A DNA stretch of 64,000 nucleotides from Streptomyces sp. WMMB 322 (lineage in GTDB: Bacteria > Actinomycetota > Actinomycetes > Streptomycetales > Streptomycetaceae). Below, piece by piece: positions 1 to 64,000 of the stretch. The notes beneath the pieces were generated by a model. That model was not told where the DNA came from. It ran no database searches and saw only the letters and a program-made list of their open reading frames with translations. How positions within the stretch are numbered: the stretch's first letter is position 1; every line of letters starts with the position of its first letter. A program made the translations under genes and the position numbers. The stretch is taken from positions 310,001 through 374,000 of the forward strand of contig NZ_FMHI01000005.1 in assembly GCF_900090145.1 (NCBI RefSeq), given 5' to 3'.

Positions 1-1896
<1,896 letters not shown>

Positions 1897-2083
1897 CTCC
1901 CGCGCCCTCCCCTCACGCATGACCGACCGGTCCCCGAGGAACTCCATACAACAAGCATGCGGCACGCGCGGGATTCCCGGGCCTCATACGCCACCCCGCC
2001 CTTCCCCCGGGCCGGCCCCGCGCATCGCGGATCACGCAACTTCGCAGGCGGGGACGGGCGGGCAATGGGCGAACGTGAGCTAT

Positions 2084-2695
2084 CTATCGGACGAGACCCC
2101 AGCGGAAACCGAGGGCCACGGCGTGTGCCCGGTCCGACGCGCCGAGCTTCTTGAACAGCCGCCGTGCGTGGGTCTTCACCGTGTCCTCGGAGAGGAAGAG
2201 CTCCCGGCCGATCTCGGCGTTGGACCTGCCGTGGCTCATACCCTCCAGCACCTGGATCTCGCGTGCGGTGAGCGTGGGGGCGGCACCCATCTCGGCCGAA
2301 CGCAGTCGGCGCGGCGCGAGCCGCCACGTCGGGTCCGCGAGGGCCTGCGTGACCGTGGCGCGCAATTCGGCGCGCGAGGCGTCCTTGTGCAGGTAGCCGC
2401 GGGCGCCGGCTGCCACGGCGAGTGCGACGCCGTCGAGGTCCTCGGCAACCGTCAGCATGATGATGCGGGCACCGGGGTCGGCCGACAGGAGCCGCCGCAC
2501 GGTCTCAACACCACCGAGACCGGGCATGCGGACATCCATGAGGATGAGGTCGGACCTGTCGGCGCCCCAGCGGCGAAGGACTTCCTCGCCGTTGGCCGCC
2601 GTCGTCACGCGCTCGACGCCGGGCACGGTCGCGACCGCGCGGCGGAGCGCCTCTCGGGCAAGCGGGGAATCGTCACAGACGAGGACGGATGTCAT
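2084..2695 (-). CDS. bldM: Response regulator BldM (orphan, sporulation)
   Basis: A 203-residue NarL/FixJ-type response regulator: receiver domain (VLVCDDSP, phosphoacceptor context LILMDVRMPG, and HKDAS) followed by a LuxR-type helix-turn-helix (LTAREIQVLEGM, EDTVKTHARRLFKKLG). Length and neighbours identify BldM, an orphan regulator of aerial development in Streptomyces that acts as a homodimer or as a heterodimer with WhiI. No histidine kinase is adjacent, as expected for an orphan. The ATG at 2693-2695 matches the receiver-domain boundary; the reading frame stays open upstream to 2833, but that extension looks non-coding. whiD diverges from it. Confidence 0.95.
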   Translation of the reverse strand: MTSVLVCDDSPLAREALRRAVATVPGVERVTTAANGEEVLRRWGADRSDLILMDVRMPGLGGVETVRRLLSADPGARIIMLTVAEDLDGVALAVAAGARGYLHKDASRAELRATVTQALADPTWRLAPRRLRSAEMGAAPTLTAREIQVLEGMSHGRSNAEIGRELFLSEDTVKTHARRLFKKLGASDRAHAVALGFRWGLVR

Positions 2696-3069
2696 GACCG
2701 CCCTCCGCAGCTGATGCGCGTCACCTTGAGCCTCCAGGCTGTTACGAGTCGTCACCTGTGCGGTTGACACCCCTCGGACAACAGTGCCCGAGATCGTTCC
2801 GCCAACCGCCTCCGCACACTCAACGACGGTCACCCAAAAGAGTTACGGGTTTCGGCCACCGCCATCAGCACTCTACGTGATCGCGCGTACACAGATCTGC
2901 CGCGTCGCACTGAAGGGTTTCCCCGAGTGGCGTCTTTTGCCTTTTGCCCTATTTAGCAGACTTAGCGCTCCTTCTTGCTTTCTTTCGGCTAGGTTCGCAA
3001 TGAGTCATATTTGTCTATAAATGGACGGAGCGAGAGCGAGCCCCACGTACGCCGACGAGAGGACACGCA
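2696..3069. promoter_or_regulatory. bldM-whiD divergent control region
   Basis: This 374-bp non-coding interval must hold the promoters of both developmental genes. Its part near whiD (about 2930-3030) is strikingly AT-rich for this genome, with two adjacent TTTTGCC copies, T-tracts and TATAAATG near 3015. A GACAC pentamer, the core WhiA target, occurs in GTTGACACC near bldM (about 2763-2771). I could not fix the -10/-35 elements. In Streptomyces, bldM and whiD are developmentally regulated by factors such as BldD, WhiG and WhiA. Confidence 0.6.
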
Positions 3070-3381
3070 ATGGCAGACTTCTCCCGCCTACCGGGCCCCA
3101 ACGCCGACCTGTGGGACTGGCAGCTGCTCGCCGCCTGCCGCGGAGTCGACAGCTCTCTCTTCTTCCACCCCGAGGGCGAGCGCGGCGCCGCCCGCAGCGC
3201 TCGCGAGGCATCGGCCAAGGAAGTCTGCATGCGCTGCCCGGTCCGCTCGGAGTGCGCGGCCCACGCGCTGGCCGTACGTGAGCCGTACGGGGTGTGGGGC
3301 GGACTGACCGAGGACGAGCGCGAGGAACTGATGGGGCGGGCCCGCAGCAGGCTCGTCGCCGTGCCGGACAGCCAGAATTGA
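3070..3381 (+). CDS. whiD: WhiB-family iron-sulfur regulator WhiD
   Basis: A 103-residue Wbl protein needed in Streptomyces for spore maturation and septation. The four cluster-ligand cysteines are C23, C53, C56 and C62 (CMRC pair), followed by the family turn motif GVWGG at about 74-78 and a basic C-terminal tail (RARSRL). Wbl proteins bind a [4Fe-4S] cluster sensitive to O2 and NO and contact the main sigma factor. The ATG at 3070 has AGAGG upstream. It stands alone, divergent from bldM, with about 150 bp of non-coding sequence before the next gene. Confidence 0.95.
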   Translation: MADFSRLPGPNADLWDWQLLAACRGVDSSLFFHPEGERGAARSAREASAKEVCMRCPVRSECAAHALAVREPYGVWGGLTEDEREELMGRARSRLVAVPDSQN

Positions 3382-3534
3382 GCAGAAACGTTTTGACCGA
3401 CACCGCGCTCCAGGGGGGCCGGACCGTACAGGCCCTCACCCGCGTCCCGTCCCCTTCCTTCCGCCGCCGCACATCTGCACAGCCGGTACGGAAACCGGTC
3501 GTCCGCGGAAATTCACCCGCATAGCCTGACGCCC

Positions 3535-4197
3535 ATGAAATTGCTGTCCGTCAATGTCGCCGGCCCCCTGCACGCCCCTGCGTACACCGACGCACCGGGG
3601 AATCTCACGGGCATCGACAAGCGCCCCGCCCCCGGGCCCGTCGAAGTGACCCCGCCCGGGCCGAAGGGAACCGGCGGCAGCGGCCTCGCAGGGGACACCA
3701 TCGGCGACATGCGCCACCACGGCGGCGACGACCAGGCCGTCTACGCCTTCTCGCGCGAAGACCTCGACGACTGGGCGCACGAACTCGGCCGGGAACCGGC
3801 CAACGGCTCGTTCGGCGAGAACCTGACCACCCGAGGGCTGGACGTCAACGGCGCCCGCATCGGCGAGCGCTGGCTCGTGGGAAGCCGGGTCGTGCTGGAG
3901 GTGACCGCGCCGCGCATCCCCTGCCGTACGTTCGCGGGCCGGCTCGGCGAGGGGGGCTGGGTCAAGCGCTTCACCGACAGGGCCCGGCCCGGGGCGTATC
4001 TGCGGGTGATCGAGCCCGGGCAGGTGTGCGCCGGCGACGCGATCGAGATCGTGCACCGTCCCGGCCACGAAGTGACCGTGAGTTTCCACTTCCGCGCACT
4101 GACACGGGAGCCGGAGCTGCTGCCGCGTGTGCTGGCGGCGGGCGACGCGCTCCATCCTCAGGCCCGCCGCAATGCCCTGCGGCGCACGGGCGGTTGA
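3535..4197 (+). CDS. MOSC domain-containing protein
   Basis: A 220-residue stand-alone MOSC protein. The domain's conserved features are visible: GDTIGD-RHHGG at about 53-64, FGENL near 93-97, the G-x-R-x-x-IG segment, and the putative sulfur-carrying cysteine C130 in RIPCRTF. MOSC proteins handle sulfur or molybdenum-cofactor chemistry, and YiiM-like members reduce N-hydroxylated compounds. No molybdenum-cofactor genes are nearby, so the substrate cannot be inferred. It is 20 nt upstream of the SDR gene and probably cotranscribed with it. Confidence 0.85.
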   Translation: MKLLSVNVAGPLHAPAYTDAPGNLTGIDKRPAPGPVEVTPPGPKGTGGSGLAGDTIGDMRHHGGDDQAVYAFSREDLDDWAHELGREPANGSFGENLTTRGLDVNGARIGERWLVGSRVVLEVTAPRIPCRTFAGRLGEGGWVKRFTDRARPGAYLRVIEPGQVCAGDAIEIVHRPGHEVTVSFHFRALTREPELLPRVLAAGDALHPQARRNALRRTGG

Positions 4198-4217
4198 CCC
4201 GCGGATAGCGTGCCCTC

Positions 4218-4991
4218 ATGACGACTGCGCTGATCACGGGATCGACCGCCGGCCTCGGAGCTGCCTTCGCCCGACGGCTCGCACGGGACGGGCACCACCT
4301 CGTAATGGTCGCCCGCGACAAGGAACGGCTCTCGCAGGAGGCGACGCGCCTTCACGACCTGCACGGCGTCGAGGCGTCCGTGCTCGCCGCCGACCTCGCC
4401 ACCGACGAGGGCATCTCCGCGGTCGAGGAGCGGCTGCGGGACCGGGAGCACCCCGTGGACCTGCTGGTCAACAACGCCGGCTTCGGCAACAAGGGCACGT
4501 TCCTGGACGTGCCCGTCGAGGACGAGCTGACGATGCTCAAGGTCCACTGCGAGGCGGTCCTGCGGCTCACCTCGGTCGCGGCGGAGCGCATGCGGGAGCG
4601 GGGGCGCGGAGGTGTCCTGAACGTCGCGTCGGTCGCCGCGTTCGTCCCGCGCGGGACGTACGGGGCGAGCAAGGCGTGGGTCGTGCAGTTCACGCAGGGT
4701 GTGGCCAAGGACCTGGCGGGCTCGGGTGTGCGGCTGATGGCTCTGTGCCCCGGATTCGTGCGGACGGAGTTCCACGAGCGGGCCGGGATGGAGACCGGGA
4801 GCGTGCCCGGCTGGATGTGGCTGGAGGCGGACGACGTGGTCGACGCGGCGATGAAGGACCTGGCCCGCGGCAAGAGCCTCTCGATCCCGGACGCCCGCTA
4901 CAAGGCACTCATGGGTGCGGCGCGGCTCCTGCCCAGGGACCTGCTGACGAAGGCGTCGTCGACGACGGGCCGCCGGTTCGGCCCCCGCTGA
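4218..4991 (+). CDS. Short-chain dehydrogenase/reductase (SDR)
   Basis: A 257-residue classical SDR with an N-terminal Rossmann fold: TGSTAGLG at 7-14 binds the cofactor, NNAG lies at 85-88, and the catalytic set S138, Y148, K152 (YGASK) is complete. Arg32-Asp33 after the second beta strand hints at NADP preference. The pattern resembles YqjQ/DltE-like oxidoreductases, but the substrate is unknown. It converges on groEL1, and a shared terminator hairpin lies between them. Confidence 0.9.
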   Translation: MTTALITGSTAGLGAAFARRLARDGHHLVMVARDKERLSQEATRLHDLHGVEASVLAADLATDEGISAVEERLRDREHPVDLLVNNAGFGNKGTFLDVPVEDELTMLKVHCEAVLRLTSVAAERMRERGRGGVLNVASVAAFVPRGTYGASKAWVVQFTQGVAKDLAGSGVRLMALCPGFVRTEFHERAGMETGSVPGWMWLEADDVVDAAMKDLARGKSLSIPDARYKALMGAARLLPRDLLTKASSTTGRRFGPR

Positions 4992-5027
4992 CAGCCACGG
5001 CACGGACGGGACGCCCGTACGCGCGAA

Positions 5028-5057
5028 GGCCCGGTACCCCGCGACGGGTACCGGGCC
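5028..5057. terminator. Bidirectional terminator between SDR gene and groEL1
   Basis: A perfect 12-bp stem, GGCCCGGTACCC (5028-5039) with GGGTACCGGGCC (5046-5057), and a 6-nt loop, placed between convergent stop codons. No strong U-tract follows, which is common for terminators in high-GC actinobacteria. Confidence 0.8.
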
Positions 5058-5072
5058 TCTGCGTGTGACGCG

Positions 5073-6779
<1,707 letters not shown>

Positions 6780-6806
6780 TCAGAAATGTCTTCCGGCTGC
6801 GGTGAC

Positions 6807-7112
6807 TTACTTCTCGACGATCGCGAGAACGTCGCGAGCCGAGAGGACGAGGTACTCCTCGCCGCTGTACTTCACCTCGGTGCCGCCGTACTTGCTGTAC
6901 AGCACGATGTCGCCGACGTTCACGTCGAGCGGCAGACGGTCGCCGTTCTCGAAGCGGCCGGGGCCGACAGCCAGGACCGTGCCCTCCTGGGGCTTCTCCT
7001 TGGCGGTGTCAGGAATGACCAGGCCCGAGGCCGTGGTCTCCTCGGCGTCGAGCGGCTGGACCACAATGCGGTCCTCGAGCGGCTTGATGGCAACCTTGCT
7101 GGCGGTCGTCAC
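6807..7112 (-). CDS. groES: Co-chaperonin GroES
   Basis: A 101-residue 10-kDa co-chaperonin that caps the GroEL ring. The mobile loop ([16 protein letters not shown]), the [13 protein letters not shown] segment and the C-terminal [12 protein letters not shown] are all characteristic. It starts at GTG (7110-7112), supported by AAGGGGGAGG upstream. It is the first gene of the groES-groEL1 operon. Confidence 0.97.
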
Positions 7113-7215
7113 GATCCGACCTCCCCCTTCGGAGATCTCATAACGGGGTCTTATGTCTGGGGTGGCGACCTGGCAGATCCGTCGTCGCGGGTGCCGGATC
7201 TTCCTGTCGCTGTGT

Positions 7216-7242
7216 CTGGCACTCGCATTGGGAGAGTGCCAG
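7216..7242. promoter_or_regulatory. CIRCE operator 1 (HrcA site)
   Basis: Inverted repeat CTGGCACTC, 9-nt spacer, GAGTGCCAG: a perfect 9-bp dyad matching the CIRCE architecture (TTAGCACTC-N9-GAGTGCTAA) with changes at the ends. It is downstream of the groES -10 element in the direction of transcription, so it would lie in the leader. It is expected to bind the heat-shock repressor HrcA. Confidence 0.92.
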
Positions 7243-7247
7243 AGCCG

Positions 7248-7276
7248 ACATTATGCCGCGGTTAGCACTCCGTCAA
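7248..7276 (-). promoter_or_regulatory. groES promoter
   Basis: On the minus strand TTGACG (7271-7276) and TAATGT (7248-7253) are separated by exactly 17 nt, a good match to the housekeeping-sigma consensus. The -35 box lies in the spacer of CIRCE operator 2, so repressor binding there would block the promoter. Confidence 0.8.
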
Positions 7277-7288
7277 CCAGAGTGCCAG
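7262..7288. promoter_or_regulatory. CIRCE operator 2 (HrcA site)
   Basis: TTAGCACTC, 9-nt spacer, GAGTGCCAG. The left half-site is the exact CIRCE consensus. It overlaps the groES -35 hexamer. Together with operator 1, 19 bp away, it gives a double-operator arrangement. Confidence 0.92.
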
Positions 7289-7351
7289 TCGCGCCGGTGC
7301 CTCCGTCCCCTCCCCCGGGCGGAACCGGTCGCCGCCGGAGGCGAGAATGCG

Positions 7352-8560
7352 GTGGTGGACCGTGAGGCGTTCGCCGCGTTGCTCGGCGATGAAGGACAGG
7401 CGCTGCTGGGCTCGTTGGAGCACTACGAGCCGGAGAGCGAGCTGGCCGTGGCGACGAGGCTGCGGCGTACACACGCGCCGGAACTGGTGTCGGCCGCCCT
7501 CGGCCAGGCACGGCTGCGGCAGCGGGCGGCGGCGAAGTTCGGCGCCGAGGACGCGGCGAGGATGTACTTCACACCGGCCGGTCTGGAGCAGTCGACGCGG
7601 GCGAACGTCGCCGCCCACCGGGCGGAGCGCTTCCGCCGGTCCGGGGTGGAGCGTCCGGCAGATCTGTGCTGCGGCATCGGCGGGGACGCAATCGCACTGG
7701 CTCGCGCCGGAATGCACGTACTGGCGGTCGACAGCGATCCGTTGACGTGCGACGTCGTACGGGCGAACGCCGCGGCGCTCGGGCTCGGCGACCGCATCGA
7801 GGTCCGCTGCCAGGACGTCGGCGACGCCGACGTCTCGGGTTGCGACGCCCTCTTCGCGGACCCCGCGCGCCGGGGCGGCAAGGGCCGGGTCTTCGACCCC
7901 GAGGCGTACTCCCCGCCGCTGTCGTGGGCCGTCGCGGCGGCGCGGCGCTTCCCGCACTCGGCGCTGAAGGTGGCGCCCGGCATTCCGCACGAGGCGGTTC
8001 CCGGCGACGCGGAGGCGGAGTGGATCTCGGACTCGGGGGACGTCAAGGAGGCCGTGCTGTGGTTCGGCGCCGCGGGGCCAGCAGGCACAGCGGAAAGTTC
8101 CCCCGTACGGGCGACATTGCTGCCCGCGGGGCGTTCACTCTCGTCGCGGGGACTGCCCGATCCGCCGGTCGGGCCGGTGGGCCGCTTCCTCTACGAGCCG
8201 GACGGCGCGGTGGTGCGCGCGCACCTCGTGGCGGAAGTGGCGGCGGACCTGGACGGCAGGCTCATCGACCCGACGATCGCCTATGTGACGTGCGACGAGG
8301 CGCGCTCCACCCCGTACGCCACCGGCTACGCGATCACCGATGTGCTGCCCTTCCAGCTGAAGCGGCTGCGGGCGCTGTTGCGCGAGCGCCGCGTCGGCGT
8401 GGCCACCATCAAGAAGCGGGGCTCGGCGGTCGAGCCGACCGAGCTGCGCAAGAAGCTCAAGCTCGAAGGCCCGGGCGAATGCACGGTGTTCCTCACGCGG
8501 GTCGCGGGCGCACCCACGGTGCTGCTCGGGCATCCACTCGGTTCGCCTGCGGGGGCCTGA
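7352..8560 (+). CDS. Class I SAM-dependent methyltransferase, THUMP-like C-terminus
   Basis: A protein of about 402 residues with a Rossmann methyltransferase core: SAM motif DLCCGIGGDAIALA at about 104-117, an acidic residue after the next strand (AVDSDP), and DPARRGG in the motif IV position. The C-terminal part (PFQLKRLRALLRERRVG onward) resembles the THUMP-like region seen in this actinobacterial family, suggesting an RNA substrate; this is inference. The GTG at 7352 follows GGAGG by 10 nt; a GTG at 7355 is equally possible. The reading frame extends upstream to 7253 but would overlap the divergent groES control region. Confidence 0.85.
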   Translation: MVDREAFAALLGDEGQALLGSLEHYEPESELAVATRLRRTHAPELVSAALGQARLRQRAAAKFGAEDAARMYFTPAGLEQSTRANVAAHRAERFRRSGVERPADLCCGIGGDAIALARAGMHVLAVDSDPLTCDVVRANAAALGLGDRIEVRCQDVGDADVSGCDALFADPARRGGKGRVFDPEAYSPPLSWAVAAARRFPHSALKVAPGIPHEAVPGDAEAEWISDSGDVKEAVLWFGAAGPAGTAESSPVRATLLPAGRSLSSRGLPDPPVGPVGRFLYEPDGAVVRAHLVAEVAADLDGRLIDPTIAYVTCDEARSTPYATGYAITDVLPFQLKRLRALLRERRVGVATIKKRGSAVEPTELRKKLKLEGPGECTVFLTRVAGAPTVLLGHPLGSPAGA

Positions 8561-8757
8561 CCGAACCGGGCTGCGGCGGAACGGAGTTGACCGGGGCGGT
8601 GCCCGTGCGAGCCGGAGCCGCCCGCGAGCTGTCGGGACGTAACCAGGCGTCGTCCGGGGGCAGTCGGCAAAGTCCGCTGCGAAGTACAGGTCTTCCCGAT
8701 CCTGTTGACGTGCCGTGCGAAGTGACACGCAGGCATCGGCCCCGGGCCTTCGGGCCC
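8561..8757. other. Convergent intergenic region
   Basis: About 200 bp between the ends of two convergent genes. I see no convincing ORF, RNA gene or long perfect hairpin here. Confidence 0.5.
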
Positions 8758-9006
8758 TCAGACCTGTTCGAACCGCCAGCGGTGCACCGGGCGGGCGCTC
8801 AACTGCGCCGGGGGATCCGGTAGTTCGGGAAGCTTCTCGGACAGCTCCGCGGACCACCAGGTGATGACCAGGACGCGGCCACCCGGAGCCCGGAAGGTCT
8901 CCCGGCGCTGCGGGGAACCCTCCAGCTCCTGGGCAGAGGCCCAGGAGAGGAGTTCACCGCCGCGGCCCTCGGCCGCCTTCGCCTCCCACATCAGCGCGAC
9001 CGTCAT
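8758..9006 (-). CDS. Small conserved-context protein downstream of tsaD
   Basis: An 82-residue protein starting [11 protein letters not shown] and rich in Trp, Glu and Pro, with no signal peptide or membrane segment. Its ATG overlaps the tsaD stop codon (ATGA, 9003-9006), so it is probably translationally coupled and is the last gene of the tsaB-rimI-tsaD operon. I do not recognise the family. The compact size and strand-rich look ([10 protein letters not shown]) could fit a small antibiotic-biosynthesis-monooxygenase-like fold, but that is only a guess. Confidence 0.7.
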
Positions 9007-10130
9007 GAGTAGAGGTTCTCCCGGCTCAGTTCGTGCACGTGGTCGTGGGTGTGGGTGTGACCGTGCCCGTGGACGTGCGTGTGCCCCTGGCCGGGCAGGT
9101 GCGGTTCGGTGACCGGGAGCGAGGAGTCCGCGGGAAGGTCCCAGTCGGAGGCGGCGCGGCGGCGCGCGACCATCTCGGCACCGAGAGCCGCGACCATCGC
9201 CCCGTTGTCCGTGCACAGCTTGGGACGGGGCACGCGCAGCTCGATACCGGCGTCGGCGCAGCGCTCCTCGGCCATGGCGCGCAGGCGCGAGTTGGCCGCG
9301 ACGCCGCCGCCGATCATCAGATGGGACACGCCCTCGTCCTTGCAGGCCCGGACGGCCTTGCGCGTCAGAACGTCGGCGACCGCCTCCTGGAAGGACGCGC
9401 TCACATCGCGTACAGGCACCTCCTCACCCGCGTTGCGCCTGGCCTCGATCCACCTGGCCACGGCCGTCTTGAGACCCGAGAAGGAGAAGTCGTACGGGGC
9501 GTCGCGCGGACCCGTCAGACCGCGCGGGAACGCGATCGCGTCGGGGTTTCCCTCCCGTGCGTACCGGTCGATGACCGGGCCGCCCGGGAAGCCGAGATCG
9601 AGCACGCGCGCCACCTTGTCGAAGGCCTCCCCCGCCGCGTCGTCGATGGTCGAGCCGAGCGGACGGACGTCCGCAGTGATGTCGGGCGCCAGCAGCAGCG
9701 AGGAGTGTCCGCCGGAGACGAGCAGGGCCATCGTCGGTTCGGGAAGCGCGCCGTGTTCGAGCTGGTCGACGCAGATGTGGGACGCGAGGTGATTGACGCC
9801 GTACAGCGGCTTGCCGAGCGCGTACGCGTACGCCTTGGCGGCGCTGACACCCACGAGAAGGGCGCCCGCGAGCCCCGGGCCCGCGGTGACCGCGACGGCG
9901 TCGAGGTCGGAGGCGGCGACCCCGGCGTCGCGCAGGGCACGTTCGATGGTGGGGACCATCGCCTCCAGATGGGCCCGGCTGGCGACCTCGGGCACGACGC
10001 CGCCGAAGCGTGCGTGCTCGTCGACGCTGGAGGCGACGGCGTCGGCGAGCAGCGTATGGCCGCGGACGATGCCGACGCCGGTCTCGTCGCAAGAGGTCTC
10101 GATGCCGAGCACGAGAGGTTCGTCAGCCAT
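9003..10130 (-). CDS. tsaD: tRNA t6A37 threonylcarbamoyltransferase TsaD, His-rich tail
   Basis: The 375-residue catalytic subunit of the t6A complex; it transfers threonylcarbamoyl from TC-AMP to A37 of ANN-decoding tRNAs. The ASKHA fold is clear: ETSCDETG at the N-terminus, the metal-binding HLASH motif, and [10 protein letters not shown] near the C-terminus. After the normal domain comes a tail with nine histidines in an alternating pattern (about 350-367), then [10 protein letters not shown]. Its start overlaps the rimI end by 8 nt and its stop overlaps the next gene by 4 nt. Confidence 0.97.
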
Positions 10131-10692
10131 GATTCTTCGTTCCTTGGGAGTTCGTCGAGGGGGCGGGGTTCTCCAGGCGCATCACGAGGGCGTCCACGTT
10201 GCCGGGCTGGTAGTAGCCGCGGCGGCGCCCGATCCGGGTGAAGCCGAAGCGCTCGTAGAGACGTTGGGCGGGTGCGTTGTCCACGCGGACCTCCAGCAGC
10301 ACCTCGTGGCAGCCGAACCCTGCGGCCGCGGCGAGGAGCTCGCCGAGCAGGCGGGCGCCGAGGCCGGTGCCGCGGCAGGAGGGCAGCACGCCGATGGTCT
10401 GGATGTCGCCCGTGCCGCCGACCGCGGCCAGGCCGCCGTAGCCCACGAGCATGCGCCCGGCGCCGGCGTCCACGTGCTCGGCATCCTGTTCCTCGGCCAC
10501 GATGTAGCGACGGGTCGCCCCGGGGCCGCGGGCGTGCGCGAGTTCCGACCAGAAGAGGCCTGCCGACCAGGCGTCCTCGGGAAAGAGGACCCGTTCGAGT
10601 TCGAGCACGCGCTCGATGTCCCACCAGCGCATCTCACGGAGCACGACACCGGCGCTGCCCCCGCGGCGGTCCTCGGCGGCGGTCCGGGTCAC
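10123..10692 (-). CDS. rimI: Ribosomal-protein-alanine N-acetyltransferase RimI
   Basis: A 189-residue GNAT acetyltransferase. The acetyl-CoA motif [18 protein letters not shown] and the following strand ([22 protein letters not shown]) are typical of RimI, which acetylates the N-terminus of ribosomal protein S18. The chosen GTG at 10690-10692 overlaps the tsaB stop as GTGA, giving translational coupling; MRWWDIERV, where the domain begins, is an alternative start about 20 codons later. The tsaB-rimI-tsaD order is common in bacteria. Confidence 0.93.
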
Positions 10693-11381
10693 TTCGGCGT
10701 GACCACCTTGTAGTTGGCGGGCACGCGGGCGTCGGGACGGCGCAGGTAGAGCGGCCTGGGCGGCGGGAACTCCTCGCCCTTGGCGAGCCTCTCGGCGGCG
10801 AGGCAGGCGAGCGCCGCGGCGGACTGGTCGAGGGGGAGATCCGTGCGCAGGCCCCCTGGGCCTGCGGCCTGGTGGGCCCCCCTGAAGATCTCCTCGTACA
10901 ACCGTGCCCCGGCACCCACGGCGGGCATCGCCGTGACGTCCGCGGGCAGTTCGCCGGGACGGTCGACTGACGGGTCTCCCAGGCGGGTCCGGGCGTCGGA
11001 GTACCGCGCCCAGTAGACCTCCTTGCGGCGGGCGTCCGTCGCCACGACGAAGGGGGTCTCCAGCCCGGAGGCGTACGCGATGCCGTCGAGCGTGCACATG
11101 CCGAGCACCGGTACCCCGAGGGCGGCGCCGAAGGACTCGGCCGTCGCCAGCCCGACCCGCAGCCCCGTGTACGGACCGGGGCCGATACCGACGACGATGC
11201 GGTCGACGTCCTGGAGCGGGTGGCCGGCCTCGCGCAGCACCCGGTCGACCGAGGGCAGCAGCAGCTCGCCGTGGCGACGGGCGTCGGTCTGGTCGCAGGC
11301 CGCGAGGAGGCGGTCACCGTCGGTGTCGTACAGCGCGACGGTGACGGCGGGAGTGGCGGTGTCGAGAGCTAGCAGCAGCAC
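10689..11381 (-). CDS. tsaB: t6A complex scaffold protein TsaB
   Basis: A 230-residue ASKHA-fold paralogue of TsaD that dimerises with it. The N-terminus (LLLALDTATPAVTVALY) and the motif GIGPGPYTGLRVGLA are diagnostic. The GTG at 11379-11381 sits exactly at the domain start; the frame is open to 11468, but the extension is basic and low-complexity. The ribosome site is weak. First gene of the tsaB-rimI-tsaD operon. Confidence 0.94.
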   Translation of the reverse strand: MLLLALDTATPAVTVALYDTDGDRLLAACDQTDARRHGELLLPSVDRVLREAGHPLQDVDRIVVGIGPGPYTGLRVGLATAESFGAALGVPVLGMCTLDGIAYASGLETPFVVATDARRKEVYWARYSDARTRLGDPSVDRPGELPADVTAMPAVGAGARLYEEIFRGAHQAAGPGGLRTDLPLDQSAAALACLAAERLAKGEEFPPPRPLYLRRPDARVPANYKVVTPK

Positions 11382-11824
11382 GGTAGCCAGCCTACGGCGA
11401 ACGCGCGGCCGCCGGTCCCGGGGTGCCGTGCGGGACGCTTTCGGGTGACTCACCGCATGCCAGGGCACGGGCGTGAGGGCTCAGGTGCGGGCGGGGGCAC
11501 GGGCGCGGGGGCACAGGCGCGAGGTCACGGGCAGGCGCGGCGCCGGGCGCCTCCGGCGAGGCCGGCCGTCCCGGAGCGGTGCCGTCCCGGAGCGGTGCGG
11601 TGCTCACCGGCGGAGGGGGATGCCGGGACGGGGATGCCGGGAAAGGGATGCCGGGACCGCCGCGCACTCGCCGGAAGCGCGGCCCCAGCGCTCCGGGGTC
11701 CCCGACTCGCCCCCGGTCGCGGGCAGATGCCGCTCCCGCACGCCCGGCGCTCGGGTCCGCTCCGCACCCCCTGCTGCTACCGTCGACGCTGCGAAATGCG
11801 GACTCGGAGAGGTGGCGGCGCACG
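11382..11824. repeat. Low-complexity GC-rich intergenic region with short repeats
   Basis: A non-coding interval of 443 bp between tsaB and a divergent gene. It holds three spaced copies of GGGATGCCGGGA (about 11617-11658), two copies of CCGTCCCGGAGCGGT just before them, and G-rich runs around 11470-11530. Promoters for both flanking genes should be here, but I could not place them. Confidence 0.6.
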
Positions 11825-12391
11825 GTGGCACGTGGCAGCAGCGCGGGAGCGGTAGTGGCCGCCCTTACGGCGGCGGCCCTCGCCGTCATCGGCTTCTTCA
11901 CATACCAGGCGAGCGCCGCGCAGGACCGCGACAAGGCGGGCTCCTCCGGCTCCTCCGACTCCCGCGGCGGTTCCGGGGGTCAGGCGGAGCGCGAGAAGAA
12001 GAAGCGGGAGACCAACCTCCCCGCGTTCTCGGGCACAGGCGAGCGGGTCGTGTACGACCTGGACCGGGACCGTGTCTGGCTGATGGGCCCGGATCAGGAG
12101 GTGAAGCGCACCTTCCGGGTGGCGCCCAGCTCCGTCGACCCGAAACCGGGGACCTACAAGGTCGAATCCCGCGCGCCGCACGTGACCGGCTCGGACGGAG
12201 TTCCGGTGGAGAACGTGGTGCGCTTCGCGACCAGCCAGGGAACGACCATAGGCTTCAGCTCCGCGCTCGACGGGTCGTTCCCGGAGGCCGACCCGCAGAA
12301 GCAGACCGGCGGGATCCGGGAGCGACGGGCGGACGGCGAGGCCATGTGGCTGTTCGCCACCATCGGCACGAAGGTCGTAGTGGTCCGCTGA
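11825..12391 (+). CDS. Membrane-anchored or exported protein of unknown function
   Basis: About 188 residues from a GTG at 11825: one hydrophobic segment at about 8-25 (AVVAALTAAALAVIGFF), a Ser/Gly/Lys linker, then a globular part. The globular part (VVYDLDRDRVWLMGP, KRTFRVAPSSVDPKPGTYKV) is reminiscent of the strand pattern of L,D-transpeptidase (YkuD) domains, but the catalytic HG/C motif is absent, so a catalytic role is unlikely. GGAGAGG lies about 13 nt upstream of the GTG. The frame is open upstream to 11579, across low-complexity sequence. Confidence 0.7.
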   Translation: MARGSSAGAVVAALTAAALAVIGFFTYQASAAQDRDKAGSSGSSDSRGGSGGQAEREKKKRETNLPAFSGTGERVVYDLDRDRVWLMGPDQEVKRTFRVAPSSVDPKPGTYKVESRAPHVTGSDGVPVENVVRFATSQGTTIGFSSALDGSFPEADPQKQTGGIRERRADGEAMWLFATIGTKVVVVR

Positions 12392-12417
12392 CGCGGCGCA
12401 CCCACGGCGGCTTCCCC

Positions 12418-12529
12418 GCCCGGCACGTCCCGCTCAGACGGCTTTCACGCCCGGCACGTCCCGCTCAGACGGCTTTCACGCCCGGCACGTCCCGCTCAGA
12501 CGGCTTTCACGCCCGGCACGTCCCGCTCA
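12418..12529. repeat. 31-bp tandem repeat, about 3.6 copies
   Basis: A core of 19 bp beginning GCCCGGCACG recurs at 12418, 12449, 12480 and 12511, linked by GACGGCTTTCAC, with no mismatch in the copies I compared. It lies between convergent genes, and the last copy contains the stop codon of the small minus-strand ORF (12527-12529). The period is not a multiple of three, so it is not a coding repeat. Confidence 0.9.
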
Positions 12530-12796
12530 GGCGGCGTCCCGGCCGCGGTGCGGCCCGGGGCTTGCGGCTGCATCGGCGGAGCCCTCGTCGGCGTCGGCGT
12601 CCGTCGTCACCGGCTTCGCGTGTTCCGCGTGCCGGGCGTGCCCGGCGTGCATGGCGTGCCCGGTGGCGTCCGGCGGCGGGGTCGAGACCGCGTCCGCCGC
12701 CGCGCAGGACGCGAGCAGCGCACTCATCGAAACGCCCGTCTCCTCCGGAGCCGACGGCAGCGTGCCGGGCTTCCGCACTCGGTCTTCGGCGGGCAT
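12527..12796 (-). CDS. Small Ala/His-rich hypothetical protein
   Basis: An 89-residue ORF with a strong ribosome site (GGGGAGG, 6 nt before the ATG at 12794-12796). It has three parts: a charged N-terminus, a small-residue segment MSALLASCAAADAV at about 24-37 with one cysteine, and a His/Ala-rich stretch (about 46-60) with a spaced histidine every two or three residues, followed by an acidic-Ala tail. No signal peptide or membrane segment is certain. I do not recognise the family. The His run suggests metal binding. It sits 160 nt downstream of tsaE on the same strand. Confidence 0.65.
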   Translation of the reverse strand: MPAEDRVRKPGTLPSAPEETGVSMSALLASCAAADAVSTPPPDATGHAMHAGHARHAEHAKPVTTDADADEGSADAAASPGPHRGRDAA

Positions 12797-12956
12797 GGGA
12801 TCCTCCCCGTGGCTCCTGGGCGGGCGGTCGAGTGGCGCCAAGTGAGGCAGACCTAACCCGCTCTCCGGACCATCTGACCATGCCCGGCAGCGCCCGTGCA
12901 ACATCTTGCCGACACCCTGTCGGAATGTGGCCGGACGGGTTCTGCCTGCTGGAACG

Positions 12957-13532
12957 TCAGCCGAGGACGGAGAGATCCACCCCGCGCCAGCGCTCGCCGA
13001 CGGCGGTGACCGTCACGGTCCGCTCGTCGTCCGCGGCGCGCTCGTCCCCGCCCTCGTCCGTGCCGCCGAGCGGGGCGGCGTCCGTGTGTCCGCCGCTCCT
13101 GCGCTCGATCAGCACGTGCAGCCGGTCCTCGGAGAGTTCCTCGACCCTTCCCTCGCCCCACTCGACGATCACAACCGACTCCGGCAGCGAGACGTCGAGG
13201 TCCAGGTCGTCCATTCCCTCCAGACCGTGCCCGCCCAGCCGGTACGCGTCCACGTGCACGAGCGGCGGCCCGTCACCGAGCGGCGGATGCACGCGCGCGA
13301 TGACGAAGGTCGGCGAGGTGACGTCGCCCCGCACTCCGAGCGCGGCACCGAGACCGCGTGCCAGCGTGGTCTTGCCCGCGCCCAGTTCGCCCGTGAGCAG
13401 TACGAGGTCACCGGGGCCGAGCAGGCCGGCGATGCGCCGTCCCACCTCCTGCATCCGCTCGGGCGTCGGAACGAGGGTGGTGCGCCGGGCGGCGAGCGGC
13501 TCGGACGCCGCCGGGGACTGTGGTGCTTCCAT
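12957..13532 (-). CDS. tsaE: t6A complex ATPase TsaE
   Basis: A 191-residue P-loop ATPase that drives turnover of the TsaB-TsaD complex. Walker A is GELGAGKTT, followed by SPTFVIARVHP and the VHVDAYRL and VIVEWGEGR motifs typical of the family. The C-terminal extension (about 150-185) is acidic and low-complexity. The ATG at 13530-13532 was chosen. It is separate from the tsaB-rimI-tsaD operon but within 1.6 kb of it. Confidence 0.95.
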   Translation of the reverse strand: MEAPQSPAASEPLAARRTTLVPTPERMQEVGRRIAGLLGPGDLVLLTGELGAGKTTLARGLGAALGVRGDVTSPTFVIARVHPPLGDGPPLVHVDAYRLGGHGLEGMDDLDLDVSLPESVVIVEWGEGRVEELSEDRLHVLIERRSGGHTDAAPLGGTDEGGDERAADDERTVTVTAVGERWRGVDLSVLG

Positions 13533-13603
13533 GCGTCCGGATGGTACGCGCGCCGGGCGGTGCCCCGTGACGGGCTGCGGCGGCGTGCGCCTGCGCGGAC
13601 GTC

Positions 13604-15106
13604 TCAGTCGCCGGTCACGGCGCAGGTGATCAGCTGTGCCAGCGCCTCGTTCACCTCGTGCGGACGCTCCAGCATCGACAGATGGCCGGTCCTCTCGAGG
13701 ATCCGCAGCCGGGCCGAGGGCAGTGCGGCGGCGATGGCTTCGCTGTGCGCGTACGGCGTGAGCAGGTCCCGCTCCCCGGCGAGCACGAGCGCGGCGCACC
13801 CGTCGAACGCGGCGAGCGCCGCCGTCTTCTCGTGCGCCTCGAACGCCGGATAGAACTCCGCGACCACATCGATCGGCACCGACTCGAGCAGGCGCTCCGC
13901 GAAGCGTGCCACCCCCGGGTCGACGTTCGGCCCGTCCCCGAAGGAGTAACGCTTGACCAGTCCGGCGAAGAGGTCGGCGGTGGCCCGTCGGCCCCGTTCG
14001 ACCAGGGCGCTCTGCGCGACCATCGCCCTGAGCACGCCGGGCACCGCCCTCCGGACGGCCTTGAGGCCCGCGGACGGAAGCGGCAGTCCGTACGTCACCT
14101 CGCCGAGGCCCCCCGCGCTGGTGTCGATCAGGGCGACGCCGGTGACGCGCTCGGCGACGAAGTCCGGGTACTGGTCGGCGAGCGCCATCAGCGTCATGCC
14201 GCCCATCGAGTGGCCCACGAGGACGATCGGCCCCTCCGGGACGGCCTCGTCCAGCACGGTCTTCAGGTCACGGCCCAGCCTGTCCATCGTCACCGCCTCG
14301 CCGACGGGGCCGCGGCCGGAGCGGCCGTGGCTGCGCTGGTCCCAGTAGACGGTGCGTACGGCGCCGCGCAGGGCGGCCCGCTGGAAGTGCCAGACGTCCT
14401 GGCTGAGGCAGTAGCCGTGGGTGAAGACGACCGTGGGCATTGCGGGCACCGTCTTCCGCGAGGCCCTGTGTGCGGGGTGCGCGCCGTGCGCGCCCTCCCC
14501 GCCGTCCGCGCCGTGCGACGGCCCGGAGCGGCGTCGGAGCATACGCATCAGGCGGCTGCGGTGCGGGGCGGGCGGGCCCCCGGTCAGGGCGTCGCCGTCG
14601 TCGGTCCCGCCGCCCCGACTGCTCCCGGCGTCGATGCGCACGGGCTCCACCGTCGGGCCGCCGACTCCGTCACCCGCCGCCGCGGCGGCAGCGGTACGGG
14701 CTGCCGCCGGTGCCGGACCGTCCGCGGTGCTCCGGCGGTCCCGGCGGGCCGGCCCTCGTGAGCCCCGCCCGGGGACGGCGCCGGCCTCGGAGTCGGGCGC
14801 GTCCTCGTACGACTCGGGGTCGTCGGTCTCGAAGTACAGCTCCGTGCCGTCGTCCGCGCGGGCGGTGCCGGGAGTGCCGCGCAGGGAGCCGTACGGTCCG
14901 GAGGCGTCCAGGGCGAGGCGGGCCTTGCGCCGTACCCCGCGGTTGACCGTCATGCGCTCCATCGCGACGCCTGCCGCGACGAGTCCGAGCGTCGCGCCGG
15001 CGAGTCCGGCCCTCCGGCCCCAACCCCGGCGGCCGCCGGGCGTGATCACTTCGGCGGCGCGGGCCGCGGCGTCCGCGACCTCCTCGGCCTCCACGACGGC
15101 AGCCAT
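13604..15106 (-). CDS. Alpha/beta hydrolase with N-terminal membrane segment
   Basis: 500 residues. A hydrophobic segment at about 34-49 (GLAGATLGLVAAGVAM) suggests membrane anchoring. Residues of about 95-222 form a low-complexity insertion rich in Ala, Gly, Arg and Asp. The hydrolase core follows: HGYCLS near 230 (oxyanion), WDQRSHGRS, and the nucleophile elbow GHSMGG with S300; a late GERDLLTPY and a final GH in RTGHLSM supply the acid and histidine. The substrate is unknown. The gene begins 4 nt after alr, so the two are cotranscribed, and tsaE follows: the alr-hydrolase-tsaE order known from streptomycetes. Confidence 0.9.
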   Translation of the reverse strand: MAAVVEAEEVADAAARAAEVITPGGRRGWGRRAGLAGATLGLVAAGVAMERMTVNRGVRRKARLALDASGPYGSLRGTPGTARADDGTELYFETDDPESYEDAPDSEAGAVPGRGSRGPARRDRRSTADGPAPAAARTAAAAAAGDGVGGPTVEPVRIDAGSSRGGGTDDGDALTGGPPAPHRSRLMRMLRRRSGPSHGADGGEGAHGAHPAHRASRKTVPAMPTVVFTHGYCLSQDVWHFQRAALRGAVRTVYWDQRSHGRSGRGPVGEAVTMDRLGRDLKTVLDEAVPEGPIVLVGHSMGGMTLMALADQYPDFVAERVTGVALIDTSAGGLGEVTYGLPLPSAGLKAVRRAVPGVLRAMVAQSALVERGRRATADLFAGLVKRYSFGDGPNVDPGVARFAERLLESVPIDVVAEFYPAFEAHEKTAALAAFDGCAALVLAGERDLLTPYAHSEAIAAALPSARLRILERTGHLSMLERPHEVNEALAQLITCAVTGD

Positions 15107-15110
15107 CCAC

Positions 15111-16424
15111 TCAACCCCCCGTATTCGCCCGTTCGTTCGTATAGATGCGTGGTACCCGGGTGCCGATGCGCGTAACGATCTCGTACGAGATGGTGCCCGC
15201 CGCGCGTGCCCAGTCCTCCGCCGTCGGTTCCCCGTGCTCGCCCGGGCCGAAGAGCACGACGTCGTCGCCCTCCGAGGCCGCGTCCCCGCCGAGGTCGATC
15301 ACGAACTGGTCCATCGCCACGCGCCCCGCAACCGTCCGCCACTTGCCCGCGGCCAGCACCGGCGCGGTTCCGGAGGCGTGCCGGGGCACCCCGTCCGCAT
15401 AGCCGAGCGGCACCAGCCCGAGGGTGGTCGGACCGGGCGTGCGGTAGGTGTGCCCGTAGCTGACACCGTGACCGGCGGGTGCCGCCTTGACGAGGGCGAG
15501 CGACGCGCTCAGCGTCATCGCCGGACGCAGCCCCAGCTCCGCCGCCACCCCCACCTCCGGGGACGGCGAGAGCCCGTAGACGGAGACGCCCGGCCGTACG
15601 AGGTCGAAGTGGGACTCGGGCAGGGTCAGCGTCGCGGGCGAGTTGGCGTGATGCCGCACCTCCGGGTCGAGACCCGCGTGCTCCGCCATCGCGAGCACCT
15701 CGCGGAAGGCGTCGAGCTGCGCGGCGTTGGCGGGGTGCCCCGGCTCGTCGGCGCATGCGAAGTGCGACCAGATGCCGGTGACCTTCACGGCTCCCTCGGC
15801 CTCGGCCGCGCGTGCGGCGGAGACGAGGCCCGGCCACTCGGCGGGCTGGCAGCCGCCGCGCCCCAGGCCGGTGTCCGCCTTGAGCTGCACCCGCGCGGTA
15901 CGGCCGCTCCTGCGGGCCGCGGCCACGACCTCCTCCAGCGCCCACAGCGCGCTCGCCGAGACGTCGATGTCCGCCTCGACGGCCTCCTGCCACGGCCCGC
16001 CCGGCGTCCACAGCCAGCTCATCAGCCGGCCCGTGTCCCCGGCGGCGCGCAGCGCCAGTGCCTCCTGCGGCGTCGCGGTGCCCAGCCAGGACGCGCCCGC
16101 CTCGCGCGCTGCGCGGGCGCAGGGCACGGCTCCGTGGCCGTAACCGTCGGACTTCACGACCGCCATGAGTTCCGCGCGCGGCGCGCAGGCCCGCAGCGTG
16201 CGGACGTTCGCGCGCACGGCGTCGAGGTCGATCTCGGCGCGGGCGCGGCAAGCCTCGGCGCCGGTCGGCGCCGAAGACGCAGTGCCGGTCGTCCCGGAGG
16301 GGGCGCCGTCACCCGTCCCGGAGGGGGCAGCGCCGCCCGTCGCGGAGACACCGGTGCCGTGCGGCGCCGGGAAAGCCGTGGGGGGCGACGCTGAGAAAGC
16401 GGTGGGGCCGGAGCGGTCGTTCAC
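15111..16424 (-). CDS. alr: Alanine racemase with extended N-terminus
   Basis: A PLP enzyme making D-alanine for peptidoglycan. The PLP lysine K91 lies in AVVKSDGYGHG, and the Fold III barrel and C-terminal VAMDQFVIDLGG segment are clear. As read, the protein is 437 residues, with about 60 residues of Ser/Thr/Gly/Ala/Pro-rich sequence before RAEIDLDAVRANV; typical Streptomyces enzymes have only about ten residues there. Either the extension is real or the start is a later, non-obvious codon. It is cotranscribed with the hydrolase. Confidence 0.93.
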   Translation of the reverse strand: MNDRSGPTAFSASPPTAFPAPHGTGVSATGGAAPSGTGDGAPSGTTGTASSAPTGAEACRARAEIDLDAVRANVRTLRACAPRAELMAVVKSDGYGHGAVPCARAAREAGASWLGTATPQEALALRAAGDTGRLMSWLWTPGGPWQEAVEADIDVSASALWALEEVVAAARRSGRTARVQLKADTGLGRGGCQPAEWPGLVSAARAAEAEGAVKVTGIWSHFACADEPGHPANAAQLDAFREVLAMAEHAGLDPEVRHHANSPATLTLPESHFDLVRPGVSVYGLSPSPEVGVAAELGLRPAMTLSASLALVKAAPAGHGVSYGHTYRTPGPTTLGLVPLGYADGVPRHASGTAPVLAAGKWRTVAGRVAMDQFVIDLGGDAASEGDDVVLFGPGEHGEPTAEDWARAAGTISYEIVTRIGTRVPRIYTNERANTGG

Positions 16425-16633
16425 TGTGCCAGTGTCTCAGGTGGACAGGTACGGCCTTTCTCCGTCCCGTCCCGGTTTCCGCGGTGAACCGCCGTGCGGG
16501 GACGGGAAAACCGCTTGCGGACGCGGCGCGGCACGGCACGGCACGGCGGGGCGGGGAGTGAGCATCCCCGGGCATTCGCCGAGAGGGCCGGGGGACCGAG
16601 GGCGGAGGGCCGATGGCGGGCCGTACGCACTCA
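16425..16633. other. Intergenic region between nnr and alr
   Basis: A GC-rich 209-bp gap that should include the alr promoter. A short GCACG run (GCACGGCACGGCACGG near 16530) is present; no ORF or clear hairpin is seen. Confidence 0.5.
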
Positions 16634-18097
16634 TCACGCAGGCGTCGGCGCACCGTCCCGCAGCAGATCGCGCCACGCGGCCGTCAACGCCTCCGCGACG
16701 TCCGAGGCACCCGCCGGACGCGGCGCGAACCGTCCCGCCAGACCATGCACGTACGCCCCGGCGGAAGCCGCGTCCAGCGCGTCCAGACCCCCGGCCAGCA
16801 GCGAACCGATGAGCCCCGACAGCACATCGCCCGTGCCCGCGGTCGCCAGCCAGCCGCTGCCCGTCGGGTTGACGCGCACGCCGCCGGGCCCGGCAACGAC
16901 CGTCGTCGACCCCTTCAGCAGCACCGTCGCGCCGGTGCGGTCCGCCAGCTCCCGCACGGCCGCGAGCCGGCGCGCCTCGACCGCGCCGCGCTCCCAGCCG
17001 AGCAGCGCGGCGGCCTCCCCGGCGTGCGGCGTCAGCACGGTCGGTGCCGTACGTCCGCGCAGCGCCGACTCGTCCGCCAGCCGCAGCCCGTCGGCGTCGA
17101 TGAGCACCGGCACCTCCGCCGACAGCACGTCGTCCAGCCGCTCCCGGTCCTCCCCCAGGCCCGACCCGACGGCCCACGCCTGGACGCGTCCCGCCTTGCT
17201 CGGCGGGCCCGCGGACACCAGCGTCTCCGGGTGCTTGGCGATCACGGCGTCGGCGGCGGGCCCCACGTAGCGCACGGCTCCCGCCCCGCCGCGCAGCGCC
17301 CCCGAAACGGCGAGCACCGCCGCCCCCGGGTAGCGCGCCGACCCGGCGACGACCCCGACGACTCCGCGCCGGTACTTGTCGCTCTCCGCTCCCGGCCGGG
17401 GCAGCAGACCGCTCACGTCGGCGTGCTGAAGGGCCTCCGCCGCCGGGCGCCCCTCGAGGTACGGGCCGAGCCCGATGTCGACCAGCCGCAGCGCCCCCGC
17501 GTACTCGCGTGCGGGGTCGAGAAGCAGCCCGGGCTTGTACGCACCGAACGTCACCGTCGCGTCGGCCCGTACGGCCACGCCCGGCACCTCACCGGTGTCC
17601 GCGTCGACGCCGCTGGGCAGGTCCACGCTCACGACCGGCGAGCGGACCGCTTCCACCAGCTCCACCGCCGCGGGGCGCAGGCCGCCCTTGCCCCCGGTCC
17701 CGACGATCCCGTCCACGACGAGGTCCGCACCCGCGATGACCGGTTCGACCGGCACCGCGACGCCCTCCACGGCGGCTCCCGGAGCGACCAGCACCCGCCC
17801 CCCTGCCGCCCGCAGAGCCGCCAGGCCGCCCTCGTGGACCCGCTCGGGCGACAGCAGTACGGCGCTCACTCCGGCTCCGCGCCGGGCGAGCCGTGCTCCG
17901 GCGAACAGGGCGTCGCCGCCGTTGTCCCCACTGCCGACGAGCAGCACGACGCGGCTGCCGTACGTCCGTCCGAGCATTCCCGTGCAGGCGGCCGCGAGGC
18001 CGGCCGCGGCGCGCTGCATCAGCACGCCGTCGGGAAGGCGACCCATCAGTTCCCGCTCTGCCGCCCGTACGGTCTCCACGCTGTAAGCAGTCCTCAT
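16634..18097 (-). CDS. nnr: Bifunctional NAD(P)HX epimerase/dehydratase
   Basis: A 487-residue metabolite-repair enzyme that restores hydrated NAD(P)HX to NAD(P)H. The N-terminal half is the YjeF_N epimerase (VGSGDNGGDALFAGARLARR, then VSVDLPSGVDADTG). The C-terminal half is the ribokinase-like ADP-dependent dehydratase (KYRRGVVGVVAGSARYPGA, TPHAGE, and ATAGTGDVLSGLIG). The ATG at 18095-18097 gives MRTAYSVETVRAAE, the normal family start. It lies 93 nt downstream of acpS on the same strand. Confidence 0.95.
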   Translation of the reverse strand: MRTAYSVETVRAAERELMGRLPDGVLMQRAAAGLAAACTGMLGRTYGSRVVLLVGSGDNGGDALFAGARLARRGAGVSAVLLSPERVHEGGLAALRAAGGRVLVAPGAAVEGVAVPVEPVIAGADLVVDGIVGTGGKGGLRPAAVELVEAVRSPVVSVDLPSGVDADTGEVPGVAVRADATVTFGAYKPGLLLDPAREYAGALRLVDIGLGPYLEGRPAAEALQHADVSGLLPRPGAESDKYRRGVVGVVAGSARYPGAAVLAVSGALRGGAGAVRYVGPAADAVIAKHPETLVSAGPPSKAGRVQAWAVGSGLGEDRERLDDVLSAEVPVLIDADGLRLADESALRGRTAPTVLTPHAGEAAALLGWERGAVEARRLAAVRELADRTGATVLLKGSTTVVAGPGGVRVNPTGSGWLATAGTGDVLSGLIGSLLAGGLDALDAASAGAYVHGLAGRFAPRPAGASDVAEALTAAWRDLLRDGAPTPA

Positions 18098-18190
18098 GCC
18101 CCCAGTCTGACGGCGCACCAGCGGGGCGGACCACACGAAGGTGACGAGGGCTCACCGGGAGCGGCGGGAGACGCCGTCCCTCCCCGGAGG

Positions 18191-18559
18191 TCACCCCTCG
18201 GCGATCACCACGGCGGAGGCGATCCCCGCGTCGTGCGACAGCGACAGGTGCCATCCCCGCACGCCCAGCGACTCGGCACGTGCCGCCACCGTGCCGCGCA
18301 CCCGCAGCGACGGCTGGCCCGAATCGGCCTGTACGACCTCGGCGTCGGTCCAGCTCAGGCCGCCCGGCGCCCCCAACGCCTTGGCCAGGGCCTCCTTCGC
18401 GGCGAAGCGGGCGGCCAGTGACGCCACGCCTCGCCTCCCGCCGCCGGGCAGCCACAACTCGGCGTCCACGAAGAGCCGTTCGGCCAGCGTCGGGGTGCGC
18501 TCCAGCGCCTCGCCGAACCGGTCGACCGCGGCCACGTCGATGCCGACCCCGACGATCAC
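18191..18559 (-). CDS. acpS: Holo-ACP synthase
   Basis: A 122-residue 4'-phosphopantetheinyl transferase that activates acyl carrier proteins from CoA. It has [14 protein letters not shown] with the Mg-binding Asp and [12 protein letters not shown] with the second acidic ligand. The GTG start at 18557-18559 overlaps the stop of the upstream glmS-like gene as GTGA, so translation is coupled. Confidence 0.95.
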
Positions 18560-19347
18560 CCGGCACCCCCGACGGTCTCGTCCTCGTCCCGCCCTCGCTG
18601 CGTGACCGGCTCGCCGGCGCCGGCAGCCCGCACGTCGTACGGAACCGGGTCCACCGGCACACCGTCCAGGTCGGTGACCCAGGCGCCCTCGGGACGCACC
18701 GTGACCACCCGGCCGTCGCCGACACCGGCCGCTTCCCGTGTGTGCGGTGCGAACGCGGCGGCGTGGGACGCCAGGAACGTCTCCCCGTCGCCGACTCCCA
18801 CCGTGAGCGGCAGCCCGGCGCACCCGCCCGTGACCACCTCGGGCTCGTCTGCGTGTACGGCGACCAGGGCGAAGGTACCGGTGAGCTGCCGGCAGACCTG
18901 GCGCATGGCCTCGGCCGGGTCGCCGCAGGAGGAGTAGTGCTCGGCGAGCAGGTGCGCCGCGGCCTCGGTGTCCGTCTCCGAGACCAACTCGTGGCCGCGG
19001 GCGGCGAGTTCGCGCCGCAACCGGTCGTGACCCGTGATGTCGCCGTTCTGGACCACGGCGACGCGGCCCGAACCGTCCATGTGCGGATGCGCGTTGACGT
19101 CCGTGGGCGGCCCCAGCGTGGCGCGGCGGATGTGCCCGATCCCCGTCGTGGCGGCGGGGAGGGGACGGACCCGCAGCTCCTCCCGCACGTCGCCGAACGT
19201 CCCCGCCTTCTTCGCCGCGGCCAGTCCGCCGTCGACGAGCAGGGCGATCCCGGCCGAGTCGTAGTCCGGTGGCTCGAGCCGGCGCAGTCCGTCGAGGAGA
19301 ACGGCAAGGGCGGAACGCCCTCCCGTGTACGCAACGATTCCGCACAT
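18556..19347 (-). CDS. GlmS-like stand-alone glutaminase domain (SIS domains missing)
   Basis: 263 residues that match the N-terminal class II glutamine amidotransferase domain of glucosamine-6-phosphate synthase: nucleophile C2 ([10 protein letters not shown]), NGDITGHD with the oxyanion Asn-Gly, NAHPHM, and [21 protein letters not shown]. Full GlmS is about 610-615 residues, and both sugar-isomerising SIS domains are absent. Normally invariant positions differ: RxGYDS reads PPDYDS, and HTRWATHG reads HIRRATLG. The last 25 residues look unrelated to GlmS. acpS starts inside its stop codon, so this is an internal deletion or a settled short form rather than a sequencing cut. A functional glmS is expected elsewhere in the genome. 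Confidence 0.85.
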
Positions 19348-19391
19348 GCGAGCACCCTAGAGCGTGGACGCGGCCGGGCGGCGGCGGGCGC

Positions 19392-19652
19392 TCAGCTGCC
19401 CCGGGCGATGCGCTCTATGGCGTCCTCGACCAGCTCCAGGTACTCGGCTTCCTCACACCGCGGCTTGCTGCCCAGCACGTACATGTCGAGGCTCTCCGTC
19501 AGGTCCTCGGCGAGGTCCTCGTCCGGCAGGTAGTCCAGTGCCAGATCGCCCTGTATGCGGGCGGCGAAGTCCCGGTCGGGAGGCGCCTGGGCGAGGGGGG
19601 ATCGTCTTCGTATGCGGTGCTTCAGGCTCATGCGGCCGATGCGGAGGGACAT
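19392..19652 (-). CDS. Small acidic hypothetical protein
   Basis: 86 residues from the ATG at 19650-19652: a basic N-terminus ([18 protein letters not shown]) and a long acidic, Leu-rich remainder ([22 protein letters not shown], then [17 protein letters not shown]) that should be helical. No signal peptide. The ribosome site is weak; starts at 19631 or further upstream are possible. It is 44 nt upstream of the glmS-like gene. I do not recognise the family. Confidence 0.55.
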
Positions 19653-19830
19653 GGCAGGAAACGTAATGGCACCGACCCCCGCACGTACACCGTCTGCACA
19701 TCCCGTTTTCACGGAAGATCCGTGCAGGTCGCTCCGGTCTCTCCGGCATGCACCTCAATCGTCCCCCGCCGGGCGTTCCGCACCCTCCCCCCGCCTGATT
19801 CAGGCCACAAGAACGGCGGAGAATGATCCC

Positions 19831-20787
19831 GTGCCGACGAAGCCCTACGTGGATCTCTCACGTGCCGAATGGAGCGTTCTGCGCGAACGCACGCCGCTGC
19901 CCCTGAACGCCGCCGAGGTCGAGGAACTGCGCGGCCTCGGCGACGTCGTCGACCTCGACGAGGTACGGGAGGTCTTCCTGCCGCTCTCCCGCCTGCTCAA
20001 CCTGTACGTCGCGGCCACGCACGGGCTGCGCTCCGCGGTGAACACCTTCCTCGGCGACGCCGGCCGGAGGCGGGAGGACGCTCGGCTCGGAACCCCCTTC
20101 GTGATCGGAGTCGCGGGCAGCGTCGCCGTCGGCAAGTCCACGGTCTCCCGGCTGCTGCGGGCGCTGCTCGCCCGGTGGCCCGAGCACCCCCGCGTCGAAC
20201 TGGTCACCACCGACGGCTTCCTGCTGCCGACGGCCGAACTGGAGGAGCGCGGCCTGTTGTCCCGCAAGGGCTTCCCCGAGTCCTACGACCGCCGCGCGCT
20301 GCTCGGCTTCGTCGCCGACGTCAAGGCGGGCAAGCCGGAGGTGACGGCGCCCGTCTACTCGCACCTCGTCTACGACCGGGTTCCCGGGGAGCGGCTGACC
20401 GTACGGCGGCCCGACATCCTCATCGTCGAAGGGCTGAACGTGCTCCAGCCCGCGCTGCCCGGCCGGGACGGCCGCACCCGCCTGTCCGTCTCCGACTACT
20501 TCGACTTCTCCGTCTACGTCGACGCCCGTACGAGCGACATCGAGGAGTGGTACCTGAACCGCTTCCGCGCGCTGCGGGAGACCGCCTTCCAGGATCCGCG
20601 CTCCTACTTCCACCGCTACACGGAGGTGACGGAGGAGGAGGCGCTGGAGTTCGCGCGCCGGACGTGGCGCACCGTCAACGAGCCCAATCTGCGGCAGAAC
20701 ATCGCGCCCACGCGCGGCCGGGCGACGCTGCAACTGCACAAGGGCGCGGACCACAAGGTCCGGCGGCTCTCGCTGCGGAAGCTGTGA
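19831..20787 (+). CDS. coaA: Pantothenate kinase (type I)
   Basis: A 318-residue bacterial type I pantothenate kinase, the first and regulated step of coenzyme A synthesis. The P-loop is [12 protein letters not shown], followed by [16 protein letters not shown] and the C-terminal [16 protein letters not shown] segment. The GTG at 19831 has a GGCGGAG ribosome site. It stands alone on the plus strand and converges on glmM. Confidence 0.96.
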
Positions 20788-20827
20788 AGGGCCCGGGCAT
20801 GTCCCGTCGCGGCGCCGCCCGGGCCCT
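20788..20827. terminator. Bidirectional terminator between coaA and glmM
   Basis: An 11-bp perfect stem, AGGGCCCGGGC (20788-20798) with GCCCGGGCCCT (20817-20827), and an 18-nt loop that may itself fold. It fills the gap between convergent stop codons. Confidence 0.75.
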
Positions 20828-20836
20828 CCCGCGCGC

Positions 20837-22195
20837 TCAGCCCAGCGAACTCTTCACCACGTCGGCCAGGCGGCCCGCGACGGACTCGGCCTGCTCGCTG
20901 TCGGCGGCCTCCACCATCACCCGCACCAGGGGCTCGGTGCCCGACGAGCGCAGCAGCACCCGGCCCGTCCCGCCCAGCTCCCGTTCGGCGTCCGTCACGG
21001 CGGCAGCCAGCTCTGCGGAGGTGTCCACCCGGCTCCTGTCCACGTCCCGCACGTTGATCAGCACCTGCGGCAGGCGCTCCATGACGTTCGCCAGCTCCGA
21101 GAGGGACTTGCCGGTCGCGGCGACGCGTGCGGCGAGCATGAGCCCCGTCAGCGTTCCGTCGCCGGTGGTGGCGTGGTCCAGCGCGATCACGTGCCCGGAC
21201 TGCTCGCCGCCCAGCGCGTATCCGCCGCGCTTCATCTCCTCCAGCACGTAGCGGTCACCGACCGCCGTCTGCAGCACCTCGATCCCCTCACGGCCCATGG
21301 CGAGCCTGAAGCCGAGGTTGGACATGACCGTGGCCACCACGGTGTCCTTGCGCAGGTGCCCCGAGTCGCGCATGGCCAGGGCGAGCACGGCGAGGATCTG
21401 ATCGCCGTCGACGACCTCGCCCCGGGCGTCGACGGCCAGGCAGCGGTCCGCGTCGCCGTCGTGCGCCACACCGAGGTCGGCCCCGTGCTCCACGACGGCC
21501 GTACGCAACCCGTCCAGATGCGTCGAGCCGCAGTTGTCGTTGATGTTGAGCCCGTCGGGGTCGGCGCCGATGGTGAACACCTCGGCACCGGCGCGCGCGA
21601 ACGCCTCCGGGGAGACCCGGGAGGCCGCGCCGTTCGCCCCGTCGATGACCACCTTCAGCCCGTCGAGCCGGTTCGGCAGCACACCCACGAGGTGGGCCAC
21701 GTAGTTGTCGAACCCCTCGTCGTAGTCGCGCACGCGCCCGACCGCGGCGCCCGTGGGACGCTCCCAGGGCTGGCCCGTGCCGTGCTCGCGGTACAGCGCC
21801 TCGATGCGGTCCTCCAGCTCGTCGGCGAGCTTGTGGCCGCCCTGCGCGAAGAACTTGATGCCGTTGTCGGGCATGGGGTTGTGGCTCGCGGAGAGCATTA
21901 CGCCGAGGTCGGCACCGAGTGAGCCCGTCAGATAGGCGACGGCCGGGGTGGGCAGCACACCCACGCGCAGTACGTCGACGCCGGCGCCCGCCAGACCCGC
22001 GACGACCGCGGCCTCCAGGAACTCCCCGGACGCACGTGGATCCCGTCCGACCACGGCCACCGGCCGGTGCCCCTCGAACGAGCCCACTTCAGCGAGCACA
22101 TGCGCCGCCGAGACCGACAGGCCGAGCGCCAGCTCGGCGGTCAGCCCCTCGTTGGCGACACCGCGCACACCGTCCGTTCCGAAGAGTCGTCCCAC
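20837..22195 (-). CDS. glmM: Phosphoglucosamine mutase
   Basis: The 452-residue enzyme that turns glucosamine-6-P into glucosamine-1-P for UDP-GlcNAc. It begins [15 protein letters not shown]; the catalytic phosphoserine loop is [13 protein letters not shown], the metal loop DGDADRC, and the C-terminal phosphate-binding loop [14 protein letters not shown]. The GTG at 22193-22195 is preceded by GGAGGAA. The frame is open upstream but does not look coding. Confidence 0.97.
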
Positions 22196-22540
22196 TGTGG
22201 TTCCTCCGAGTCCGAGTCGAGTCCGAGTACCGGGCCGAGGGCGGCTCCCGACCGGATACGAGCTGTATACAAGCCGCATAAGAGGCGAACACGAACCGGA
22301 CACCACCCGGTCCTGACGGGAAAGCCGAGCCCGCCCTCATCCGTGCAAGGTATCCGCCGCGCCCCGGCCTTCCGCTCTCACCCGCGCCCGGCACGCCCAC
22401 GCGCCGCCCGCACTCACCAAAGGTGCCCGTCGCCACGCGTTGTATACCGACTGCACGCAGCAGGCATGCCACCCCGGGCGACACCGGTGCACCGCCCGCG
22501 TGACCCGCCCGCCCCGCGCCCGTCATCCTCACAGACGAAC
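22196..22540. other. glmM upstream region
   Basis: About 345 bp without a gene, expected to hold the glmM promoter. GTATAC occurs at about 22265 and again at about 22442. I cannot place -10/-35 elements with confidence. Confidence 0.45.
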
Positions 22541-22572
22541 GCCCCGGGGGAACGGTTTCGTACCCCCGGGGC
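22541..22572 (-). terminator. Terminator of the rplM-rpsI operon
   Basis: A perfect 10-bp stem, GCCCCGGGGG (22541-22550) with CCCCCGGGGC (22563-22572), 43 nt past the rpsI stop codon. Confidence 0.8.
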
Positions 22573-22614
22573 GGTCCGTATCGCTGCTGTGAACAGCGCA
22601 GCCGACGCGGCGCG

Positions 22615-23118
22615 TCAGCGCTTGCTGTACTGCGTGCCCTTACGGGCCTTCTTCAGACCGGCCTTCTTGCGCTCGACGGCACGAGCGTCACGCGTGAGGA
22701 AGCCGGCCTTCTTGAGCGGGCCGCGGTTGTTGTCCGTGTCCGCCTCGTTCAGCGCACGGGCCACACCGAGGCGCAGCGCGCCCGCCTGGCCCGAGATGCC
22801 GCCGCCGTTGATGCGGGCGACGATGTCGTAGCGGTCGTCCAGCTCGAGCACCTTGAAGGGCTCGTTGACTTCCTGCTGGTGCACCTTGTTGGGGAAGTAG
22901 CCCTCGAGGGTGCGACCGTTGATCTTCCACTTGCCGCTGCCCGGGATGATGCGGACGCGGGCGACGGCGTTCTTGCGGCGCCCGGTGCCGGCGGCCGGCT
23001 GCGGGTCGCCGAAGCGGGACGCGAGCGACTCGGAGGTGAACTCCTCCGGCGCCTCGGGGGTCTCGGACGTGTACTCCTCGACGCCCTCTACGGGGGTCTC
23101 AGCAGTGGTCTCGGCCAC
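22615..23118 (-). CDS. rpsI: 30S ribosomal protein S9
   Basis: 167 residues from the GTG at 23116-23118 (GAGGAG ribosome site). The conserved core [17 protein letters not shown] through the C-terminal [12 protein letters not shown], whose final Arg reaches the P-site tRNA, is intact. About 40 acidic residues precede the core, an N-terminal extension usual in actinobacteria. It lies 42 nt downstream of rplM. Confidence 0.98.
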
Positions 23119-23160
23119 GATTCTCCTCAACTTCTCTCTGTATCGGGTTGGTGGCCGGAC

Positions 23161-23604
23161 TTACTGCGCGACCTGGCTGATCTCGAACGGCACGGGCTGC
23201 TGGGCGCCGTGCGGGTGCTGGTCACCCGCGTACACCTTCAGCTTCGAGAGCATCTGGCGGCCCAGGGTGTTCTTCGGGAGCATGCCCTTGACGGCCTTCT
23301 CCACGGCCTTCGCGGGGTCCTTCTCCAGAAGCTCGTCGTAGCGGACGGACCGCAGACCACCCGGGTAGCCGGAGTGGCGGTAGGCCATCTTCTGGGTCCG
23401 CTTGTTGCCGGACAGGTGCACCTTGTCGGCGTTGATGATGACGACGAAGTCACCGGTGTCGACGTGAGGCGCGTACACCGGCTTGTGCTTGCCCCGGAGA
23501 AGGGTGGCGGCCTGGGTGGCCAGACGGCCCAGGACAACGTCCTGCGCGTCGATGACGTGCCACTGGCGCTTTACATCGCCGGGCTTGGGGCTGTACGTAC
23601 GCAC
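23161..23604 (-). CDS. rplM: 50S ribosomal protein L13
   Basis: 147 residues starting [20 protein letters not shown] from [20 protein letters not shown] and the [12 protein letters not shown] signature are present. First gene of the rplM-rpsI operon; the sequence upstream contains a tandem repeat and a long non-coding region. Confidence 0.98.
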
Positions 23605-23628
23605 TGTCGTAGCCTTCGCTTCTTCTAG

Positions 23629-23723
23629 TGGGGTCTCCCCAGGCCCGCCAGGGGCCAGGGGACGGGTCTCCGGGCCCGCAGGGCCAGAGGACGGGGTCTC
23701 CCCATGCCCCGGAGGGCCACGGG
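23629..23723. repeat. Imperfect tandem repeat in the rplM leader, about 3 units of 29-33 bp
   Basis: Three diverged units start near 23629, 23662 and 23691, each containing (G)GGGTCTCC followed by a GCCC/GGGCC palindromic part. Each unit can fold into its own hairpin. It begins 25 nt upstream of the rplM start codon, so it is probably in the transcribed leader. Confidence 0.7.
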
Positions 23724-24668
23724 AAAGGTCCTGACAAGGCCCTGGCAGATCACGACAGCCTTGACCGCACTACGGTGACGCGAGCCGCTGGTGCTGATCG
23801 CTGGTCATCGGCCGATGGGCCGGGTGTAAGGCCCTCCCACGTGAGAATGAGCAAGCCAATACACACAACGAACCGGCAGCTTACCGGGGCGCACCCGTAC
23901 GGGTCAAAGCGGGCCACGCACGCCATGTGACCGGCTCCGACTCACCGTCGCGAAACCCCACCGGCCTCCCCCGGCCCGGCGACGACCGCGCGTTCGGGGC
24001 GGCCGCTCGGCCGCGACCCACCGCGCGTCGGCACGCGCCCGGCGTGGGGCTGCTCGGCGTGGGCGCTCGCCCCGTTCGTCCTCACGGTCCCCCGCCTCTC
24101 CCGAGGAGCCCCTTTCGTTCCCCGAGGGCACCGCCCTTCCCCGAGAGCACCGCCCTTCCCTGGCGGCACCGTCCGCGCCCAGGGCCGGGCCCTGCAATCG
24201 GGACCGGGGCCCGGCCGCGGGGCGCCTCCGGGCCGGCCGAAGGTGGCTTGTGCGTACGGCAGTTGAGTGTCCCGGTCGTCGGAGTGCGCCACTGTGACGG
24301 CCAGTTGGGCTGCGTCCGCCCCCTGCGTCCGCCTTCTCTGCGTCCTCTGCGGCGGACCCGGGCGGGCGGGGACTATCACGGGACCGGGGCGGGCGGTTGC
24401 GGGTCGGAGCCGGCAAAAGCACGGGCCCGGCAAGATGCCGCCGGACGCCCGCAGTTCACGCCGGACCGGGTGCGGCGGCAGGCCTCGCCTTCCCGCCTCG
24501 CTCGGCCCCGTCGGGGCGACCCGAACGCCGTCCCCGGCCGGGGACGGGAGACCGGAGAGCAACCCCGCCCGCGGGGGAGGAAGTGCTCGGGAGGCGCCGC
24601 TCCAGGGCGGCCGACGGGCGCGTACTCGCGGTGGCGATCCCCCGCAACCAACCGAATATGATGCGCCC
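23724..24668. other. Long non-coding, low-complexity region
   Basis: Nearly 950 bp without a credible gene. The rplM promoter should lie in 23740-23930, which is the least GC-rich part. From 23940 to 24250 the sequence is very C-rich, with repeated GCACCGCCCTTCCC. Open frames exist on both strands but show no recognisable protein. Confidence 0.55.
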
Positions 24669-25511
24669 ATGAGCTTTGGGCAGGGTGGACCCGGCGAGGG
24701 TCCCGGCGGTTCTTCCACTCCCGACTGGGGCGCGCTCGCCGAAGAGACGGAGCGGGAGCGCGCGCGCAAGCGCCGCTGGATGATTGCCGGTGCCGGCGCG
24801 CTCGCCACGGTCGTCGTGGCCGGCATCGTCGCCGTCGCGGTGGTCAACGAGGGGGGCAGCGGGGGCCGTGCTTCCGACAAGCCTTCGGAGACGCTCCCCA
24901 CCCCCGAGGATCTGCCGTCGAGCACAGCGGGCCAGCCGGAACCGACGTTCAAGGACGAGCCGCCGCCACCGCCCCCGCCCCGCGACTTCGTCTCCGACGC
25001 CAAGACCGACAAGGCCCCGCTCAACGTCGGCACGCTCTTCCCCGCCAAGCGCGTCAGCATCAACGGCCGTCCGTACAAGCGCGCTTCGACGGATACGAGC
25101 AAGGGCTGCACCGACGCCGCCCACGCGGGGCTCGGAACGGTGCTCAGTGACAACGGCTGCAAGAGCCTCTTCCGGGCCACCTACACCCGCGGCGGGCTCG
25201 GCGTCACCGTCGGCATCGCGGTCTTCGACGACGCGAAGACGGCGGCCAAGGTGAAGAAGCAGTACAAGCCCAACCTCGTCGCGCTGAAGGGCGGCGGCGT
25301 CCCCGACTTCTGCCGCACCGTCACCTGCCGTACGACCGCCAACTCCTTCGGGCGGTATGCCTACTTCACGATCTCCGGCCGCACCAACGGCAAGCCCTCC
25401 ACCGAGTCCGACACCCAGGCGGAGCAGGCGGGCCGCGACGGTTCCACGTACGCCTACGCCCGCATCCTCAAGCGCGGCAAGGAGCAGGCGGAGGCCTCCG
25501 TCGAGCAGTAG
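24669..25511 (+). CDS. Single-pass membrane protein with extracytoplasmic domain
   Basis: 280 residues: a short Gly-rich cytoplasmic N-terminus, RARKRRW stop-transfer signal, transmembrane helix at about 38-59, a Pro/Glu/Thr linker with seven consecutive prolines, then a domain of about 170 residues with four cysteines (in KGCTD, NGCKS, DFCRTVTC) that could form two disulfides. The ATG at 24669 is the first that gives protein-like sequence. The family is not recognised; it converges on truA. Confidence 0.85.
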   Translation: MSFGQGGPGEGPGGSSTPDWGALAEETERERARKRRWMIAGAGALATVVVAGIVAVAVVNEGGSGGRASDKPSETLPTPEDLPSSTAGQPEPTFKDEPPPPPPPRDFVSDAKTDKAPLNVGTLFPAKRVSINGRPYKRASTDTSKGCTDAAHAGLGTVLSDNGCKSLFRATYTRGGLGVTVGIAVFDDAKTAAKVKKQYKPNLVALKGGGVPDFCRTVTCRTTANSFGRYAYFTISGRTNGKPSTESDTQAEQAGRDGSTYAYARILKRGKEQAEASVEQ

Positions 25512-25555
25512 CCGGCGCGCCCAGGAAGTTCAACAGCAGCCGTGGGACCGGCAGT

Positions 25556-26440
25556 TCAGCAGCAGCCGGCAGTGGCCGCCGCACCTCCGCCGGGCAGCGA
25601 ACGCCTGTTGCGCGCCGCGAGGTTGCGCGCCGCCAGCTCCCCGTCCGGCGGGTATCCGACCTCTTCCAGTGTCAGCCCGTGCGGCCGTACGACGTGGACC
25701 GCCGAGTCCCGTACCTGCCGGGCCAGCACATCCCCCGGCCACTGAGGGGGCCTGTGTCCGTCACCCACGAACAGCATCGCCCCCACCAGCGAGCGCACCA
25801 TGTTGTGGCAGAAGGCGTCGGCCTTGACCGTCGCCTCCAGCACGCCGTCGTCGTGCCGCCGCCAGTGCAACTGCTGGAGCGTGCGGATGGTGGTCGCACC
25901 GTCGCGCCGCTTGCAGTACGCCGCGAAGTCGTGTTCGCCGAGCAGATGCCCGGCTGCGGCGTTCATCGCGTCGACGTCGAGCGGCCAGTTGTGCCAGAGC
26001 ACGTGCGAGCGCAGCAGCGGGTCGACGCCGCCGGGATCGTCGCTCACACGGTACGAGTAGCGTCGCCAGATCGCCGAGAAGCGGGCGTTGAAATGCGGGG
26101 GCGCCGCGGCGACCCGCCACACGCGCACGTCCATCGGGAGCCGTCCGGCAAGGCGCCGCAGCAACTGTCCGCTGTGCTCGGCCCATACCTCTTCCGGCAG
26201 GTCGACGTGTGCGACCTGCCCCCGTGCGTGCACTCCTGCGTCCGTTCGCCCCGCGACGGTCAGGTCCACCGGCGTGGCCTTCTCCCGCTGACCGAGGCGC
26301 AGGACCACGTGGATCGCGTCCTCGATCTCCTGCTGCACGGTCCGCCGGCCCCGCTGCCGGGCCCAGCCGGAGAAGCCCTTGCCGTCGTAGCTCAGGTCGA
26401 GCCGCACCCTCACCATGCCGGGCTCCACCGCGTCCGTCAC
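25556..26440 (-). CDS. truA: tRNA pseudouridine(38-40) synthase TruA
   Basis: About 294 residues. The catalytic aspartate lies in [26 protein letters not shown] at the N-terminus and [14 protein letters not shown] near the C-terminus are family motifs. The C-terminal 25 residues are Ala/Arg/Gly-rich. GTG at 26438-26440 gives [12 protein letters not shown], resembling the start in related streptomycetes. Upstream in frame the start region is duplicated by a 27-bp repeat, so longer N-termini are possible. Confidence 0.93.
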
Positions 26441-26495
26441 GAAGGTCCCGCTCTCCGCGTCCGTCACGAAGGTCCCGCTCTCCGCGTCCGTCACG
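26429..26495. repeat. 27-bp tandem repeat over the truA start region
   Basis: Two identical 27-bp units (26429-26455 and 26456-26482) and 13 bp of a third (26483-26495). The period is nine codons, so it keeps the truA frame and offers three in-frame GTG starts, each followed by ACGGACGC (GTG-Thr-Asp-Ala). Confidence 0.9.
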
Positions 26496-26544
26496 TCCGT
26501 CACGCGGCCGATCCTCCAGTTCCTCTCCCTGTGAAGAACGAACA

Positions 26545-26570
26545 GGCCCGCTCCCCGAAGGGAACGGGCC
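26545..26570 (-). terminator. Terminator or attenuator between rplQ and truA
   Basis: An 11-bp stem with one G-T pair: GGCCCGCTCCC (26545-26555) and GGGAACGGGCC (26560-26570), with a CGAA tetraloop, 22 nt after the rplQ stop codon. It separates the ribosomal operon from truA. Confidence 0.75.
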
Positions 26571-26591
26571 CGCTCACGAGCTCCACGAGTG

Positions 26592-27140
26592 TCAGGCGTC
26601 CTTCGACTCCTCGGCCGCGGACTCGCCGCCCTCGGCCTCGGGTGCGGCATCGGCCTCGGCCGCTGCCTCCTCGGACTCCTTCTTCGCGGCGGCCTTCTCG
26701 GCAGGCGCCTTCTTGGCCGCTGCGTCCTTCGCCGTCCGCTTGGTCGCGGCCTCGGCCTCGCCGACAGCCTGCTGCTGCACGGTCAGGGCCTCCACCAGCT
26801 CGATCACGGCCATGGGCGCGTTGTCGCCCCGACGGTTACCGATCTTGGTGATGCGGGTGTAGCCACCCGGCCGGTTCTCGTAGCGGGGACCGATCTCGGT
26901 GAAGAGGGTGTGGACCACGCTCTTGTCCGTGACCGTGCGCATGACCTGGCGACGGTTGTGCAGGTCGCCCTTCTTGGCCTTGGTGATCAGACGCTCCGCG
27001 ACGGGACGCAGCCGACGTGCCCGCGCCTCGGTGGTGGTGATGCGCCCGTACTCGAAAAGGTCCGTGGCGAGGTTCGCCAGCATCGCCTTCTGGTGCGCGG
27101 CGCTGCCGCCCATGCGGGCACCCTTGGTGGGCTTCGGCAT
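26592..27140 (-). CDS. rplQ: 50S ribosomal protein L17
   Basis: 182 residues from [20 protein letters not shown] (ATG at 27138-27140, AAGGAG upstream). The core of about 120 residues is followed by an Ala/Lys/Glu-rich tail of about 60, as in other actinobacteria. Last gene of the rpsM-rpsK-rpsD-rpoA-rplQ cluster. Confidence 0.98.
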
Positions 27141-27166
27141 CGTGCTTCTCCTTCTGTGTTCCTGCA

Positions 27167-27270
27167 CCGGCCGTATCAGGTACCGGTGGCAGTTCCGGCC
27201 GTATCAGGTACCGGAATGGGTGTCCCCTCGGGCCCATCGGGACCGGCGGGACCGGCGGGACCGGCGGGGC
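27167..27270. repeat. Direct repeats in the rpoA-rplQ interval
   Basis: A 20-bp sequence (CCGGCCGTATCAGG, then TACCGG) occurs at 27167-27186 and, identically, at 27195-27214. It is followed at about 27239-27270 by three or four head-to-tail copies of the 9-mer GGGACCGGC. All lie in the 206-bp gap between rpoA and rplQ. Confidence 0.85.
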
Positions 27271-27346
27271 CCGGCCGGGCGGATTCCCGGCCGGGGCAAC
27301 GGGGCCGCGTGATGCGACCCCGTGGATCAGAACCGCTCGGCGAGGG

Positions 27347-28369
27347 TCAGTACTGCTCGGTCTCGACGAAGCCGGCGTCCGTGTCGTCCTCCGCGCCGAA
27401 GGCGTCGGCGGCGGCCGTCGGGTCGAATCCGGGCGGGCTGTCCTTCAGGGCGAGGCCCATTCCGGCGAGCTTCGCCTTCACCTCGTCGATCGACTTCGCG
27501 CCGAAGTTGCGGATGTCGAGCAGGTCCGCCTCGGAGCGCGCCACGAGTTCGCCCACGGAGTGGATGCCCTCGCGCTTCAGGCAGTTGTACGAACGGACGG
27601 TGAGCTCCAGCTCCTCGATCGGCAGCGCCAGATCGGCGGCGAGCGCGGCATCCGTCGGGGACGGACCCATGTCGATGCCCTCGGCGTCGACGTTCAGCTC
27701 GCGGGCCAGGCCGAAGAGCTCGACCAGGGTCTTGCCGGCCGAGGCCATGGCGTCGCGCGGCCGCATGGCCTGCTTGGTCTCGACGTCGACGATCAGCTTG
27801 TCGAAGTCGGTGCGCTGCTCGACACGGGTCGCCTCGACCTTGTACGTGACCTTGAGCACCGGCGAGTAGATGGAGTCGACCGGGATGCGCCCGATCTCCT
27901 GGCCCATCTGCTTGTTCTGCACGGCGGAGACGTAGCCGCGGCCGCGCTCGACGGTCAGCTCCATCTCCAGCTTGCCCTTGCCGTTGAGCGTGGCGAGGAC
28001 CAGGTCGGGGTTGTGCACCTCGACACCGGCCGGCGGCGCGATGTCCGCGGCGGTGACCAGGCCGGGGCCCTGCTTGCGCAGGTACATCACGACCGGCTCG
28101 TCGTGCTCCGAGGAGACGACCAGGGACTTGATGTTGAGGATGAGGTCGGTGACGTCCTCCTTGACACCCGGCACGGTCGAGAACTCGTGCAGGACACCGT
28201 CGATCCGGATGCTGGTGACAGCGGCTCCGGGAATCGAGGAGAGGAGCGTGCGACGCAGGGAGTTGCCGAGGGTGTAGCCGAAGCCCGGCTCCAGCGGCTC
28301 GATCACGAACCGTGAGCGGAATTCGTCGACGACCTCTTCGGTCAGGGACGGGCGCTGAGCGATCAGCAT
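27347..28369 (-). CDS. rpoA: RNA polymerase alpha subunit
   Basis: 340 residues, the usual streptomycete length. The N-terminal assembly domain ([25 protein letters not shown]) and the C-terminal DNA/activator-binding domain ([32 protein letters not shown]) are complete, with an acidic tail. ATG at 28367-28369 with a GGAGG site. The 150-nt gap after rpsD contains alternative hairpins. Confidence 0.99.
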
Positions 28370-28406
28370 GTGGTGATGCCTCCAGTCTTCGGCAACCGCT
28401 ATTTGA

Positions 28407-28455
28407 TGCCGTACTGACAGGGTACGGGCGGTACGGCACATCCGAGTGCCGTACC
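28407..28455 (-). promoter_or_regulatory. Competing hairpins in the rpoA leader
   Basis: GGTACGGCAC (28430-28439) pairs perfectly over 10 bp with GTGCCGTACC (28446-28455). The same 28431-28438 segment also pairs over 8 bp with TGCCGTAC (28407-28414). The two foldings exclude each other, an attenuator-like layout about 40 nt upstream of the rpoA ATG. Function is inference. Confidence 0.6.
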
Positions 28456-28519
28456 ACCCACCCCGGTTGAACCGCTGTCCCGAGCAGAGCTCGCGATCAG
28501 CAGCCGGACCGGACCCGAA

Positions 28520-29146
28520 TCACTTCGAGTACAGCTCGACGATCAGCTGCTCCTGCACCTGGGTGTCGATCACCTGGCGCTCGGGCAGCGAGTGGACGAG
28601 GATCCGCAGCTTCGACGGAATGGACTCCAGCCAGGCCGGAACCGTCTTCTCGCCGGCCTCCGCCGCCGCCACCTGGAAAGGCGTGAGGCTGCGGGAGGAC
28701 TCGCGGACCTCGATGATGTCGCTCACGGACACGCGGGCCGACGGGATGTCGGTCTTGCGCCCGTTCACGGTGATGTGCCCGTGCCGGACCAGCTGACGGG
28801 CGTGGTCGCGGGACTTGGCGAAGCCCGCCCGGTAGACCACGTTGTCCAGACGGGTCTCGAGGATGCGCAGCAGGTTGTCGCCGGTCTTGCCCTGCAGGCG
28901 GTTGGCCTCGTTGTAGTACCCGCGGAACTGCTTCTCCAGGACGCCGTAGATACGCGCTGCCTTCTGCTTCTCGCGCTTCTGCAGCAGGTACTCGGAGTCC
29001 TTGGTGCGCCCGCGACCGTGCTCACCCGGGGGGTAAGGACGGATCTCGATCGGGCACTTCGCGCTCTCGCACTTAGCTCCCTTGAGGAAGAGCTTCTGCT
29101 TCTCCCGACGGCAACGCTTGCAGTCGGCCCCGGTGTAACGCGCCAT
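28520..29146 (-). CDS. rpsD: 30S ribosomal protein S4 (zinc-binding form)
   Basis: 208 residues, primary 16S rRNA binder. Four N-terminal cysteines, C9, C12, C26 and C31, form the zinc site of the C+ form. The S4 RNA-binding domain (RLDNVVYRAGFAKSRDHARQL) is intact. In other bacteria S4 represses its own operon. Confidence 0.99.
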   Translation of the reverse strand: MARYTGADCKRCRREKQKLFLKGAKCESAKCPIEIRPYPPGEHGRGRTKDSEYLLQKREKQKAARIYGVLEKQFRGYYNEANRLQGKTGDNLLRILETRLDNVVYRAGFAKSRDHARQLVRHGHITVNGRKTDIPSARVSVSDIIEVRESSRSLTPFQVAAAEAGEKTVPAWLESIPSKLRILVHSLPERQVIDTQVQEQLIVELYSK

Positions 29147-29171
29147 GTCTCAGTTCTCCTGTTTCAGCTGG

Positions 29172-29576
29172 TCAGACTCGGCGGCGCTTCGGCGGGCGGC
29201 AGCCGTTGTGCGGGGTCGGGGTGACGTCCTGGATGGAGCCGACCTCGAGGCCCGTGGCCTGGAGGGAACGGATCGCGGTCTCACGGCCGGAGCCGGGGCC
29301 CTTGACGAAGACGTCGACCTTGCGCATGCCGTGCTCCTGGGCGCGGCGCGCCGCGTTCTCGGCGGCCATCTGCGCGGCGAACGGCGTGGACTTCCGGGAA
29401 CCCTTGAAGCCGACGTGGCCGGCGGAGGCCCAGGAGATCACGTTGCCGGTCGGGTCGGTGATCGAAACGATGGTGTTGTTGAACGTGCTCTTGATGTGAG
29501 CGTGCCCGGCGGGGACGTTCTTCTTGTCCTTGCGGCGCACCTTCTTGGCGCCGGCCGTACGGCCCTTCGGAGGCAT
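29172..29576 (-). CDS. rpsK: 30S ribosomal protein S11
   Basis: 134 residues with the [20 protein letters not shown] core and the C-terminal [18 protein letters not shown] signature. Starts at ATG 29574-29576, 67 nt after rpsM. Confidence 0.99.
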
Positions 29577-29643
29577 ATGGATTTACTCCTGTGGAGGTCG
29601 TCGGTCCTGCAACACGGACCGCTTGCAGCGTGTCCGGTGCGGA

Positions 29644-30024
29644 CTACTTCTTGCCCGGCTTCTTCTTGCCGGCGATCGCGCGACGCGGGCCCTTGCGGGT
29701 GCGGGCGTTGGTCTTGGTGCGCTGGCCGTGGACGGGCAGGCCGCGGCGGTGCCGCAGGCCCTCGTAGCAGCCGATCTCGACCTTGCGGCGGATGTCGGCC
29801 TGGATCTCACGGCGGAGGTCACCCTCGACCTGGAGATTGTTGTCCACGTATTCGCGGATCTTGACGAGGTCTTCCTCGCCCAGATCCCGCACCCGGGTGT
29901 CGGGGTTGATGCCGGTCTCACCAAGGGTCCGCTGGGCAAGGGTTCGACCGATGCCGAAGACGTAGGTGAGGGCGACCTCGACGCGCTTCTCGCGCGGGAG
30001 GTCGACGCCTGCGAGGCGTGCCAT
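29644..30024 (-). CDS. rpsM: 30S ribosomal protein S13
   Basis: 126 residues starting [21 protein letters not shown]; includes the helix-two-turns-helix ([11 protein letters not shown]), the [15 protein letters not shown] signature and a Lys-rich C-terminus that contacts P-site tRNA. The frame is open 27 codons further upstream but without coding character. Confidence 0.99.
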
Positions 30025-30086
30025 TACTTGGGCTCCTGATTGCTTTGCGGAGGTCTGCCGCAGCGCCGTCCCCTGTCGCTCGTGCC

Positions 30087-30103
30087 GTACGGCAGTGCCG
30101 TAC
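30087..30103. promoter_or_regulatory. Palindromic hairpin in the rpmJ-rpsM interval
   Basis: GTACGGCA and TGCCGTAC flank a single G, a perfect 8-bp dyad in the 233-bp gap upstream of rpsM. Its core is the same 8-mer as in the rpoA leader hairpin. No other gene is seen in the gap. Confidence 0.55.
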
Positions 30104-30257
30104 ACGCACCCGTGGACAAGGTCCCCGGCCTCCGACCGAGGGTGTCGTCCCCACCGGCATGAGACATCAGGCGGGGGGTCGGGCGTCTGCGTATGTACTT
30201 TTCACGTGCGTCGCGCGAAGAGTGCGATCTGTGCGAAGGCTCGTGGTCGGGTGTGCT

Positions 30258-30371
30258 TCAGCCCTGGCGCTGCTTGTGGCGCAGGTTGTCGCAGATGACC
30301 ATGACCCGGCCGTGACGGCGGATCACCTTGCACTTGTCGCAGATCTTCTTGACGCTCGGCTTGACCTTCAT
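30258..30371 (-). CDS. rpmJ: 50S ribosomal protein L36 (zinc-binding form)
   Basis: A 37-residue protein beginning [19 protein letters not shown] and ending [10 protein letters not shown]11, C14, C27 and H32 form the zinc ribbon of the C+ type. It lies 62 nt downstream of infA. Confidence 0.98.
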
Positions 30372-30433
30372 GGATGAGGTTCTCCGGGTCAGGCCGCCGC
30401 CCACGGACGTGGGTCAACGGCTCGATCTGTGAG

Positions 30434-30655
30434 CTACTTGTAGCGGTAGACGATCCGCCCGCGGGTCAGGTCGTACGGAGAGAGCTCCACCACGACCCGG
30501 TCGTCGGGAAGGATACGGATGTAGTGCATCCGCATCTTGCCGCTGATGTGCGCGAGAACCTGGTGCCCGTTCTGAAGCTCCACCTTGAACATCGCATTCG
30601 GCAGAGATTCGACGACCGTGCCCTCGATCTCGATGGCCCCTTGTTTTTTGGCCAT
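30434..30655 (-). CDS. infA: Translation initiation factor IF-1
   Basis: 73 residues forming one S1/OB fold ([30 protein letters not shown]-like loop) ending RGRIVYRYK. It occupies the ribosomal A site during initiation. First gene of the infA-rpmJ-rpsM cluster, separated from map by 248 bp. Confidence 0.99.
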
Positions 30656-30903
30656 GCTCTAGCGCTTCACCTTCCGGGATCGGCTACCTGGGGTGATCCC
30701 GGGCATACCAATACCCCGGGACCGACGAGCCAGTCTACGATACGCGTCCCGCAAAGACGAATTCGGGTAGCCTCCCCGGCTCCGAAGATCGTTATGCGCC
30801 CGCCGGTGAAGTCGGCTCACACTCGCCGCCCGCAGCCATGGCAGCCGCCGGCCGCAGGGGCCCGAACACCAGGCCCGATCACCGGGCCCGCACCCGCGGC
30901 ACG
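30656..30903 (-). promoter_or_regulatory. infA upstream region with possible promoter
   Basis: 248 bp without a gene. On the minus strand TAGACT at about 30733-30738 resembles the streptomycete -10 element; the -35 position is poorly conserved. A dyad of CCCGGGGTATTGG and the following CCCGGGATC lies between it and infA. Confidence 0.45.
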
Positions 30904-31740
30904 TCAGGCGAGCGGATCGGGTGCCGCAGTGATGCCCAGCTCGGCGAGCTTCGCCTTGCCGCCGTCCGGCGCGGTCAGCACGAGCGGGCCCTCTTCGGTC
31001 AGGGCCACGGAGTGCTCCCAGTGGCTGGACCAGCTGCCGTCGTTCGTCTTGACCGTCCAGTCGTCCGACAGCACGTGCGTCTTGGACGTGCCCAGAGTCA
31101 CCATGGGCTCGATGGCCAGGCACAGCCCCGGCACCAGCTTCGGCCCGCGCCCGCGGCGCCGGTCGACATAGTTCAGCAGGTGGGGGTCCATGTGCATCTG
31201 GGAGCCGATGCCGTGCCCGCCGTAGTCCTCGACGATCCCGTACGAACCCGAGGCGGGCCGCGGCTGGCGCTTGATGCAGCCCTCGATCGACCGGGAGACG
31301 TCCACGAGCCGGTTGCCCTTGCGCACGGCGGCGATACCCGCCCACATGGACTCCTCGGTGACCCGGCTCAGCTCACGGAGCTCCGGCAAGTGGCCTTCGC
31401 CGACGAAGACGGTGAGCGCGGCGTCGCCGTGCCAGCCGTCGATGATCGCGCCGGCGTCGATGGAGAGAAGGTCGCCGTCCTTGAGGACGGTCTCCCTGTC
31501 GGGGATGCCGTGCACGACGATGTCGTTCACGGACGTGCAGATGTTGCCCGGGAAGCCGCCATAGCCAAGGAAGTTGGGCTTTGCTCCGTGATCGGCGAGG
31601 ACCTTGGCTGCGACCTCGTCCAGGTCCTTCGTGCTGGCCCCCGGGACGGCGGCCTCACGGCAGGCCTTGTGCATCGCCGCCACGACAAGGCCCGCCTCGC
31701 GCATCTTCGCGATCTGCTCCGGGGTCTTGATCTCCACCAT
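30904..31740 (-). CDS. map: Methionine aminopeptidase, type I
   Basis: 278 residues; removes the initiator methionine from nascent proteins. The metal-binding residues appear in order in SIDAGAIIDGWHGDAAL, HGIGSQMHMDP, EPMV and SVALTEEGPLVLT. VNDIVVHGIP is a family marker. It lies between adk and infA, the usual place. Confidence 0.97.
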   Translation of the reverse strand: MVEIKTPEQIAKMREAGLVVAAMHKACREAAVPGASTKDLDEVAAKVLADHGAKPNFLGYGGFPGNICTSVNDIVVHGIPDRETVLKDGDLLSIDAGAIIDGWHGDAALTVFVGEGHLPELRELSRVTEESMWAGIAAVRKGNRLVDVSRSIEGCIKRQPRPASGSYGIVEDYGGHGIGSQMHMDPHLLNYVDRRRGRGPKLVPGLCLAIEPMVTLGTSKTHVLSDDWTVKTNDGSWSSHWEHSVALTEEGPLVLTAPDGGKAKLAELGITAAPDPLA

Positions 31741-31851
31741 GCGGCGGTGCCTTCCTCGACGGGTGCTGAGGGAATGTGCTCACGGCCGGCGCACCGGCTC
31801 GGGGTCGTACGCGGGGAGACCCCCGCTTCAATCAGTGTGCCGTACAAGCCT

Positions 31852-31885
31852 GCGGCCGCGGACCCTTCCCGGGTACCGCGGCCGC
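31852..31885 (-). terminator. Hairpin between adk and map
   Basis: GCGGCCGCGG (31852-31861) and CCGCGGCCGC (31876-31885) form a perfect 10-bp stem 30 nt after the adk stop codon. It may terminate or attenuate transcription into map. Confidence 0.65.
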
Positions 31886-31914
31886 GGACGAAGCCGGATA
31901 CGGAACGCTCTCAG

Positions 31915-32583
31915 TCAGTCGGCGACCGAGTCCTTCGCAGCGTCGAGGGCCTGCATCGAACGCTCGGTGACCTCGCTCACCTCGCCCAGCGCCGAAATGG
32001 TGGTGACGAGGTCCTGACGCTTGTAGTGGTCGATGATCGGCTCGGTCTCGCTGTGGTACACCGCCAGCCGCTTGCGGACGGTCTCCTCGCGGTCGTCGTC
32101 ACGCTGATACAGCTCGCCGCCGCACGCGTCGCACACGCCCTCCTGCTGCGGGGGGCTGTACTCCGCGTGGAAGACGTGGCTGCTGTCGTTGCGGCAGATG
32201 CGGCGGCCCGCGATCCGCTTGACGACTTCCTCCTCCGGGACCTCCAAGTCCAGCACGGCGTCGAGCCGTTGGCCCCGCTCCTCCAGGACCCCGTCCAACG
32301 CCTCCGCCTGAGCGATGTTCCGGGGGAAGCCGTCGAGCAGGAAGCCGTTCGCAGCGTCCGGCTCGTCCATCCTGTCCGTCGCCATGCCGATCGTGACCTC
32401 GTCGGGCACGAGCTGACCCGCCCGCATGTACTCCTGCGCCTGCTGCCCGAGCGGGGTGCCCTGGCTGATGTTCGCGCGGAAGATGTCGCCCGTGGAGATG
32501 TGCGGGATCGACAGGTTCTTGGACAGGAGCGCGGCCTGCGTTCCCTTGCCCGCGCCAGGCGGTCCGACGAGGACGATACGCAT
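31915..32583 (-). CDS. adk: Adenylate kinase with Cys-containing LID
   Basis: 222 residues, long form. The P-loop is GPPGAGKGT, the NMP-binding part DGFPRN. The LID holds C130, H136 and CDAC (C151, C154), consistent with a structural zinc. The ATG overlaps the secY stop codon by one base (TGATG), coupling the two. Confidence 0.98.
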
Positions 32584-33896
32584 CAGCGGAGGAACCCTTC
32601 GTAATTGCGCTGCTGAAGCTGGCTCTCGATCTGCTTCACGGTCTCGAGCCCGACGCCCACGATGATCAGAATACTCGTCCCGCCGAACGGGAAGTTCTGC
32701 TGAGCACCGAACGCGATCAGCGCGACGGTCGGCACCAGAGCGATCAACCCGAGATACAGGGACCCCGGCCATGTGATGCGGTTCAGCACATAGCTCAGGT
32801 ATTCCGCAGTGGGCCGACCTGCCCGGATGCCCGGGATGAAGCCACCATACTTCTTCATGTTGTCGGCGACTTCTTCGGGGTTGAAGGAGATCGCCACGTA
32901 GAAGAACGCGAAGAAGACGATCAGCACGAAGTAGGTGACGATGTAGATCGGGTGGTCACCCTTCACGAAGTGCGCCTGGATCCACTCCGCCCAGCCCGCC
33001 TGCGAACCGCTGAACTGAACGATGAGCGCGGGGATGTAGAGCAGCGAGGACGCGAAGATGACGGGAATCACACCGGCCTGATTGACCTTCAGCGGAATGT
33101 AGGTCGAAGTGCCGCCGTAGCTGCGGCGCCCGATCATCCGCTTCGCGTACTGCACGGGCACGCGACGCTGCGCCTGCTCGACCAGCACCACCAGGGCAAC
33201 CATCGCGAGACCGCTGATGATCACCGCACCGAACTCGATCCAGCCGTCGGCGAGTTTGCCCTGCTTCTTGATGGCCCACAGCGCGCCGGGGAAACCGGCG
33301 GCGATCGAGATGAACATCAGGATCGACATGCCGTTGCCGATACCGCGGTCGGTGATGAGCTCGCCGAGCCACATGATGAACGCGGTGCCCGCCGTCATGC
33401 AGATGACCATCGTGACGGTGGTGAAGATCGACTGGTCCGGGATGATCTGGTCGCGGACCTGGCACTGGGGGAAGAGGGTGCCGCTGCGGGCGGTGGCCAC
33501 GAGACCGGTTGCCTGGAGAATCGCGAGCGCGACCGTCAGATAACGCGTGTACTGCGTGATCTTGGCCTGCCCCGCCTGGCCCTCCTTCTTCAGCGCCTCG
33601 AGCCGCGGAATGACCACGACCAGCAGCTGAAGAATGATGCTCGCGGTGATGTACGGCATGATGCCGAGCGCGAAAATCGTCAGCTGCAGCAGTGCGCCAC
33701 CGCTGAACATGTTCACCAGCCCGAAGAGACCCTGGCTCCCCTTGGCCTCGTTCATGCACTGGTTGACGTTCTCAAAGCTGACACCCGGCACCGGAATGTG
33801 CTGCCCCAAGCGGAAGAGCACCACGATGCCGAGCGTGAACAACAGCTTCTTTCGCAGGTCGGGCGTCTGGAACGCCCGGGCGAACGCGGTGAGCAC
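32583..33896 (-). CDS. secY: Protein translocase subunit SecY
   Basis: 437 residues, ten transmembrane helices, the channel of the Sec translocon. The conserved [16 protein letters not shown] and [17 protein letters not shown] segments are present. GTG at 33894-33896 has AGGAGG upstream; 19 further codons are open upstream but unlikely to be used. A terminator separates it from rplO, so secY-adk should have its own promoter in 33897-34008. Confidence 0.98.
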
Positions 33897-34008
33897 GGTG
33901 CCTCCTGCGCCCCCCGCGTCGCGCGCGAGAGGTGATGGTCTTGGGGTCGACAAATACCAACAGTGCCCGCCACCTTACCGGCGACGGTGCCCGCCGTGGA
34001 ACGACGGA

Positions 34009-34037
34009 CCGGGGACGTCCCGTTGGGACGTCCCCGG
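34009..34037 (-). terminator. Strong terminator between rplO and secY
   Basis: A perfect 13-bp stem, CCGGGGACGTCCC (34009-34021) and GGGACGTCCCCGG (34025-34037), with a 3-nt loop, 18 nt after the rplO stop codon. It divides the spc cluster. Confidence 0.85.
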
Positions 34038-34054
34038 CCAGTCAGTCAACGAAC

Positions 34055-34519
34055 TCAGCCGAGCTCGGTGACGGTGCCGCCGGCAGCGGTGATCTTCTCC
34101 TTGGCGGAGCCGGAGACCTTGTTGACGGTCACCGTCAGAGCCACGGAGATCTCGCCGGTGCCGAGCACCTTGACGAGCTCGTTCTTGCGAACGGCGCCCT
34201 TGGCGACCAGGTCGGCCACCGTGACCTCGCCCCCCTTGGGGTACAGCTCGGCCAGCTTGTCCAGGTTCACGACCTGGAACTGCTTGTGGGCAGGGTTACG
34301 GAAACCCCTGAGCTTGGGCAGCCGCATGTGCAGCGGCATCTGCCCGCCCTCGAAGTTCTCCGGAACCTGGTAACGGGCCTTGGTGCCCTTGGTGCCGCGT
34401 CCGGCCGTCTTGCCCTTCGACGCCTCGCCGCGACCCACGCGGGTCTTGGCGGTCTTGGCGCCCGGGGCCGGCCGGAGGTTGTGGACCTTCAGCGGGTTGC
34501 TCTGCGAAGAGTCAGCCAT
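34055..34519 (-). CDS. rplO: 50S ribosomal protein L15
   Basis: 154 residues; [23 protein letters not shown] and the GxKGxKAR region are the rRNA-binding N-terminus; [18 protein letters not shown] is the signature. Last gene before the terminator; 1 nt separates it from rpmD. Confidence 0.99.
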
Positions 34520-34520
34520 G

Positions 34521-34703
34521 TCAGTCGACCTCCTCGACCGTGATGAGGTGCCGCACGGTGTGCACCATGCCGCGCACCTCGGGACGGTCCTCACGTACGG
34601 AGACGTCGCGGACCCTCTTCAGACCGAGCGTCCGCAGCGTGTCCCGGTGGTTCTGCTTCGTACCGATGACGGAACGCGTCTGCGTGATCTTCAAGCGAGC
34701 CAT
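34521..34703 (-). CDS. rpmD: 50S ribosomal protein L30
   Basis: 60 residues ([22 protein letters not shown]...). The ATG overlaps the rpsE stop by one base. Confidence 0.99.
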
Positions 34704-35305
34704 TACGCACTCACCCCGGCACGGGCCCGCAGCAGAGCGGCGGGCGCCACGTCCTCGAGCGGCAGGCCACGGCGGGCGGCGATCTCCTCGGGGCGCTGAA
34801 GGCCCTGCAGAGCCGCACGCGTGGCGTGCACGATGTTGATCGGGTTCGACGAACCGAGCGACTTGCTCAGCACGTCGTGGATGCCCGCGCACTCCAGCAC
34901 GGCGCGCACCGGGCCACCGGCGATCACACCGGTACCGGGCGAAGCCGGCTTGAGCAGCACGACGCCCGCGGCTTCCTCACCCTGGATCGGGTGCGGAATG
35001 GTGCCCTGGATGCGGGGGACCTTGAAGAAGTGCTTCTTGGCCTCCTCGACGCCCTTGGCGATGGCGGCCGGCACCTCCTTGGCCTTGCCGTATCCGACGC
35101 CCACGGTGCCGTCACCGTCGCCCACCACGACCAGCGCGGTGAAGCTGAAGCGACGACCACCCTTCACAACCTTGGCCACGCGGTTGATCGCGACGACGCG
35201 CTCAACGTACGCGGTCTTCTCGGCGGCGGCGCCGCCGTCCCGGCCCTTGCGGTCCCGACGCTCGCCGCCACCGGCGCCGCCACCGCGGCGCTGGGGTCCA
35301 GCCAT
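34703..35305 (-). CDS. rpsE: 30S ribosomal protein S5
   Basis: 200 residues. A Gly/Arg-rich N-terminal tail precedes the double-stranded RNA-binding part ([19 protein letters not shown]) and the SVSGRL-type region here reading [15 protein letters not shown]. It contributes to decoding accuracy. 43 nt after rplR. Confidence 0.99.
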
Positions 35306-35348
35306 TGGAATTACCTCTCTCGTTTACGTCCGCTCAGCGTGGACCGGC

Positions 35349-35732
35349 TCAGAACCTGAGCCCGGCTTCTCGGGCGGCGTCCGCGAGGGCGGCGATGCGC
35401 CCCGCGTACCTGTTGCCACCGCGGTCGAACACGACGGCCTCGACGCCCGCGGCCTTGGCACGCTCGGCGACCAGTGCACCGACCTGCTTGGCCTGCGCGC
35501 TCTTGTCGCCGTCACCGCCGCGGATCGACGCGTCCAGCGACGAGGCCGAGGCCAGCGTGTGGCCCGCCAGGTCGTCCACGACCTGGGCGACCATGTGGCG
35601 GTTCGAGCGCGTCACCACAAGACGGGGACGGGCGGGGGTGCCCGAGACCTTCTTGCGGATGCGGATGTGACGGCGCTTGGCGGCGGCGCGCTTGTAGGCG
35701 TCGCCCTTAGCGATCTTCACGCCGTATGCCAT
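35349..35732 (-). CDS. rplR: 50S ribosomal protein L18
   Basis: 127 residues, 5S rRNA binder: [20 protein letters not shown] at the N-terminus and [23 protein letters not shown] at the C-terminus. 3 nt after rplF. Confidence 0.99.
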
Positions 35733-35735
35733 GGC

Positions 35736-36275
35736 TTACTTACCAGCCTTTCCGACCTTGCGGCGGATGGTCTCGCCCGCGTACTTCACGCCCTTGGCCT
35801 TGTACGGGTCCGGGCGGCGCAGCTTGCGGATGTTGGCGGCGACCTCGCCGACCTTCTGCTTGTCGATGCCCTCGACCGAGAACTTGGTCGGCGACTCGAC
35901 CTTGAACGAGATGCCCTCCGGCGCCTCGACCAGGATCGGGTGGCTGTAGCCCAGCGAGAACTCCAGGTTGGAGCCCTTGGCCTGGACGCGGTAACCCACG
36001 CCGCTGATCTCGAGGTTCTTGGTGAATCCCGTGGTCACGCCAGTGATCATGTTCGCCACCAGCGTGCGGGACAGACCGTGCAGGGCCTTGTTCCGGCTCT
36101 CGTCGTTGGGACGGGAGACGACCAGCGCGCCGTCCTCGCCCTTCACGATCTCGATGGGCGCGGCGACGGTGTGCGAAAGGGAACCCTTGGGACCCTTCAC
36201 GGCGACCGCCCGGCCATCGATGGTGACGTCCACACCGGCGGGAACCTGGATGGGGAGCTTGCCGATACGCGACAT
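35736..36275 (-). CDS. rplF: 50S ribosomal protein L6
   Basis: 179 residues, [17 protein letters not shown] to the C-terminal signature [16 protein letters not shown]. Two homologous L6 folds. 23 nt after rpsH. Confidence 0.99.
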
Positions 36276-36298
36276 TGCTTTACCTCCGTTCCCTTCCG

Positions 36299-36697
36299 TT
36301 ACCAGACGTAGGCGAGGACTTCCCCGCCCACGCCCTTCTTCTGTGCCTGCTGGCCGGTGAGCAGCCCGTGGGAAGTGGAGATGATCGCCACTCCCAGGCC
36401 ACCGAGCACCCTGGGCAGGTTGGTGGACTTCGCGTAGACCCGCAGGCCCGGCTTCGAGATCCGCTTGATACCGGCGATCGAGCGCTCGCGGTTGGGGCCG
36501 AACTTCAGCTCGAGCACGAGGCTCTTGCCGACCTGGGCCTCCTCGGTCCTCCAGCCGGTGATGTAGCCCTCCTGCTGGAGAATCTCCGCGATGTGCGACT
36601 TGATCTTGCTGTGCGGCATCGCGACGGAGTCGTGGTACGCCGAGTTCGCGTTACGCAGACGCGTCAGCATGTCCGCGATCGGATCGGTCATTGTCAT
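36299..36697 (-). CDS. rpsH: 30S ribosomal protein S8
   Basis: 132 residues starting [18 protein letters not shown]; the C-terminal signature [26 protein letters not shown] is intact. It follows rpsN after an unusually long gap of 238 nt. Confidence 0.99.
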
Positions 36698-36935
36698 GTG
36701 ATGGCCTTCGGCCTCTCTCGCCGGGGTTTCCTGTATGCGCCCTCCTTCTCCCCGTACAGGGACAGGACAGGTGGGGCGCGGGGACCTACGGCGTAGTAAG
36801 ACGGTCACGGACGGCGGGCGGCCGACCGCACAGCCTCAGTGGCGTGCGGTGGACACCCGTCCGGCCTTGATGCTCTTACCGAGAGTCCTGGCTGGCCCGA
36901 ACCGCTCGCCCTCCTGACGAAGGGCGGGCGACGGG
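36698..36935. other. Long rpsN-rpsH intercistronic gap
   Basis: 238 nt inside an otherwise tightly packed operon. A small hairpin, CGCCCT and AGGGCG around an 8-nt loop (36907-36926), lies just after the rpsN stop. No ORF is supported. Confidence 0.55.
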
Positions 36936-37121
36936 TTACCAGGAGCTCTTGGTGACGCCCGGCAGCTCGCCACGGTGTGCCATCTGGCGAAGGCACACGC
37001 GGCACAGGCCGAACTTGCGGTAGACGGAGTGCGGACGGCCGCAGCGCTGGCAGCGCGTGTAAGCGCGGACAGCGAACTTCGGCTTACGGCTCGCCTTGGA
37101 GATCAGAGCCTTCTTAGCCAT
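36936..37121 (-). CDS. rpsN: 30S ribosomal protein S14, type Z
   Basis: 61 residues with [20 protein letters not shown]: four cysteines (24, 27, 40, 43) for zinc, the short type Z form. 2 nt after rplE. Confidence 0.99.
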
Positions 37122-37123
37122 GG

Positions 37124-37684
37124 TCAGTTCTCCTTGAACGGGAAGCCGAGGTGACGAAGCAGGGCGCGCCCCTCGTCGTCGTTGGTCGCCGTGGTGACCA
37201 CGGTGATGTCCATGCCCCGGACCCGGTCGATCTTGTCCTGGTCGATCTCGTGGAACATGACCTGCTCCGTGAGACCGAAGGTGTAGTTGCCCCGCCCATC
37301 GAACTGCTTCGGCGACAGGCCGCGGAAGTCGCGGATGCGCGGCAGCGCGAGGGACAGCAGGCGGTCCAGGAACTCCCACATCCGGTCGCCGCGCAGCGTC
37401 ACGTGCGCGCCGATCGGCATGCCCTCGCGCAGCTTGAACTGCGCGATGGACTTGCGGGCCTTGGTCACCGCCGGCTTCTGGCCGGTGATCGTGGCGAGGT
37501 CCCGGATGGCACCGTCCATCAACTTGGAGTCGCGGGCGGCGTCGCCCACACCCATGTTGACCACGATCTTGGTGAGACCGGGAATCTGCATGACGTTCTC
37601 GTACTTGAACTCGTCCTGCAGCTTGCCCTTGATCTCGGAGCGGTAGCGCTGCTTGAGGCGCGGGGCTTCAGTCGTGGCAGTCAT
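37124..37684 (-). CDS. rplE: 50S ribosomal protein L5
   Basis: 186 residues, 5S rRNA binder and P-site tRNA contact. [13 protein letters not shown] and [18 protein letters not shown] are family motifs. The ATG overlaps the rplX stop by one base. Confidence 0.99.
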
Positions 37685-38007
37685 CAGATGTCCTCACCGG
37701 TCCGCTTGGCAACGCGGATCTTGTTGCCGTCGTCATCGAAGCGGTACCCGACGCGGGTGACGACCTTCTTGCCGTCCTTCTCCACCACGAGCTGCACGTT
37801 GCTCACGTGGACCGGAGCCTCGGTCGTCACGATTCCGCCCGTCTTCGAACCACGAGCGGTCTGGCCGGCCTTGGTGTGCTTCTTGACCCGGTTGACACCC
37901 TCGACCAGGACTCGGTCCTCGCGGGGGTAGGCCACAATGACCTTGCCCTGCTTGCCCTTGTCCTTGCCGGTGATGACCTGGACCAGGTCGCCCTTCTTGA
38001 TCTTCAT
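37684..38007 (-). CDS. rplX: 50S ribosomal protein L24
   Basis: 107 residues from [20 protein letters not shown] (KOW motif), an assembly initiator. A GTG two codons upstream (38011-38013) overlaps the rplN stop as GTGA and could also be used; the ribosome site GGAGG is better spaced for the ATG. Confidence 0.98.
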
Positions 38008-38009
38008 GG

Positions 38010-38378
38010 TCACAGCACCTCCGGCGCGAGAGAGATGATCTTCATGAACTTCTTCTCGCGCAGTTCCCGGCCCACGGGGCCGAAGATGCGGGTGCCGCGG
38101 GGGTCACCGTCGTTCTTGAGGATGACCGCGGCGTTCTCGTCGAAGCGGATGTACGAGCCGTCGGGCCGGCGGCGCTCCTTCACGGTGCGCACGATGACGG
38201 CCTTGACGATGTCGCCCTTTTTCACGTTCCCGCCCGGGATCGCGTCCTTGACGGTAGCGACGACGACGTCACCGACGCCCGCGTAGCGCCGGCCCGAACC
38301 GCCGAGCACACGGATGGTGAGAATCTCTTTCGCACCCGTGTTGTCGGCGACGCGCAGCCGGGACTCCTGCTGGATCAC
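38010..38378 (-). CDS. rplN: 50S ribosomal protein L14
   Basis: 122 residues from a [24 protein letters not shown] to [16 protein letters not shown]. Located after a structured 129-nt gap following rpsQ. Confidence 0.99.
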
Positions 38379-38406
38379 GTCTATCTCCTGATCGTCTGCC
38401 GGTTCC

Positions 38407-38504
38407 CGGCAGGGTCACACCCTCAGGGGATGTGCCCTGCCGAGCCTGGCGGAACTGTCCTGGGGGTCCCCAGGCTGATTGCCAAGCCAATTCCGTTTCG
38501 GAAC
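38407..38504 (-). promoter_or_regulatory. Three successive hairpins between rpsQ and rplN
   Basis: Stems CGGCAGGG/CCCTGCCG (38407-38414, 38435-38442), AGCCTGG/CCAGGCT (38443-38449, 38470-38476) and ATTCCG/CGGAAC with a TTT loop (38490-38504). They fill almost all of the gap and may act in attenuation, processing or mRNA stability. Confidence 0.6.
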
Positions 38505-38507
38505 TGC

Positions 38508-38816
38508 TTACTTCGCCTTCTCAAGGACCTCGACGACGCGCCAGCGCTTGGTCGCGGACAGCGGCCGGGTCTCCATGAGGAGTACGCGGTCGCCGACCCC
38601 GGCGGCGTTCTGCTCGTCGTGCGCCTTGAGCTTGTTGGTACGGCGGATGACCTTGCCGTACAGCGCGTGCTTGACGCGGTCCTCGACGGCGACGACGACG
38701 GTCTTGTCCATCTTGTCGCTGACGACCAGACCCTCGCGGGTCTTGCGGAAACCGCGCTGCTGCGTGCCCACGGCGGAGCCGCTGTTGTCTGCTGTAGTCA
38801 CATTCGTCTCGCTCAT
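38508..38816 (-). CDS. rpsQ: 30S ribosomal protein S17
   Basis: 102 residues; OB fold with [22 protein letters not shown] and [26 protein letters not shown] overlaps the rpmC stop by one base. Confidence 0.99.
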
Positions 38817-39040
38817 CAGGCGCTCTCCACCGTCTCGATGCCCAGCTCACGCTCACGCATCAGGGTGTAGATCCGGGCGATGTCCTTGCGGACGGCCTTC
38901 AGCCGGCCGTGGTTCTCCAACTGCCCGGTCGCCGCCTGGAAGCGGAGGTTGAACAGCTCTTCCTTGGACTCGCGAAGCTTTCCGAGAAGCTCCTCGTCGC
39001 CCAGCTCACGCAGCTCGGAGGTCTTCGTCCCGGCCGCCAT
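38816..39040 (-). CDS. rpmC: 50S ribosomal protein L29
   Basis: 74 residues ([19 protein letters not shown]...[16 protein letters not shown]), near the exit tunnel. A GTG one codon upstream overlaps the rplP stop and is an alternative start. Confidence 0.98.
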
Positions 39041-39459
39041 CACGACTCACCTGCCTCGCGCCGAACGATCCGGCACTTCATCGGAAGCTTGTGGGCGGCG
39101 CGGGTGAGCGCCTCCTTGGCAATCTTCTCGTTCGGGTAGGACAGCTCGAACATCACGCGCCCCGGCTTGACGTTCGCGATCCACCACTCGGGAGAACCCT
39201 TGCCGGAACCCATGCGGGTCTCGGCGGGCTTCTTCGTCAGCGGACGGTCCGGGTAGATGTTGATCCAGACCTTGCCGCCACGCTTGATGTGACGAGTCAT
39301 GGAGATACGAGCTGCCTCGATCTGCCGGTTCGTCACATACGCGGCGGTCACGGCCTGAATGCCGTACTCACCGAACGAGACTTCGGTGCCACCCTTGGCC
39401 ATGCCCTTGCGCTTCGGGTGGTGCTGCTTACGGTGCTTGACCCTGCGCGGGATAAGCAT
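39040..39459 (-). CDS. rplP: 50S ribosomal protein L16
   Basis: 139 residues, [19 protein letters not shown] with [27 protein letters not shown]-type signature present. Organises the A-site region. 4 nt after rpsC. Confidence 0.99.
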
Positions 39460-39463
39460 GGCG

Positions 39464-40300
39464 TCAGCCCTCCTTCCCGGCAGCGCCGGGCTCTGCTGCC
39501 GCCGCGGCGGGCGTCACGCTCTCGACCTTGGGGGTCTCGGCGGAACCGCTCTGCTGCTGCGGCTTGCGGCCGCGGCCTCCGCGCTCGCCACCACGACGGG
39601 GACGGTCGCTGCCGCCACCGCGGGACGGGCGGTTGCCCGCACGGGCGGCGGCGTTCTCGGCGCGGACCTCGGCGATGTTCTTGACGTCACCCTTGTAGAT
39701 CCAGACCTTCACGCCGATGCGGCCGAAGGTGGTCCTGGCCTCGAAGAAGCCGTAGTCGACGTTCGCGCGGAGCGTGTGCAGGGGCACGCGGCCCTCGCGG
39801 TAGAACTCCGAGCGGGACATCTCGGCACCGCCGAGGCGGCCACCGCACTGGATCTTGATGCCCTTCGCGCCGGCCTTCATCGTGGTCTGCATGCTCTTGC
39901 GCATCGCACGGCGGAAGGAGACGCGGGAGGACAGCTGCTCGGCGACGGCCTGGGCCACCAGCTGCGCATCCGTCTCGGGGTTCTTGACCTCGAGGATGTT
40001 GAACTGGATCTGCTTGCCGGTCAGCTTCTCCAGGTTGCCCCGGAGCCTGTCGGCCTCGGCGCCGCGGCGGCCGATGACGATGCCGGGACGTGCTGTGTGC
40101 ACGTCGACTCGTACGCGGTCACGGGTGCGCTCGATCTCCACCTTGGAGATGCCGGCCCGCTCCATGCCCTGCGTGAGCATCTTGCGGATCGCGACGTCTT
40201 CCTTGATGTAGTCCTTGTAGAGCTTGTCGGCGTACCAGCGCGACTTGAAGTCGGTGGTGATGCCGAGGCGGAACCCGTGCGGGTTTACCTTCTGGCCCAT
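39464..40300 (-). CDS. rpsC: 30S ribosomal protein S3
   Basis: 278 residues: KH domain ([16 protein letters not shown]), the mRNA-entry helicase region, and a Gly/Arg- then Ala/Pro-rich C-terminal tail typical of actinobacteria. ATG overlaps the rplV stop by one base. Confidence 0.99.
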
Positions 40301-40647
40301 TACCGGGTTCCTTCCTTGCTGCTCACGACCACTGTGATGTGGCTCGTCCGCTTGCGAATCCGGTAGGCGCGGCCCTGGGCACGCGGACGGAAACGCTTCA
40401 GGGTCGGGCCCTCGTCGACGTACGCCTCGGAGATGAAGAGGCTGTCGGCGTCGGTGTGGTCGTAGTTGTGTGCGGCGTTGGCGATGGCGCTGTCCAGCAC
40501 CTTGCCCACCGGCACGCTCGCGGCCTGCGGGGCGAAGCGCAGGACCGCCTGAGCCTCCGTGGCAGGCAAGCCACGGACAAGGTCCACCACCCGGCGGGCC
40601 TTCATGGGCGTGACGCGCACATAGCGCGCGGAGGCCCTGGCTTCCAT
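40300..40647 (-). CDS. rplV: 50S ribosomal protein L22
   Basis: 115 residues ([23 protein letters not shown]...). The tunnel-lining beta hairpin is present. The frame extends eight codons upstream (MTDTEGTT), but the chosen ATG is the family start. Confidence 0.98.
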
Positions 40648-40690
40648 GGTTGTCCCTTCGGTGTCAGTCATAGGTCTTCACACCCGCCCA

Positions 40691-40972
40691 TCAGCGACGA
40701 CGCGACTTGCGGTCGTCCTTGACGTGGCCGCGGAAGGTGCGGGTCGGCGCGAACTCGCCGAGCTTGTGGCCGACCATCGACTCGGTGACGAACACCGGGA
40801 CGTGCTTGCGGCCGTCGTGCACCGCGATCGTGTGGCCGAGCATGGCCGGGACGATCATCGAGCGGCGGGACCAGGTCTTGATGACGTTCTTGGAGCCTGC
40901 GTCGTTCTGCGCGTCCACCTTCTTGATCAGGTGGTCGTCGACGAAGGGCCCCTTCTTGAGACTGCGCGGCAT
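40691..40972 (-). CDS. rpsS: 30S ribosomal protein S19
   Basis: 93 residues, [20 protein letters not shown], and the signature [19 protein letters not shown]. 14 nt after rplB. Confidence 0.99.
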
Positions 40973-40986
40973 CTAAAACCCGCCTC

Positions 40987-41823
40987 CTAGCGCTTCTTGT
41001 TCGTCTTGCGGCGGCGGACGATGTACTTGTTGCTGGCCTTCTTCGGCGAGCGCGTACGGCCCTCCTTCTGGCCCCACGGCGAAACCGGGTGGCGGCCACC
41101 GGAGGTACGGCCCTCACCACCACCGTGCGGGTGGTCGATCGGGTTCATGACCACACCGCGGACGGTCGGGCGGACGCCCTTCCAGCGCATGCGGCCGGCC
41201 TTGCCCCAGTTGATGTTCGACTGCTCGGCGTTGCCGACCTCGCCGACAGTGGCGCGGCAGCGGACGTCGACCAGGCGGATCTCACCGGACGGCATGCGCA
41301 GGTGGGCCATGCGGCCCTCCTTCGCCAGCAGCTGCACGGAGGCGCCGGCGGACCGGGCGAACTTCGCGCCGCCGCCGGGCCGCAGCTCGATGGCGTGGAT
41401 CGTCGTACCGACCGGGATGTTGCGCAGCGCCAGGTTGTTGCCCGGCTTGATGTCGGCCCCGGGACCGTTCTCCACGCGGCTGCCCTGCGACAGGCCGGCC
41501 GGCGCGAGGATGTAGCGCTTCTCGCCGTCGGCGTAGTGCAGCAGCGCGATGCGCGCGGTGCGGTTCGGGTCGTACTCGATGTGCGCGACCTTGGCGGGCA
41601 CGCCGTCCTTGTCGTGACGACGGAAGTCGATCACTCGGTAGGCGCGCTTGTGGCCACCGCCCTGGTGGCGAGCGGTCACACGACCGGCGTTGTTACGGCC
41701 GCCCTTGCTGTGCAGGGGGCGGACCAGTGACTTCTCCGGCGTGGACCGCGTGATCTCGACGAAGTCGGCGACACTGGCGCCACGACGGCCCGGAGTCGTC
41801 GGCTTGTACTTGCGGATACCCAT
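40987..41823 (-). CDS. rplB: 50S ribosomal protein L2
   Basis: 278 residues; the peptidyl-transferase-associated histidine lies in [14 protein letters not shown]. The N-terminal [13 protein letters not shown] is typical. 39 nt after rplW. Confidence 0.99.
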
Positions 41824-41862
41824 TTCTCAGTCCTCGTCCGATATCGGACGGTCCTGTCTCCG

Positions 41863-42195
41863 TCAGGAGACCGGGCCGCCGAAGATGTCGATTCGGTCGC
41901 CCTCGACCAGGGTCACGATGGCGCGCTTGGTGTCGGCGCGCTTGCCGTAACCGGTGCGGGTGCGCTTGCGCTTGCCCTGCCGGTTGAGCGTGTTGACCCC
42001 GCTGACCTTGACCGAGAAGACCGCCTCGACGGCCTGCTTGATCTGGGTCTTGTTGGCGCGCGGGTCGACGATGAAGGTGTACTTGTTCTCGTCCAGCAGC
42101 GCGTAGCTCTTCTCCGAGACCACGGGCTTGATCAAGATGTCACGGGGGTCCGTGAACGTCTTGCTGGCGGCCTGGGCGGCTGTTGCCTCGCTCAT
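41863..42195 (-). CDS. rplW: 50S ribosomal protein L23
   Basis: 110 residues; docking site for trigger factor and SRP at the exit tunnel. [21 protein letters not shown] and the basic [15 protein letters not shown] loop are clear. ATG overlaps the rplD stop by one base. Confidence 0.99.
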
Positions 42196-42854
42196 CAGGC
42201 GTCGCTCCCTTCGAGCTCTGAGGTGGCAGCCTTCTGCGGGCCGGCCACGAAGGACTCGAAGGCGGCCTTGGTGAAGACCACGTCGTCGGAGACGAGCACG
42301 TCGTACGTGTTCAGCTGGCCCGGCTCCAGGATGTGGACCTGGGGCAGGTTCCGAGCGGAGAGCCAGGCGGCCTGGTCGTCGCGCTCGGCGACCAGGAGCA
42401 CGTGCTTGCGCTCGCTGACCTTGCCCAGCAGCGTCTTCGCGGCCTTCGTCGAGATCTCGTTCTCGACGACGCCGGAGACGACGTGCACCCGGCCGTGACG
42501 GGCACGGTCCGAGAGGGCGCCGCGCAGCGCGGCCGCCTTCATCTTCTTCGGCGTCCGCTGCGAGTAGTCACGCGGCACGGGCCCGTGCACGACGCCACCG
42601 CCCGCGAACTGCGGAGCGCGGGTCGAGCCCTGGCGGGCGCGGCCGGTGCCCTTCTGGCGGTACGGCTTCTTGCCGCCGCCGCGGACCTCGCCGCGGGTTT
42701 TGGTCTTGTGCGTGCCCTGTCGGGCAGCGGCCAGCTGGGCGACGACGACCTGGTGGATCAGCGGAACGCTGACCCGCGCGTCGAAGATCTCCGAGGGGAG
42801 CTCGACGGAGCCGTCCTTCTTGCCGGCCGGCGAAAGGATGTCAACGGTAGTCAT
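42195..42854 (-). CDS. rplD: 50S ribosomal protein L4
   Basis: 219 residues with the tunnel loop [27 protein letters not shown]4 represses the S10 operon in enterobacteria; that is not established here. 9 nt after rplC. Confidence 0.99.
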
Positions 42855-42863
42855 GGTTTAACC

Positions 42864-43508
42864 TCAGGCCCCCTTGGCCGCGGTGCGGACCAGGACGAGG
42901 CCGCCGTTCGGACCGGGGACTGCGCCCTTGATGAGCAGCAGGCCCTTCTCCGCGTCAACGGCATGGACGGTCAGGTTCTGGGTGGTGACCCGCTCGTTGC
43001 CCATGCGGCCGGGCATCCGCGTGCCCTTGAAGACACGTCCGGGCGTGGCGCAGCCGCCGATGGCACCGGGCTTGCGGTGGATGCGGTGCGCACCGTGCGA
43101 TGCCTTGCCGCCGCGGAAGCCGTGGCGCTTCATGCCGCCGGCGAAGCCCTTGCCCTTGGACTTGCCCGTCACGTCCACCTTGCCGCCGGCCTCGAAGGTG
43201 TCGGCGTTGATCTCCTGGCCGGGTGTGTACTCACCGGCGTCGGAGGTGCGCAGCTCGACGAGGTGACGGCGGGGAGTGACGTCCGCCTTGGCGAAGTGGC
43301 CCTTGAGGGGCTTGTTCACCTTGCGCGGGTCGATCTCGCCGAAGGCGATCTGAACGGCCTCGTAGCCGTCCTTGTCTGCGGTGCGTACCTGGGTCACGAC
43401 ATTGGGCCCGGCCTTGACGACGGTCACGGGAACGACGCGGTTCTTGTCGTCCCAGACCTGGGTCATGCCGAGCTTCTCGCCCAGGACACCCTTGATCTGC
43501 TTAGCCAT
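42864..43508 (-). CDS. rplC: 50S ribosomal protein L3
   Basis: 214 residues ([37 protein letters not shown]), organiser of the peptidyl transferase centre. 16 nt after rpsJ. Confidence 0.99.
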
Positions 43509-43524
43509 CTTCTTCCCGCACCCC

Positions 43525-43833
43525 TCAGAGCTTGATCTCGATGTCGACGCCGGCCGGGAGGTCCAGGCGCATCAGCGAGTCAACGGTCTTGGGCGTCGGG
43601 TCGAGGATGTCGATCAGACGCTTGTGGGTGCGCATCTCGAAGTGCTCGCGCGCGTCCTTGTACTTGTGCGGCGACTTGATGACGCAGTACACGTTCTTCT
43701 CTGTGGGCAGCGGCACCGGGCCTGCGACCGACGCGCCAGTGCGCGTCACCGTCTCGACGATCTTCTTCGCCGAGTTGTCGATGACCTCGTGGTCGTAGGC
43801 CTTGAGCCGGATGCGGATCTTCTGTCCCGCCAT
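43525..43833 (-). CDS. rpsJ: 30S ribosomal protein S10
   Basis: 102 residues, [28 protein letters not shown], also a NusG/NusE antitermination partner. First gene of the S10 cluster. Longer open frames upstream are leader sequence. Confidence 0.99.
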
Positions 43834-44256
43834 GGCTACTTCGTAGTCCTGTCTCTCGTAACGCTCTGGAACCCATGGGTGCCGCCCTCCTCGACCTGCC
43901 GACCCACGCGGTCGGGCGTGTCGACTTCCTTCCAATAAACAGAGTCTGCCCGCGACGAACCGCGGAGGTTTCTCTGGAGAGAAAGGATCGGGGGTACGGA
44001 CCCACCGGGCGCCTGGCTGGAAGCCCCTCCTGCACTTCCCGGAAGATTCCCGTACTTCCGCCTCTGATGAGAGGCGACGAATACGCTGGGACTCGCTTCC
44101 GGTCCTCCCGGCGGGAGGCGTGCAGCATCGGCACTCAACCGAGCAACCTGGACAGTGTGCCATATGGCGTTTGGCGCACGCCAATCGGGATGATTGCCTG
44201 CCGCGACGGGCTCGGGGCGGTCATCTGCCCGGCAGGCTGCCCGCGCGGGGGCGCCC
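43834..44256 (-). promoter_or_regulatory. S10 operon upstream region
   Basis: 423 bp without a gene, holding the S10 promoter(s) and leader. It is less GC-rich around 43930-43945 (CCAATAAAC on the plus strand). The region also carries the end side of the aminotransferase gene. I could not place -10/-35 boxes reliably. Confidence 0.55.
43899..43924 (-). promoter_or_regulatory. Shared leader hairpin, copy at rpsJ
   Basis: A 26-nt element with stem CCGACC/GGTCGG, followed by GCGTGTCGA, ending 66 nt upstream of the rpsJ start codon. It is identical in 25 of 26 positions to the element before rpsL at 52160-52185. The related CAGAGTC...CCCGCG block follows at about 43940. Confidence 0.7.
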
Positions 44257-45477
44257 TCAATCGTCCGGCGAGTTCAGCACTTCGAGTGCCCGGTCGATGT
44301 GCTCGCCCGTGTTGAAGAGGTGGGGCGAAAGCCTGATGTTGCCCTCCCGCACAGCGACGTGCACACCCGCAGCCGCCAGCGCCGAAACAGCGCCGTCCAC
44401 CGGTCCCCGGCGGCCGGCGAGGACGACGAGGCCGGAGCGCTCCTCCGGTTCCTGCGGCCCGACCACCTCGTACAACTCCGGGTCCACCGCGTCGAGCAGC
44501 CGCTGCACCAGCCTCTGCCCGTGGGCGTGGATGTTGTGTACGCCGAGGCCGCCGAGCAGTCCGACGGCACTCGTCCAGGCCGCCGTGTCGAGGAAGTCGG
44601 CCGGGCAGAAGACGTCCAGGCCACGAACGCCCCGGTTCTCGATCGTGTACGAACGCATGTGCTCGAGCCCCCGGCCACGCTGCTGGGCGAGCCAGTACAC
44701 CCTGCGGGGGTCGAGCAGCTCGGTCAGTGCGGGACTGAGCCAGGCGAAGCCGGTGCCGTACGGACCGCACATCCACTTGTAGCCGCACGACACGAGTGCG
44801 TCGACGGGGGTGGCCGCGACGTCGACGGGCCGGGCGCCGACCGCCTGCGAACCGTTCACCACGAGGAGGACCCCCGCCGTGTGGCAGATCTCACCCAGCG
44901 CGCGCAGGTCGGCGGCGGCGCCGGTGAAGGAGTCGACCCACGTGACGGCGAGGACGCGGGTGCGCGGCGCCAGAGCACGGCGGACCCGCTCGGGGTCGAG
45001 CCGTCCGTGCCGGTCGCGCCGCACGAACCGGACGCCCGCTCCGCGCTGCCGCTGCGCAAGCCAGGGCAGCACCGTGGCCGGGTAGTCCCCCTCGACGCAC
45101 AGCACCTCGTCTCCGGCGCGCATGGGGAGTCCGTACGCGATGAGGTTCAGCCCGTGGGATGTGCTGTCGCCCAGAACGATCTCGTCGGGACGCCCTCCGA
45201 CGAAGTCAGCGAGCAGCGCCCGGAGTTCCTCCGGGCGCTCGGTGAACGCGGCGTCCGGGATGCGATACGGGGTCGCCTTCTCGTGTGCCGCCCCGACGGC
45301 CGCCCGCACGGCGGCTTCCGGCATCGGTCCCTGGTGCGCGGTGTTCAGCCAGACGTGGCCCGCCTGGTCGCTGAAGTACCGGGTGTAGTCCGGCTGTTGA
45401 GCGACGACGGCCGTCACGTCGGAGGGGTTGCCGGAGGGGTTGCCGGAGGCGCCGGGCGCCGTCAGGTCCTTCGTCAC
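44257..45477 (-). CDS. Class V aminotransferase-fold PLP enzyme
   Basis: 406 residues, fold-type I of the SufS/isopenicillin-N-epimerase group. LNTAHQGPMPEAA binds the N-terminal side, VLGDSTSHGLNLIAYGLP forms the phosphate site, VVNGSQAVGARPVDV holds the pyridine-contacting Asp/Gln equivalents, and the PLP lysine is in SCGYKWMCGPYGTGF. GTG at 45475-45477 has GAGGA upstream and lies 10 nt after the MarR gene, so the two form an operon. The reaction is unknown. The first 20 residues contain a GNPSG repeat. Confidence 0.88.
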   Translation of the reverse strand: MTKDLTAPGASGNPSGNPSDVTAVVAQQPDYTRYFSDQAGHVWLNTAHQGPMPEAAVRAAVGAAHEKATPYRIPDAAFTERPEELRALLADFVGGRPDEIVLGDSTSHGLNLIAYGLPMRAGDEVLCVEGDYPATVLPWLAQRQRGAGVRFVRRDRHGRLDPERVRRALAPRTRVLAVTWVDSFTGAAADLRALGEICHTAGVLLVVNGSQAVGARPVDVAATPVDALVSCGYKWMCGPYGTGFAWLSPALTELLDPRRVYWLAQQRGRGLEHMRSYTIENRGVRGLDVFCPADFLDTAAWTSAVGLLGGLGVHNIHAHGQRLVQRLLDAVDPELYEVVGPQEPEERSGLVVLAGRRGPVDGAVSALAAAGVHVAVREGNIRLSPHLFNTGEHIDRALEVLNSPDD

Positions 45478-45487
45478 AGGGTCGTCC

Positions 45488-46003
45488 TCAGTCGTCGGCG
45501 GCGACGGAGACGACGCAGTCGTCACCCCGGCACACGTCGTGCTCGCAGAGCCGGCAGATCCGGCGGGCCGAGGCCCGGTCACCGGGAAGGTGCGGCAGGA
45601 GGGCCCGGAGGGCACGCTCCAGGCTTCCGGCCTCCTCGGACGAGAGCCGTCCCACGACGCCCTCCAGCGCCTGGCGCCGCGCCCGCAGCATCCGCCGGCC
45701 CGCGTCCTCACCCGCCTCGGTGAGCCGGAGCCCGCGCGTACGGCCGTCGGGGCCCGGCCCGCGCACCAGCAGACCCGAGTCGACGAGGCGTCCCACGACC
45801 CTCACGCAGCCCGAGTGGGTCAGGGCGAGCGCCCCTGCAAGGTCCGACACCGACTGCCCGGGCCGCGCCCGCACGGTGAGCACCGCGGCGACGGCCGCGG
45901 GGTCGAGCCCGGACTCCTTCCGCAGTGAGTGGTCCAGAAGGTCGCCGAGGCCGACGGTCAGGGCGCCGAGCCAGTTCGCCGTCAGTTCGTTCGCGGTTGA
46001 CAT
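45488..46003 (-). CDS. MarR-family regulator with C-terminal cysteine cluster
   Basis: 171 residues: winged helix-turn-helix (SVSDLAGALALTHSGCVRVVGRLVDSGLLVRGPGPDGRTRGLRLT) flanked by dimerisation helices, then a C-terminal CRLCEHDVCRGDDC with C150, C153, C158 and C163. Such a cluster occurs in some actinobacterial MarR proteins and could bind zinc or sense redox. It is upstream of and coupled to the aminotransferase gene, its most likely target along with itself. The start ATG at 46001-46003 has a weak ribosome site. Confidence 0.88.
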   Translation of the reverse strand: MSTANELTANWLGALTVGLGDLLDHSLRKESGLDPAAVAAVLTVRARPGQSVSDLAGALALTHSGCVRVVGRLVDSGLLVRGPGPDGRTRGLRLTEAGEDAGRRMLRARRQALEGVVGRLSSEEAGSLERALRALLPHLPGDRASARRICRLCEHDVCRGDDCVVSVAADD

Positions 46004-46293
46004 CGAAGAAGTGTGACACAGACACATGTCCGCCGCATACGTCTGTGCGCGGCCGAGGCGAAGCCTCGGGGCTCAATACCTGGCGTCGACCAGGCCGGAT
46101 CGGCGTTACGGGACGTGCACCTGTACGCGAGCAGCCGTGTCCGACGACGATGCCGAAGTCGGAGCCGATGCCGAAGTCGGAGTCGCTCCGCACCGGGCGG
46201 CCGTCGACGCTGAGCCGACGGCTGCGCGCCAGTTCGTTCCGCGCCGCAGCCGTCGCAATCCGGTACGCGCCCGCGCCAGCGCGGGCACCCGGG
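46004..46293. other. Intergenic region between panD and the MarR gene
   Basis: 290 bp with the MarR/aminotransferase promoter. GTGTGACACA just upstream of the MarR start (about 46011-46020) is a possible operator dyad. Two copies of GATGCCGAAGTCGGAG lie 18 bp apart at 46150-46183. No gene supported. Confidence 0.5.
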
Positions 46294-46725
46294 TCAACCG
46301 GCCGTCGACGTGGCGGAGGCGTGCGGACCGCGGACGGTTTCTCCGCCGGGCACGGGCTCGCCGGCGTCCGTGCCCGTACCCACGATGCGGTTGTCCGCGT
46401 CCACGTGTACGACGGCGGGCCGCAGCCGCCGCGCCTCCGCGTCGTCGACCTGCGCATAACTGATCAGGATGACCAGGTCACCGGGGTGCACCAGGTGGGC
46501 GGCGGCTCCGTTGATGCCGATGACGCCCGAGCCCCGTTCGCCCTCGATGACGTACGTCTCCAGACGCGAGCCGTTGGTGATGTCGACGATGTGCACCAGT
46601 TCGCCGGGCAGCAGATCGGCGGCTTCCATCAGGCCGGCGTCGACGGTGACAGAACCGACGTAATGGAGATCGGCCTCGGTCACCGTGGCACGGTGGATCT
46701 TCGACTTGAACATGGTCCGCAGCAT
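46294..46725 (-). CDS. panD: Aspartate 1-decarboxylase
   Basis: 143 residues; pyruvoyl enzyme making beta-alanine for pantothenate. [20 protein letters not shown] leads to the self-cleavage site Gly24-Ser25 in YVGS, exactly the canonical numbering, supporting the ATG at 46723-46725 (GGAGCG upstream). [25 protein letters not shown] is typical. panB/panC are not adjacent. Its product feeds the pathway of coaA, found 26 kb away. Confidence 0.96.
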
Positions 46726-46922
46726 GCGTCGCTCCAGGGGAAGAGGGTCGCGCCCTCGCGAGAGGTGCGCGCCGACGCGCCCATAGTAGGCGAAGCGCAC
46801 GAGGGCCCTGCAGGACAGCGGGAGACGCCCGGTCCGCCAGGGTCCGCACGGGCCGGCCCCCGCCGTGAACCGTTGTGGTGCACATGCATGGGGCCGGCGC
46901 GTACGGGCGGTGTCCGGCGGGG

Positions 46923-47480
46923 TCAGCTCTGCTTGACGGCCGAGATCTCGAACTCGAGCGTGACCTTGTCACTCACGAGGAATCCGCCCGTCTCCAGTGC
47001 GGCGTTCCAGCTGACACCGAACTCCTGGCGGTTGATCGTGGTGCTGCCTTCGAGGCCGATCCGGCTGTTGCCGAACGGATCGGTGGCCTGCCCCTCGTAG
47101 GTGAACGGGACGGTCACCGAGCGGGTCACCCCCTTGATGGTGAGGTCGCCGGTGACCTCGAACGTGTCCTCCCCGCTCTGGCGGACCCCCGTGGACCGGA
47201 AGGTGATCTCCGGGAAGTCCTCCATCTTCAGGAAGTCGTTGCTCCGCAGATGGGCGTCGCGGTCCGGGTTGCGGGTGTCGATGCTCTCGGCCTTGATGAC
47301 CAGCTCCGCAGACGACTGCTCGGGCTTGTCGCCGTCGATGTGGGCGGTGCCGGTGAAGTCGTTGAAGGCGCCCCGGACCTTGGTCACCATCGCGTGACGC
47401 GCGACGAAGCCGATGCGCGTGTGGGTCGGGTCGAGGACGTACTCGCCGGTGAGCTTGGCGTAGTCGGCGGCAGTGGTCAT
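46923..47480 (-). CDS. YceI-family protein
   Basis: 185 residues: the YceI lipocalin-like barrel that binds isoprenoid or other lipids ([61 protein letters not shown]). No signal peptide, so it is cytoplasmic, unlike the periplasmic proteobacterial members. Start ATG at 47478-47480 with GGAGAGGA upstream. Monocistronic by position. Confidence 0.93.
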
Positions 47481-47607
47481 GGCGTTCCTCTCCAAGGTGG
47501 ACAGTGCTTACTGCACAGCACAACCTAGTTGAACGCTGAACTATTCCAGCTCGGCTCCGGCAATCCGGTTCCCGGACAGGATTCTCACCGGCGGACACTC
47601 ACAGCAC

Positions 47608-47643
47608 GGAGGGCCCGCACGACCGGAGTCGTGCGGGCCCTCC
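47608..47643 (-). terminator. str operon terminator after tuf
   Basis: A perfect 16-bp stem (47608-47623 with 47628-47643; arms begin GGAGGGCCCG and end GGGCCCTCC) and a CGGA loop, 40 nt past the tuf stop codon. The strongest hairpin in the window. Confidence 0.9.
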
Positions 47644-47682
47644 CCCGGCTTCGGCAGCCGGGTAACGCTCAAGGCGTCGAGG

Positions 47683-48876
<1,194 letters not shown>

Positions 48877-49098
48877 TGGGGTCCTCCTGTGGACTGGTGC
48901 TGTACACCCTCCACATTCTGCGGAGGGGTTCAGATGGTCGTTATGAACCGGTCAGGACCCCGAGGGGGATGCCCTTGACCAGTTCGCTTCGGGGGCTGGC
49001 GGCCGGGGACCCCGGCACAGCCGACGGACGAGCCGCACGGTCTGTACCGAAGTGCCCCGAATGCCTTTGCTCCAGCCTAAGGGGTGCGCAACGGTGAG

Positions 49099-51222
49099 TT
49101 ACTCGCCCTTGGCCTTCGCGATGATCTCCTCTGCGACGCTCCGCGGAACCTCGGCGTAGGAGTCGAACTGCATGGAGTAGTTCGCACGGCCGGAGGTCTT
49201 GCTGCGCAAGTCCCCGACGTAGCCGAACATCTCCGACAGCGGAACCAGGCCGGTGACGAGCTTGGCGCCACTCCTGTCGTCCATGGACTGAACCTGGCCA
49301 CGACGGGAGTTGATGTCGCCGATCACATCGCCCATGTACTCCTCGGGCGTGGTGACTTCGACCTTCATCATCGGCTCCAGCAGGGCCGGGCTCGCCTTCC
49401 GCGCGGCCTCCTTGAACGCCATGGAACCGGCGATCTTGAAGGCCATCTCCGAGGAGTCGACGTCGTGGAAGGCACCGTCGAGCAGCGTCACGCGGACACC
49501 GGTCAGCGGATACCCCGCCAGCACACCGAACTCCATGGCCTCCTGGCAGCCGGCGTCCACGGACGGGATGTACTCCCGCGGGATGCGGCCACCGGTGACC
49601 TGGTTGACGAACTCGTAGCCGTCACCCTCGAGCGGCTCGACAGCGATCTGCACCTTCGCGAACTGACCGGAACCACCGGTCTGTTTCTTGTGGGTGTAGT
49701 CGACCTTGTCGACCGCCTTGCGGAGCGACTCGCGGTACGCCACCTGCGGCTTACCGACGTTGGCCTCGACCTTGAACTCGCGCTTCATGCGGTCGACCAG
49801 CACATCAAGGTGCAGCTCGCCCATGCCCGCGATGATCGTCTGGCCGGTCTCCTCGTCGGTCTTGACCTGGAAGGACGGGTCCTCCTCGGCCAGCCGCTGG
49901 ATCGCGACGCCCAACTTCTCCTGGTCGCCCTTGGACTTGGGCTCGATCGCGACCTCGATCACGGGAGCCGGGAACTCCATCGACTCCAGGATCACCGGGT
50001 TGCCCGCGTCGCAGAGGGTCTCGCCGGTGGTGGTCTGCTTGAGACCCATGACGGCGACGATGTCGCCGGCACCCACCGACTCGATCTCCTCACGCTTGTT
50101 CGCGTGCATCCGGTAGATCTTGCCGATGCGCTCCTTCTTGCCCTTCACCGAGTTCATCACCTGCGAGCCGGTGACCAGCCTGCCGGAGTAGACCCGGATG
50201 AAGGTGAGCTTGCCCAGGTGCGGGTCGCTCGCGATCTTGAACGCGAGCGCCGACATGGGCTCCTGCTCGGAGGGCTTCCGCGTCAGGACCTCTTCGGGGT
50301 CCTTGACGGAGTGACCCTCGATCGCCTCGACGTCCAGGGGGGACGGGAGGTAGCGGGCGATGGCGTCGAGCAGGGGCTGAACGCCCTTGTTCTTGAACGC
50401 CGTTCCGCAGAAGACGGGGGTCACGGTGGTGGTGCCCTCGGCGCCGGTCGAGGCGAGGGTGATGCGGCGGATCGCCGCGTAGAGCTGCTCCTCGGTGGGC
50501 TCCTGGCCCTCGAGGTACAGCTCCATCATCTCCTCGTCGTTCTCCGCGACGGCCTCGAGCAGATTGCCGCGCCACTCGTCGGCGGCCTCGGCGTGCGTGG
50601 CCGGGATGTCGACGGTGTCGTACATCTCGCCCATCTTCGCCTCGGGCGACCAGACCAGCGCCTTCATGCTGACGAGGTCGACGACGCCCTTGAAGTCCGC
50701 CTCGGTCCCGATCGGGATCTGCATGACCAGCGGCACCGCGCCGAGGCGGTCCACGATCATGTCCACGCAGCGGTGGAACTCCGCGCCGGTGCGGTCCAGC
50801 TTGTTGACGAAGCAGATACGCGGCACGCCGTAGCGGTCCGCCTGACGCCAGACGGTCTCGGACTGCGGCTCGACGCCGGCCACACCGTCGAACACCGTCA
50901 CGGCACCGTCGAGCACACGCAGCGCACGCTCCACCTCGACGGTGAAGTCGACGTGGCCGGGGGTGTCGATGATGTTGATGGTGTAGTCGACGTCGTTGAG
51001 CGGCCAGTGAGTGGTGGTCGCGGCAGACGTGATCGTGATGCCGCGCTCCTGCTCCTGGGCCATCCAGTCCATCGTGGCAGCGCCGTCGTGGACCTCACCG
51101 ATCTTGTAGCTGCGACCGGTGTAGAACAGGATCCGCTCGGTGGTCGTCGTCTTGCCCGCGTCGATGTGGGCCATGATCCCGATGTTCCGGACCTTGGCCA
51201 GGTCAAGTGAAGTGGTAGCCAT
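49099..51222 (-). CDS. fusA: Elongation factor G
   Basis: 707 residues, the translocation GTPase. G1 [16 protein letters not shown]3 DTPGHVDF, G4 NKLDRTGA, and domains II-V complete to [21 protein letters not shown]. 39 nt after rpsG in the str operon. Confidence 0.99.
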
Positions 51223-51261
51223 AAGGCTTCAGTCTTCTCTCGGTCTCGATGGGGTCTGCGA

Positions 51262-51732
51262 CTACCAGCGGTAGTGCGCGAAGGCCTTGTTGGACTCGGC
51301 CATCTTGTGGGTGTCCTCACGCTTCTTCACGGCGGCGCCGAGCCCGTTGGAGGCATCGAGCAGCTCGTTCAGCAGGCGCTCGGTCATGGTCTTCTCGCGG
51401 CGGGCGCGGGAGTAACCCACGATCCAGCGCAGCGCGAGCGTGGAGGAACGGCCGGGGCGGACCTCGACCGGAACCTGGTAGGTGGCGCCACCGACGCGCC
51501 GCGAGCGGACCTCGAGGGTCGGCTTGACGTTCTCCAGCGCGCGCTTGAGGGTGATGACCGGGTCGTTGCCGGTCTTCTCCCGCAGACCCTCCATGGCGCC
51601 GTACACGATGCGCTCCGCAGTGGAACGCTTGCCGTTCAGCAGCACCTTGTTGATGAGGGAGGTCACCAGAGGAGAACCGTAGACCGGGTCGATGATGACC
51701 GGGCGCTTCGGGGCGGGGCCCTTACGAGGCAT
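51262..51732 (-). CDS. rpsG: 30S ribosomal protein S7
   Basis: 156 residues, [35 protein letters not shown]..., primary binder of the 16S 3' major domain. 2 nt after rpsL. Confidence 0.99.
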
Positions 51733-51734
51733 GC

Positions 51735-52106
51735 TTACTTCTCCTTCTTGGCGCCGTAGCGGCTGCGAGCCTGCTTGCGGTTCTTGACGCCCTGCGTGTC
51801 GAGGGAGCCGCGGATGATCTTGTAGCGAACACCCGGCAGGTCCTTCACACGGCCGCCGCGCACGAGCACGATGGAGTGCTCCTGCAGGTTGTGGCCCTCA
51901 CCCGGGATGTAGGCCGTGACCTCGATCCCGCTGGTCAGACGCACACGCGCGACCTTACGCAGGGCCGAGTTCGGCTTCTTCGGGGTGGTGGTGAAGACAC
52001 GCGTGCAGACGCCGCGACGCTGAGGGGAACCCTCGAGTGCGGGCGTCTTGTTCTTCTCGACCTTGTCCTGCCGGCCTTTGCGGACCAGCTGCTGGATCGT
52101 AGGCAC
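51735..52106 (-). CDS. rpsL: 30S ribosomal protein S12
   Basis: 123 residues from [18 protein letters not shown] at the N-terminus. The streptomycin-related lysines in [12 protein letters not shown] and in the [13 protein letters not shown] loop are wild type, so the protein itself predicts sensitivity. First gene of the str operon. Confidence 0.99.
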
Positions 52107-52423
52107 AATTTCTCCGGTTTCTGTGTGCCGTCTCGGTGAAGCTAACCTGGGCCACTCTCCCGACCCACGAGGTCGGGCGTGTCGAAAACTGCAGAGTCCC
52201 GCGCGAAGGCGAAGGGCCCCTCAGGTGAGAAGCATGCAGATCCGGTGCCGCCGCCCGCAGTTCCCGAGCGTTGATCGCTTACGAGAGAGCAGGGGGCACC
52301 CCAGGCACAAGGTCAGAGCCTACCTACCGCGTCGTCCCCGGTCAAAACAAGCCTCCACGCGGCACTCGGGCCCCCTCGGCCCCAGCTCGGAGGCCCGCCG
52401 GGACACTGCGGCAAGGGCCGCGC
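52107..52423 (-). promoter_or_regulatory. str operon promoter/leader region
   Basis: 317 bp without a gene between rpsL and the DUF1707 gene. On the minus strand GTTAGCTTC lies close to rpsL, and the shared hairpin element lies at 52160-52185. The rest is ordinary GC-rich sequence. Promoter boxes not fixed. Confidence 0.55.
52160..52185 (-). promoter_or_regulatory. Shared leader hairpin, copy at rpsL
   Basis: Second copy of the element found before rpsJ: stem CCGACC/GGTCGG around a CACGA loop, followed by GCGTGTCGA, ending 54 nt upstream of the rpsL GTG. CAGAGTCCCGCG follows at about 52192, matching a block beside the rpsJ copy. Confidence 0.7.
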
Positions 52424-52957
52424 TCAGTTCGACGCCGCGACGAGGATCGCCATCAGTCCGCTGAGTGCCAGGAAGATCCAACTCAGGAGCAGACCTGCCG
52501 TCGCAGAGCCCTCGCCCCGTTCTCCCGTACGGCGGACCTCGTGGCGCGCCTTGTGACCCAGGATGACGCCCGGCGCCGCTCCGATCCAGAACAGGTACGG
52601 GGCGTCGAACCCCCACATCAGCGGTGTCGTGACCAGGGAGAGGACGGGCGCCGCGATGCCGCAGACCAGTGCGGCGGCCGCCGTGCTGTTGTGCCGGCGC
52701 GGCACCGGGTACGGCACGGGGGGCTGCGGCTGGAAAGGCATCAACTGGCCCTGGGCGAAGGGTCGTTGAAAGGTCGGAGGGACGGCGCTGGGCCCGTTGG
52801 GCACATCGCTCGTCAGCTGCTGGAGCTCCTCCACCGTGCGGGCGCCCAGGGCGCGGCCGAGGCGGTAGTCGTACTCGTCCTTCGTCAGCCGGCCCTCTGC
52901 GTAAGCGGCCTTCAGTACGTCTCCCGCCCTGTCCCGGTCGGCGTTCCCCGCGAGCAT
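52424..52957 (-). CDS. DUF1707/DUF4190 membrane protein
   Basis: 177 residues. The N-terminal DUF1707 module (NADRDRAGDVLKAAYAEGRLTKDEYDYRLGRALGARTVEEL) is followed by a Pro/Gln-rich linker and two transmembrane helices (about 93-117 and 150-173) of the DUF4190 type separated by a basic segment. Function unknown; common in streptomycetes. ATG at 52955-52957 fits the AAGGGGG site 8 nt away better than the GTG codons at 52961-52966. Confidence 0.85.
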   Translation of the reverse strand: MLAGNADRDRAGDVLKAAYAEGRLTKDEYDYRLGRALGARTVEELQQLTSDVPNGPSAVPPTFQRPFAQGQLMPFQPQPPVPYPVPRRHNSTAAAALVCGIAAPVLSLVTTPLMWGFDAPYLFWIGAAPGVILGHKARHEVRRTGERGEGSATAGLLLSWIFLALSGLMAILVAASN

Positions 52958-52986
52958 CCGCACCACCCCCTTCGAGCCATCATGCC

Positions 52987-53024
52987 CAGAGGGCGACCGC
53001 CCCGGTAGGGACGGCCGCCCTCTG
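52987..53024 (-). terminator. rpoBC terminator
   Basis: A 13-bp stem with one G-T pair: CAGAGGGCGACCG (52987-52999) and CGGCCGCCCTCTG (53012-53024), loop 12 nt, 21 nt after the rpoC stop codon. Confidence 0.85.
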
Positions 53025-53045
53025 TAGCAGAGCTATGACTTCAGG

Positions 53046-56945
<3,900 letters not shown>

Positions 56946-57070
56946 TCTCGTCAATCCCTCTCAGGGTTGTGTCGATGAATGGTCTGAGCGGGGTTTGGAG
57001 GGTCACCTCCAGGCCCCCAGGGCCGAGGGGGAGGCCGGAACGCCTGGCGAACGCGTCCCGGCCAGACCCG

Positions 57071-60556
<3,486 letters not shown>

Positions 60557-61016
60557 GAGGGGGTCCTTCCGAGGGCTCGGACTCTCTGCGCGCATACCGG
60601 TGCCCCTGGCGACGGGCAGGGAGCAGCTAACAGGCAGCGCAAAGGGTCAGTGTAGCCTCAAGGCCCACTGATGTCCAGAGCAGATTTCCGGGACCGGGTA
60701 CGGTCCCGGTCTCCGCCTCCAGCCGGTGGCAATCTCTCCTCCGGGAGGACCCTGTCCTTCGTTCCCTCCGGGAGGGCCCCCTAGTTGTTCATCTCCGCCG
60801 CGGCCCGTCCGGACGGCCTCGGTACGTCAGGACGGAACGGGCTTGCCGCAACACTTCCCGCTTCGTTCTCGATCCATGCCTCGGAACCCGGATCGATGCG
60901 AACGGCGCGTCCAGAGAATTACGTGCTGAGTGGCGTTCGTCAAGGGCCCCTCGGCGGCGGAGATCACGATACCGGCCGGTTCCGAGGGGGGACGGAACCG
61001 CTTCAGAGACGCCGAA
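60557..61016 (-). promoter_or_regulatory. rpoB leader and promoter region
   Basis: About 460 bp without a gene between rplL and rpoB. It contains a 9-bp hairpin CCGGGACCG/CGGTCCCGG (60688-60709) and two palindromes, CCTCCGGGAGG at 60738 and CCCTCCGGGAGGG at 60764, upstream of rpoB in its transcript. rpoB thus probably has its own promoter as well as readthrough from rplJL. Confidence 0.55.
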
Positions 61017-61044
61017 GGGCGACCACCCGGCTGGGTGATCGCCC
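61017..61044 (-). terminator. Terminator/attenuator after rplL
   Basis: A 12-bp stem with one G-T pair: GGGCGACCACCC (61017-61028) and GGGTGATCGCCC (61033-61044) with a 4-nt loop, about 30 nt past rplL. A smaller dyad GGGGTC/GACCCC precedes it. Partial termination here would set the ratio of L7/L12 to RNA polymerase. Confidence 0.8.
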
Positions 61045-61073
61045 CTGGCTGAGGGGTCATGAGACCCCGGTGA

Positions 61074-61463
61074 TCACTTGACCTCGACGGAGGCGCCGGC
61101 GCCCTCGAGGGACTCCTTCGCCTTCTCCGCGGCGTCCTTCGCGACCTTCTCGAGGACGGGCTTCGGGGTGCTGTCCACGAGCTCCTTGGCCTCCTTCAGA
61201 CCCAGCGAGGTCAGCTCGCGCACGACCTTGATGACCTGGATCTTCTTGTCGCCGGCGCCGGTGAGGACGACGTCGAACTCGTCCTGCTCCTCGGCCTCCT
61301 CGGCGGCGCCGCCGCCCTGACCCGGGGCGGCAACGGCGACGGCGGCCGGGGCGGCGGCCTCGACGTCGAACTTCTCCTCGAACGCCTTCACGAACTCGGA
61401 GAGCTCGATGAGGGTCATGTCACTGAACTGCTCGAGCAGCTCGTCCTGGCTGAGCTTCGCCAT
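61074..61463 (-). CDS. rplL: 50S ribosomal protein L7/L12
   Basis: 129 residues: dimerising N-terminus ([29 protein letters not shown]), an Ala/Gly-rich hinge, and the factor-binding C-terminal domain ([30 protein letters not shown]). 117 nt after rplJ. Confidence 0.99.
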
Positions 61464-61580
61464 GGTGGCGGTCCTTCCACTAGTCCGGCTGGTGCCGTGT
61501 GTATGTATCGACGGGTTCGTCAGACTCCGAGCCCGCTGCGACCGGGCGCGCGTGCCTGCCCGGCCTCGGCGGGAGCCGAA

Positions 61581-62120
61581 TTACTCGGCACCGCCCTGCT
61601 CGACCTTGCTGCGCAGCGCGTCCGCGGTACGGGCGAACTTCGTCAGCGGGGCCTGGAAGGTCGCCGCGGCCTTCGCCATCGACGCCTTCATGCCGCCGGC
61701 CAGCTTGGCGAGCAGCACCTCGCGGGATTCGAGCGCCGCGAGCTTGTTCAGGTCGGCGGCGCTGTAGAGCGCGCCGTCGACGATGCCGCCCTTGACCACG
61801 AGGGCAGGGTTGTCCTTGGCGAAGTCACGAAGACCCTTCGCCGCCGCGACCGGGTCACCGGTGACGAAGGCGACGGCCGACGAGCCCGTGAAGAACTCGT
61901 CGAGCTCGTTGATCCCGGCCTCGTTGGCCGCGATCTTGGTCAGCGTGTTCTTCACCACGCGGTACTGGGCGTCCTCACCGAGCGAACGGCGCAGCTCCCT
62001 GAGCTGGGCAACCGAAAGCCCCGTGTACGCGGTGACCACTGCGGCGTTGGAGTCACGGAACTTGTTCGTGATCTCCTCAACGGCGGCGATCTTGTCGGGC
62101 GCGACTTGTTCCCTCGCCAT
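61581..62120 (-). CDS. rplJ: 50S ribosomal protein L10
   Basis: 179 residues from [24 protein letters not shown]; base of the L7/L12 stalk, whose C-terminal helix carries the L12 dimers. In other bacteria the L10-L12 complex represses its own leader mRNA. Confidence 0.98.
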
Positions 62121-62176
62121 GAGCCTCGGCCTCCTTCCGGGTGATGAGACCGCTCGGAAGGGGCTGGAACGACGAA

Positions 62177-62203
62177 ACGCCCCTGCGCAGGCGCATGGGG
62201 CGT
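62177..62203 (-). promoter_or_regulatory. Hairpin in the rplJ leader (L10-leader candidate)
   Basis: ACGCCCC and GGGGCGT enclose an inner GCGC dyad, giving a nested hairpin about 60 nt upstream of rplJ. Position and shape fit the autoregulatory L10 leader known in many bacteria; the kink-turn was not verified. Confidence 0.55.
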
Positions 62204-62349
62204 GGCTCGACCGGGACGACATACATCTCCCCGGGAGCTTTCCTCATCACCTACGCGGGTCGCCCGCAGCTAGCGGATCCTTCGGCCGACGTGCCTCTTG
62301 GGTGAGCACGACGACGACCAGCGGTCTTTGGCTTCGTACGAGATTACGC

Positions 62350-62393
62350 GACGGCCCCCTCCTGCACCAAATCCGGTGCCGGAGGGGGCCGTC
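62350..62393 (-). terminator. Terminator of the lipoprotein gene
   Basis: A 13-bp stem (62350-62362 with 62381-62393, arms beginning GACGGCCCCC and GGAGGGGGCC) with an inner TGCACC/GGTGCC-like part, 22 nt past the lipoprotein stop. Confidence 0.85.
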
Positions 62394-62414
62394 CGAAGAC
62401 CCGCCGGTCTGCGC

Positions 62415-63311
62415 TCAGCTTCGGCCGGGCAGCGCGTCCTCGAAGGCGACCGTGTCGGACGCGGGCGGTGCCTCCACGGAGACATCGGTGCCGTAGTCCG
62501 AGTAGTAGACCGTGGAGTCCAGGTCGCCGTTCTTGCCCTTTGCCCGCTCCTGCTTCTTCACGAGCAGGTGGTCGCCGTCGATCCAGACGTCGACCTTCTC
62601 GGTCTTGAAGCCCTGCTGCTCGAGCTGGTCGGCGAGCTGGTCCAGTTCCTTCTCAGTGAGCTTCTTGGACTGCATACGGGCCAGTTCGGCGACCTCGACG
62701 GTGCCGCTGTAGTGCTCGGTCTTCTTGCCCTTGACGGTCTCGGAGCCCACCTTCTTCACCTTGCCGCTGGCCAGGAGCAGATCGACCGAGCGGGCAGGGT
62801 TGTTGTTCTGCATCTGGTCCTTGACCAGCGCGCCCGACGGACCCCCCTGCTTCGCGAGCCTGTCGTAGTCGTACTTCATCCAGTGCTTGCCCTTGCCGGC
62901 CGTGGAGGCGAACTGGTCACCGAGGTTCACGTACATGGCGTCCTCGGTGTAGCGGGCGGGCATCGCCTTGCCGCTCGTCGGAAGGGCACTCGCGCCGGCG
63001 CCCTGCTGCGTGACGGTCATCTCGGCGGTCGTGCCGCCGCCGGACCAGTCGAGCGAGCCCTCGGTCTTCGTGGAGATCTCGCCCTGCGGAGTGCCCTGCG
63101 TCTGGTCGCCCTCCACCTTCGCGGACTGCTTCGCCTCGGTGCTCTTCGACGCCTGCTCCAGCTCGCCGATGGCCATCTGGGCCGGCGAGAGGCCCTCTTC
63201 GTCCTTGGCGCCGCCGCCGGCGTCCGTACCACCGGAGCCGCCGCTGCAGGCAGTGAGACCGGCCGCCATCACAACTCCTGCCGCCATCATGGCGATTCGG
63301 GCATGACGCAT
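62415..63311 (-). CDS. Secreted lipoprotein, LppX/LprG-like
   Basis: 298 residues. A lipoprotein signal peptide ends in LTAC with the lipidated C22. The mature part begins with a Gly/Ser-rich linker and continues as a beta-strand-rich domain (KTEGSLDWSGGGTTAEMTVTQ, AMYVNLGD, GSETVKGKKTEHYSGTVEV, VDVWIDGDHLLVKKQER), a pattern seen in the actinobacterial LppX/LprAFG family that carries lipids. It stands between rplA and rplJ, its usual streptomycete position, and is flanked by terminators on both sides. Confidence 0.88.
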   Translation of the reverse strand: MRHARIAMMAAGVVMAAGLTACSGGSGGTDAGGGAKDEEGLSPAQMAIGELEQASKSTEAKQSAKVEGDQTQGTPQGEISTKTEGSLDWSGGGTTAEMTVTQQGAGASALPTSGKAMPARYTEDAMYVNLGDQFASTAGKGKHWMKYDYDRLAKQGGPSGALVKDQMQNNNPARSVDLLLASGKVKKVGSETVKGKKTEHYSGTVEVAELARMQSKKLTEKELDQLADQLEQQGFKTEKVDVWIDGDHLLVKKQERAKGKNGDLDSTVYYSDYGTDVSVEAPPASDTVAFEDALPGRS

Positions 63312-63390
63312 CTGATTCCCCCAGTTTTTCCACTTGTTGAGCAGTACGCACAGGACCTTATCCCGGGCGGGTGCGCCCCGCGCAACGCAG

Positions 63391-63428
63391 CACCGGGCCC
63401 CGCCCTCCGGGGAGGACGGGGCCCGGTG
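63391..63428 (-). terminator. rplA terminator
   Basis: A 12-bp perfect stem, CACCGGGCCCCG (63391-63402) and CGGGGCCCGGTG (63417-63428), extended inward by CCCTCC/GGAGGA pairing, 34 nt past the rplA stop. Confidence 0.85.
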
Positions 63429-63462
63429 TCCAGTGCGGCCCGCGCGGGTCCGAGCGTGGCGC

Positions 63463-64000
63463 TCAGACGGCGGCGGGGTCCTCCTCGGTGAGGAGGTTGC
63501 GGGTGCGGTTGGGGTCGACAGGGATGCCGGGGCCCATCGTGGTGGCGATGGACGTCTTCTTCACGTACCGGCCCTTGGCCGCCGACGGCTTCAGCCGCTG
63601 GACCTCCTCGATCGCCGCGGCGTAGTTCTCGACGAGCTGCGTGTCGTCGAAGGACGCCTTGCCGATGATGAAGTGGAGGTTGGCGTGCTTGTCGACGCGG
63701 AACTCGATCTTGCCGCCCTTGATGTCGTTGACGGCCTTGGTCACGTCGGGCGTGACGGTGCCGGTCTTCGGGTTCGGCATCAGACCACGCGGACCGAGCA
63801 CGCGGCCGAGGCGGCCGACCTTGCCCATCAGGTCCGGGGTGGCGACGACGGCGTCGAAGTCCAGACGACCGCCTGCGACCTCCTCGATCAGCTCGTCACC
63901 GCCGACGATGTCGGCTCCCGCGGCCTCCGCGGCTGCTGCACGGTCACCGGTCGCGAAGACCAGGACCCGGGCGGTCTTGCCGGTGCCGTGCGGCAGGTTC
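63463..64000 (-). CDS. rplA: 50S ribosomal protein L1 (5' end outside window)
   Basis: The visible 178 codons cover the C-terminal three quarters: [18 protein letters not shown] at the cut, [20 protein letters not shown], the L1 signature, and the C-terminus [18 protein letters not shown]1 holds the E-site stalk. rplK is expected just beyond the window. Confidence 0.99.

What the first reader, a model, noticed from the sequence alone, without database searches (positions are those of the whole stretch)
18556..19347. GlmS-like protein reduced to its glutaminase domain and coupled to acpS
Only the amidotransferase half of a GlmS-type enzyme is present, with the nucleophile Cys2 and the NG oxyanion kept, but several otherwise conserved positions changed and both SIS domains missing. 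The stop codon overlaps the acpS start, so the short form has been fixed in the operon. It may be a degenerate relic, a free glutaminase supplying ammonia to a partner, or a regulatory decoy of the true GlmS.
Basis: partly seen in the sequence, partly recalled or inferred. Interest (0 to 1): 0.55.

Follow-up and report, generated by a model that had tools for sequence, protein, structure and literature searches.

The report
Decaying half-GlmS gene before acpS
In some Streptomyces a second copy of the amino-sugar enzyme GlmS has lost its sugar-binding half; the leftover half is still read from the same promoter just before an essential gene but is losing its active site, so it looks like a useful relic rather than a new enzyme.

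Summary
Window 18556-19347 (-) encodes 263 residues: a complete GlmS glutaminase domain, no SIS domain, ending in GTGA over the acpS start. The window is Streptomyces; one complete GlmS lies elsewhere in its genome. Of 392 genus genomes, 355 match the SIS half of the full locus glmS strongly, 37 do not. Ten of the 37, plus two named strains, carry a glutaminase-only gene before acpS; 21 have none there; 6 are unresolved. Neighbour genes put the 12 short forms in two separate places, so truncation probably happened twice. All 12 keep a -10 box 6 bases before ATG (leaderless start) and a frame open into acpS. dN/dS is about 0.3 in the window's clade (acpS 0.05-0.17; full-length domains 0.09-0.20). 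Channel residues R26 and W74 are lost in 12 of 12. The glutamine pocket persists in the window's clade but is eroding: Cys2 is Gly in one sister, His77 is Leu in the window. In the second clade most of the pocket is gone. Best reading: a translated glmS relic, kept mainly because its leaderless promoter and frame feed acpS (coupling inferred). A free glutaminase in the window's species is not excluded.

The parts
18556..19347 (-). glutaminase-only GlmS relic, 263 aa; residues 1 to about 240 are the glutaminase domain, residues 250-263 are predicted disordered
19354..19359 (-). TAGGGT, -10 box 6 bases before the ATG (leaderless start, inferred from sequence)
   Evidence: TANNNT 4-9 bases before ATG in 12 of 12 short forms (all at 6) and 30 of 31 full-length glmS; 21 of 3520 ATG/GTG triplets of the window as control
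18556..18559 (-). GTGA overlap of the relic's stop and the acpS start
18191..18559 (-). acpS, holo-ACP synthase, 122 aa; no leaderless-type -10 box at its start (a promoter further upstream was not tested)
18559..18627 (-). tail codons 241-263 after the glutaminase domain, variable between sisters; no SIS match
16634..18136 (-). NAD(P)HX epimerase/dehydratase (nnr), next gene of the conserved locus
15111..16424 (-). alr, next gene of the conserved locus (name recalled)
   Evidence: conserved neighbour
19831..20787 (+). coaA, upstream neighbour on the other strand (name recalled)
20837..22306 (-). glmM, conserved neighbour (name recalled)

Best explanation
The gene is the remnant of glmS1, the GlmS copy that sits between glmM/coaA and acpS in most Streptomyces. 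A second complete GlmS elsewhere in the genome made it redundant (one complete copy is shown in the window's genome; the redundancy is inferred). A deletion removed the SIS half at the domain boundary and joined the glutaminase half to acpS (shown by comparison; the deletion event is inferred). The leaderless-type promoter and start were kept, and the shortened frame still runs into the acpS start codon (shown in sequence). Leaderless initiation on this frame would bring ribosomes to acpS, which has no leaderless-type -10 box of its own in these genomes (sequence shown; transcript start and coupling inferred). The protein is therefore probably still translated and must fold harmlessly. It is under weakened selection, it first lost the channel residues that faced the SIS half, and it is now losing the glutamine pocket (shown by comparison; the order is inferred). 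Its main present role is as the first, promoter-bearing cistron of acpS; any glutaminase activity in the window's species is residual or dispensable.
For: Full GlmS at the locus in 24 genomes inspected and a strong SIS-half match in 355 of 392; 25 of 25 non-Streptomyces loci inspected have a full GlmS, 22 with nnr and 16 with alr beside it, so the short form is derived. One complete GlmS with all 11 active-site residues examined remains in the genome. dN/dS of the short gene is 0.29-0.35 in 6 pairs of the window's clade; acpS in the same pairs gives 0.05-0.17, and full-length glutaminase domains give 0.09-0.20 in 45 pairs. Third positions change more than first and second (59/60/157 in two pairs) and GC3 stays 0.86-0.97, so it is read as protein. 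R26 and W74 are lost in 12 of 12; the whole channel loop (Y25, R26, G27, Y28, W74) keeps 3 of 20 cells in clade A, 1 of 5 in ACA25, 2 of 30 in 6 of the 7 clade-B members. Cys2 is lost in 2 of 12 (HNM0575, G120) and N98 in 7 of 7 of clade B. HNM0575, with Gly for Cys2, shows no raised dN/dS against its sisters (0.29-0.31). Promoter and frame: 12 of 12 short loci have a leaderless-type ORF running into acpS and no such box at acpS. Of 21 loci without the gene, 8 have the box directly at acpS and 4 have it before a tiny ORF of 10-41 codons that ends on the acpS start; one of these, in G377, begins MCAVVG and looks like the first codons of glmS.
Against: Nine of 21 loci without the gene show neither arrangement, and four of these nine are the sister group of the window's clade, so coupling is dispensable. 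The NTGA overlap is built into the acpS start and is weak evidence. Only leaderless-type boxes were sought, so acpS could have another promoter. dN/dS near 0.3 and the predicted intact fold are more constraint than a mere spacer needs; in the three close clade-B pairs the short gene (0.29-0.37) is little above acpS (0.19-0.27). In the glutaminase-domain tree the HNM0575 end branch is the longest of clade A (0.21 against 0.12-0.15), so some speeding-up after loss of Cys2 is possible. In clade A the pocket is better kept (30 of 32 cells) than other invariant positions (417 of 568), which favours a past or present glutamine-handling role. Truncation kept the whole glutaminase domain in both clades, which blind deletion would not favour. 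No transcript or protein data were available.
Confidence: 0.6

Rival explanations
1. Free glutaminase: in the window's species the domain still binds and hydrolyses glutamine and releases ammonia without channelling it to a SIS domain.
For: Cys2, R73, T76, H86, N98, G99 and D123 are kept in the window protein; the pocket is kept in 30 of 32 cells of clade A while the channel loop is kept in 3 of 20, which is what loss of only the channel would leave; the predicted fold matches the E. coli glutaminase domain 1xff, TM 0.95 by target length, rmsd 1.3; truncation at the domain boundary in both clades.
Against: H77 is Leu and W74 is Arg in the window protein; the sister HNM0575 has Gly for Cys2, TGC to GGC, without a raised dN/dS; clade-A pocket positions lost in a single member are 2 of 8, no rarer than the 15 of 142 other positions; clade B keeps the gene after losing most of the pocket.
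Confidence: 0.2
2. Pseudoenzyme with a gained role: the folded, non-catalytic domain binds a partner (for example AcpS, GlmM or the other GlmS) or senses glutamine, and is selected for that.
For: dN/dS 0.29-0.37 among close relatives in both clades; 50 of 144 non-active-site invariant positions kept in all 7 of clade B; long persistence in a deep clade.
Against: The other clade-B pairs, ACA25 included, give 0.46-0.75; large in-frame gains and losses; no such gene at the locus in G113 and G330, which group with ACA25, and in the sister group of clade A. No new surface motif was sought.
Confidence: 0.15
3. Regulatory decoy that forms mixed oligomers with the true GlmS.
For: Shares a homologous domain with the remaining GlmS.
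Against: It is only 44% identical to the remaining GlmS over 224 columns and has lost channel residues that contact the SIS C-tail in GlmS/GFAT (contacts from PMC7948480, passages seen). No direct test was possible.
Confidence: 0.04

Closest known systems
GlmS (glutamine--fructose-6-phosphate transaminase, TIGR01135), N-terminal glutaminase domain
   Same: Homologous over residues 1-238; same fold; same locus as full-length glmS1 of the genus
   Different: No SIS domains; scores 217.8 against a cut-off of 418; R26, G27 and W74 changed
Isolated E. coli GlmS glutaminase domain (PDB 1xff)
   Same: Almost the same length and fold
   Different: 1xff is a domain of a longer enzyme; here the domain is the natural gene product and has changes at R26, W74 and H77
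Leaderless mRNAs of Streptomyces (PMC4895711, abstract and passages seen: about 21% leaderless, TANNNT -10 motif)
   Same: TANNNT 6 bases before the ATG
   Different: The first cistron is a decaying enzyme fragment; no transcript start was mapped here

Membership tests
GlmS (TIGR01135 / NF001484) | whole-protein score over curated cut-off | tested here: not met
   217.8 of 418 and 232.4 of 381 bits
GlmS (TIGR01135 / NF001484) | two SIS domains | tested here: not met
   no SIS in the protein or at the locus
GlmS (TIGR01135 / NF001484) | N-terminal nucleophile Cys | tested here: met
   Cys2 in the window; lost in 2 of 12 short forms
GlmS (TIGR01135 / NF001484) | ammonia-channel gate W74 and YRGY loop | tested here: not met
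   window has R at 74 and PPDY in the loop; role of W74 from PMC7948480, passages seen
Class II glutamine amidotransferase domain (PF13522, PF13537) | gathering score | tested here: met
   56.9 of 27 and 49.3 of 25 bits
Class II glutamine amidotransferase domain (PF13522, PF13537) | glutamine hydrolysis | not testable with these tools
   needs an assay
Pseudogene (broken reading frame) | stops or frameshifts | tested here: not met
   12 of 12 frames open into acpS, GC3 0.86-0.97

The most novel reading that the evidence does not exclude
A stand-alone, channel-less GlmS glutaminase domain arose twice in Streptomyces and passed through a free-glutaminase stage to become a family of folded pseudo-glutaminases tied to acpS. 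The series full glmS, half glmS, 10-41 codon ORF and bare leaderless acpS would be a natural experiment on how a leaderless first cistron can be shortened without losing the essential gene behind it.
Probability: 0.25. Interest if true: 0.6.

Novelty: new variant of a known kind. Interest (0 to 1): 0.42.

Why it matters
It shows a multidomain enzyme being dismantled in living species: channel residues are gone everywhere, the pocket is at different stages of loss, while promoter and reading frame stay. It makes a testable case that a leaderless first cistron is kept for the gene behind it rather than for its product, and warns that annotating these genes as GlmS or as glutaminase is unsafe.

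Tried and rejected
Split-enzyme idea: the genome's SIS-only GlmS-like protein (G000:C25:195445-196452) was considered as partner. It lies on another contig and no link to the short gene was found; its distribution was not tested. Overlap as proof of coupling: rejected as built into the acpS start. Single origin of the short form: the glutaminase-domain tree joins the 12 short forms (98/98), against the neighbour-gene tree, but several short forms are long branches and a tree holding clade A with full-length G145 is not rejected (p-AU 0.146); two origins are preferred, one is not excluded. Excess of losses at active-site residues over other invariant positions was not significant in either clade (Fisher p 0.75 in A, 0.10 in B). 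My first acpS-start column picked later in-frame starts; the overlap strings of that call and replace it. Literature: searches listed no paper on this half-gene, but only 15 of 179, 10 of 78 and 8 of 12 papers were listed; titles and starts of abstracts were seen, and passages of PMC7948480, PMC9272926, PMC12680351 and PMC4895711. The list of pocket residues is recalled; several of them are named in PMC9272926.

Full report
What is there. The ORF at 18556-19347 (-) has an ATG start and 263 codons. Its product matches GlmS over residues 1-238 and not beyond, and Pfam finds glutaminase domains only. AlphaFold2 gives a confident fold (mean pLDDT 91.5, tail 250-263 under 50); the best solved match is the E. 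coli glutaminase domain 1xff (rmsd 1.3, 36% identity). The stop overlaps the acpS start as GTGA. The window lies in a Streptomyces genome of 6.6 Mb: by this protein its nearest named relatives are S. nanshensis SCSIO 10429, Streptomyces sp. HNM0575 and S. abyssalis SCSIO 10390.

Full-length relatives. In the window's genome one complete GlmS lies on another contig with all 11 active-site residues examined in place; the short protein is 44% identical to it. In the 24 full-length genomes whose locus was inspected, glmS with its SIS half lies among glmM, coaA, acpS, nnr and alr, as far as the fetched pieces reach. In 25 non-Streptomyces loci inspected, of the 80 loci, all 25 have the SIS half, 22 have nnr and 16 have alr beside it. 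The short form is therefore derived. Among all 80 loci, 70 have frames of at least 500 codons from the match; the ten exceptions are four short forms, five that run off the contig and one of 435 codons.

Survey. A search of 392 genus genomes (own included) with the SIS half of the locus GlmS was bimodal: 355 at E of 2.8e-184 or lower, 37 at 9.8e-146 or higher. Of the 37, 10 carry a glutaminase-only gene next to acpS (G000, G389, G233, G037, G156, G271, G186, G120, G121, G345), 21 have no such gene there, and 6 are unresolved: G073 ends at the contig edge, G198 and G375 hold the SIS half in pieces, and G135, G168 and G276 gave no clear acpS. S. nanshensis (L039) and Streptomyces sp. ACA25 (L044) add two short forms, 12 in all.

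Origins. A tree of seven neighbour genes from 56 genomes (quick method) puts the short forms in two separate places: clade A (window, S. nanshensis, S. abyssalis, HNM0575), whose sister group lacks the gene and whose next neighbour G145 has it in full; and a clade of ten made of seven short forms (clade B) beside ACA25 and two gene-less genomes. The glutaminase-domain tree instead joins the 12 short forms (98/98), but several are long branches, and a tree with clade A beside G145 is not rejected (p-AU 0.146). Two truncations are the better reading; one is not excluded.

Selection. With my own Nei-Gojobori script, dN/dS of the short gene is 0.291-0.351 in the 6 pairs of clade A; acpS in the same pairs gives 0.052-0.165; full-length glutaminase domains give 0.090-0.197 in 45 pairs of 10 genomes. 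The three close pairs of clade B give 0.287-0.367, where acpS gives 0.188-0.265, a smaller gap; the remaining pairs of clade B and ACA25 give 0.46-0.75, where acpS gives 0.155-0.357. Third positions change most in both clades (59/60/157 and 103/101/193) and GC3 stays 0.86-0.97. So the frame is read as protein, under weakened but real constraint. Third positions are nearly all G or C here, which makes these ratios rough.

Which residues went. Of 240 positions, 155 are invariant in 31 full-length domains. R26 and W74 are lost in 12 of 12 short forms. The channel loop (Y25, R26, G27, Y28, W74) is kept in 3 of 20 cells in clade A, the pocket (C1, R73, T76, H77, H86, N98, G99, D123) in 30 of 32, and other positions in 417 of 568. 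ACA25 is like clade A (1 of 5, 7 of 8, 91 of 142). In clade B, with G156, close to G037, left out, the pocket is down to 18 of 48, the loop to 2 of 30 and other positions to 550 of 852. W74 forms the ammonia channel together with C-tail residues of the SIS half (PMC7948480, passages seen), so its loss is expected once that half is gone. Pocket decay has begun in clade A: HNM0575 has GGC where its sisters have the Cys codon TGC and the window has Leu for H77. Cys1 is described as the only catalytic residue of the domain (PMC9272926, passage seen), so the HNM0575 product should not hydrolyse glutamine in the usual way; this rests on one assembly. Its dN/dS against the sisters is not raised (0.29-0.31), although its end branch in the domain tree is the longest of the four (0.21 against 0.12-0.15).

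Promoter and reading into acpS. A TANNNT box stands exactly 6 bases before the ATG in 12 of 12 short genes, and 4-9 bases before it in 30 of 31 full-length ones; the control is 21 of 3520 ATG/GTG triplets of the window. This is the S. coelicolor -10 motif, and about 21% of primary transcripts there are leaderless (PMC4895711, passages seen). In 12 of 12 short loci the frame runs into the acpS start and acpS has no such box; promoters of other kinds were not sought. Of 21 loci without the gene, 8 have the box straight before acpS (four of them begin MSGIVGVGID, which reads as the glmS start fused to acpS across a shared stretch), 4 have it before an ORF of 10, 14, 21 or 41 codons that ends on the acpS start, and 9 have neither. 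Of 24 full-length loci, 7 run into an acpS start codon, one of these only at an alternative start upstream. The overlap itself is weak evidence, because of how acpS begins. The series, rather than the overlap, is the argument that the first cistron is kept for acpS.

Verdict. The finding is real and is more than a single broken gene: a redundant glmS cut at its domain boundary, with its leaderless-type promoter and frame intact, decaying from channel to pocket, and probably kept because acpS sits behind it. The window's copy keeps most of the pocket and could still be a weak free glutaminase; only an assay can tell.

Noticed in passing
L215, L217, L218, L191 (G184, G047, G105, G050): acpS begins MSGIVGVGID, as if the glmS start were fused in frame to acpS through a shared ATCGTCGG stretch, a clean deletion of the whole glmS.
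   Followed up: partly
L207 (G377): A leaderless-type 14-codon ORF MCAVVGCGPVGVVS ends on the acpS start; it looks like the first codons of a deleted glmS.
   Followed up: partly
L163:6235-6956 (HNM0575): About 720 bases lie between the acpS and nnr matches, with three arrays of degenerate 34-35 base repeats; the gap is about 57-88 bases in the other three members of clade A.
   Followed up: partly
genomes G135, G168, G276: No clear acpS of the locus type was found; two have only weak matches, one has none.
   Followed up: no
G000:C25:195445-196452 (L169): A SIS-only GlmS-like protein in a 502-codon open frame; perhaps a sugar-phosphate isomerase or deaminase (guess).
   Followed up: partly
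window 19392-19712 (-): A small ORF (106 aa in the listing) upstream of the relic matches in the three sister species, in several gene-less relatives and in some full-length genomes; no Pfam match.
   Followed up: partly
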